Shown: in pieces, positions 1 through 43,622 of the stretch
Position numbering within the stretch: the first letter of the stretch is position 1
Layout: each line of letters begins with the position of its first letter
Assembly (NCBI GenBank): GCA_018819305.1
Contig: JAHJQO010000028.1
Location: 1 to 43,622 of the forward strand
Length of the DNA stretch: 43,622 nt
Reading direction: 5' to 3'
From: Nanobdellota archaeon
Lineage (GTDB): Archaea; Nanobdellota; Nanobdellia; Woesearchaeales; SM23-78
Translations under genes and position numbers: made by a program
Notes under the pieces: model-generated
What the model was told of the DNA's origin: nothing
Database searches by the model: none
The model's input: only the letters and a program-made list of their open reading frames with translations

Positions 1-37
1 ATAAAAGAAAAAGCATAAAATGAAACATTCTAAAAAC

Positions 38-73
38 AAAAAGTTACTTTTTCCAAGAAAAAAGTAACTTTTT
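38..73. repeat. Perfect 15-bp inverted repeat / hairpin (AAAAAGTTACTTTTT - CCAAGA - AAAAAGTAACTTTTT)
   Basis: Arms 38-52 and 59-73 are exact reverse complements; 6-nt loop. Confidence 0.85.
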
Positions 74-141
74 CAATAAAAATACGAATCCTTCCTATTA
101 AACCACAAAAGAATACAAAATCATTTAATGGATGGAGCCCA

Positions 142-154
142 CCTTACCGTAAGG
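142..154. promoter_or_regulatory. Odd palindrome CCTTAC-C-GTAAGG abutting TATA-like CTTATATA (155-162) upstream of the Cas4-like gene
   Basis: Exact 6+1+6 palindrome next to an AT-rich TATA-like box about 30 nt upstream of the ATG at 189. Confidence 0.45.
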
Positions 155-188
155 CTTATATACTCTTGTTTGGTTTTTTCTTATTACT

Positions 189-1040
189 ATGATTAGTGTT
201 AGCTTGCTCTCTAGTTATGAATACTGCGCACGAAAACTGTTCTTAGAGAAAGTTCTCAAGCTGATTGTTGTTCCAAGAGAAGCTGTTGTCAAGGGAAGCA
301 TAAGGCATGAAGTGCAGGAGAGAATCACCAAAGTTGATGAAGGCTTTGTCAAAAGCATAACAAAAGAAACAAGCTACAAAGAAGTTCTTGAAAATTATAA
401 AAAACTACATTCTAATGTTCTACAACAGAGCATTATAAAAAACAAAAACAAGCTCACAGAGTTAAAGATTCCTTTGAGTGATTTTTTCAAGGAATCGTGG
501 AACCGCCTTTTAATGGAAACAAAAGACAGGGCTTTTAATCTGCATAATTTTATCAAACAAAACAAGGTTTATGGTGAAGAGCTCTGGAAAGAGCTCAGTC
601 CAAAGATAAAAACAGAATATTATCTTCAGTCACATCAATTGATGCTAAAAGGAATGATTGACAGGCTTGAAATATTTGAAAACAAGCTTGTCAGAGAAGT
701 AGTTCCTTATGAACTAAAAACAGGCAGTGCTCCAAAAGAAGGTGTCTGGCCAGGCCACAAGCTTTAGACTGGTGCCTATATTATGCTTTTGGAAAAAAAC
801 AAAATGTTTGTAAGGGATGCTTATGTTAAATACTTAGACATTGGCGAAGCCAGAAATGTTGTTATGAATCCTTTCCTGGAGAAAAAAGTTATTGAAACCA
901 GAGACGCTGTTCTTGAATTGTTCAAAGGAGATGAATTACCAAATATCTGCGACAATAAGAATAAATGTACTTCTTGTCCTTTAAAAGAAAAGTGTTTTGA
1001 TGAGAAATTAATAAAACAGAAAATGTCTTTGCTCTCTTAA
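189..1040 (+). pseudogene. Cas4-like PD-(D/E)XK nuclease interrupted by an in-frame TAG (765-767)
   Basis: ORFs 189..767 and 783..1040 are in the same frame, separated only by TAG. Cas4 hallmarks: N-terminal SSYEYCARKLFLEKVL with one Cys, RHE, GMIDRLE, YELKTG, then [stop]TGAYIMLLEK, and C-terminal CDNKNKCTSCPLKEKC. Confidence 0.75.
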
Positions 1041-2089
1041 ACTCTAACCCTCAATCTCTTTACATGAGGACTTGCCTGCCAAAGCTGTTTTCTGTTCTTT
1101 TTTCCTGCTCTGACAACTGCTCCTTTGGCTTTCAACTCTCTAAGAGCTGCAGACGCTTTGGATTCAGAAACTTTAAAGCGTTTAACCAGGTCAGCTACTG
1201 ATTGAGAGCCTGTCATTAAGAAAATCAGCCATTCTCTTTGCTGTTTATTAAATCTTTTTTCAAAAGCCAATAGTTTTCTTTTTTTATCCTCTTTTTCAAG
1301 ATACACATAAGCATTGACATTGACTTTTTTGAGCTCTAAAATCTCTTTAGCACCCCAGTAAGTCACCAGATAAGTTGGATTTAGAAGCATTGGATTGTTA
1401 TTCTTAAATTTGTTGTAGTGAAAATCAAAAATATAATCTGCATATTCCAGCATTTTTCTTGGGTTGCCGTCTGCAGCAGCTACAATAAGATTAATCGCTT
1501 CATTATGCAGTTTGTTGTAATAATTGGTTTTGCCTATTTGAAGTCTGAGCTTAAGGATTTCCTTCATTTCCTCATCATCAAGTGTGGGAAGTAAAATAGT
1601 TCTGTTGCCAAGTCTTTCTTTAAATGCAGGCGTCACATTCTTAAGATATTTGCTAATCTGGGCAATTATTATACTCTTTATTTTTTTCTCATTAGGATTC
1701 TCCCATTTGGCTCTTGCATCAAGAATAATGTTCTGGTCAGTAGCCTGAAACTCATCAATTATAAGAACAGGTGTCTTAGAAGGAAAATTCTTAAGCCTGA
1801 TTTTATCAAAAAAGCTTCTTTTCTTCTTTAGTTCTTCTTCTAAATTAAAATGTTTTGGCATTTCCTGAGCATCCAGATAGATAAATTTGTGGTTTCTGAG
1901 GTTTTTCTGCACTCTCATAAGCAAAGAAGACTTGCCACTGCCTGTTAAACCATTAAGAAAGCATATTTCTCCCTTTAAAACATGATTAACCAGTTGCTCT
2001 TCTTGCCTTTCCAAGCCAATAAGTGCAGGATTGGGCCTTACATCTAATGGACTCTCTTTAAAACCAAGCTGGGCAAACCAAGTAGTCAT
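1037..2089 (-). CDS. AAA-type ATPase with C-terminal winged-helix-like region
   Basis: Walker A GLTGSGKSSLL, Walker B-like PVLIIDEF; C-terminal QSVADLVKRFKVSESKASAALRELKAKGAV resembles wHTH. Confidence 0.7.
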   Translation of the reverse strand: MTTWFAQLGFKESPLDVRPNPALIGLERQEEQLVNHVLKGEICFLNGLTGSGKSSLLMRVQKNLRNHKFIYLDAQEMPKHFNLEEELKKKRSFFDKIRLKNFPSKTPVLIIDEFQATDQNIILDARAKWENPNEKKIKSIIIAQISKYLKNVTPAFKERLGNRTILLPTLDDEEMKEILKLRLQIGKTNYYNKLHNEAINLIVAAADGNPRKMLEYADYIFDFHYNKFKNNNPMLLNPTYLVTYWGAKEILELKKVNVNAYVYLEKEDKKRKLLAFEKRFNKQQREWLIFLMTGSQSVADLVKRFKVSESKASAALRELKAKGAVVRAGKKNRKQLWQASPHVKRLRVRV

Positions 2090-2238
2090 ATATTCGTTTC
2101 TGACACAAGGATTATATAAATCTTACCTTAATAAGACTTAATAAGAGGCTCGTGAACAAAAACTTTATATACTCAACCAACTCAACAAACATTAGAAAAT
2201 ATTAGAATTTTCATGATTAATGTATAGGAGGGATTATT

Positions 2239-2502
2239 ATGGCTGAGGACGATAAGAAATTTTCAAAACAATTAATTGGAAAAACTGTTGTTTCTAAAAC
2301 TGGCAAGAGATTCGGAGAAGTAGGAGATATTGTATTTGAAACAGGCTCTGGGGAACTCATCCACATGGTCCTTCGAAATCCAACAAGTTACACAGAGCGA
2401 CTTGAGCTTGAAAGAAGCAAAGAAGGAGACTTATTAATACCTTTCAGTGCAGTCATTGCAATCGGAGATTTCATGGTTGTAGCTGAAGAAGATATAGTTT
2501 AA
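2239..2502 (+). CDS. PRC-barrel domain protein
   Basis: QLIGKTVVSKTGKRFGEVGDIVFETGSGEL...IPFSAVIAIGDFMVV; strong SD GGAGGG upstream of ATG. Confidence 0.75.
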   Translation: MAEDDKKFSKQLIGKTVVSKTGKRFGEVGDIVFETGSGELIHMVLRNPTSYTERLELERSKEGDLLIPFSAVIAIGDFMVVAEEDIV

Positions 2503-2521
2503 TTCTGTTTTTAAGAATTTT

Positions 2522-2540
2522 CAATAAGGTTTCCTTATTG
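2522..2540. terminator. Hairpin CAATAAGG-TTT-CCTTATTG downstream of the PRC-barrel gene
   Basis: Perfect 8-bp stem with TTT loop, followed by a T-rich tract. Confidence 0.4.
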
Positions 2541-2650
2541 TTAAAACTCTTTTATTTTATCTTGCTATTTATTTATATTCATTTATATTTACTATTCTGT
2601 TGTTATTTTGAGAATATTTATATTAAAATTAACATTTCCAAGTAAAAGAG

Positions 2651-5020
2651 GTGGTAAAGACGAATCTAAGGATAAAAGAATTAAGAGAGCAAAGCATTAA
2701 TGCGCATCCTTATATTGATTCTGAGAGAGCAAGACTCATCACAGAGTTCTATGAAAACAATGATTCAAAAACAATTTCAGAGCCTGTAAAAAGAGCTTTG
2801 GCATTCCAATACTTGCTTAATAACAAAACAATATGTATAAATAATAATGAAGTTATTGTTGGTGAAAGAGGTTCTGCACCAAAAGCAACACCAACATATC
2901 CTGAGATAACAGTTCACACTCTTGAAGACCTAGTGATTCTTGATACTCGAGAAAAAATTTCTTTTAAAGTTAATGAAAAAACAAAAGAATTTTATCACGA
3001 GAAAGTCGGTCCTTATTGGAAAGATAAATCCATAAGAGACAAAATATTCATTGAAATGAGTGAAGATTGGATTAATGCTTATGAAGCAGGAATATTTACT
3101 GAATTCATGGAGCAAAGAGCTCCAGGACACACTGTTCTCGGAGACAAAATATATAAACAAGGTTTGTGGGATATTCAAAAAGAAATAGATGCAAGTCTGC
3201 AAAAACTTGATTTTTTTAATGATCCTGAAGCATATAAGAAAAAAGAAGAATTAACAGCAATGCATGTTGCAGCAAGTTCTCTTATTGAATATGCAAGACG
3301 CCATTCTGAAAAAGCACTTAGATTGGCAAAAATAGAAAAAAACAAGGACAGAAAATCAGAATTAGAAGAAATAGCAAGGATTTGCACTCAGGTACCTGCG
3401 CGTACACCAAAGAGTTTTCATGAAGCACTGCAGTATTACTGGTTTGTGCATCTTGGAGTCATCACAGAACTCAACACATGGGATTCATTTAACCCTGGAA
3501 GGCTTGACCAACATCTTTATCCTTTTTACAAGCAAGGCCTCAAAGATGGAACTTTGACTGAAGAAAGTGCCAAAGAACTTCTACAGTCTTTCTGGGTGAA
3601 ATTCAATAACCAGCCAGCACCTCCAAAAGTAGGAGTTACAGCAGAAGAAAGCGGAACCTACACTGACTTCTGTCTTATTAATCTTGGTGGTGTGAAACAA
3701 GATGGTTCTGATGCTGTTAATGAATTATCATACCTCTTGCTTGATGTGATTGAAGAAATGCGAATTCTTCAGCCAAGTTCAATGGTACAAATAAGCAAGA
3801 AAAATCCTGAACAGTTCTTAAAAAGAGCATTAAAAATTGTAAAGACAGGTTTTGGCCAGCCTTCAATCTTCAACACAGATGTTATTGTTCAGGAACTTAT
3901 ACGACAGGGGAAAAGCATTGAAGATGCAAGAAATGGAGGGGCTAGTGGCTGTGTTGAAACAGGTGCTTTTGGCAAAGAAGCATATATACTCACTGGCTAT
4001 TTTAACATGCCTAAAGTTCTAGAAATCGCATTAAACAATGGTGTTGATCCTAGAACAGGAAAGCAAATTGGTTTGGAAACCGGAGACCCCAAATGTTTTC
4101 ATGAATTTGATGATTTGTTAAGTGCATATGAAAAACAAATCAAGCATTTTGTTGACATAAAAATCAAAGGAAGCAATATAATTGAAAGACTTTATGCAGA
4201 GCATTTGCCAACACCATTTATGTCCTTGCTCATCGATGACTGCATAAAAAATGGAAAAGATTATCATGATGGCGGAGCAAGATACAACACAAATTATATT
4301 CAGGGTGTGGGTGTTGGAACTATCACTGATACTTTGACATCCATCAAGCATAATGTGTTTGATAATAAAAATATTTCTTTGGATGAATTGCTGGATGTTC
4401 TAAAAAATGATTTTAAAGATAAAGAAGATATCAGACAGATGTTTTGGAATAAAACTCCAAAATATGGCAATGATGATGATTATGCAGATGATATTATGAA
4501 GTCTGTATTTGAGATTTACTTTAATGCTATTGATGGCAGACCTAATACAAAAGGCGGTCATTACAGAATAAATTTACTGCCTACAACTTGTCATGTTTAT
4601 TTTGGCAAAGTAACAGGAGCAACAGCAGATGGAAGAAAAGCAGAAGAGCCATTATCGGAAGGAGTATCGCCTGTGCAAGGCGCTGATAGAAAAGGTCCAA
4701 CTGCAGTTCTGAAATCAGTTGCTAAAATGGATCATGCAAGAACCGGCGGAACACTCCTCAACCAAAAGTTTACTCCACAAATCCTTGAAGATGAAACAGG
4801 TCTTGACAAAGTTGCAAATCTTGTAAGGTCTTATTTTGCAATGGACGGGCACCACATACAATTTAATGTTGTGGATGCAGACACACTCCTAAAAGCACAA
4901 AAAGAGCCAGACAAATACAGAGACCTCATAGTCAGGGTTGCTGGTTATAGTGATTATTTTGTTGACCTCAGCCCTGCGCTTCAGAATGAAATCATTCAAA
5001 GAACAGAGCATAAGGAATAA
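2651..5020 (+). CDS. hypD: Glycyl radical enzyme, probable trans-4-hydroxy-L-proline dehydratase (HypD-type, not the hydrogenase maturation protein)
   Basis: GTG start; thiyl Cys motif GGASGCVETG (C434, E436) and glycyl radical motif RVAGYSDYF (G765). Full-length resemblance to the clostridial HypD sequence as I recall it. Confidence 0.85.
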   Translation: MVKTNLRIKELREQSINAHPYIDSERARLITEFYENNDSKTISEPVKRALAFQYLLNNKTICINNNEVIVGERGSAPKATPTYPEITVHTLEDLVILDTREKISFKVNEKTKEFYHEKVGPYWKDKSIRDKIFIEMSEDWINAYEAGIFTEFMEQRAPGHTVLGDKIYKQGLWDIQKEIDASLQKLDFFNDPEAYKKKEELTAMHVAASSLIEYARRHSEKALRLAKIEKNKDRKSELEEIARICTQVPARTPKSFHEALQYYWFVHLGVITELNTWDSFNPGRLDQHLYPFYKQGLKDGTLTEESAKELLQSFWVKFNNQPAPPKVGVTAEESGTYTDFCLINLGGVKQDGSDAVNELSYLLLDVIEEMRILQPSSMVQISKKNPEQFLKRALKIVKTGFGQPSIFNTDVIVQELIRQGKSIEDARNGGASGCVETGAFGKEAYILTGYFNMPKVLEIALNNGVDPRTGKQIGLETGDPKCFHEFDDLLSAYEKQIKHFVDIKIKGSNIIERLYAEHLPTPFMSLLIDDCIKNGKDYHDGGARYNTNYIQGVGVGTITDTLTSIKHNVFDNKNISLDELLDVLKNDFKDKEDIRQMFWNKTPKYGNDDDYADDIMKSVFEIYFNAIDGRPNTKGGHYRINLLPTTCHVYFGKVTGATADGRKAEEPLSEGVSPVQGADRKGPTAVLKSVAKMDHARTGGTLLNQKFTPQILEDETGLDKVANLVRSYFAMDGHHIQFNVVDADTLLKAQKEPDKYRDLIVRVAGYSDYFVDLSPALQNEIIQRTEHKE

Positions 5021-5101
5021 AAAAATAACAGGAATAAACACAAGGAATGGTAAAGTTTATTAAACAGCACAAAATTCTTTTAACATATAATTAAAATAAA
5101 A

Positions 5102-6067
5102 ATGAAACAAGAAGACATTGCTATCTGGACTGAGAAATATAGACCTAAGGACTTTAGCGAGGTTAAGGGACAAAAAGAAATCGTAGAGAGGGTTGAGGCT
5201 TTTGTCAAGAAAAAAAACATGCCTCACTTGTTATTTGCAGGTCCGGCTGGTGTTGGAAAGACAACTCTTTCTCTTGTGATAGCAAGAAAGCTTTTTGGAG
5301 ACGGGTGGAGCAGTAATTTCTTAGAACTCAATGCATCTGATGAAAGAGGAATAGATGTTGTCAGGGTTAAAGTCAAGGATTTTGCAAGGACAAGAGCAAT
5401 AGGAGATGTTCCTTTTAAAATTATTTATCTTGATGAGTGCGATGCTCTTACAAAAGATGCTCAGCAGGCGCTCAGAAGAACAATGGAAAATTACACTCAA
5501 ACTTGCAGATTTATTCTCAGTTGCAATTATTCAAGCAAGATTCTTGATCCTATCCAGTCAAGATGCACTGTTTTCAGATTCAAGCCTTTGCCAAAAGAAG
5601 ATATTTTCAAAATCATTGACCAGATTGCAAAGCATGAAAAACTTTCTGTTGATGCCAAAGCAAAAGAAGCTTTGTTTGAAATCTGCAGAGGCGACTGCAG
5701 AAGACTTGAAAATATTATGCAGAGCAGTGCTGCTATTAAAGATAAAATTACAGAAGAGTTAATATATAGTGTTGCGAGTGCTGCCCAGCCAAAAGAAGTA
5801 AAAGATGTTTTGGAAAACTGCGTGAAAGGTGATTTCTCAGCTGCAAAAAACAAGCTACTGGACACAATGTTAAATCATGGTCTTTCAGGTCTGGATGCCA
5901 TCAAACAAATTCAGCAGGAAGTCTGGAAACTTAAAGAAGTTGATGGCAGAAAAAAGCTTGAGATGATAAAAGAGTGCGGCGAAGCAGAGTTCAGAATGGT
6001 GGAAGGCAGTGATGAGTTCATACAATTAGAAGCTTTGTTAAGTAAGTTTATTCTGATTAATTCTTAG
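5102..6067 (+). CDS. rfcS: Replication factor C small subunit (clamp loader)
   Basis: WTEKYRPKDFSEVKGQKEIVERV, Walker A AGPAGVGKTTL, LDECDALT, SRC motif. Confidence 0.95.
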   Translation: MKQEDIAIWTEKYRPKDFSEVKGQKEIVERVEAFVKKKNMPHLLFAGPAGVGKTTLSLVIARKLFGDGWSSNFLELNASDERGIDVVRVKVKDFARTRAIGDVPFKIIYLDECDALTKDAQQALRRTMENYTQTCRFILSCNYSSKILDPIQSRCTVFRFKPLPKEDIFKIIDQIAKHEKLSVDAKAKEALFEICRGDCRRLENIMQSSAAIKDKITEELIYSVASAAQPKEVKDVLENCVKGDFSAAKNKLLDTMLNHGLSGLDAIKQIQQEVWKLKEVDGRKKLEMIKECGEAEFRMVEGSDEFIQLEALLSKFILINS

Positions 6068-6549
6068 AATAATCCTAAGGCAGGAAACAGACCAAAAATT
6101 ATTTGGATTCCGATAAAAAACAGGTCTTTTCGAAATCTTTGTATAAAAGTACTTTCTTTTAAACTTATCTTCAGATAACTATAGACAAGCACTAAAACCC
6201 AGTTAGCAAAGAAAAAGGCAACTCCTAAAAAAATACTGATTTGAAATGCTATTAATAATCCTATTACATTACTAAGAAACGCATATCCTAAAATAAACAG
6301 AGTTGATGCAAATCCAGTCCATCTTTGAACATTATTGTGCTCTTGAGCAGTAATTAAGGATAATGTTGATGTGAGAAGCAGAGGAATTGCAATAACCAAT
6401 TGTGATGTTAAAAAAAAGTTGGTTTTCAAATATGCTGCCTGAAAAGATATAATGATAGCAAAAACAGTGATTGTGACAGATAATATGGTTCTGTTTAAGT
6501 ATAATCTGGCTACTGCTGAAGGAGAATTGATTTTTTTGTTCTTCTTCAC
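6064..6549 (-). CDS. Hypothetical multi-pass membrane protein
   Basis: 161-aa ORF with about four hydrophobic segments; convergent with rfcS. Confidence 0.55.
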   Translation of the reverse strand: MKKNKKINSPSAVARLYLNRTILSVTITVFAIIISFQAAYLKTNFFLTSQLVIAIPLLLTSTLSLITAQEHNNVQRWTGFASTLFILGYAFLSNVIGLLIAFQISIFLGVAFFFANWVLVLVYSYLKISLKESTFIQRFRKDLFFIGIQIIFGLFPALGLF

Positions 6550-6657
6550 GATACACCTCTTTTTATATATAAAATAAAAGAAGTTCTATTTATATTTTTG
6601 GAATAATAGAATCATACATACTGATTATATACTGATTATGTGGTAATTAAAAAAGAA

Positions 6658-7095
6658 TCAATAAGGAAACGTAGTAATATACATCCCTGTTACAAATCTT
6701 TGATGATTATTCATCCGTCTTGGTTCCAAAAGTCCTGGATTTCTGAAATATGCTTCATCTAAAGCATTATTTACATACATATGATTATTGTGGTCCATTA
6801 CAAAAGGGCCCCATCCAATAGTATTATACCTTCCATTACTTCGCACATAGTTAAGAGCTCCTGAGCCTGTATATGCATAATGTGGAATTCCTGAGTATTG
6901 AGAGCTATATATAGAATTCATATTTCCTGAATTATATCCATAATTATACTGTGCATAATAAGAAGGCCTGTTATATGAATAAGTTTGGACTCCAACAGGA
7001 TAATAATATGCAAAGATATTAGATGTCAGTAAGATTCCTATTAAAATTAATAATGCCAAGAATGCTAGACTTTTCGTTAATATTTTGCTGTTCAT
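6658..7095 (-). CDS. Small secreted Tyr/Asn/Gly-rich hypothetical protein
   Basis: N-terminal signal-like hydrophobic stretch followed by YYPVGVQTYSYNRPSYYAQYNYGYNSGN low-complexity region. Confidence 0.55.
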   Translation of the reverse strand: MNSKILTKSLAFLALLILIGILLTSNIFAYYYPVGVQTYSYNRPSYYAQYNYGYNSGNMNSIYSSQYSGIPHYAYTGSGALNYVRSNGRYNTIGWGPFVMDHNNHMYVNNALDEAYFRNPGLLEPRRMNNHQRFVTGMYITTFPY

Positions 7096-7155
7096 TTTTT
7101 AATATTATACTAAATTTTATATTAATAAAAAAAGAGTTTGAGCTTGCATTCATGC

Positions 7156-7623
7156 TTATACAACTCTGTATCTAGGTGCTTGCAGCTGATTCTTATGTAT
7201 TGACTCTGAATAACCTGTGCCTACACCATTATATGCAATTGTTCCTGGTCTTAAGTTGTAGTAGTTTCCTGGCTGTCCTGTATAACCAAACCACCCGCCA
7301 GTTCTTGCTTGTGGGTAATACTGACTTGCAAGGTTTTGTCTTGTTCTTGTAGTCCATATTGGCCCTGTAAAAATAGGCGCTCTTAGATTTGTCAAGAATG
7401 CAGCACTGTTTCCAAAGAATCCACCTTCAAAAGCAGGCATTGATGCATAAGCTCTGCCGCTTATTGATGGGTTAATTGGGTATGCATTGTTGTTGTATTG
7501 ATGCGCATATCTCCAGCCATAATATTGATTATTTGCTGAAACCATGCTTGCACAAAACAAAATGCCTAGAACAGCTACTCCGAGCAATAATATTTTTTTG
7601 TTCATTTTGCCCTTTTCCTCCAT
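7156..7623 (-). CDS. Small secreted Tyr/Asn/Gly-rich hypothetical protein
   Basis: Signal-like N-terminus (KKILLLGVAVLGILFCASMVSA); composition similar to the neighbouring ORF 6658..7095. Confidence 0.55.
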   Translation of the reverse strand: MEEKGKMNKKILLLGVAVLGILFCASMVSANNQYYGWRYAHQYNNNAYPINPSISGRAYASMPAFEGGFFGNSAAFLTNLRAPIFTGPIWTTRTRQNLASQYYPQARTGGWFGYTGQPGNYYNLRPGTIAYNGVGTGYSESIHKNQLQAPRYRVV

Positions 7624-7734
7624 AAATTCGATTAAATTAATTTTTATTATTACTTAAAAGTAAAGACATTCCATTTATAAAGTTTTCGATGTTTAACCAC
7701 GAAGAAGTAACAAAAAATAGTATTTATTAATTGA

Positions 7735-8775
7735 TTATGGATGGCTCTGTATAAGAATAGGCGCCTCTATAAATTCACCATACCTGTACCTAAGCCTGAC
7801 ATTAAGCAAATCTTCATAAACTCTCACATCAGGCCCCGCCTCATTAGTTAAGAAACATGTTAAAGTCAAAGGTGCACCCATAAACATCTTGATCTTGCCA
7901 TGCGCACCTCCTCCTGCAAGATGGTTGTCTAACCTCATACATTCAATACTATATGTATTTTCCTGAATAGGTTCAATAAACACTTCTAAAGCATATATTT
8001 CTGGATTTAACTCATCAAACCAACACATATCCATCATCATATTTCTTTCATCTCTGGAAAAAAAGACACCTGTACCCAGATGTTCAATAACAAAATTAAG
8101 CTGAATCATATTCCTGTTAATTGGAGCTTCTTCAACACGCGTAACATGAATAGGGCCTCCGCTATTGCCAACCGGCTTGTCACCAGACAAAGTACATATG
8201 CTGGCATCTTCCCAACTCTCAAGAACATCTTTTTTCATACAAAACTTTACAGTAGCTATGTTTTCATAATCATAACAAACCTCACCTCTAATAGTAAGTG
8301 CAATACTGTCAAAAACATCTGGCAAATAAGTGAGGTCGTCAAAACTAATAAAATTGATTTCACCAGGAAGAATAGTACCCTCAAAGTTTCGACTTGCAGA
8401 AGCAAGTTTTGCATCAAGCCTCTTTACTACATCTTGTTCTCTAAGATCAAAATTACGGTACATGATACCAGTCAATCTGGCAAATACAGTAGGATTATCA
8501 GTATCAGGACCAACATCAGATTCTCCTGCATTTTCCAGAGTAACAATAAAAGAAAAAGGTGTCAAGCCAGAATCTTGAATAACCTTGGGCGGCGCCCCAT
8601 CAACAAGACTAACTCTTAAACCCTCAGTACCTCCAAGAAAACCGCCTACTTCTTGAAGTTTTTTATCCCTTTTAGATTGGGTTCCATCATTAGGATTTGG
8701 TGCGCATGCATTAAAAAATAATAATCCTAAGAATATAATTAAGATTAAACATAATGAAAAAGATTTTCTAAGCAT
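7735..8775 (-). CDS. Putative lipoprotein, paralogous family member 1
   Basis: Signal peptide with lipobox-like FFNAC; modules GTEGLRVSLVDGAPP and GGPIHVTRVEEAP...NFVIEHLGTGVFF. Confidence 0.75.
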   Translation of the reverse strand: MLRKSFSLCLILIIFLGLLFFNACAPNPNDGTQSKRDKKLQEVGGFLGGTEGLRVSLVDGAPPKVIQDSGLTPFSFIVTLENAGESDVGPDTDNPTVFARLTGIMYRNFDLREQDVVKRLDAKLASASRNFEGTILPGEINFISFDDLTYLPDVFDSIALTIRGEVCYDYENIATVKFCMKKDVLESWEDASICTLSGDKPVGNSGGPIHVTRVEEAPINRNMIQLNFVIEHLGTGVFFSRDERNMMMDMCWFDELNPEIYALEVFIEPIQENTYSIECMRLDNHLAGGGAHGKIKMFMGAPLTLTCFLTNEAGPDVRVYEDLLNVRLRYRYGEFIEAPILIQSHP

Positions 8776-8844
8776 AAAAAAACCTCCTGGAAAAACAGAT
8801 GAAAAATAAAAAAATTAATTTCATTATAAGTCCATTAGTTTAAA

Positions 8845-9846
8845 TTAATTAGACACATCCTGTATTATAATTGGTGTCTCAATGAACTGTCCATATCTGT
8901 ATCTGAGCCTTATGTTGAGCAAATCCTGGAACACTCTTCCTGCACTAGGTCTTGATCTCTCAATCACACAACTGATAGTTGTAGGAGCTCCCTGATAAAG
9001 CTTGATTCTTCCTCTGTTGCTGCCTCCAAACCTAGAACAGGCAATAGCAAGACCACTGTCACTTAGAGGCTCAACTTCAATATCCACAAAGTACTTGTTA
9101 AAGTTTCGGACACTGAAATCACAAACTTCTGACAAGTCATCAGAATTTACAGGCCTGCCAAAGAACTCACCAATACCAACATGCTCTACAACAAAGTTAA
9201 CTTGTATTTTGTTTTCTGCCATTGGATTTTCTATAAGGCTGGTGACATGCAATGGACCTCCACTATTCTGAGGAAATTTCTCGCCTGATAAACTACAAAT
9301 ACTCTCGTCCTGAATGTTTTCGAGTACATCATCTTTAATACAAACCTGTGAGGTGGCAATTGTCTCATAATCATAGCACACATCAGCTCTTATTGTAAAT
9401 TGGGTGTTACCATGAATATTAGGTGCATAAGTCAAAGTTTCAAAAGTTGCAGATGTGATTTCACCTGGGAAAATAGTTCCATCAAAGTTTCTTCTTGCAC
9501 CTCTCAAAGGAACATTCATAACCTGCCTGATATCATTGTCTGAGACTCCAAATTGGTCAGGATTAATTCCTTCAAGCCTTACCATGACAAAAGAATTGTC
9601 TGTGCCAGGCCCCACATCAGCTTCTCCCTGATTTTCAATAACAATTCCTACGCCAAAAGGAAATGTTCCTGCATCATGAATCATTGCTGGCGGCATTCCT
9701 TCAATCAAGTAAGTGTTTAATCCGACTGTTCCGCCAATAAAAGACTGTGAAAGGTCTTGTCCTGTACCTTGATCAGTACAGCTGGTTACAAAGAGAAGTG
9801 CTATTATTGCAACTAAAAACATTATTGTTTTGTTTAATTTTTTCAT
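8845..9846 (-). CDS. Putative lipoprotein, paralogous family member 2
   Basis: Lipobox-like FVTSC; GTVGLNTYLIEGMPP; GGPLHVTSLIENP...NFVVEHVGIGEFF; C-terminal RLRYRYGQFIETPIIIQ matches member 1. Confidence 0.75.
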   Translation of the reverse strand: MKKLNKTIMFLVAIIALLFVTSCTDQGTGQDLSQSFIGGTVGLNTYLIEGMPPAMIHDAGTFPFGVGIVIENQGEADVGPGTDNSFVMVRLEGINPDQFGVSDNDIRQVMNVPLRGARRNFDGTIFPGEITSATFETLTYAPNIHGNTQFTIRADVCYDYETIATSQVCIKDDVLENIQDESICSLSGEKFPQNSGGPLHVTSLIENPMAENKIQVNFVVEHVGIGEFFGRPVNSDDLSEVCDFSVRNFNKYFVDIEVEPLSDSGLAIACSRFGGSNRGRIKLYQGAPTTISCVIERSRPSAGRVFQDLLNIRLRYRYGQFIETPIIIQDVSN

Positions 9847-9960
9847 TTAAATCAACCTCCAGGTTCACATGTTCACATATTACATGTTATTTAATTTTAT
9901 TTTTATATGTTTTATTTTTTTATTTTGTTTCTAAATTAATATAATTAATATCATATCCTA

Positions 9961-11298
9961 TTATATTCCTCTTTTGATTAAAACTCTTTTTTGCATTGTT
10001 TTTGAATAGCCGTACCATAATTCTACGACAAGAGGAGTCTGATAAGCAGATTTGATTCCAGAGAAAGGAATATCATAAGCACAAGTAATAATACCCTTTC
10101 CTGTTTCTGGATTTAATCTTACAAAATCATTTGGAGTACAAATAAGTCTTTGAAGGTCTCCCGACACCCTAATATCTCCTACGTAGATAACATTCAAATC
10201 CTCGTTTGTCACTCTGCCGGGGGAATAAGGACTGCATTTTTCTAATCTTCCCGGATCATAGACATCACCACCACCAACATTACTAATATGTATGGTAAAG
10301 ATTGCCTGTCTTGGAGTGTTTTCCTGCTCAATATGTGTGATTGCCACAGGAGCCCCTTGTCCTTTAGTACCTGTAAAAGCTTTTGGATAACAAACTTTTC
10401 TGTTTTGCGAAAATGGAGTGGGATCAACACATACTACTGGAGCAGCATAAGTAGCATATAAAAAGCAATTTGTAATCAAAAAGTCCTGATAAGTCTGGTC
10501 AAGACCAGGAGGCCAATTTCTAATAGTACCATCAAAGTTTACATAACCAATTTCTCCTCCAGGATATTCATAAGTATCTCCTGCAAGCAGGTATTCAACA
10601 CCAAAGTTTCTTGAGAAGTCAATTCCCTGAAACAAACCAATCATAAGTCTGCCATGATTAGCATATTCTACATCAATACCCTGATCATTAAATCCTATTG
10701 AGTATCTTTCTTGGCCACCAGCAGATCTTCTATAACCAAAATCAACCCCTCCTAACCGGTTTGGATCAAGAGCTCCAGAATATAGACCATCTGAACCAAA
10801 GAGATTATTAACAAAGACATCGAGAGTGCCTTCAGAACCTACTCCAACAAAAAAGTCATCACATCTCAGAGTGCCGCCAAACTCGCCAAAGCCAATATTT
10901 CCAATATCAATTATGCAGGCAGAACCTCCTGCTCTGGCAGGATTAATGCCTTGGACTTCAATCATAAATGGATCATAACCAGATAAAAATATTCCTCCTC
11001 TTGAAAAAGAAGAACCTACATTTGCAACTTCAATATTAACATCAAATGTGTTATCATAATTATCTCCATAATAATACATCTTATAAGGTGGCAAACCTGG
11101 AATAAATGCCATTTCTACTCCTCTGACACCTTGATAATATTTATTTTCTTCAAAATTATAAGGATTCTGATTATCTCTAATTACACCAGTTCCACATGCC
11201 GAAAGAACAAAAAGTAATAATACTAGTAATACTACTAATAATCCTGGAATTATCAATAAACCTCTTTTTTTGCTGTTCCTAACCATTCTTAAAATCAC
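9961..11298 (-). CDS. Putative lipoprotein, paralogous family member 3
   Basis: Lipobox-like VLSAC; GVRGVEMAFIPGLPP; GAPVAITHIEQENTP...FTIHISNVGGGDVYDP. Confidence 0.75.
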   Translation of the reverse strand: MILRMVRNSKKRGLLIIPGLLVVLLVLLLFVLSACGTGVIRDNQNPYNFEENKYYQGVRGVEMAFIPGLPPYKMYYYGDNYDNTFDVNIEVANVGSSFSRGGIFLSGYDPFMIEVQGINPARAGGSACIIDIGNIGFGEFGGTLRCDDFFVGVGSEGTLDVFVNNLFGSDGLYSGALDPNRLGGVDFGYRRSAGGQERYSIGFNDQGIDVEYANHGRLMIGLFQGIDFSRNFGVEYLLAGDTYEYPGGEIGYVNFDGTIRNWPPGLDQTYQDFLITNCFLYATYAAPVVCVDPTPFSQNRKVCYPKAFTGTKGQGAPVAITHIEQENTPRQAIFTIHISNVGGGDVYDPGRLEKCSPYSPGRVTNEDLNVIYVGDIRVSGDLQRLICTPNDFVRLNPETGKGIITCAYDIPFSGIKSAYQTPLVVELWYGYSKTMQKRVLIKRGI

Positions 11299-11406
11299 CT
11301 TTGTTGTTTTTAGTATATAAAACTTTTCCTAAATACGCGTAACAATTGATTAAATGACATGAATGATATAAGTTAAATAAAAAATTATGCTGTTATAAAA
11401 TTATGA

Positions 11407-11426
11407 TATTATGATATCATAATATT
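11407..11426. repeat. 20-bp perfect AT-rich palindrome ATATTATGATATCATAATAT
   Basis: Exact palindrome in the intergenic region between lipoprotein members 3 and 4. Confidence 0.6.
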
Positions 11427-11461
11427 ATAATAATCATTATAAATCATATTATAATTTATTA

Positions 11462-12946
11462 TTATGATGATGCAGGTTCAGCTTCAGGAGGTGCAGAGCA
11501 AGCACTCTTACAATCTTCTTCTAAGTTATGAATTGAATTATATGTTGTACAGCAAAAGCTATCTTTAGGCATCAATACATATCCATCATTTTCATTACCA
11601 CATGCGGTATCTTTTGCTGAAGCAACGCATTTCTGAGCTTTAGTATGACAAATGCCATCTTCTAACCTGAATTCTGAAGACCTGCACTTAATCTGGCAGC
11701 AATAGCTTCCACCAGGACAATAATCTGAATTAGGCACGCACAAACCATTAGGAAATAGCTTGTCACAATCATTCTTACTGCACTGGCATGCAAAACCACC
11801 TGCTGCAAAATTAATAGGATATTTGGAATTAGGGGGCTGGCAATTGCCGCCTCCATTAGATTGAGAGCAATAATCACATTTGGTTTTACACTCCCCTCCA
11901 ATTCTTACTTGAAATGGCAAAGAGCAGTCAGTCACTGTGTTTGAAAGGTCACCATAAACATTTAATCTTTTAATTTTGATTTCATCAGAGACAGAAGTCA
12001 AATATACATAAGACAAGTTTACAGTAAGAGAAGATAAATAATTATGATGCCCAATCACCAAGTCTTCATCATGAACCTGGCAGCGCACAAATCCTTCTCC
12101 ATTAAAAAGACGCATAGGATTGGGAGCACAGAAAAGTTCCTTGCCATCTGATAGAGCAGCTCTCACATCAATTGTGTTAAAATCTTCTCTATATAAATTC
12201 TGAAAAGAACAAACCCTGTCAAAGTCAGCAGGATTATAAGCAGGACTTAATACACTGCCTCTTCCTTTGTTGCTCACATGAATTGTAAACACAGGCCTGA
12301 CACTGTCTGGACCTGCAGGCTGGTTATCAACTTCCACTCTTGTGACAACAACAGGCGCACCCTGGCCAGATGATGCAAGGTCTTGTTGATAACAAGCCTG
12401 CGTTCTTAGGTTTTCACCATAATTTGAAAGGTCAACACAAACCATCTCAGAAAAAGTCGTTACATAAGGATAACATAAAGAAGCAAAAATCTGAGTGGAA
12501 GGCTGTTCTCTCTGGCCTTTTATTAACTTAGCTTTAAGATTTGTAAATGTTGTAATTATTTCATAGCCTGAAGGATAATATTTTGATTTTCCAGGCAATT
12601 GAAGACCTCTAAGAATCACTCTGTTATCATCAACAGTCAAGCCATCGATATTTCTGAGCTCAGAAACATCAAAATAAAAAGGATCAATATTAATTGATAA
12701 AATAGCTTGCCTGTCTTCCAATATGTTATAAGCGCCTCTGTTCTCCAGTATAAAACTTACACTAAAGCTTGATTCTTCATATAATTCATAAGGAGGCGAA
12801 CCTTCAAGGAAATCTATTTCAAGTCCTTTTGTTCCCTCATAATAATTAACTTCATCAGAAGTAGGCACCATATCACAAGAAGTTAAAATAAGAGAAGCTG
12901 CAAGTAAAAAAATACACAACCAATTTATTATTTTATTCTCTGACAT
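11462..12946 (-). CDS. Putative lipoprotein, paralogous family member 4, with Cys-rich C-terminal domain
   Basis: Lipobox-like ILTSC; GTKGLEIDFLEGSPP; GAPVVVTRVEVDNQP...FTIHVSNKGRGSVL; about 20 Cys in the C-terminal ~150 aa. Confidence 0.75.
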   Translation of the reverse strand: MSENKIINWLCIFLLAASLILTSCDMVPTSDEVNYYEGTKGLEIDFLEGSPPYELYEESSFSVSFILENRGAYNILEDRQAILSINIDPFYFDVSELRNIDGLTVDDNRVILRGLQLPGKSKYYPSGYEIITTFTNLKAKLIKGQREQPSTQIFASLCYPYVTTFSEMVCVDLSNYGENLRTQACYQQDLASSGQGAPVVVTRVEVDNQPAGPDSVRPVFTIHVSNKGRGSVLSPAYNPADFDRVCSFQNLYREDFNTIDVRAALSDGKELFCAPNPMRLFNGEGFVRCQVHDEDLVIGHHNYLSSLTVNLSYVYLTSVSDEIKIKRLNVYGDLSNTVTDCSLPFQVRIGGECKTKCDYCSQSNGGGNCQPPNSKYPINFAAGGFACQCSKNDCDKLFPNGLCVPNSDYCPGGSYCCQIKCRSSEFRLEDGICHTKAQKCVASAKDTACGNENDGYVLMPKDSFCCTTYNSIHNLEEDCKSACSAPPEAEPASS

Positions 12947-14753
12947 ATATTCTCTGCCTCTTTTCTATTTTGTAAAGATATTTTGTCTGCGCTACAAAAG
13001 TTCTCTGGACTTTCTCAGCACCTGCAAGGAAAGTATTAGGATCTTTGACATGAAGCCTACATGTTATGGACTGAAATGTTTCTCTTGTATCTCCAAGTTC
13101 ATCTTTTTTGAAAGAATAAAAATCATAACCATCTTCAGACATGAATGGCGGTCTTTTTTCACCAACAGCCCATCTGTCACATTTCACAAGTTCAAAATCA
13201 TCTGGAACTTGTATTATAAATTCTCTGACATCTTCAATCGTTCCATCTGACCAACGATTATCAATTGTTACTCCTAACACAGGCTCTCTGGAATTATACA
13301 AAGTATCAATGGCAACTGGCTGGTCAACCATTGAGGCCATGCCTAACATCACTGGACCGTTGGTATAAACAGCTCTGGATAATCTGGGAATATCAAGTTC
13401 AGTGTTAATATTCTTGCCCTGAAGATCATAAGCTCTTCTGGTTTCAATATCAACAAAAGTATAAGTTACATAAGCCCAAGTTTCAAAATTAAACCAAGCA
13501 CCAATATTTGCCAAATATGAACCTACTTCTAAACCATCAAAAGTACAGGCCATAGTATTAAATTCTTCTCCTAATATTGAAAACCTCTCAGGATCCCATG
13601 TGGTTGTTACCCCTATTCCTGCTTTATCAAGATAACAAATAGGTGAAGCAATTATTTCATCACCAAAACTCTTACCACGAACATCAGCCCAAACCACAGC
13701 AGGCTCGCCAACATAAGTATATTTATCACGCAAACGCACATTATCAACATATAGCCCTACTTTTTCTTCTTCATTATTTTCTATCATCCCTGTATAATAT
13801 CCTATGCCAGATTGATTCATCACATCCTTGGCCCAAGGTATTATTTTAATCGAATCCCAGAATTTTGTACCTATTTCTGCTGTCTTTTCCCAGAGATATT
13901 CAAACACCACTCCAACTTGGACCAATTCATGCCTGCCTCCAATATCCCCAACAGCACCAGGTCTTAAATTAAAACCAACTCCAAAAATAAAAATAAATAA
14001 TAAAAACAAAATCCAAAAATTAATATATTTGTGGACAAAAGGAATCTTAGCTTTTAAACCAATATATATTGGCCATATTGGAAGAATTGCAAGGAAAAAA
14101 GTAACCCAGTCAAATAAAGTAGTACCTGCCATAACATTAAGTTTGGGCACTGCATATAGAAGTGTGGGGACAATAACATAAAAACCAGATATCATTATGA
14201 ATAACATTATTTGCTTTGGATTTGCAAGATGACCTTCTTCTTTAGAAAAAAACCATATGGCTAGAAGTATCAAAGCACCATACATACCTATGGATGCATA
14301 AAAAAATACACTGCGGTTAAATCTTAACAACAAAACATCCAAAAGCTGAATGCCGATTGCAATCCAAAACAAGAGAATCAGATCAGTTGAAGCTTCTTCA
14401 CCATGAGCCCATTTATTTGTTCTTTTTCCAGCACCAACAACAGCACCTGTCATCAAACCAGCGCCTCTTCCAACACCACGACCAACAGATCTACCGGCTG
14501 ATGCCATTGCATTTCCTGCTGCTTGGTCAACGGCTTTGAGTTTACTTCCAGTAGAACTCGCAGCATTTTTGACTTTTTCATAATTAGCTCTTCGAGTCTC
14601 AGCATTGGCTTGTTTTTCTTCTGCTTTTGCAGTTCTTTCCCGAACCGCCAACTCTCGTTCTTCTAATTCTAATTTTTTTCTTTCAATATCTAATTTAATT
14701 CTTTCAATATCAGAATCTGAATGTTCAGTAGAATCTTCTTCACTCATAGTCAC
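12933..14753 (-). CDS. Coiled-coil multi-pass membrane protein with large C-terminal domain
   Basis: N-terminal charged coiled coil (IERIKLDIERKKLELEERELAVRERTAKAEE), Gly-rich segment, several TM segments; overlaps the next gene by 14 nt. Confidence 0.7.
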   Translation of the reverse strand: MTMSEEDSTEHSDSDIERIKLDIERKKLELEERELAVRERTAKAEEKQANAETRRANYEKVKNAASSTGSKLKAVDQAAGNAMASAGRSVGRGVGRGAGLMTGAVVGAGKRTNKWAHGEEASTDLILLFWIAIGIQLLDVLLLRFNRSVFFYASIGMYGALILLAIWFFSKEEGHLANPKQIMLFIMISGFYVIVPTLLYAVPKLNVMAGTTLFDWVTFFLAILPIWPIYIGLKAKIPFVHKYINFWILFLLFIFIFGVGFNLRPGAVGDIGGRHELVQVGVVFEYLWEKTAEIGTKFWDSIKIIPWAKDVMNQSGIGYYTGMIENNEEEKVGLYVDNVRLRDKYTYVGEPAVVWADVRGKSFGDEIIASPICYLDKAGIGVTTTWDPERFSILGEEFNTMACTFDGLEVGSYLANIGAWFNFETWAYVTYTFVDIETRRAYDLQGKNINTELDIPRLSRAVYTNGPVMLGMASMVDQPVAIDTLYNSREPVLGVTIDNRWSDGTIEDVREFIIQVPDDFELVKCDRWAVGEKRPPFMSEDGYDFYSFKKDELGDTRETFQSITCRLHVKDPNTFLAGAEKVQRTFVAQTKYLYKIEKRQRIYVRE

Positions 14754-14796
14754 AAATCCTCTTTTTTCTTAGAAACAAAGAATTATCAAACAACAT

Positions 14797-15984
14797 CTAA
14801 ACAACATCTGCTCTCAGCTCAACCACATCAATTGCATTTGATTGAGGTGATATCTTGACAGCATTTGGACCAACAACCAGCATCTCAGGATCAAGCATTG
14901 TTTGATAAATTATATCTTGTGTTTCAAAGTAAATCTTAAATCCATTAATCTCAAGTGTACCTCTTTTAATAGTTGAAGCATCTGCAAATCTTAAAGTCAT
15001 AACAGCTCCTCTTTGACCATAATACATTTGCTCATGAAGTGCACTAGGAACATTAAAGTAAAATACGGGCTGCACAGATTCCTGCAAGAAAGTGCTGAGT
15101 TTAGGCATATCAACTAAAAATGAACCTGTATTTGTGGTTGCCACAAGAATATTGTCGCCTGGCTTAAGGAATTCCTTGCTTACCTCTATGCTTGTCATTA
15201 CACCGCAATCAGGATAACTGGTATAAAGCGGTCTATTATTAATTAGGATTTGAACAAGTCCTTCTTCTCTTGGAGGACAGTCAGGCAGGAATTCAAGCAA
15301 AGCTATTTCCATGTTTTCATATTCAGTAGTTGACATAGAAAAATGCTGTTCTGATAAAGCACCTGAATAATCAGTTACTTTGCCTGATACTAGTACATTT
15401 TCTAGTTCATATTCATTAAATCTCCAAAATGCGGCACCTGTTGATGAAGCTGCAAAAGTTATTATATTCTTATCTTTTAAGTATTCTGCTGGTAAGTTAA
15501 TAGGTAAAGGACTTGGATCTGTTACATCACCTTCAAATATTTTGTATTCATTAAGCCATATGATGAGCATGCCATCATGTTTTTTTACATTAAAAGAAAG
15601 TTTCAAATCATTCATTGTTCTTGAGTCATAAAAAAATGTCATTTCTTCAATCTTGTCACTAAATGCAGAATTTTTCACATACAAGGATTCTGTTCTTTTT
15701 ATTTCATTGGCATTAGTCACAGTAAAAACCATGAATGAAGGCATAGTGTGCTCTATGATGTTTGCACTGGCAGGATTAATACGCCCTGGTGTTTGAGAAA
15801 ACAAAACACTTTTTGCACCTTGAGGTATGGTTCCATCACCACCTGCACCATCCTCTCCCAAAAGCCTTGCTCTGTCTGCAGGGGACAAAAAAAGAATATA
15901 CCCAATTATTAATCCTGCTATAATAAGTATTGTAATAGCTGCATTTGAAGCAGAATGCGCATGTTTAGATTTCAATCTACTCAT
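14797..15984 (-). CDS. Membrane-anchored surface protein, unknown function
   Basis: N-terminal TM anchor AAITILIIAGLIIGYILFLSPADRARLLG followed by a beta-rich-looking ectodomain. Confidence 0.65.
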   Translation of the reverse strand: MSRLKSKHAHSASNAAITILIIAGLIIGYILFLSPADRARLLGEDGAGGDGTIPQGAKSVLFSQTPGRINPASANIIEHTMPSFMVFTVTNANEIKRTESLYVKNSAFSDKIEEMTFFYDSRTMNDLKLSFNVKKHDGMLIIWLNEYKIFEGDVTDPSPLPINLPAEYLKDKNIITFAASSTGAAFWRFNEYELENVLVSGKVTDYSGALSEQHFSMSTTEYENMEIALLEFLPDCPPREEGLVQILINNRPLYTSYPDCGVMTSIEVSKEFLKPGDNILVATTNTGSFLVDMPKLSTFLQESVQPVFYFNVPSALHEQMYYGQRGAVMTLRFADASTIKRGTLEINGFKIYFETQDIIYQTMLDPEMLVVGPNAVKISPQSNAIDVVELRADVV

Positions 15985-16062
15985 AAGCTTTTCTTAATAA
16001 TCAAGATATATAAATTTATTGGTTTTTACGAGAAGAGATAAATAATAAACATGACAAAAACA

Positions 16063-16187
16063 AAAACCAAACATTTTTGTATCTCTATCTATGATAGAGA
16101 AAACGAAAACCAAAAATTTTTGTATCAACAAAGGCAGAGCCTTTGAGTGCCAAAAGTAAACTTTTGAGCACTTCATCAGAGATGAAG
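16063..16187 (+). repeat. Palindromic repeat array upstream of pelota (copy A)
   Basis: Near-tandem AAAACRAAAACCAAAMATTTTTGTATC copies plus perfect hairpins CTCTATC/TAT/GATAGAG (16083-16099), CAAAGGC/AGA/GCCTTTG (16129-16145), CAAAAGT/AA/ACTTTTG (16151-16166, flanked by GTGC..GCAC) and CTTCATC/AGA/GATGAAG (16171-16187). Confidence 0.85.
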
Positions 16188-16232
16188 AAAACGAAAAACA
16201 TTATATATAAACAAAAGAATCTGTATATAAAC

Positions 16233-17294
16233 ATGCAAATCATAAAGAAGAACCTGAAACAAGGAGAAGTAACGATTAAGGTAAACAGTCCTGAAGATCT
16301 CTGGTTTTTAAGCCAGGTGATTGAAGCAGATGACAGTATAAAAGGCAAAACAGAGCGAAAAATCAAGATTGGAAAAGAAGATGAAAGAAAGCAGAGTATT
16401 GTACGCAAGAGCATATTTCTTGAAGTTAAAATTGAAAAAATTGAATTTCACAAATATTCAGAAAATCTCAGAGTGGGAGGAATTATTTTACAAGGACCTG
16501 ATGATGTGCCTCGTGGCAGCCACCATACATTTAATGTTGAATCTGGAACAGTTATAACAATAAAAAAACAAGAATGGATGGGTTATCAGCTTGAAAAACT
16601 CAAAGAAGCAACACAAAAACTTAAAACCAAGATTCTTATTGTTCTTATGGACAGAGAAGAAGCTCTTTTTGCCATGCTGAAACATCAAGGGCATGAAGTT
16701 CTGACAAACCTTAAAGGAGACGTGGCAAAAAAAGATGTGGATGGAGGAAGTGCAGGCGGAAAAAAGAATTTTTACACAGAAATTATTGAAAAACTCAGAG
16801 AATATAACAAAAGATTTGAGCCTCAAAACATCATTGTAGCCAGCCCCAGCTTTTGGAAAGAATACTTAATGAAAGAAATGCCTGATGAATTAAAAGCAAA
16901 AATCACTCTCTCAACTTGTTCAGATATAAAAGAAACTTCTCTGCAAGAAGTTCTTCAGAGGCCTGAGCTTTTCAAAGTTCTTGAAAGCGACAGAGCAGCA
17001 AAAGAGCTTAGTATGCTGGATGAATTGCTAAAAGCCATATCAAAAAACGAAGCGTGTTATGGTATGAAAGAGTGCAAAGAAAAAACTGAAATTGGAGCTG
17101 TAAAAGAGCTGCTTGTCAGCTATGACTTCCTGCAGGAAAGCAGAAAAAATAACAAGCACCGAGAAATAGAGCAAGTAATGAAGCTGGCTGAGAAAATGAA
17201 GGCCAAAGTAAATATTCTTAGCACAGAAGATACTGAGAAAAAACTTGTTGGCTTAGGTGGAATTGCTGGTATTCTAAGATGGAAAACAGAATAA
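16233..17294 (+). CDS. pelA: Pelota/Dom34 ribosome rescue factor
   Basis: MQIIKKNLKQGEVTIKVNSPEDLWFLSQVIEADDSIKGKTERKIKIG...; ATG 16233 preferred over the TTG at 16143 that lies inside the upstream repeat. Confidence 0.9.
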   Translation: MQIIKKNLKQGEVTIKVNSPEDLWFLSQVIEADDSIKGKTERKIKIGKEDERKQSIVRKSIFLEVKIEKIEFHKYSENLRVGGIILQGPDDVPRGSHHTFNVESGTVITIKKQEWMGYQLEKLKEATQKLKTKILIVLMDREEALFAMLKHQGHEVLTNLKGDVAKKDVDGGSAGGKKNFYTEIIEKLREYNKRFEPQNIIVASPSFWKEYLMKEMPDELKAKITLSTCSDIKETSLQEVLQRPELFKVLESDRAAKELSMLDELLKAISKNEACYGMKECKEKTEIGAVKELLVSYDFLQESRKNNKHREIEQVMKLAEKMKAKVNILSTEDTEKKLVGLGGIAGILRWKTE

Positions 17295-18166
17295 ATGAAA
17301 TAGATAAAACAAGAATAAAAACAGACAAAATAACTCTGCTTATCAAGGATATTCTTGCAAAAAAAGAGCTTGCTAATTTGAATCCTGAATTCATACTAGA
17401 AAAAGTTAAGATATTTCTAAATAATCACAAAAAAGCTGAAAATAAGTTAGAACAAAACAAGTTTTCTGAATTCAAGCGCTCAAAAGAACATAAAGAACTT
17501 ATGAAGCATGTACGAGCTGAACTCAGAGAAATCTATGGAGTTTTTATACTAAAAGGATATGAAAAAAGATATAAGCTTTTAGAAGAACTCAAAAAAGACC
17601 CTTCTTTAGAAAATCACAATCAAATTCTGAATCTGCATAAATCAAGCAAAGAAAGACTTCCTTACTATTCTATTGTTTATAAAAGAATCATTGAAATCAC
17701 AGGAAAGCCAAAAAGAATAGTTGATCTGGCATGCGGCTTAAACCCAATCAGTTATCCTTATTTAGGCTTTAAACCTGATTATATAGCTTGTGATCTAGCT
17801 GAAAAAGACCTTGAATTCATACAAAAATACTTTGATTTGATGAATATTAAAGGGAAAACAAAAAAAATAGACTTAATAAATGAGATAACAGATAATCTGG
17901 CAAGTTTAACAAAAAAAGATGATTTGGTTCTGCTTTTCAAAGCATTGGACTCTTTGGAAGCAATCCAAAGAAATATAAGTTCAGTCATATTGCAAAGTCT
18001 AAAAGCAAAGCAGATTGTGGTTTCTTTTTCTACACAAAGCCTTGGTGGCAGAAAAGCAATAAAAAAAGAAAAAAGAAATTGGTTTTCAAGAGTGGCGGAA
18101 AACCTTAATTTTAAAATAAGCTCATTTGAGATTCCTAATGAAATGTTCTATGTTTTAACCCGATAA
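17279..18166 (+). CDS. Arm/Rmt (FmrO-like) 16S rRNA methyltransferase homologue
   Basis: LHKSSKERLPYYSIVYKRIIEITGKPKRIVDLACGLNPISYPYLG; LVLLFKALDSLE; VVSFSTQSLGGRKAIKKEKRNWF: collinear with the bacterial RmtB/ArmA motifs as I recall them. Confidence 0.75.
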   Translation: MENRINEIDKTRIKTDKITLLIKDILAKKELANLNPEFILEKVKIFLNNHKKAENKLEQNKFSEFKRSKEHKELMKHVRAELREIYGVFILKGYEKRYKLLEELKKDPSLENHNQILNLHKSSKERLPYYSIVYKRIIEITGKPKRIVDLACGLNPISYPYLGFKPDYIACDLAEKDLEFIQKYFDLMNIKGKTKKIDLINEITDNLASLTKKDDLVLLFKALDSLEAIQRNISSVILQSLKAKQIVVSFSTQSLGGRKAIKKEKRNWFSRVAENLNFKISSFEIPNEMFYVLTR

Positions 18167-18317
18167 AGATAGGTTTTGCTATACTCTTTTAGCGCAGACT
18201 TCAAATATTGATTTTGCAACTATCGGACAAGTGTAAAAAACAGTAACATATAAATAGTAGTTATGGATTTTCTATATTAAAAAGGGGTGATCGAACCTAC
18301 TTTAGGGAGGTAGTGAA

Positions 18318-19127
18318 ATGATTGTAAAAGAGGAGTTTCTTACAAAGTTAAGAAGATACTTCGGACTAAACTTGTACGAAGTAAAGATCTGGACGGCTCT
18401 TCTCTCACGAGGGGTGAGTACCGCGGGAGAATTAAGTGATATAGCAAATGTGCCAAGAAGCAGAAGCTATGACATTCTAGAAAGCCTTGAGAAGAAAGGT
18501 TTTGTAATAATGAAACTTGGCAAGCCAATAAAATACATAGCAGTGCCACCAAAAGAAGTGGTAGAGCGTGTAAAAAAGAACATGAAGTCTGATGCTGATG
18601 ATAAGATCAAAAGACTTGATGGTTTGAAAAAAACAGAAGTAATACAAGAGCTAAATTCTTTGCACACACAAGGTGTTGAACTTATTGAGCCATCTGATTT
18701 ATCTGGTTCATTAAAAGGCAGGCACAACTTATACAACCACTTGGAACTGACAATTAGAAATGCAGAAAAAACAGTTACCATAATGACAACCACACAAGGG
18801 TTGATGAGAAAAATTGAAGGCCTAAAACCCATCTTTGAACAGATAAAAAAGAGAGGCGTCAAAATAAGAATAGCTGCACCTATTACCAAAGAAGCAGAAA
18901 AAGCTGTCAAAGACCTTGGCAGTGTTGCCGAAGTAAGGCACACAGAAGCAAAGGCAAGGTTTACAATTGTTGACGGCAAAGAGCTTATCTTTATGGTAAT
19001 GGATGATGCAGATGTGCATCCAACCTATGATATAGGTATCTGGATAAACACACCTTTCTTTGCAAGCGCTCTTGAAGACCTGTTTGAACTTGCCTGGAAG
19101 AGCTTGAAAAAGAAAGTAAAAGCCTAA
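18318..19127 (+). CDS. TrmB-family transcriptional regulator
   Basis: LRRYFGLNLYEVKIWTALLSRGVSTAGELSDIANVPRSRSYDILESLEKKGFV; strong SD GGGAGGT upstream. Confidence 0.85.
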   Translation: MIVKEEFLTKLRRYFGLNLYEVKIWTALLSRGVSTAGELSDIANVPRSRSYDILESLEKKGFVIMKLGKPIKYIAVPPKEVVERVKKNMKSDADDKIKRLDGLKKTEVIQELNSLHTQGVELIEPSDLSGSLKGRHNLYNHLELTIRNAEKTVTIMTTTQGLMRKIEGLKPIFEQIKKRGVKIRIAAPITKEAEKAVKDLGSVAEVRHTEAKARFTIVDGKELIFMVMDDADVHPTYDIGIWINTPFFASALEDLFELAWKSLKKKVKA

Positions 19128-19174
19128 AACTTTTGTTTTTTATTTTTTTTATTATTCTTTAACTTATTAAAAAT

Positions 19175-20137
19175 CTAATAAGGAAAATAATTTAATTTTA
19201 AAATCTTCGAAATAATTATTGTTTCATATGAATTTATTATTTTTGAAAATTCTTTTTCCAGTTCTGCAACAAATTTATTAAAATCATCAATATCTTTCAA
19301 GGCAACATTTAACTCAAAATCCCAAAAACCCACTCTCTTTGTAATATACATCACTCTATCATTCAATTGCCCCCAGGTATTAATCCTTTCCTCATCTGCC
19401 TTGGTAGCTTGTTTAATATTTAGAAGAAAAACATAATGATAAAAACCAAGTTTATCTGCAGAAAACAACAATCGAAAATTGTTTATGATTCCTTGCTTAA
19501 CTAGTTTCTTCATCCTATACTTAATAACATCCATAGACAAACCTGTTTTTTTTGCTAAATCCAGAATTGGCAAAGAAGCATCATTTGAAAGTGCGCAGAG
19601 AATTTTCACATCCTTATCATCCAAATGAATTGTATCGGTGGCACCTGAAAAGTTCTCAACCTTAGGGCATTTATCTTTTTCAGCTAAAAACAGTTTTGCC
19701 CTTCCAAACACTCTTGAAGAGACAATGATACTGAGTCTGTAATCTCTTATTATGTTTGAGAAATTGTTTTTTAAATCAGAAATTATTTCATCAAGGTCAT
19801 TAATGTTCTTAGTTGCAATAACAAGAGAAAAATCAAAAGCACCTTGGGTTTTCATAAAGTGTATAACTTTCGGAAGCTTGATAACATAAGAAATAAAGTC
19901 TTTTTCTGCTTGTTCCTCATGACCAAAAACTTTGAAATAAAGCTTATATGTATTAAAACCTAGCTTACCTAAATTCACCGCAGTTATATATTTCTTAATA
20001 ACACCTTGCTTTTCCAGTCTTTTGATTCTATAACCTACAACTGCTCTGCTACTTCTTACTTTTCTTGCAATCTGAGCATATGACTGTCGGCAGTTTAAGT
20101 CAAGCTCGCGAAGTATTTTTTTATCTAAAACATCCAT
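19175..20137 (-). CDS. Lrp/AsnC family regulator with tandem duplicated HTH-RAM units
   Basis: Two HTH segments: MDVLDKKILRELDLNCRQSYAQIARKV and IHLDDKDVKILCALSNDASLPILDLAKKT, each followed by a RAM-like domain. Confidence 0.85.
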   Translation of the reverse strand: MDVLDKKILRELDLNCRQSYAQIARKVRSSRAVVGYRIKRLEKQGVIKKYITAVNLGKLGFNTYKLYFKVFGHEEQAEKDFISYVIKLPKVIHFMKTQGAFDFSLVIATKNINDLDEIISDLKNNFSNIIRDYRLSIIVSSRVFGRAKLFLAEKDKCPKVENFSGATDTIHLDDKDVKILCALSNDASLPILDLAKKTGLSMDVIKYRMKKLVKQGIINNFRLLFSADKLGFYHYVFLLNIKQATKADEERINTWGQLNDRVMYITKRVGFWDFELNVALKDIDDFNKFVAELEKEFSKIINSYETIIISKILKLNYFPY

Positions 20138-20217
20138 AAATAGAACATAAGTGTTAATTTTATTTAAATATTACTATTTTGTAAAAAAAATAAGAAGAAA
20201 ATTTTATCATTCCTGTT

Positions 20218-21414
20218 ATGAACTCTTATTTTGGTGATAAAATGAAACAAAAAAACGCAGTTTATGCGCTCTCAGCAGACCCCATACATAAAGGTCATTT
20301 ATATAATATAGAAACAGCAGCAAAAACAGAACTCTTTGATAATATATATGTAGCAATAGCAGCAGGTGGAAATTCATCTAAAAAATACATGTTCAGCCCT
20401 GAAGAAAGGGTTTGGCTTGCTAAAAAAACAATCGCTCCATTGGACCTTGATAATGTGATTATAGAATCATTCTCTGGAATGATGGCACATTATGCATATG
20501 AAAGAAATGCAAAAACCCTAATTAGAGGTTCTAGAATTGGAAGTGATTTTGAATATGAGCAAAAATTAGCAGAATACAACCAGAAATACGGACTCATAAC
20601 TTTTGTAGTTCCATCAATCAAAGAAATAGGGGATTTGAGCTCTACTTTTCTTAAAGAAATCATAAAATCAGGCGGTCTTTTGTTAGATCACAAACCTGGA
20701 AGTCAACCTATAAATCACACTCATGTTACTGTAAAACAAGCTCTTGAAGAAAGAGTGCAAAATGTAAGTTTAATAGGAGTAACAGGAAACATGGGTGCTG
20801 GAAAAACAACATATTGTGCTGAACTTGAAAAAGTAGGAAGAGCAGCCGGTCTTGATATAACTCATTATGATGTTGATAAGAAAGTTCATGGATTTTACAG
20901 ATCAGATTCACCTGCCTTCTTAAATGTATATGAGCAAATAAAAAACTTATTTGGAATAGATGCATGTCAGTCAGACCAGATAAATAGAGAAATATTTGCA
21001 CCAATTGTCTGGGGAGATGAAGAAAAAAGAAACAAGCTCAATAAAATTCTTTTTGAACCATATTTGATTGAGTTTGAAAAAACAATTGCAAATAACCAAG
21101 GTATTGTTCTGTTTGATGCAGCATATTTAGTAGAGTATCAAATGATGGACTGGGTGAATAATAATGTTATTTTAGTTAGATGTGATGAAAAAGAAAGATC
21201 AAAAAGAGTAATGAACCGAGATGGGATAAATCTAGATGAATTTAACAAAAAAACTAAAATACAGCTCTTTTCAGAAGAACAAAAAAAAGAAATACTTAGA
21301 AAACAGGAAAAAGACCAGCATGGTTTTTTCTATGAAGTTGATTCTCAAAAACCAAATTTTGAAGAAATTATTAGTTTGCTAAAGAAAAATTTTCCAATGT
21401 TTAAGAATAAATAA
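20218..21414 (+). CDS. Bifunctional bacterial-type phosphopantetheine adenylyltransferase (CoaD) / dephospho-CoA kinase (CoaE) fusion
   Basis: ADPIHKGHL (HxGH) and AYERNAKTLIRGSRIGSDFEYEQKLAEYN of bacterial CoaD; then GVTGNMGAGKTTYCAEL P-loop and VDKKVH of CoaE. Internal ATG at 20242 is an alternative start. Confidence 0.85.
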   Translation: MNSYFGDKMKQKNAVYALSADPIHKGHLYNIETAAKTELFDNIYVAIAAGGNSSKKYMFSPEERVWLAKKTIAPLDLDNVIIESFSGMMAHYAYERNAKTLIRGSRIGSDFEYEQKLAEYNQKYGLITFVVPSIKEIGDLSSTFLKEIIKSGGLLLDHKPGSQPINHTHVTVKQALEERVQNVSLIGVTGNMGAGKTTYCAELEKVGRAAGLDITHYDVDKKVHGFYRSDSPAFLNVYEQIKNLFGIDACQSDQINREIFAPIVWGDEEKRNKLNKILFEPYLIEFEKTIANNQGIVLFDAAYLVEYQMMDWVNNNVILVRCDEKERSKRVMNRDGINLDEFNKKTKIQLFSEEQKKEILRKQEKDQHGFFYEVDSQKPNFEEIISLLKKNFPMFKNK

Positions 21415-21439
21415 TATAATGAAATGAAAGGGGGTAAAA

Positions 21440-22105
21440 ATGAGACATCCTGAGATTGAAAACAGAATTGAAGAGGAATTTTGGAAGATGGTAAGCTGTT
21501 GGAGTACCAATCATTATTATGAATACACTGATGCTGCATTTAAGAAGGTTGTTGAAAAATATAATGAAAAGCACAGATTTTATCATGACTTAGTACACAT
21601 TGATATGAATCTAAATGAACTCAAAAAATTTAGCTTTGGACATGATAAAGATAAAATATTGTATATAGCCACCTTTTTACATGATGTAATATATGATACT
21701 TTACAAAGTGATAAAAAAAATGTTTTACAAAGTGCAGAATATGTGAAACATGGTTATTCAAATTTTGGTTTGAATTATGAGGAATCTAAAGAAGTATGTG
21801 AATTAATAAAATTCACAGATTATAGCAAGAAGTATTCGAAAAATCTCACTATTGAGCAACAAGTTATGCAGGATTTGGATTTAGTTATATTTGGGCAACC
21901 AGCTCCTGTTTTTGATCAGTATGATGAAAACATAAGAAAAGAATATTGGTGGGTTCCGCCCCTAATATATCAGGAAAAAAGAAAAGAGGTGCTGGAAGGA
22001 TTTTTGTCTAGAAAATATATTTATCAAACAACATTGTTAGGATTAGAATATGAAGAAAATGCAAAGCAGAACCTTAAAAGAGCAATAAAAAGACTTAAAA
22101 ACTAA
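21440..22105 (+). CDS. HD-domain metal-dependent phosphohydrolase-like protein
   Basis: RFYHDLVHIDMNL...ATFLHDVIYDT motif pattern. Confidence 0.75.
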   Translation: MRHPEIENRIEEEFWKMVSCWSTNHYYEYTDAAFKKVVEKYNEKHRFYHDLVHIDMNLNELKKFSFGHDKDKILYIATFLHDVIYDTLQSDKKNVLQSAEYVKHGYSNFGLNYEESKEVCELIKFTDYSKKYSKNLTIEQQVMQDLDLVIFGQPAPVFDQYDENIRKEYWWVPPLIYQEKRKEVLEGFLSRKYIYQTTLLGLEYEENAKQNLKRAIKRLKN

Positions 22106-22167
22106 GTTCAAAAGACAGCAACCCAACCAATACTTTTATATACTTTCTTAAATAACACTCCTCTGGA

Positions 22168-23706
22168 ATGAGTGAGGTAAAAGACATTATAAAAACACTG
22201 CATCCACTAGAAAGAAAAGTGGTTCCTCTGCTTAAACAGAGCTCTGTTTTTTCTGAAATTTTAAAGAAAAGCGGATTAAAAGATGTTGAAGTAATGAGAG
22301 CTTTGCAGTGGCTGCAGGGAAAAGAAGTTCTGAAAATCAAAGAAGATGTAAAAGAAGTTCTTACTCTTGGAGATAACGGAAAACAAGCCCTGGAAAAAGG
22401 ACTGCCGGAAAAAGTTTTTTTGGATACAATCAAAAACAAAGCAGTATCCCTGGATAAATTAAGAAATGAAAACGTCCTTGAAATGCAGGAGCTCAATGCA
22501 TGTATTGGAATCCTCAAAGGAAAAGTAGCAATCAACATAGGTGCGGGAAGAATCATTAGCATAACTGATCATGGCAAACAATTGCTTGAAAGCAGCAGTC
22601 TTGAAGAAAAGCTCTTAAAAAAAATAAGTAAAGAAGAAGTTGATATTTCAGGACTTAGCGACGAAGAAAAATTTGCTTTCCAGAATCTAAAGAAAAGAAA
22701 AGACATGATTAAGCCTGTGTTAAAAAAAGACTGGTTTATAATTCTCTCAGATACAGGAAAAAAGCTTGTCACCAGCAATCTTGGTTCTGAAAAAACAATT
22801 GAGCAACTAACTCCAGGAATGCTTAAAAACAGTTCTTGGAAGAAAAAAGAATTCCGAAGTTATGATGTAAAAATTAATGTTCCCAAAATCAACAGAGGAA
22901 AAAGACATTTTGTCAACCAAGCAATAGAATCTGCAAAAAGAATATGGCTTGACATGGGTTTTAAAGAGATGACAGGACCGATGGTTCAGACCAGTTTTTG
23001 GAATTTTGATGCCTTGTTCACTGCCCAGGACCATCCTGTAAGAGACTTGCAAGATACTTTTTATATCAAAGATCCTGAAAAAGGCAAACTTCCTGATGAC
23101 AAGTTTCTCAAACCTGTAAAACAAACTCATGAAAATGGATGGACAACAGGCAGCACAGGATGGAATTATAAGTGGAATGAAGAAAATGCAAAAGAAAATG
23201 TTCTTCGAACACACACGACCTGCTTGTCTGCTCAGACTCTTGCAAATCTGAAAAAAGAGGATTTGCCTGCCAAGTTTTTTGCACTGGGAAGATGTTTTAG
23301 AAACGAAACTCTTGACTGGTCGCACTTATTTGAATTTAATCAGACTGAAGGAATAGTTGTTGATGAGAATGCTAATTTTAGGCATCTTCTTGGATACTTA
23401 AAACAATTTTTTAAGAAAATGGGTTATGAACAAGCCAGATTCAGACCTGCTTATTTTCCATACACTGAATTTAGTGTAGAAATTGATGTTTTTCATCCTG
23501 TGAGGAAAGAATGGCTAGAACTTGGAGGCGCAGGTATATTCAGACCAGAAGTTGTTAAACCGTTGCTGGGAATTGATGTTCCTGTGCTTGCTTGGGGGCC
23601 TGGATTTGACAGAATAATAATGGAATTTTTTAAGATAAATGATATTAGAGAGCTTTACAAAAATGATCTAAAGCAGGTCAGAGAAATAAAGGAATGGATG
23701 AGATAA
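22168..23706 (+). CDS. pheS: Phenylalanyl-tRNA synthetase alpha subunit
   Basis: Class II motifs: GFKEMTGPMVQTSFWNFDALFTAQDHPVRDLQDTFY, RTHTTCLSAQTL, GRCFRNETLDWSHLFEFNQTEG. Confidence 0.95.
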   Translation: MSEVKDIIKTLHPLERKVVPLLKQSSVFSEILKKSGLKDVEVMRALQWLQGKEVLKIKEDVKEVLTLGDNGKQALEKGLPEKVFLDTIKNKAVSLDKLRNENVLEMQELNACIGILKGKVAINIGAGRIISITDHGKQLLESSSLEEKLLKKISKEEVDISGLSDEEKFAFQNLKKRKDMIKPVLKKDWFIILSDTGKKLVTSNLGSEKTIEQLTPGMLKNSSWKKKEFRSYDVKINVPKINRGKRHFVNQAIESAKRIWLDMGFKEMTGPMVQTSFWNFDALFTAQDHPVRDLQDTFYIKDPEKGKLPDDKFLKPVKQTHENGWTTGSTGWNYKWNEENAKENVLRTHTTCLSAQTLANLKKEDLPAKFFALGRCFRNETLDWSHLFEFNQTEGIVVDENANFRHLLGYLKQFFKKMGYEQARFRPAYFPYTEFSVEIDVFHPVRKEWLELGGAGIFRPEVVKPLLGIDVPVLAWGPGFDRIIMEFFKINDIRELYKNDLKQVREIKEWMR

Positions 23707-23739
23707 AAGTAAAAGATATGATTGATGAGGAAATAAAAT

Positions 23740-25410
23740 ATGCCCACTGTAACTCTAAACAAAGAAGTGCTTGAAAAGCTGGTTGGAAAAAAGCTTCCAT
23801 TAGAAGAGTTAAAAGACCGTATCAGCATGCTGGGCACAGACCTTGAAAAGATTGAAGGAAATGAAATCATTGTAGAAGTATTTCCAAACAGACCTGACAT
23901 GCTTTCAGAACAAGGGTTTGCACGAGCATTATCTTCATTTATCGGAGTGAAAACAGGTTTGCGCAAATACAAAGTTAATAAGGCTGAAAAGGACTATAAG
24001 GTTATTATTGAAGCTCCTGTAAAAAAAGTCAGGCCTTTTACTGCCTGTGCAATTGTTAAGAACTTGAAATTTGATGATGAAAAAATTAGAGAAATAATTC
24101 AGATACAGGAAAAACTTCATGTGAGCATGGGAAGAAACAGGAAAAAACTGGCAATTGGAATTTATCCTCTTGAAGATATCACTCTTCCAATCACATATAC
24201 TGCAAAAAAACCAAAAGACATTAAATTTATTCCTCTTGAATCTGACAAAGAGATGGATGGACTGCAAATATTACAAAAACATCCTACTGGAAGAGAGTAT
24301 GCTCATCTTTTAGAAGGAAAAGAAGTTTATCCAATTTTTATTGACGCCAAAAATAATATTCTTTCAATGCCTCCAATTATTAATTCTCATAAAACAGGAA
24401 AAATAAGTGAAAAAACAAAAGATGTTTTTATTGAGTTCAGTGGCTTTGATTATGATGTCCTGAGCAAAGGTCTTAACATTCTTGTTACTGCTCTCGCAGA
24501 CATGGGTGGAGAGATATATGAAATGCAAATAGAGGATGAAAAAGAAAAAAAGAAAACCACAAGCCCTGACTTAAGCCCTATTGAATGGAAGCTAGACATT
24601 AAATATGTCAATAAGATGCTGGGCTTGGATTTGAGTGAAAGCGAAATAAAAAAACTGCTTGAAAAAATGGGTTATGATTATGATTCAAAAAACAAAAAAG
24701 TGCTTGTGCCTGCATATAGAACAGACATCCTGCATCAGATTGATTTTGCAGAAGACATTGCTATTGCGTATGGTTATGAGAATTTTGAGCCTGAAATACC
24801 TAATGTTTCGACAATAGGTGAAACAGATAAGTTTGAAGAATTTAAATCAAGAGTTGCAAATATTCTAGTCGGACTTGGCTTGATTGAAACCAATACATAT
24901 CATATCACTAACAAAGAAGATCATAACAAAAAAATGTGTTATGAAGCAGAAGCCATTGAACTAAAAAATGCTCTTACCAAAGATTATTCTCTCTTAAGAA
25001 GCTGGATACTGCCTGGCAGTATAAAAGTGCTTTCTGAAAATACAAATAAAGAATATCCTCAGAACATATTTGATATGGGAACAATATTTAGAATAAAAAA
25101 AGAAGAAGAAACAGGTGTTAAGGAATTTTGCAGAGTTGCTGTGACTCTTTGCAATAAAGATGCAAATTATACCTGCATAAAACAAGTGTTTGATGCTTTA
25201 ATGGATGCTTTGGATATAAAATATGATATTAAAGTTGCTGAGCATTCTTCTTTTATAAAAGGCAGATTAGGAAGAGTGAGCATAAAAAACATCGGATTAG
25301 CATATATTGGAGAAATTAATCCTCAAGTCCTTGAAAACTTTGGAATTGAAATGCCTATTGCCGCATTTGAATTAAATTTAACAGAACTTTACAATATTAT
25401 GAAGATATAA
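23740..25410 (+). CDS. pheT: Phenylalanyl-tRNA synthetase beta subunit
   Basis: MPTVTLNKEVLEKLVGKKLPLEELKDRISMLGTDLE...VEVFPNRPDMLSEQGFARAL; B5-like and core regions present. Confidence 0.95.
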   Translation: MPTVTLNKEVLEKLVGKKLPLEELKDRISMLGTDLEKIEGNEIIVEVFPNRPDMLSEQGFARALSSFIGVKTGLRKYKVNKAEKDYKVIIEAPVKKVRPFTACAIVKNLKFDDEKIREIIQIQEKLHVSMGRNRKKLAIGIYPLEDITLPITYTAKKPKDIKFIPLESDKEMDGLQILQKHPTGREYAHLLEGKEVYPIFIDAKNNILSMPPIINSHKTGKISEKTKDVFIEFSGFDYDVLSKGLNILVTALADMGGEIYEMQIEDEKEKKKTTSPDLSPIEWKLDIKYVNKMLGLDLSESEIKKLLEKMGYDYDSKNKKVLVPAYRTDILHQIDFAEDIAIAYGYENFEPEIPNVSTIGETDKFEEFKSRVANILVGLGLIETNTYHITNKEDHNKKMCYEAEAIELKNALTKDYSLLRSWILPGSIKVLSENTNKEYPQNIFDMGTIFRIKKEEETGVKEFCRVAVTLCNKDANYTCIKQVFDALMDALDIKYDIKVAEHSSFIKGRLGRVSIKNIGLAYIGEINPQVLENFGIEMPIAAFELNLTELYNIMKI

Positions 25411-25433
25411 TGATATGATGATTAGATAATGAG

Positions 25434-26003
25434 GTGAATGATATGGTAAGAAGATTACAAATCGCTGTTATTGGAAGCAGCAAATCTATCTGTACAAAAA
25501 AAGCTTATGAATTAGCAGAAAAAGTAGGAGAAGAAATAGCAAAAACAGGCGCCACTACGCTTACAGGAGGTGGTCATGGAGTTATGGAAGCTGCTATGAA
25601 AGGAGCAAAAAAACAAGGCGGTTTAACACTCGGAATACTTCCTTGGGGGAAAATGGAGCGCCATAATAAGTATTGTGATGTTGTTATTGCTACAGGTATT
25701 GGATGGTCAAGAGATGCAATTAATCTCAACAGCTGCGACGGCGCAATCATTGTTGGTGGAGGAGCTGGAACTCTAAATGAAGCAACTTATGCATATATAG
25801 AAGATATTCCTATTGTAGCACTAACACCTAGCGGCGGTATGGCAAAAACATTAACAGGTATTTATTTTGATGAACGAAAAACAGAACAAGTAATAGGTAT
25901 GAAAACACCTGAAGAAGCTGTAAAAAGAATTCTTAAGGAAATTAATAAAAGAAAAATAATAAGCAAAAGACCTACTATAGTGAAAAGAAAAACAGATTAT
26001 TAA
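25434..26003 (+). CDS. LOG/SLOG-superfamily protein (TIGR00725-like)
   Basis: IAVIGSSKS...TTLTGGGHGVMEAAMKGAKKQGGLTLGILP...GGGAGTLNEATYAY; the ATG at 25443 may be the true start. Confidence 0.8.
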   Translation: MNDMVRRLQIAVIGSSKSICTKKAYELAEKVGEEIAKTGATTLTGGGHGVMEAAMKGAKKQGGLTLGILPWGKMERHNKYCDVVIATGIGWSRDAINLNSCDGAIIVGGGAGTLNEATYAYIEDIPIVALTPSGGMAKTLTGIYFDERKTEQVIGMKTPEEAVKRILKEINKRKIISKRPTIVKRKTDY

Positions 26004-26063
26004 AATTTAAAATAAAAAAAATTAAAAAATAAATAAACCAAAAAAATATTTCTTTTGTTTTTC

Positions 26064-26483
26064 TTACTTTGATTTTTCTTCTTTTTTTACAGGTTCTTTA
26101 GCAACAGATACTTTTTCCTCTTGTTGAGGTTTAGGTTTCACTTTAACTGCTTCTTTCTCAATTTTTTTTGCAGACTGTTTCACAGGCTTTTGTTTTTTCT
26201 TTCTGACTTTTATTGGTCTTTCAGATTTCTTCTTTGGTTTTGTCTCTTTAAGCTCAATCTTAAGTTCCTTAAATACTCTGACAATCTCTGCTCTTGGTGC
26301 ATTTTTCGATATCTTAAAGACCTGTTCTAATGGCTCCAGATGTTTAATATTGCATTTTCTTCTTCTTGTCTGGCCGTCAACTAAAACAGTGAATTTATCA
26401 ACTGTATCTACAATTACACATTTTAAACCAGCATCTCTTCCTGCTATTTTAATACAAAGTCTTCCTATTTCGAACATTTTCAT
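26064..26483 (-). CDS. rpl14e: Ribosomal protein L14e with extended Lys-rich tail
   Basis: FEIGRLCIKIAGRDAGLKCVIVDTVDKFTVLVDGQTRRRKCNIKHLEPL. Confidence 0.9.
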   Translation of the reverse strand: MKMFEIGRLCIKIAGRDAGLKCVIVDTVDKFTVLVDGQTRRRKCNIKHLEPLEQVFKISKNAPRAEIVRVFKELKIELKETKPKKKSERPIKVRKKKQKPVKQSAKKIEKEAVKVKPKPQQEEKVSVAKEPVKKEEKSK

Positions 26484-26525
26484 AACCTCCTAAAAAACTT
26501 ATTGTTTTACCATATTTGTACGTTT

Positions 26526-26572
26526 GCATCCAAAGATTTCGTGGTTTTTGTCACCAAAAACCAACAGATGCG
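26526..26572. repeat. Nested inverted repeat between L34e and L14e
   Basis: GGTTTTTG-TCAC-CAAAAACC (26543-26562), bracketed by GCATC (26526-26530) and GATGC (26567-26571). Confidence 0.6.
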
Positions 26573-26602
26573 ATAATCATTTACTATTTTTATCTAATTA
26601 AT

Positions 26603-26875
26603 TTATTTGCTTAATCTTGCTTGATTTTTAAGCTTTTTTCTTGCACAAGTACCGCACAGAAAGCCGCCATAAAGTCTTGAAACTTTCTTCTTTGTCTTAG
26701 GAACGTGTTTTGCCTTGGTTGCCTTAAGCCGAGGTATTCCTTTTAACTCTTTTTTACACTCTGCACACTTGTGTATTTTTGGAGTTTTCTTTTTATAACT
26801 CAGTTTAGTAGCGCCTCCAGGCACTTTTTTCTTAACTCTTTTCAGCTTTCTTGATCTATATCGTGGTCTTGGCAT
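26603..26875 (-). CDS. rpl34e: Ribosomal protein L34e
   Basis: MPRPRYRSRKLKRVKKKVPGGATKLSYKKKTPKIHKCAECKKELKGIPRLK. Confidence 0.95.
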   Translation of the reverse strand: MPRPRYRSRKLKRVKKKVPGGATKLSYKKKTPKIHKCAECKKELKGIPRLKATKAKHVPKTKKKVSRLYGGFLCGTCARKKLKNQARLSK

Positions 26876-26936
26876 TTTATCCTATGAAAACAAGATCCAT
26901 TTATAAAGATTGTGGATAATATAGACGAGAATATAT

Positions 26937-27710
26937 TCAATATATCTTTAGCAATTTTCTCAGACCTATACTTATGACAACGCTAAAAATAATATATGTC
27001 CAAAGCCAGTTAGGTCTCCATCCAAACAAGTTAATATTTCCTAAAGGATATACTTTTTCATTGCCATTAACTATTTTTTTTAATTTAGAATTCATAATTT
27101 TTTTTTCAGGTTCAACATATTTTCGCTCTGAACTTATAACCAGACTATGCTCATATTCTTCATTATTATAATTCAGAGTAAGTTTATACTCGCCTTCTTC
27201 ACCTTTTAATTCCCATTTGGCAAAATCATCTTTTTCACCTGAAACAATCTGTTGTGTAGAATTGTCAATAAATATCAAATCTGGAATGCTCTGCAAAGAT
27301 GCTTCTGGAGCATGTCCTTCTGCAAAATAAGCAGTTACATCAAATGTCTGATTCGGCTCTATCTGAATATAGGCCATGTGAGAGTTCAGCCATCCAAAAA
27401 TAATAATAATAGGTATTAATGTGTAAAGAGTTGATTTAAAACTGCTCTTCATATATTCCATATTGCCTTTCATGGCATCCTTCTGCATGGCCATTGCTTT
27501 TTGAGGATCTGACTTGCTAAGCGCTTTGAGTTTTTTCTGGCTTGCTTTCATATCATCTTTTAATTTTTTCATTTTTTTCTGGTCTGTTGTAAACTTATAG
27601 ACCAAAGTAATAATCACTGTAATGACAATCGAAACTATGAGAATAGCCAATATAGATGGCATATTAAGAAGTGGATTAAATATTGGGTCTACTATTCCTT
27701 CAAAAACCAT
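26937..27710 (-). CDS. DUF106/EMC3-TMCO1-like (archaeal YidC/Oxa1 superfamily) membrane insertase
   Basis: TM - charged coiled coil (TTDQKKMKKLKDDMKASQKKLKAL) - TM architecture, adjacent to secY. Confidence 0.85.
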   Translation of the reverse strand: MVFEGIVDPIFNPLLNMPSILAILIVSIVITVIITLVYKFTTDQKKMKKLKDDMKASQKKLKALSKSDPQKAMAMQKDAMKGNMEYMKSSFKSTLYTLIPIIIIFGWLNSHMAYIQIEPNQTFDVTAYFAEGHAPEASLQSIPDLIFIDNSTQQIVSGEKDDFAKWELKGEEGEYKLTLNYNNEEYEHSLVISSERKYVEPEKKIMNSKLKKIVNGNEKVYPLGNINLFGWRPNWLWTYIIFSVVISIGLRKLLKIY

Positions 27711-27787
27711 TGTTTTCCCTCACCTTTGTATCATTGAACTCAACAAATAATCAAAAAATAAAATAAAAACTTAAAATTTAGCAAATA

Positions 27788-29155
27788 TCAGCCAGTTATA
27801 AATTTTCTCATCATTGGATTCATATCCATCATATGCTGCTGAGCAATTTCTTCGTATAATCTATAAACTATCATGACAGTTAGTAATAATCCTGTGCCGC
27901 TCGTTAAAGCACTTGATATATCTGCCAGCGCTGCAAGCAATCCAACTGCCAGTCCTCCCATTATTGTAAGAGGCCAGATATATCTGTTAAGCATTCTTTC
28001 AAGTACACGAATATCCTTTCTAAAACCAGGAATCTGCAGACCTGAGCTAAGCATCTGCTTAGCCTGGCTTTTTGCATCTAACCCAGATGTTTGCACCCAG
28101 AAAAGACTAAATATCATGGCTCCAATCATCATTATCAATATATAAACCAAAGCATGCCAAAGATCTGAGAATTGCAGGGAATGTGTTATCATACTTCTGA
28201 TTATTTGAGGCCCATAAAGCCATGATGCCAACCCAGAAATAGGCGTACTGCCAGAGAACTGCCCTAATATCGGATGCCCCCATTTGGCAAGCATGCTACC
28301 AAACAACTGTATATTCGCTATTAAAGCGGCTACAAGTATGACTGGAATGTTGCTTGTGTAAAAGAAATGTAAGGGCCATCTCACACCATATCCTCTTACT
28401 CTTCCAAAGCTCAAAGGAACTTCTACTCTCATGGACTGTGCATATACAACAAGCAAAAAGACAACTATGGTGGCTACAATTGCTGCAAACATCAAGCCTG
28501 CAGTTACAGGATCACCCGCACTCAATGATTGAATCAGCGCAGGTACTGCTCCTGTTGCAACACCTGGATTTTGCGGACTTGGTAATGGATTAAATGCTCT
28601 TACGAACACACTCTGAGACACACCTGCTGCAATAAACAAGCTTACACCTGAACCAAATCCCCACTTACTAACAACTTCATCCATAAACATAATCATTAAT
28701 CCGCCAAGGAATAACTGGAAAATAAGAATCCATGGCGATACACCTGCTTTTGGACTTAATCCTCCCATTTGAATATAAATAAATGCTTCTAATATTATAA
28801 AACCTACAGACATCAATTTTTGGGTTCCTTGAAATCTTTTTTTTCCGTCTGTTGTTGTTAAATCAAACTTTACCAGGCCTGAACCATTAAGCAATTGCAA
28901 TACAATAGATGCTGTGACAATAGGTCCAATTCCCAGACTTATAATGCTTCCAAAGCTTGCTCCTAGAATAATTGACAAGAATTCAAATTGTTGAAGTGCA
29001 TTTCCACCTAATCCATATAAAGGTATTAATCCTAAAATAAAGAACAGCACAAGAGTTATAAGAGTCCATTTAAGTTTTTCTTTAAAAGAAAGTTTCTTCT
29101 GTGTAGGACCTTGTACTTCAGGAAGATTATATAGTATTTTGTCAAAAGCGCCCAT
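27788..29155 (-). CDS. secY: Preprotein translocase SecY
   Basis: Ten-TM SecY with GLGPIV-like ISLGIGPIVTASIVLQLL, GSGVSLFIAAG. Confidence 0.97.
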   Translation of the reverse strand: MGAFDKILYNLPEVQGPTQKKLSFKEKLKWTLITLVLFFILGLIPLYGLGGNALQQFEFLSIILGASFGSIISLGIGPIVTASIVLQLLNGSGLVKFDLTTTDGKKRFQGTQKLMSVGFIILEAFIYIQMGGLSPKAGVSPWILIFQLFLGGLMIMFMDEVVSKWGFGSGVSLFIAAGVSQSVFVRAFNPLPSPQNPGVATGAVPALIQSLSAGDPVTAGLMFAAIVATIVVFLLVVYAQSMRVEVPLSFGRVRGYGVRWPLHFFYTSNIPVILVAALIANIQLFGSMLAKWGHPILGQFSGSTPISGLASWLYGPQIIRSMITHSLQFSDLWHALVYILIMMIGAMIFSLFWVQTSGLDAKSQAKQMLSSGLQIPGFRKDIRVLERMLNRYIWPLTIMGGLAVGLLAALADISSALTSGTGLLLTVMIVYRLYEEIAQQHMMDMNPMMRKFITG

Positions 29156-29216
29156 TTTAATAAACCCTGATTAAACTTAAAATATTTTTATACACCCTGC
29201 ACCAAGCTAGACTTTT

Positions 29217-29825
29217 TCAAGCTTTTGCTTGAGGCTCAGCTTTTGGCGTTGGCTTGGGCGGAACTTCTTTTTTCTTTTCCTCTTTTTTTGGTGTATTTTT
29301 TGGTGTAGATTCTGCTTCATCACTATCATTTTCTGGTTCTGCTGCTTTTTTTGGCTTTGCTGTCTTTTTTATCTTTACTTTTTTAACCTGCAGAATCTTA
29401 ATTTCTCCGCCTGCTTCTTTTACTCTTTCAACAGCTTTTTTTGAAGCAAAATTCGCAATTATAATCAGTTTCTGTTTGATTGTTCCTCTTCCAATAACCT
29501 TATCATATCCTGCTTTCTTCAAGTCAATTTCATACCCAGTTGGTTTTTTTGTTGCAAAACCTTTTTCCAGCCAAATATTTAGATAATTACTAATAACATC
29601 AAGATTAACAGCTTTTACATTTTTTCTGCTTTTCGAAGTAAAACCAATGATTTTCTTTTCTTTCCAATATGATGGTTTTTTAGCGTCTCCCTTCTTACCG
29701 CTTCCAGCCCTGCCTCTTCCTCCACGATGACCAGCGCCTCTTCTTTTTTTCATAGCGCCTCCTCCGTGTGTTTTGCTGCCTCTGTATTTAGTTACTTTTT
29801 TTCTTTTGAATCTCATGATAATCAC
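29217..29825 (-). CDS. rpl15: Ribosomal protein L15
   Basis: KYRGSKTHGGGAMKKRRGAGHRGGRGRAGSGKKGDAKKPSYW; acidic/Lys tail. Confidence 0.95.
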   Translation of the reverse strand: MIIMRFKRKKVTKYRGSKTHGGGAMKKRRGAGHRGGRGRAGSGKKGDAKKPSYWKEKKIIGFTSKSRKNVKAVNLDVISNYLNIWLEKGFATKKPTGYEIDLKKAGYDKVIGRGTIKQKLIIIANFASKKAVERVKEAGGEIKILQVKKVKIKKTAKPKKAAEPENDSDEAESTPKNTPKKEEKKKEVPPKPTPKAEPQAKA

Positions 29826-29864
29826 ACATAATATTTATATTTTAAAGCATCATAGTTTATAATA

Positions 29865-30329
29865 TTATAACATCTTTTTAATTAATTCACTAATTTTAGC
29901 TCCTCTGTAACCAAGGACGCCACCCTTGTTGAATGGAACTTTGATTCCTTTTCTTTCAAATCCTCCTCTTGGAGGATGAAGCGCAAAGAATTTCTTTAGA
30001 AATCCTTTGTTGTTAGGGTCTTTTTTTCCTCTTTTTTCAAGCAATAATTTTAAAGTATCATCATCAATTTCTCCATAAGTAACATAATCCTTACATTTAA
30101 GAAGTGTTGCTCTGATGCTAGGAGTGTCTTCAACAACCACGCAAACATGTTTTTTTCTTAATCTCAAGGTATTTAGAGCCTGTTTCATATCTTTTCTAAC
30201 TCCATTTAATCCTCTAATAAGTATGATTGCTAATTTTCCTTGTGGCTTAACTTGTGTTTCAGAAACTGTTTTTTTTGCAGCTTCTTCTTTTTTCACAGGG
30301 TTTGTTTGTGTTTTTTGTTGTTCTGTCAT
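29865..30329 (-). CDS. rpl30: Ribosomal protein L30
   Basis: LAIILIRGLNGVRKDMKQALNTLRLRKKHVCVVVEDTPSIRATLLKCKDYVTYGEID. Confidence 0.95.
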   Translation of the reverse strand: MTEQQKTQTNPVKKEEAAKKTVSETQVKPQGKLAIILIRGLNGVRKDMKQALNTLRLRKKHVCVVVEDTPSIRATLLKCKDYVTYGEIDDDTLKLLLEKRGKKDPNNKGFLKKFFALHPPRGGFERKGIKVPFNKGGVLGYRGAKISELIKKML

Positions 30330-30331
30330 TT

Positions 30332-31249
30332 TTACTCTTTTGTTTTCTTATTATTGTTATCTTTATCTTCTGTTTTAACTTCTGCTGCTTCTGGAAGTAT
30401 TTCTGGTTGCATATCCTGCTGCTTCTCTTGTTTAGGTTCTTCATTGCAAATACCTAATGCTTTGAATTGGTCAGGTTGTATTTTAATCTGAATTGTTTTT
30501 CTTAATGCTTTTTCACAAGCAAGGATCATATTTATTCTATTTTTTGTCTGCCCTCTTGTTTTGGACCAAACATCCTTAATTCCAGCTATTTCCAAAATCT
30601 TCGCCACTTCTTTTTCACAGCAAAGACCTTTTCCTTTAGGAGCAGGCATAAGTATTATCTCAACAGAACCACATTTACCTTCAACAGCCACTGGTAAAGA
30701 ATGAGGTTTTCCACAACCGCATTGCCATGAACCACAGCCTCTTCTGATTTTAAAAATGTTTAGTTTTGCTTTTCTAATGGCTTTTTCTCTGGCAGGAACA
30801 GTTTCCTTAGCCTTTCCAAAACCTATTCCAACATGAGTGTTCTTATCACCAACAATAGCCATAGTTGAAAACTTTGGCTTGTTTCCTTCTCTTGTTTTTT
30901 TCTGGGTCTGACGGAAAACACGTCTTGCTCCTCCACCAAACTTACCCTTGGATTGTCCAATCAAAAGCAAATCCTGCTCCAGGTCCAGAAGACTGTCTAC
31001 TACTTCTGGTTCAAGGATTATAAAAGCATTATCCAGAACTTCATCAATATTTGTAATTTCTTTATTCTGTACTTTTCTTCCTAATTCTGTCTTCGGTTTC
31101 CAATTAGACACATCTGATTTATTTTGCTCTGTAGGTCGCTGAGTTTTCCTTGAATTTCTTGAACTACCCCTATTTCTTGGAGCTTTTTGGGAAGCAGATT
31201 CGTTGTCTTTATTTCCATTTGCTCTTTTTCTTTTTACCATAATCATCAA
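30332..31249 (-). CDS. rps5: Ribosomal protein S5
   Basis: MAIVGDKNTHVGIGFGKAKETVPAREKAIRKAKLNIFKIRRGCGSWQCGC. Confidence 0.95.
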   Translation of the reverse strand: MMIMVKRKRANGNKDNESASQKAPRNRGSSRNSRKTQRPTEQNKSDVSNWKPKTELGRKVQNKEITNIDEVLDNAFIILEPEVVDSLLDLEQDLLLIGQSKGKFGGGARRVFRQTQKKTREGNKPKFSTMAIVGDKNTHVGIGFGKAKETVPAREKAIRKAKLNIFKIRRGCGSWQCGCGKPHSLPVAVEGKCGSVEIILMPAPKGKGLCCEKEVAKILEIAGIKDVWSKTRGQTKNRINMILACEKALRKTIQIKIQPDQFKALGICNEEPKQEKQQDMQPEILPEAAEVKTEDKDNNNKKTKE

Positions 31250-31803
31250 CCATTTATTTTCTTTTTCATGCTTTCAAAATCTTTTTTAAAATCAGCAGGC
31301 GTAACTTTTATTTTGTTATATTCTGAAAAATGAGTCTGATTTTTATTTGAGGTCAAAAAAGCACTGATATGCTCTCCTGACAATCTTTTTTCTGAAGGGA
31401 AAATATCTTCTGAAACAGGAATTTGAATGCCTGCATCAACCACTCCTTTTAGAGCTGCATATATTCTGGAACCTTTTATAGGTGTCTGCAAACCAACATC
31501 AAGTATGGCTTCTTTAATTTTTTTTGCCAGTGCACTTTTCCCTAAACTCAAACCTGCTAAATAACATGCAGGAAGATTTATACAGGAGTATTTCCAGCCC
31601 ATTTTTTTTAAAGATGTGGAACTGACTCCACAAATAATTTTATCTCCATTATCTGAATATTCAGCCATCTGCAGTATTATTTGTTTATTGGTTTTTCGGA
31701 TTATAAGCCTGATTTGCTTGCTTTTAAGCAAAGATAATCTCTTCTTATAATTAGTTCTTCCTGTTCTCTTTCTGCGAAAAGGTATTGTTTTTTTTCCAGT
31801 CAT
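31246..31803 (-). CDS. rpl18: Ribosomal protein L18
   Basis: PFRRKRTGRTNYKKRLSLLKSKQIRLIIRKTNKQIILQ. Confidence 0.95.
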   Translation of the reverse strand: MTGKKTIPFRRKRTGRTNYKKRLSLLKSKQIRLIIRKTNKQIILQMAEYSDNGDKIICGVSSTSLKKMGWKYSCINLPACYLAGLSLGKSALAKKIKEAILDVGLQTPIKGSRIYAALKGVVDAGIQIPVSEDIFPSEKRLSGEHISAFLTSNKNQTHFSEYNKIKVTPADFKKDFESMKKKING

Positions 31804-31857
31804 TTGATTTCACGTTTATTCATTTGTTTAGTATTGTTGTTTAGTATTGTTATGTAT

Positions 31858-32385
31858 TTATTTTGATTTCTTCACAGTGGGTTTTGGCTTTGTTTTTGCT
31901 GGTTTTGAAACCTTAACTTTTTCTTTTACTTTAGTTGGGTCAATCATGTTATTTTCACGAACATAAATCTTGATATGGTTAATACTTCTGAAAAAGCCTC
32001 CTTTTGATTTAGCATAAAGCTGCCTGAAAACAGTAGGTTCCAAATAAAATCTTAATTTTTTCAAAAATGTTCTCTGCGCACGAACCGTCCTCATCCAAAC
32101 TTCTTTTTTAGATTCACGAGCAGTTGCTTTTCCTTTTCTATGGCCTCCTCCTTTTCTTAATCCTTTAGCCCTTTGAATTTTCCTTTTATTTGCTCTTACA
32201 CGTGAAACTCCTTTTTTCTGACGCTCCTTTATTGCGCCTTCGCCAACAAGCAATCTGATATCTGTCTTGGTTATGGCTTCTTTTATATCTTCAAGTCTAG
32301 CAGGGTCAAAAATGACTCTCTTTGCAGAGCATTTCATTACAATGGCTGCCAGTCTTTTTTGTAAAGTTAGTTTCATTTTAATCAT
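31858..32385 (-). CDS. rpl19e: Ribosomal protein L19e
   Basis: LQKRLAAIVMKCSAKRVIFDPARLEDIKEAITKTDIRLLVGEGAI. Confidence 0.95.
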   Translation of the reverse strand: MIKMKLTLQKRLAAIVMKCSAKRVIFDPARLEDIKEAITKTDIRLLVGEGAIKERQKKGVSRVRANKRKIQRAKGLRKGGGHRKGKATARESKKEVWMRTVRAQRTFLKKLRFYLEPTVFRQLYAKSKGGFFRSINHIKIYVRENNMIDPTKVKEKVKVSKPAKTKPKPTVKKSK

Positions 32386-32417
32386 TCCAATTAATCATTC
32401 TATTTTTTGTCATCTAA

Positions 32418-33056
32418 TCATGATTTTTTAGTAAGCACTCTGTCTTTTTCTTGTTTTTCAAGTTTTTTCTTATCATCTTCTGACAATTCTTCTTTTTTCT
32501 GCAGTTTTTCTGCAGATTCAGAATCTTTTTTAGATTCTGTTTTCTTTTCTTCAGGTTTTGCTGCTTTATCAGTAAGTTTTTTATCAGCAGATTTTTTCTT
32601 TTCTGTCCTTCTTCCAAGCTTCTTTTTTCGTTCTTCTTTGCTTTGTTTTAATTGAGCCTCAATTTTTACCAGAGTTTTTTCAACATCCATGTTCAGCAAA
32701 ACAAGATTTTTCTTTTTGATCTCATTGAGTAGCAATTGTCTTTTTTTTGCACCTATGCTTGAAGCCAGTACGATTCCTTGCTCCTTTGTAATTTTTTCTA
32801 ATTGCTTAATATTTGAAACAAAAACAGGTATTAAACCTGATTTATGAAAACATCTTATTAATTTTGGAGCTCTAAAACCGCTTTCAGGACTTCCACCATG
32901 ATTTTTACCTTTAATTCTCTGCTTATTATGCAACCCCTTTGGTCGTCTCCAGCTTCTTGATAGTTTTTTCTTTTTTGTAGTGTCATTTCTAACAAAAACA
33001 GGTTTTTTCTTCTTGGTTTTTGTTCTCTGTTCTAACAATTTTTTTGTATTTGTCAT
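32418..33056 (-). CDS. rpl32e: Ribosomal protein L32e
   Basis: SRSWRRPKGLHNKQRIKGKNHGGSPESGFRAPKLIRCFHKSGLIPVFVSN; long Lys/Glu tail. Confidence 0.95.
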   Translation of the reverse strand: MTNTKKLLEQRTKTKKKKPVFVRNDTTKKKKLSRSWRRPKGLHNKQRIKGKNHGGSPESGFRAPKLIRCFHKSGLIPVFVSNIKQLEKITKEQGIVLASSIGAKKRQLLLNEIKKKNLVLLNMDVEKTLVKIEAQLKQSKEERKKKLGRRTEKKKSADKKLTDKAAKPEEKKTESKKDSESAEKLQKKEELSEDDKKKLEKQEKDRVLTKKS

Positions 33057-33601
33057 ATTTTTATTGGCTTACCATCTTTTTCTATAATGAATATTCCATC
33101 TTGAAAAATTCTTTTGTCAAAACCATAGCGCTTTGTTTTTTTCTCTATTAATGCTGCAGTCTGACCTGTGATCTCTTTTTCAACTCCTTCAACAATTACT
33201 TCCTGGCCTTCAATTTGTATACTCACACCTTCAGGAATTGGAATTGTTCGGGGTACATTCTCCCCTACAAAATTCTTTATCTCAAAAAGTTTGCCTTTAA
33301 CGGCAACACTCATAGGGAAGTGACCTGAACATATTTTAAGTTTATAAACATGCCCTTCTTTTACTCCATTGAACATATTGCGAAGGTGTGCGGCAAAGGA
33401 TTTGATAAGTTTTTTCTCTCTTTTGCTGGCCCCTTTTGACTCAAAAACAATATTGTTTGACTCAACTTTGGAAGAAATATTAGGATTGTGCAGACTTCTC
33501 TTTATTTCGCCCTTTTCTCCTTTGACTGAGAAAAGACCTTTTTCTACATTAACAGTTATCCCTTCCGGTATTTCAATTTCTTCTCTTAGGTCTTGATTCA
33601 T
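33053..33601 (-). CDS. rpl6: Ribosomal protein L6
   Basis: EEIEIPEGITVNVEKGLFSVKGEKGEIKRSL...RNMFNGVKEGHVYKLKICSGHFPM. Confidence 0.95.
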   Translation of the reverse strand: MNQDLREEIEIPEGITVNVEKGLFSVKGEKGEIKRSLHNPNISSKVESNNIVFESKGASKREKKLIKSFAAHLRNMFNGVKEGHVYKLKICSGHFPMSVAVKGKLFEIKNFVGENVPRTIPIPEGVSIQIEGQEVIVEGVEKEITGQTAALIEKKTKRYGFDKRIFQDGIFIIEKDGKPIKI

Positions 33602-33630
33602 TTTATTTTCTTATCTTTTTTTATCTTTAT

Positions 33631-34023
33631 CTAATAGCAGAAACTTATTAATCTGCCGCCTATTTCTTTTTTCTTTGCTTCTATATGAGTCATCATTCCT
33701 TGCGATGTACTTACAATTATAATTCCAAAGTCCTTTGCAGGAAGGAATCTCTTTTCAAATTTTTCAAAAGAGTATTTTTGGACGCTAAAACGAGGCTTAA
33801 TCACACCTGCTTTGTTTATTTTTCCAAGCAGATGGATAACCAGCATGTCTCCTTTAGAGTCTTTGACTTCTTCAAATCCACCAATATATTTATGATCCTG
33901 CATAATGCTAAGCACTTTCTTGATGACCTTAGAGTTATCTTTAGTGATAACTTGTTTCTTCCCTAATTTTTCATATGCATTGATTTGTGAAATCACGTTT
34001 GACAAATGGTCATTTAAACTCAT
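33631..34023 (-). CDS. rps8: Ribosomal protein S8
   Basis: DHLSNVISQINAYEKLGKKQV...IIIVSTSQGMMTHIEAKKKEIGGRLISFCY; ends with TAG. Confidence 0.95.
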   Translation of the reverse strand: MSLNDHLSNVISQINAYEKLGKKQVITKDNSKVIKKVLSIMQDHKYIGGFEEVKDSKGDMLVIHLLGKINKAGVIKPRFSVQKYSFEKFEKRFLPAKDFGIIIVSTSQGMMTHIEAKKKEIGGRLISFCY

Positions 34024-34035
34024 TTTGCGCTTACC

Positions 34036-34266
34036 TCAACTATATTTTTTAAAACCTATTTTTGTAGCAATCTGCCTGAAACACTGCCTGCAAAAGTGCA
34101 GTCCATATTTGCTTATATGTCCTGCTGTCCTGCCGCATCTTCTGCATGCCTTTGTACTTCTTCCAAATTTTCTTTTTCTGGGTACATTATGTTTCAGGAA
34201 CTTTTCATATTTAGCTGGCTTGTTCCTTATTTGTTTCAAAACCTTAGTATGATTGCTTGTACTCAT
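34036..34266 (-). CDS. rps14: Ribosomal protein S14 (zinc-binding)
   Basis: [41 protein letters not shown]. Confidence 0.93.
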
Positions 34267-34276
34267 TTTTTACCTC

Positions 34277-34816
34277 TTAAAATTGATCCCTATCTGGATC
34301 TTGTTCCTCTTCAATTTTAATTGCAAAGTTATTTTTCATGAAATCTATTGCATCTTTTCTTGTAATTCTGTGTCTTTGTGGAATTTTTCTTTTCATAATC
34401 TTTCTTTTCTTAATCCTGAATCCTGGTCTTTCTAAAGTCAATGATGCCTGGAGACCCATAACACCTATCTTATGATCATATTCCACACCAGGTATGTCAA
34501 TATATTCATGTATACCAAATGAAAGATTGCCATTATCATCAAAATTGTCTTCAGACAACATATTATTCTTGGCAGCTAATAGTCTTTTAATGAGTTCTGC
34601 TGCTTGGATTTTTCTTAATGTGATTTTACATCCAATAGGCAAGCCAGGCCTCAGACCCCAGCCAGCAATTCTCTTTTGAGTTATGGTCTTAACAGGTGTA
34701 ATGCCTGTGATGTTCTTTAAAAGAGTAGTTCCCTTGTCAAGGATATTCTGGTCTTTACCCGCACCTATGTTAAGGGTTAATTTCTCTATTTTTATAGTTC
34801 TCATTGCTGAATTCAT
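34277..34816 (-). CDS. rpl5: Ribosomal protein L5
   Basis: MRTIKIEKLTLNIGAGKDQNILDKGTTLLKNITGITPVKTITQKRIAGWGLRPGLPIGCK. Confidence 0.95.
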   Translation of the reverse strand: MNSAMRTIKIEKLTLNIGAGKDQNILDKGTTLLKNITGITPVKTITQKRIAGWGLRPGLPIGCKITLRKIQAAELIKRLLAAKNNMLSEDNFDDNGNLSFGIHEYIDIPGVEYDHKIGVMGLQASLTLERPGFRIKKRKIMKRKIPQRHRITRKDAIDFMKNNFAIKIEEEQDPDRDQF

Positions 34817-35523
34817 TTTTCTTGTGGAATTGTTATTACAGGTTTGCCTTTACCAACAGCAAAAGCATATTCACTTTTTGTTTCAAAAACATCTTTTCCT
34901 TCTTTGAAAACAATGTTGCCCTCTTTGAAATCATCAACTACAACTATTAAGCCTACGTGCTTACCTTTGTAAAGATAAACTAAAGCTCCTTTCTCGAGTT
35001 TCAAAACCTGGGTTATCTTGTTTTCTGGAATAGCATATAATAATGAATCATTGGTCTTTGCATCAGCCAATAACTTATCTCCTCTTTTGACGATAAAATT
35101 GCGGCCGTCAGAACAATTAAACTGCACTTTTTCTTTTGACAAATCTTTTTTATCTATTAACTTGGAAAGCTTTAGTTTTGATTCATCTTCCTTTATAGAT
35201 AGCACAAACATCTTATTCTTCTTGTCAATTAAGATACGGAAATATTCTTTAGTTGAAGGAAATGATACAACATCCAGAAATCCAACTGGAAACTTATCAT
35301 CATATCGTTTCACACCGTTAACCATCACACCTTGATTTTTTAAGAGATATTTTGTTTCTTTTGTTGTCTTAGTTTTATTCAGCATTTCTTTGAGCACTGT
35401 ATTAAGAGAAATACTTAAAGATAAATCTCTGCCCGGATTAGGCCTTGAAATAAACTTGTAGTTTTTTCTAAGTATATTCCATCTCTTTGGTGCATTTATT
35501 CTTTTTAAGTGATTTTTAACCAT
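34813..35523 (-). CDS. rps4e: Ribosomal protein S4e
   Basis: NHLKRINAPKRWNILRKNYKFISRPNPGRDLSLSISLNTVLKEML. Confidence 0.95.
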   Translation of the reverse strand: MVKNHLKRINAPKRWNILRKNYKFISRPNPGRDLSLSISLNTVLKEMLNKTKTTKETKYLLKNQGVMVNGVKRYDDKFPVGFLDVVSFPSTKEYFRILIDKKNKMFVLSIKEDESKLKLSKLIDKKDLSKEKVQFNCSDGRNFIVKRGDKLLADAKTNDSLLYAIPENKITQVLKLEKGALVYLYKGKHVGLIVVVDDFKEGNIVFKEGKDVFETKSEYAFAVGKGKPVITIPQEK

Positions 35524-35532
35524 TTTCTAAAC

Positions 35533-36054
35533 CTATTTTGTTTGTTGAACCTTTTCCTCTGTTTTGACTTTAGTTTCTTTTTTAGCCTCAACCTTAACTT
35601 CAGTTTTAGCATCGGCTTTGTTTTCTTGAGACTTTACTTCTGATTTTACTTGTTTTTTTCCCTGAGTTTGTTTTTTCGCTAGTCTTTTTTTATCATCTAA
35701 ATTAAGTTCTAGGATTAAAAGGTTGGAAGTTGGGAACGGAGGTCTGCTTTTTGACCCGTCTTTTTTTGAAACTTCAATACCTGTGATTGTAACTTTGCTT
35801 TTTTTCAAATTAATCAAATCAACTTTACCTTCTTTTCCTTTGAATTTACCGCGCATTATCCTGACTTTATCACCTGTTTTGACTCTCAGTCTTTTGATTC
35901 CATGCTTTTTTGCCAGCTCTTTATCCAAATGAACATTAATAAATTTACTTTGAATGTGTTTTGGAGCATTATACCTGTATTTTCTCTGCTTTCTCGGCTG
36001 TTTGCTCGCTTTCCACTTGGTTGAAAATTTTTTCTTCATATTATCCCTTTTCAT
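35533..36054 (-). CDS. rpl24: Ribosomal protein L24
   Basis: KHGIKRLRVKTGDKVRIMRGKFKGKEGKVDLINLKKSKVTITGIE (KOW motif); ends with TAG. Confidence 0.95.
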   Translation of the reverse strand: MKRDNMKKKFSTKWKASKQPRKQRKYRYNAPKHIQSKFINVHLDKELAKKHGIKRLRVKTGDKVRIMRGKFKGKEGKVDLINLKKSKVTITGIEVSKKDGSKSRPPFPTSNLLILELNLDDKKRLAKKQTQGKKQVKSEVKSQENKADAKTEVKVEAKKETKVKTEEKVQQTK

Positions 36055-36084
36055 TTATTAATTATTAATTTTATAATTGAATTT

Positions 36085-36486
36085 CTAAACCACCATATTT
36101 GCTATTTTAGCAACAGCAGGCCATTTTTCAGTAACTTCTTTTGCAATTGGCCCTTTGAAAATTGTTCCTTTTGGATTTCCTTTTTCATCTTTAAGCACAA
36201 TAGCAGCATTGTCTTCGAACTTGATTCTTACGCCGTTGGCTCGTCTGTATTCTCTTTTTTGTCTCACAATTATAGCAAAAACCACTTGCTTTCTCATGTC
36301 TGGTCTTCCTTTAATAACAGAGGCAGTAATCATATCCCCTACTCCTGCACTAGGGGTTCTTCCTTTTACTGTTTTAGACCTTTTAACAGATATTATTTTA
36401 ATCATTTTAGCACCTGAGTTATCACAAATAGGTAATTTAGAGTCCTTTTGCAGTCCTTTAGTTATACGGGCTTTTGAGGCTTTCAT
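36085..36486 (-). CDS. rpl14: Ribosomal protein L14
   Basis: KLPICDNSGAKMIKIISVKRSKTVKGRTPSAGVGDMITASVIKGRPDMRKQVVFAIIVRQ. Confidence 0.95.
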   Translation of the reverse strand: MKASKARITKGLQKDSKLPICDNSGAKMIKIISVKRSKTVKGRTPSAGVGDMITASVIKGRPDMRKQVVFAIIVRQKREYRRANGVRIKFEDNAAIVLKDEKGNPKGTIFKGPIAKEVTEKWPAVAKIANMVV

Positions 36487-36535
36487 TTTTTTATATGAAC
36501 GTTCAAAAATTCAGTTTTATGGGTTTTTGTTACTT

Positions 36536-37042
36536 TCATTTTTTATCTGTTGAAGGTTCTTTTTTCTCCTCTGTTGTTTTTTCTTTTTTTTCAGCTTTTA
36601 CATCTTTCATATTTGCTTTACTTTCTTTATCATCTTTTGATATTTTGACCTTTTGTTTTTCAAGAACATCTGCTGCTTCAATAGCTTCTTCTTTCAAAGT
36701 TTCTTTTTTGGTTTTTTGGCCAAGCACCTCAATAACAACAAAGTTCTTGGTTTTGGATAAAGGTCTGGTTTCAATAATTTTAACGACATCTCCTTTTTTA
36801 GCATTAATACATTCAGGATTATGAGCTTTAACCTTGCTTCTTCTTTTCTCAAATCTTTCATATTTTGGAACATGAACTTTTCTACCCCAACTCACAGAAA
36901 CTGTTTTGGCCATTTTATCATTTATAACCAGGCCTGAAAATATTCTTCCTCTTGTGCTTATCTCTCCGTGAAAAGGGCAGTTTTTATCTGCACATGCTTT
37001 ACTCGGTGCTTTCACATCCAATCCGATTCCTTTTTTCTTCAT
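36536..37042 (-). CDS. rps17: Ribosomal protein S17
   Basis: CPFHGEISTRGRIFSGLVINDKMAKTVSVSWGRKVHVPKYERFEKRRSKVKAHNP; long Lys/Glu tail. Confidence 0.93.
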   Translation of the reverse strand: MKKKGIGLDVKAPSKACADKNCPFHGEISTRGRIFSGLVINDKMAKTVSVSWGRKVHVPKYERFEKRRSKVKAHNPECINAKKGDVVKIIETRPLSKTKNFVVIEVLGQKTKKETLKEEAIEAADVLEKQKVKISKDDKESKANMKDVKAEKKEKTTEEKKEPSTDKK

Positions 37043-37067
37043 CTTAATTTCACTCCAAAATCAATTT

Positions 37068-37310
37068 TCAATTTCTTATTTTAATCCTATCCTCTGGCTT
37101 ACAGAGAATTGTATCACCCAGCAAATTGTCAGCGCCAAAGTTTAACAAAGTCCCTTGCTTAAGCAGAGTTTTTTCCTCATTTGTTTTTGTTAATATCTTA
37201 AGTGTATTTCTGGTTTCATCTATAATTTGACCACGAAGCCCAAAAAGAGCTTTATTTCTAGCTTCAATAACTTCTATGGTTCGACCTATGAATTCCTCTG
37301 AACATATCAT
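37068..37310 (-). CDS. rnp1: RNase P protein component 1 (Rpp29/Pop4-like)
   Basis: EEFIGRTIEVIEARNKALFGLRGQIIDETRNTLKILT; position between S17 and SUI1/L29. Confidence 0.85.
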   Translation of the reverse strand: MICSEEFIGRTIEVIEARNKALFGLRGQIIDETRNTLKILTKTNEEKTLLKQGTLLNFGADNLLGDTILCKPEDRIKIRN

Positions 37311-37332
37311 TCTTATCTTTTCTCCACATTGC

Positions 37333-37647
37333 TTATCTTTGTTTGAGTTCTATTGTGTCTGGACTGAATCCAAGCTTTACAAGTTCTGCCTTGATCTCTT
37401 TTGCATGATTGCCTTGAAGCTCAACCAAACCATCTTTTGCTGTGCCTCCACAGGCAAATTTGGATTTAAGCTTCTTAGCCAAATCTTTTAGGTTAATTTC
37501 GTGTTCATTAATTCCGCGAATCACTGTGCTTATTTTGCCGAATTTCTTCTTCACGAAGACAACCTCGATCATCTGACTCTCTTTTGCGATTGTTTCACAA
37601 ACGCAAAGCTCTTGTGGCAGTCCGCACGTACTGCATGTTTCACTCAT
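37333..37647 (-). CDS. Translation initiation factor SUI1/aIF1 with N-terminal Cys motif
   Basis: CSTCGLPQELCVCE...KKFGKISTVIRGINEHEINLKDLAKKLKSKFACGGTAKDGLVELQGNH. Confidence 0.93.
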   Translation of the reverse strand: MSETCSTCGLPQELCVCETIAKESQMIEVVFVKKKFGKISTVIRGINEHEINLKDLAKKLKSKFACGGTAKDGLVELQGNHAKEIKAELVKLGFSPDTIELKQR

Positions 37648-37973
37648 TTTGTTTTTTCAGTTTTTTTTTCCAACTGTTTTTTATTTGTTTTTTCATTTAA
37701 GTTTTCAGTTTCTGAAACTTTTGATTGTGATTTTGGTTCAGATTTGGACTCAACCACTGTTTTTATTGGTTTCTGCGTCTCCACCTTTTTGTCCATGTGA
37801 TTTAAGAGCATTAATTTTGCAATGTCTTTCTTGAGTCTCTTTATCTGCCCTGCGTTTTTAGGAGGTGTGCCTGTAACGACCTGAGAGTTTAATTTCATTA
37901 GCTCTAATCTTAATTCATCAATCTTAATACTTCTCTCTTCTTTCCTCATTTGTGCTAGTTCTTTGAATTTCAT
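37644..37973 (-). CDS. rpl29: Ribosomal protein L29 with extended tail
   Basis: MKFKELAQMRKEERSIKIDELRLELMKLNSQVVTGTPPKNAGQIKRLKKDIAKLMLL. Confidence 0.92.
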   Translation of the reverse strand: MKFKELAQMRKEERSIKIDELRLELMKLNSQVVTGTPPKNAGQIKRLKKDIAKLMLLNHMDKKVETQKPIKTVVESKSEPKSQSKVSETENLNEKTNKKQLEKKTEKTK

Positions 37974-39097
37974 TTTGTTTCTTCTTTAGGATTCTCTGTT
38001 TCTGTTGTAGTCTGTTTTTCAGGCTTGCTCAATGATTCATCATTGGCACTCAAAGGCTCTGCCTTTGATGTGCTCAAAGATTTATCTTTGGCACCTAAAG
38101 ACTTTGTCTTTGGTGGCTCAGAAACTTCTGTTTCTGTTGTAGTCTGTTTTTCAGGCTGCTCAGAAACTTCTGTTTCTGTTGCACCAGACGCTTTGCTTCC
38201 AGATGGTTCAACTTGTTGTGAATCAACAACATCTTGCTTTTCTTCTTTTACAATAACTTCTTTAATAGGTTTTTCTGATTGAATTGGTTGAACTACAGAT
38301 TCTGACTGAATCTCTACGGGTTTTTTCTTTTTGGCCGGAGATTTTCTTTTTTTCTTGGCGACTTTCTTTGAGTCATCATCTGGAGTTTTTTCTTTTGCTT
38401 TAACTTTTTTCTCTTCTTTCATCTCCCTGACTTTCTCAAGAATTTCTTTTTCAGCTGAAGGATCTTTGATTTCTTCTATTTTTTCAACAATTTCTTCATC
38501 TTCTTTTTTCAAGGTGATTTTATCTGGAAGTATAATATCTGGAGTCATAATACTGACTTTTATTCCAATCGTTCCGCTTTTGAGATTAGCACTTGTATAT
38601 GCTATTTTCATTTCAGAAACTGCAATGTCACCACATTTTTTCAGGTAACCTTGGAAAAAACGCCATGTTTTAGCTCTTGAACTTGGAACTTTTCCAGAAA
38701 TAAGTATTTCAACACCAAAAGCTCCCGCACTCATTATATCAGACATTGCTTTGTGACCTATGCCTTTGAATCTTGCTGTTCCAAACCTTTCTAATGAATT
38801 AGCAATCATTTCAGCAATTATATTAGCATCAAGACCAATGCTTGTAATTTCCTCAATCTCTATTTGAGGGTTCTCAAGTTTAAAGACCTCTTTCAGATCT
38901 TTAGTGAGTTTAGTAATATTAGATCCTGCCCTTCCAACAACCAAGCCAGGCCTGCTTGTACTTATAATTATTTTTTCTCCAAGAGGAGTTCTTTGAAGTT
39001 TTACATCACTAAGTCCAACCCTGCTTAATGTGCTCTTAATATACTCTTTAATTTCAAATTCCTTTATGTTTTGGTTGACAAACTTCCTCTCGATCAT
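37970..39097 (-). CDS. rps3: Ribosomal protein S3 with ~180 aa low-complexity C-terminal extension
   Basis: KH domain IISTSRPGLVVGRAGSNITKLTKDLKEVF...; extension contains the palindromic element peptide and duplicated PEKQTTTETE blocks. Confidence 0.95.
   Translation of the reverse strand: MIERKFVNQNIKEFEIKEYIKSTLSRVGLSDVKLQRTPLGEKIIISTSRPGLVVGRAGSNITKLTKDLKEVFKLENPQIEIEEITSIGLDANIIAEMIANSLERFGTARFKGIGHKAMSDIMSAGAFGVEILISGKVPSSRAKTWRFFQGYLKKCGDIAVSEMKIAYTSANLKSGTIGIKVSIMTPDIILPDKITLKKEDEEIVEKIEEIKDPSAEKEILEKVREMKEEKKVKAKEKTPDDDSKKVAKKKRKSPAKKKKPVEIQSESVVQPIQSEKPIKEVIVKEEKQDVVDSQQVEPSGSKASGATETEVSEQPEKQTTTETEVSEPPKTKSLGAKDKSLSTSKAEPLSANDESLSKPEKQTTTETENPKEETK
37995..38157. repeat. 31-nt perfect direct repeats (37995-38025 and 38127-38157) flanking the palindromic array in rps3
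   Basis: TCTGTTTCTGTTGTAGTCTGTTTTTCAGGCT occurs twice. Confidence 0.9.
38030..38111 (-). repeat. Palindromic repeat array inside the rps3 coding sequence (copy B)
   Basis: Four adjacent hairpins: CAATGAT/TC/ATCATTG (38030-38045), CAAAGGC/TCT/GCCTTTG (38051-38067), CAAAGAT/TT/ATCTTTG (38075-38090), AAAGAC/TTT/GTCTTT (38097-38111), with GGCACT, ATGTGCT and GCACC linkers. 25-nt core identical (reverse complement) to 16129-16153. Confidence 0.88.
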
Positions 39098-39768
39098 TTT
39101 TTATCCTCTTGTTTGACTTCAGAAAAACTTTGTTTTTCTGGAACAGCAGCTTTGCTGCTTGCTTCTTTTTTTACAGATGATATTTCTGGCGATGGCTGAT
39201 AAGCGTTTTTTTCTTCCTGTTTTACTTCTGGTTTTACGTCTGGCTTCACTTCTTTTTTGACTTCAACTTTCTTTTCTTCTTTAGGTGCTTCAGGTTTCTG
39301 CTTCTCAGTTCCTTTTACCTTTTTATCTTTTTTCACAGGTTCCATTTCTTCAGCCATTATTTCAACATGAGCTCTTTTCATAGATATTCCTCTTTTTCTT
39401 CCATGACGCATGGGGCTTGACGCTCTCTGCGCACATGCATGAATTATCTTTAGTTCAGTTCCTAATCCTTTATTCTGAGCATTTGCTTCTAATGTTTTTA
39501 AAAGGTTGATAAATTGTTTTGAAGCTTTAACAGGAAATTTACCAGAAGCCATGCCTGTTTTATGACCTGCACCCTCTGTAAATCTTGTGAATGGAATTGG
39601 TATTTGTTTTTCAATAACTTTTTCAAGTATGCTGATGGTTTTGCTTATGGGCTTATTTTTGATAAAAGAGCAAATTTCAATTGCCTGTTTTGTGGATATT
39701 CCTAAGTCTCTGCCAACTATTTTAACCACATTTTCTTTATCTGATTTGAATGCATAGTTATATTTCAT
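39094..39768 (-). CDS. rpl22: Ribosomal protein L22 with extended tail
   Basis: SKQFINLLKTLEANAQNKGLGTELKIIHACAQRASSPMRHGRKRGISMKRAHVEIMAEE. Confidence 0.95.
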   Translation of the reverse strand: MKYNYAFKSDKENVVKIVGRDLGISTKQAIEICSFIKNKPISKTISILEKVIEKQIPIPFTRFTEGAGHKTGMASGKFPVKASKQFINLLKTLEANAQNKGLGTELKIIHACAQRASSPMRHGRKRGISMKRAHVEIMAEEMEPVKKDKKVKGTEKQKPEAPKEEKKVEVKKEVKPDVKPEVKQEEKNAYQPSPEISSVKKEASSKAAVPEKQSFSEVKQEDKK

Positions 39769-39816
39769 TTAATTTTCCTGTTTTTTTGGTGTTATTTTTT
39801 TATTTTCTTATGTTAT

Positions 39817-40197
39817 TTATTTCACAGACATGCTCGCACTTGATCTTGTAGCTCCAATACCTGGTGCATTATGTGCAACTCTGTTTCTTGTAAATACGTA
39901 CTCGCCTAAGCTATGTCCAATCATTTCTTCAATAATGATTACTTGCACGAATTCTTTGCCTGAATGAACCATAATTGTTTTGCCGACCATTAAAGGTAAA
40001 ATCAGCATATCTCGAAGATGAGTTTTGACTGGTCTTTTGCTGCGCTCTACTTTTTTCATGAATTTTTTTTCTTCTTCACCCAGTCTTCTTATTTTTCGAC
40101 GCGCATTAGTTGGGAAAATAGCTGATAATTCAGTAATGCTTAATTTCTGAAGTTCTTGTAATGATTTTCCCCGGTATGAAAAAGATTTTCGCATCAT
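39817..40197 (-). CDS. rps19: Ribosomal protein S19
   Basis: FSYRGKSLQELQKL...VKTHLRDMLILPLMVGKTIMVHSGKEFVQVIIIEEMIGHSLGEYVFTR. Confidence 0.95.
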   Translation of the reverse strand: MMRKSFSYRGKSLQELQKLSITELSAIFPTNARRKIRRLGEEEKKFMKKVERSKRPVKTHLRDMLILPLMVGKTIMVHSGKEFVQVIIIEEMIGHSLGEYVFTRNRVAHNAPGIGATRSSASMSVK

Positions 40198-40246
40198 TTT
40201 ATCATCCTCTTATTATTCATGTGGTAATTATCAATTATTTTCATTT

Positions 40247-40945
40247 TCATTTTTTTCTACCAGTTCGTCTAGGTCTTATTTTTCCTGCTTTCTTTCCTGG
40301 CGGAGCATTCTTAGGTGCAATCGTAGGCCTTCCTTTATGTGTACTCTTAGACCCGCCAAAGGGATGGTCAACTGCATTCATACTTGTTCCTGAAACACTT
40401 GGCCAATACATATTCTTGGCCTTCATTTTGTGAAATTTTCTGCCTGCCTTATAAAACGGCTTTTCTTTTCTTCCACCGCCTGCAACAACACCAATAGATG
40501 CTCTGCAAGAGGGATGAAATATTTTTTGTTTTTTCGAAGGCAACTGGACTGTGACTTTTGCTGGTGTTCTGGAAAGAACTTTGGCACTCATACCTGATGC
40601 TTTGACAAATTTTCCTCCATCACCAGGCTGACTTTCAATATTAAACACACTTGTTCCCTCAGGAATATCTTTCAACTGCAATACATTGCCTAATTTTAGT
40701 TCTTGACCACCTACCTGCAATATTTGGCCCACTCTAATTCCTTCAGGAGCAATCATTAATGAATAAGTATTATCATCATGCTGGACTTTAGCAAGAGGTG
40801 CTGTATGCGCTCTGCAAACAACAAACTCAGCAACCCGGGCAGAACCTTCCTTATTTATTCCTGTCTTACCTTTAAATTTAAAACTAGGCCTAGTATATGT
40901 AGGGCTGCCTCTTCCACGTTTTTGTTGTGTTAAATTTTTTCCCAT
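40247..40945 (-). CDS. rpl2: Ribosomal protein L2
   Basis: GKNLTQQKRGRGSPTYTRPSFKFKG...YWPSVSGTSMNAVDHPFGGSKSTHKGRPTIAPKNAPPGKKAGKIRPRRTGR. Confidence 0.97.
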   Translation of the reverse strand: MGKNLTQQKRGRGSPTYTRPSFKFKGKTGINKEGSARVAEFVVCRAHTAPLAKVQHDDNTYSLMIAPEGIRVGQILQVGGQELKLGNVLQLKDIPEGTSVFNIESQPGDGGKFVKASGMSAKVLSRTPAKVTVQLPSKKQKIFHPSCRASIGVVAGGGRKEKPFYKAGRKFHKMKAKNMYWPSVSGTSMNAVDHPFGGSKSTHKGRPTIAPKNAPPGKKAGKIRPRRTGRKK

Positions 40946-40982
40946 TTTTATTTCACATATATTTACATTAATTTACATTAAA

Positions 40983-41234
40983 TTACATTAAGCCAAGTTT
41001 TGTTGCTAAATCAATAGCAGGCGATTCTGCTGCAAACTTGACATATGCTTTTTTTCTTCCTTTTGGATCATTGTTTGTAGTGACTTTGATTACTTTGACA
41101 TTGAACAGTTTCTCAATAGCCATTTTTATTTCTGGTTTGCTGGCTTTATCATCTACAACAAACACCAGTTTGTTCTCAGACTCCATTAATCGAATGGATT
41201 TTTCTGTTGATAAAGGATATTTGATGATTGTCAT
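40983..41234 (-). CDS. rpl23: Ribosomal protein L23
   Basis: [51 protein letters not shown]. Confidence 0.95.
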
Positions 41235-42202
41235 TTTTTAACCTCTGGCTTAGCCTCAGTTTTTGGTTTAGTATCTTGCTTTTCATTTGTCACTGCTTTT
41301 GTTTTGGCTGCCTTTGTTTTGATTTTTTTAGCTTTGATTTCTTTCTTTTTTGGCGTTGAAACTCTTTTTTCTTTTTTGGATGTTTCGCCCTTGAAATTCT
41401 TTGTAAACAAGCCTTGTCTTAACACATCAATGGCTTTGGTTGAAAATAAAGTGGCTCTTCCTGGTTGTGCTCCTGGAGCAAGAAGTTCTGCATTTAACCT
41501 CTTAATATTAACAACATCAATACCTGGCAAACCATTGGCTGCTTTTCTTACTATGTTTGCTTCTGAAACAACAAGCAATAAACTTTTTTTTGTGGTTTTT
41601 CTTCTTCCTCTGAGCTTGCCTTTTCCTGCTCTGATTTTAGTGGTGTCGGCTCTTGCAAGTTCATCTTTAAAACCAAGCTTGGTCAAAGAATTCACCAATT
41701 CTTTTGTCTTTGAAATTTTTTCAAGTGAATCATCAACAATAAAAGGATACATCTGAGGAATCTTGTGTCCTCTTTTAGCAACAACATCTTTATTCATTAC
41801 AGCACTCATTGCTGAACAGATGGCTTTTCTTTTTTCTTTTGTATTAAGTTTCCAATCCCATTCTTTTTGAGGTTTTGGAGGATGTCCTTTTCTTCCACCT
41901 ACTGTTCCCGGAACAATGGCTCCAACCCAATACATCTGAGTTCCTCTTCTTGAAAGTATTTTTCTTGGAACTCTGCTAATTCCTTTTCCATAGCAACCCC
42001 TATAATTTCTTCTCCTCTTTGATATTTCTGCAGAGTGTCTCATGCCTGCACCTTCCATAGCACCATATTTTTGTCGCTTATTATTCTGAATAGCTAAAAC
42101 TGCTTTTTTGATAAGGTCAGTTCTTATAGGTTCATCAAACTGCACAGGTAATTCTGTCTGGCTTATTTCAGTGCCTGATGCATTTAGTATTTTTACTTTC
42201 AT
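41231..42202 (-). CDS. rpl4: Ribosomal protein L4 (L1e) with extended tail
   Basis: [86 protein letters not shown]. Confidence 0.95.
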
Positions 42203-42240
42203 TTTTTTAACCTATTTTATTTTCTCTGTTTTATCAGTAT

Positions 42241-43236
42241 TTATCGACCTTGTTTTGAACTTAAACTCGTATGAGTAATTGTTGGTAATGGTGCTTCTCT
42301 CTTTGAAATTCTTAATGGATGAGTTAAAAGTATAAGTCTTTTTTTAGGACCTGGAACAGACCCTCTTAATAAAATAAAAGAAGTTCTGACTGTACCATAA
42401 TGCATAAATCCATCCTTTGGGTTGATTTCTTCAGGTTTCTGTCCAATTTTCATTATTTGCAAATTATGCTGCATTCTCTGATGAAAACCTGTTTGACCTG
42501 AATAAGCAGTCCTATACATTACATGCTGTTGACCCTTCCACGGACCTCTGCTTCCTGGCTGTCTTCTTCCTTTTTCAGATTTATGAGGCTTCAAACCAAT
42601 TCCGAATCTTCTTAAAGGACCCTGCACTCCTCTTCCTCGTGTAATAGCATGCACATCAACTATCTGACCTTCTTGAAATACTTCTTCAAAAAGAATTTCT
42701 TTGTCAGCATGAGCTTTTATGAACTCAAGTTTATCCTTATTAGAACCACTTAATTTTAGCTCAAATATTTCTGGCTTTTTCTTGCTGACTCCTGCTAGTC
42801 GCGGTTGAGTGTATACAACTGCAGCAATGTCTGCATAATCATCAGGATTAAACTTGTCAAGCTCTTTTATATCAGGAATTTTTTTTGGAAGAGAAATTTT
42901 GCGGTGAAGATCTTTGGAAGGTTTGAAGAAAAAATCATCGGCAACAGTGAGACCGTAAGCAGTTTTTTTGTAAAAGCGAGCAGAAAAAATCTTGAGAGGG
43001 GGACATTCAATCACTGTCACTGGCACCCGGATATCTTCGCCGTGAGCAGGGGATGTTTTTTTATTATCCACACCAATCAAATGAGTCATACCGGCTTTAT
43101 ATCCTGCAAACCCAAACAAAGCAGCCTTATCAAAAGAGTGTTTAGACCAGCCTCTTATTCGAGGATAAATCTTTTTAGCCCTCTTTCTAGGCCAAACAGC
43201 CATACTTCCACTTCTAGGCATACTTGTTTTTGGCAT
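42241..43236 (-). CDS. rpl3: Ribosomal protein L3
   Basis: MPRSGSMAVWPRKRAKKIYPRIRGWSK...GFAGYKAGMTHLIGVDNKKTSPAHGEDIRVPVTVIECPP. Confidence 0.97.
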   Translation of the reverse strand: MPKTSMPRSGSMAVWPRKRAKKIYPRIRGWSKHSFDKAALFGFAGYKAGMTHLIGVDNKKTSPAHGEDIRVPVTVIECPPLKIFSARFYKKTAYGLTVADDFFFKPSKDLHRKISLPKKIPDIKELDKFNPDDYADIAAVVYTQPRLAGVSKKKPEIFELKLSGSNKDKLEFIKAHADKEILFEEVFQEGQIVDVHAITRGRGVQGPLRRFGIGLKPHKSEKGRRQPGSRGPWKGQQHVMYRTAYSGQTGFHQRMQHNLQIMKIGQKPEEINPKDGFMHYGTVRTSFILLRGSVPGPKKRLILLTHPLRISKREAPLPTITHTSLSSKQGR

Positions 43237-43516
43237 TTTCTTAATTCATCTCCAAATCAAATCAATTTAAAATCAATTCATATTAATCTATATAATTACG
43301 AATAGGATATAATGCGTATGATAAAGCCTCTTTGGGAAAACACCTCATAGAAAACACTAAGAATAAATGCATCTTATGTGTACTGAAAAGGGCTTTCTTA
43401 TCAGGCTTTTGATGTGTTTGAATTCATTACCACTCAAACTGAGTAGAAAAACCGCGATTTATTTATAAATGTTTTGTATGTAACGGAACCGTCCAGAATC
43501 TATAAGTTTTATAAAG

Positions 43517-43540
43517 CCAGCTAGCCGTTAGGCTAGCTGG
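43517..43540. repeat. Perfect 10-bp hairpin CCAGCTAGCC-GTTA-GGCTAGCTGG
   Basis: Exact inverted repeat with 4-nt loop, immediately followed by a second hairpin (43542-43566). Confidence 0.9.
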
Positions 43541-43567
43541 GGGGCAAACATCTGAGGTGTTCGCCCA

Positions 43568-43622
43568 ATGGCAAAAGAAGAAAGACTTATTAATAAATTT
43601 AAGCGTCTTTTGAGACGCTTAG
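43568..43622 (+). CDS. 5' end of a truncated ORF running off the window (MAKEERLINKFKRLLRRL...), possibly a transposase
   Basis: ATG at 43568 with SD GAGGTG (43554-43559); open to window end. Transposase assignment is a weak resemblance only. Confidence 0.4.
   Translation, partial: MAKEERLINKFKRLLRRL

Follow-up and report, generated by a model that had tools for sequence, protein, structure and literature searches.

A mobile double-hairpin DNA element is very probably inserted in-frame in the ribosomal protein S3 gene of a Woesearchaeota archaeon

The C-terminal tail of ribosomal protein S3 in this archaeon very probably carries a mobile element. It is inserted in-frame as a tandem pair. The window (the whole stretch of DNA analyzed, 43,622 nucleotides) is contig C16 of a 1.53-Mb draft genome (G000), a single assembly with 57 contigs and 82% completeness. 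According to Pfam and the open reading frame, its rpsC product presents a KH domain, the S3 C-terminal domain, and a long low-complexity C-terminal tail. The insert lies in this tail (Table 1). It is flanked by GAGC (38116-38119) on one side and AGCC (38022-38025) on the other, and SKAEPLSANDESLSK is the S3 region at its junctions. The same gene contains an empty duplicate of the site. There, GAGC (38158-38161) abuts AGCC, whereas the downstream copy has 90 nt in between; the S3 repeats follow a 132-nt period with exact repeats of 31 nt. The inserted segment folds far better than dinucleotide shuffles (z of -5.8 as RNA and -6.7 as DNA), and none of 200 shuffles equaled it. Judging from the open frame, it would be read as 30 extra residues of the tail.

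The first-pass annotation had described a palindromic element at 38030-38111. The palindromes are real, and the four hairpins with their linkers are present as written, within the S3 frame. However, that span falls short at its ends, where the terminal CACC and some bases of GAGCA are missing. Each unit is a double hairpin about 45 nt long, and two such units stand in tandem in S3. The same annotation reported a 25-mer shared with the region upstream of pelota. This 25-mer, CAAAGGCAGAGCCTTTGAGTGCCAA, is indeed common to both places, and a 21-mer within it occurs at only two sites of the window (S3 and pelota), against 0.00 expected. It was further proposed that both loci read it in the same frame. 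The frame upstream of pelota is open, but its translation is unsupported. The first in-frame ATG falls after the element, so the pelota copy is probably untranslated.

Table 1. Features of the S3 gene and of the second element copy in the window.
Feature	Coordinates	Strand	Basis
rpsC, ribosomal protein S3, 375 aa	37970..39097	-	ORF; Pfam KH_2 and Ribosomal_S3_C
Insert, 90 nt, 30 codons, two tandem 45-nt double-hairpin units	38026..38115	-	Bounds from empty duplicate within S3; folding z-scores
S3 unit 1: CACC-[AAAGAC AAA GTCTTT]-AGGTGCC-[AAAGAT AA ATCTTT]-GAGCA	38071..38115	-	Model R1, E 4.3e-7
S3 unit 2: CATC-[AAAGGC AGA GCCTTT]-GAGTGCC-[AATGAT GA ATCATT]-GAGCA	38026..38070	-	Model R1, E 7.9e-12
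31-nt repeat AGCCTGAAAAACAGACTACAACAGAAACAGA, directly downstream of the S3 insert (3' side, filled site)	37995..38025	-	Repeat family D4, 100% identical to 38127-38157
Identical 31-nt repeat upstream of the S3 insert, the empty duplicate of the site	38127..38157	-	Repeat family D4
Second copy, upstream of pelota: CAAC-[AAAGGC AGA GCCTTT]-GAGTGCC-[AAAAGT AA ACTTTT]-GAGCA	16126..16170	+	Model R1, E 3.7e-14

The S3 gene was found in 39 of 40 relatives, and the five genus-mates with an S3 match have tails without the element peptide. The comparison of S3 with close relatives, suggested in the first-pass annotation, shows the absence of the segment in these five genus-mates. Nevertheless, it does not give a precise boundary. 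S3 tails vary too much between species to be aligned, so the clean empty S3 site is the internal duplicate only. The cleanest boundary is in Elp3. In this genome, Elp3 presents 17 extra residues, TQRSKASGVPKENIPLS, between FPSQNMRTE and ITKNSALIRELHVYG. They are precisely absent from 12 aligned relatives, six of them genus-mates. In a comparison with the solved Elp3 structure (PDB 6ia8), the inserted residues correspond to a gap in the acetyltransferase part. It means that a conserved gene received the element in-frame while its orthologues are empty.

Two further types of site show filled and empty forms. The first is a unit resembling a non-coding RNA, TTATAAAATCGTAGGCAGAATACCCACAAATTTATTTGTGGGATGAATGCCG, with 12 empty copies, including two from G000 itself (C41 and C57). 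It is filled in C55 of this genome and in three others (G037, G063, and G070), with the element in a hairpin loop. A filled site reads ACAAATT / CAAC...GAGCA / TATTTGTGGG, with an insert of 50 nt. The second is an IS605-like 3' end. In genome G002, one of them reads GTAC followed directly by CAGCATACC, and in a second one GTAC is followed by the element (L145 versus L154). The element ends agree at all four site types (Elp3, the ncRNA-like unit, S3, and the IS605-like 3' end). We found no target-site duplication at the filled and empty junctions, except for a possible 1 nt in Elp3. Because filled and empty sites exist at these four types, insertion is demonstrated, and it was precise and without target duplication.

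The ncRNA-like unit recurs across several families of the order and has a TATA-like start (L217-L228, L231-L233, and L107). Its positions in G000 are C41:5107 (L228), C57:24297 (L232), and C55:3515 (L107). Some copies lie just upstream of restriction-type genes, and one is right after an apparent tRNA 3' end. The copies scanned have no Rfam match. The unit may be an unreported RNA gene or the end of a mobile element. The IS605-like 3' ends, ACCTCGTCCTTTAGGGCGAGGT, are repeated in G002 and G006 (L145, L154, L161, L162, L166, and L170). They carry the element inside or beside them, and several are located at contig ends. As a parent of the element they were rejected, since the filled and empty forms in these two genomes show that it was inserted there, and no large ORF crosses the repeat. 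The GTAGGCAGAATACC unit was also considered as a parent. Most of its copies have no double hairpin; therefore, it is a target and not a source.

The element measures about 42-53 nt, with the anatomy 5'-CAnC-[hairpin 1]-(G/A)GTGCC-[hairpin 2]-GAGCA-3'. We built a covariance model, R1, from 15 copies. In these sequences, standard pairs occupy 97.9% of the paired cells, and 8 of 16 pairs have changes on both sides. Double changes amount to 35, against 9.7 in shuffles. The covariation score is 0.443 compared with 0.180 in shuffles, and 0 of 500 shuffles scored as high. These counts, which related copies inflate, show that the pairing is kept and not what keeps it. The linker bases GTGCC and GAGCA are invariant in the 15 sequences while the arms change; most model copies were picked by the 10-mer TTTGAGTGCC, so the fixed GAGTGCC is partly a matter of choice, but GAGCA was not chosen. 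Folding and covariation together establish the palindromic, hairpin-forming character of the unit.

Copies of the element are dispersed in unrelated genes and in intergenic DNA. The 10-mer TTTGAGTGCC occurs 19 times in the genome and once in the reversed control, and the linker pair GAGTGCC...GAGCA 18 times against none. Nearly all of these matches have the form CAnC-[hairpin 1]-GAGTGCC-[hairpin 2]-GAGCA. The covariance model finds 27 places at E<1e-5 in the genome, both coding and intergenic. Some of these places were outside the training set, among them Elp3, eS6, and the ncRNA-like unit. Some copies adjoin apparent tRNA gene ends (L102 and L105 in G000, L139 in G104).

Across the order, 75 of the 244 genomes searched give a match at E<=1e-3, and this genus has most of the copies. 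The order-wide search scored about 24 candidates per genome, so its high copy numbers are floors: at least 25 in G002 and at least 20 in G006, both of this genus, and at least 14 in G047. Copy numbers are low in G005 and G001. Where distant genomes of the order gave weak matches (E of about 1e-5 to 1e-3), these were set aside, since AT-rich hairpins can score by chance. A sample of 197 genomes from across the phylum contains 17 with a match at E<=1e-5, and every one of these belongs to the same order; for most of the non-matching genomes of this sample, kinship is not shown. Judging from the model matches, the element occurs in this genus of Woesearchaeota and is sparser in the rest of the order. 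One genome, G147, has four copies with near-equal model scores (L120; C4:34-85, C11:116-167, and C38:15386-15437), two of them close to contig ends. They are possibly a recently active subfamily.

By Pfam, the proteins that host the element are EndA, aIF2-gamma, FKBP, an AAA ATPase, GrpE, eS6, S3, and Elp3. A Lys-rich protein without a Pfam family is another host. The element occupies the N-terminal tail in EndA (three copies), the N-terminal extension in aIF2-gamma, and the C-terminal tail in both FKBP and the AAA ATPase; GrpE has two copies. In G002, FtsY-like and prefoldin-like proteins, named by eye and not by Pfam, also carry it. All 13 copies in protein tails of this genome have 45 nt, in the sense direction and in the same phase. 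The length is a multiple of three in all 14 coding copies, compared with 8 of the 13 non-coding copies (Fisher p 0.016). It is exactly 45 nt in 13/14 and 3/13, respectively (p 0.0003). Both p-values are optimistic, since not all copies are independent: those of GrpE, EndA, the Lys-rich protein, and S3 are in tandem, and aIF2-gamma, FKBP, and EndA share flanks. In another case (L156, contig C44 of G002), an ORF of 532 residues crosses the element in antisense near its C-terminus. The end of this protein may consist of element sequence from the opposite strand.

Read in sense within genes, the element mostly gives the peptide (S/T)KxKxLSAKxKxLS. The sites are low-complexity tails and one loop of Elp3. 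The first-pass annotation expected this peptide in tails of unrelated proteins, and it is there in eS6, aIF2-gamma, GrpE, FKBP, EndA, the AAA ATPase, and the Lys-rich protein. A segment ancestral to all relatives, with no other protein containing the peptide, is not what we observed. Such recurrence might suggest selection on the peptide, which could serve, for instance, as a short motif of flexible tails; the nucleotide palindrome would then be a by-product. At least seven unrelated protein tails show it in one frame, and the tails match by protein comparison: aIF2-gamma with FKBP, EndA, and GrpE by their common tail, and eS6 with S3. However, linkers and pairing are the same in the intergenic copies. 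The Elp3 insert gives a different peptide, its first hairpin being read in another frame; therefore, the peptide is not the conserved thing. The eS6 and aIF2-gamma proteins of four genus-mates, like the S3 proteins examined, also lack it. We regard selection on the peptide as very improbable.

The tandem copies bear on a further explanation. Replication slippage, template switching, or homologous recombination, acting between the many short hairpins and the GAGCA/GTGCC linkers, might both expand the arrays and move them, with no dedicated transposase. Arm-to-arm copying would then give covariation without selection. We consider this possible, although on the unlikely side, an estimate that concerns array growth and overlaps with the mobile-element reading. 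Tandem expansions are common (the period of S3, the two units of GrpE, and the three of EndA), and a locus with four hairpins (L118) has a relative with two (L117). Y1 transposase counts do not follow copy number. Likewise, eS6 and S3 agree in their outer hairpins, in the hairpin that precedes them, and in about 20 bases that follow, and the middle of the segment is 45 nt longer in S3. Therefore, either S3 would have received a second element inside the first, or the eS6 form would be an S3-like double that lost its middle. Nevertheless, recombination poorly places a lone element at an unrelated site, such as Elp3 or the ncRNA-like unit, where the ends are exactly the same and the empty homologues have no element. 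It accounts for the growth of arrays better than for founding insertions.

The intergenic copies allow us to weigh whether selection maintains the unit in many transcripts as a functional signal at the RNA or DNA level, for example as a leader regulator or as the binding site of a protein that recognizes RNA or hairpins. Its fixed linkers and covarying arms would be expected of a signal. In leaders, several copies immediately precede a start codon, and two of these lie in similar short leader ORFs (L111 and L113). Of 49 intergenic copies, 22 have both neighbors oriented like the element. However, the other three arrangements have nine copies each, convergent genes included, and a dedicated 5'-leader regulator was rejected because intergenic copies occur in every arrangement. 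Moreover, the S3, eS6, aIF2-gamma, and Elp3 sites are not common to genus-mates, and no Rfam family matches the element above the gathering score. A functional signal is, in our opinion, improbable. As for the leader ORFs, the one in G002 (L111/L140) is MVNNKNTVFESTKSKILSAKNKFLSIPKFREVKIW and the one in G006 (L113/L160) is MVNCKNKVFESTKSKILGAKNKFLSIPKFSKVKIW. Each contains the element and ends at the start of the next gene, which is porB-like in G006. In both genomes, a further hairpin carries a Shine-Dalgarno-like sequence in its loop.

Returning to the mobile-element reading, the element would be a short, non-autonomous, mobile double-hairpin DNA. An enzyme acting in trans would recognize the hairpins, probably in single-stranded DNA, and join the element at new sites. 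Selection would then remove the copies that break genes. In S3, the extra unit could stem from a tandem duplication or from one element having inserted into another, and the pair would be a tolerated passenger, adding 30 residues to a flexible tail. Insertion without target duplication and hairpin ends are features of palindromes mobilized by IS200/IS605 or RAYT enzymes, and both are observed here. Nevertheless, a Y1 (HUH) transposase is not supported as the mobilizer. The only Y1 (IS200-type) transposase of this genome (L080, C57:28136-28516) is interrupted by a TGA stop, and G006, G047, G038, G104, and G157 have none, though they are rich in copies. The best model match near Y1 genes is weak (E 0.008). 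The element ends match the ends of Y1 transposases poorly, this being the class compared, and no autonomous partner was found among the Y1 transposases. The target-site duplication of a MITE is not seen either: the Elp3 and ncRNA-unit junctions have none beyond the possible 1 nt in Elp3. A more daring proposal seems doubtful to us. It supposes an enzyme that moves single-stranded double hairpins by the fixed linkers alone, with the arms rewritten in concert and the fold kept. The flexible tails of ribosomal proteins and chaperones would be landing pads that turn selfish DNA into protein.

These sites would offer a direct case of selfish DNA becoming protein sequence in the core translation machinery of an archaeon, with empty sites of the same genome for comparison. 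The concerted change of the arms and the fixed linkers raise a testable question: whether selection by a hairpin-reading enzyme or template switching keeps the arms complementary. There is also a warning for annotation: a long tail on a DPANN ribosomal protein or factor can consist of mobile-element sequence instead of a conserved domain.

In the literature searched, which took in few subscription papers, we found no report of such an element in Woesearchaeota or DPANN. The double-hairpin family with covarying anatomy and its DPANN host appear new in that literature. This agrees with the first-pass annotation, which knew of no such family in DPANN. However, coding palindromes were already reported in the archaeon Methanocaldococcus jannaschii (Suyama, Lathe and Bork 2005, as cited in PMC2996958), so the absolute novelty is smaller than was implied.

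Other families of small palindromes share part of this anatomy. REP and other GTAG- or CGTC-tagged palindromes have alternative complementary stem residues and form dimers and clusters (PMC3733652). They resemble the element in these traits and in their small size. In contrast, they carry the GTAG/CGTC tag at one end and are mostly extragenic, while the element has CAnC and GAGCA ends, GAGTGCC between its hairpins, and no link to Y1/RAYT. The yeast GC clusters (GC42), about 40-50 nt long, are small mobile DNA that forms hairpins; their structure is conserved, and no enzyme is known for them (PMC4478555). Double-hairpin elements of Allomyces are cited in the same paper. The anatomy of these mitochondrial elements is closer to the one described here than that of Rickettsia palindromic elements (RPE). 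Nevertheless, they belong to organelle genomes, with GC-rich stems and other linkers, and are mostly intergenic. In yeast, VAR1, which is the mitochondrial relative of S3, is likewise interrupted by GC clusters.

RPE are short palindromic repeats dispersed within and between genes, in-frame in conserved protein genes and also in RNA genes (PMC10969869, PMC2229807). The parallel with them, drawn in the first-pass annotation, holds as to kind: our element is palindromic, dispersed, and in-frame in conserved protein genes, with empty orthologues in Elp3. A guanylate kinase of Rickettsia that bears an RPE has been expressed and its activity assayed (PMC2229807). However, RPE measure 105-146 bp, with a long stem-loop and terminal inverted repeats (PMC2229807). 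The units described here, of 42-53 nt and typically about 45 nt, have two small separate hairpins, fixed linkers, and covarying arms, and belong to another domain of life. Membership in the RPE family was rejected on this basis. The M. jannaschii element also consists of coding palindromes in archaeal genes; the likeness is one of description, as far as the citing paper gives it, and its host lineage is distant. Protein-coding palindromic repeats are a recognized kind that comprises RPE, a similar Wolbachia family, and, from the account in the citing paper, the M. jannaschii element (PMC10969869, PMC2229807, PMC2996958). This is the nearest kind to the S3 element, which works like these repeats and is not an RPE.
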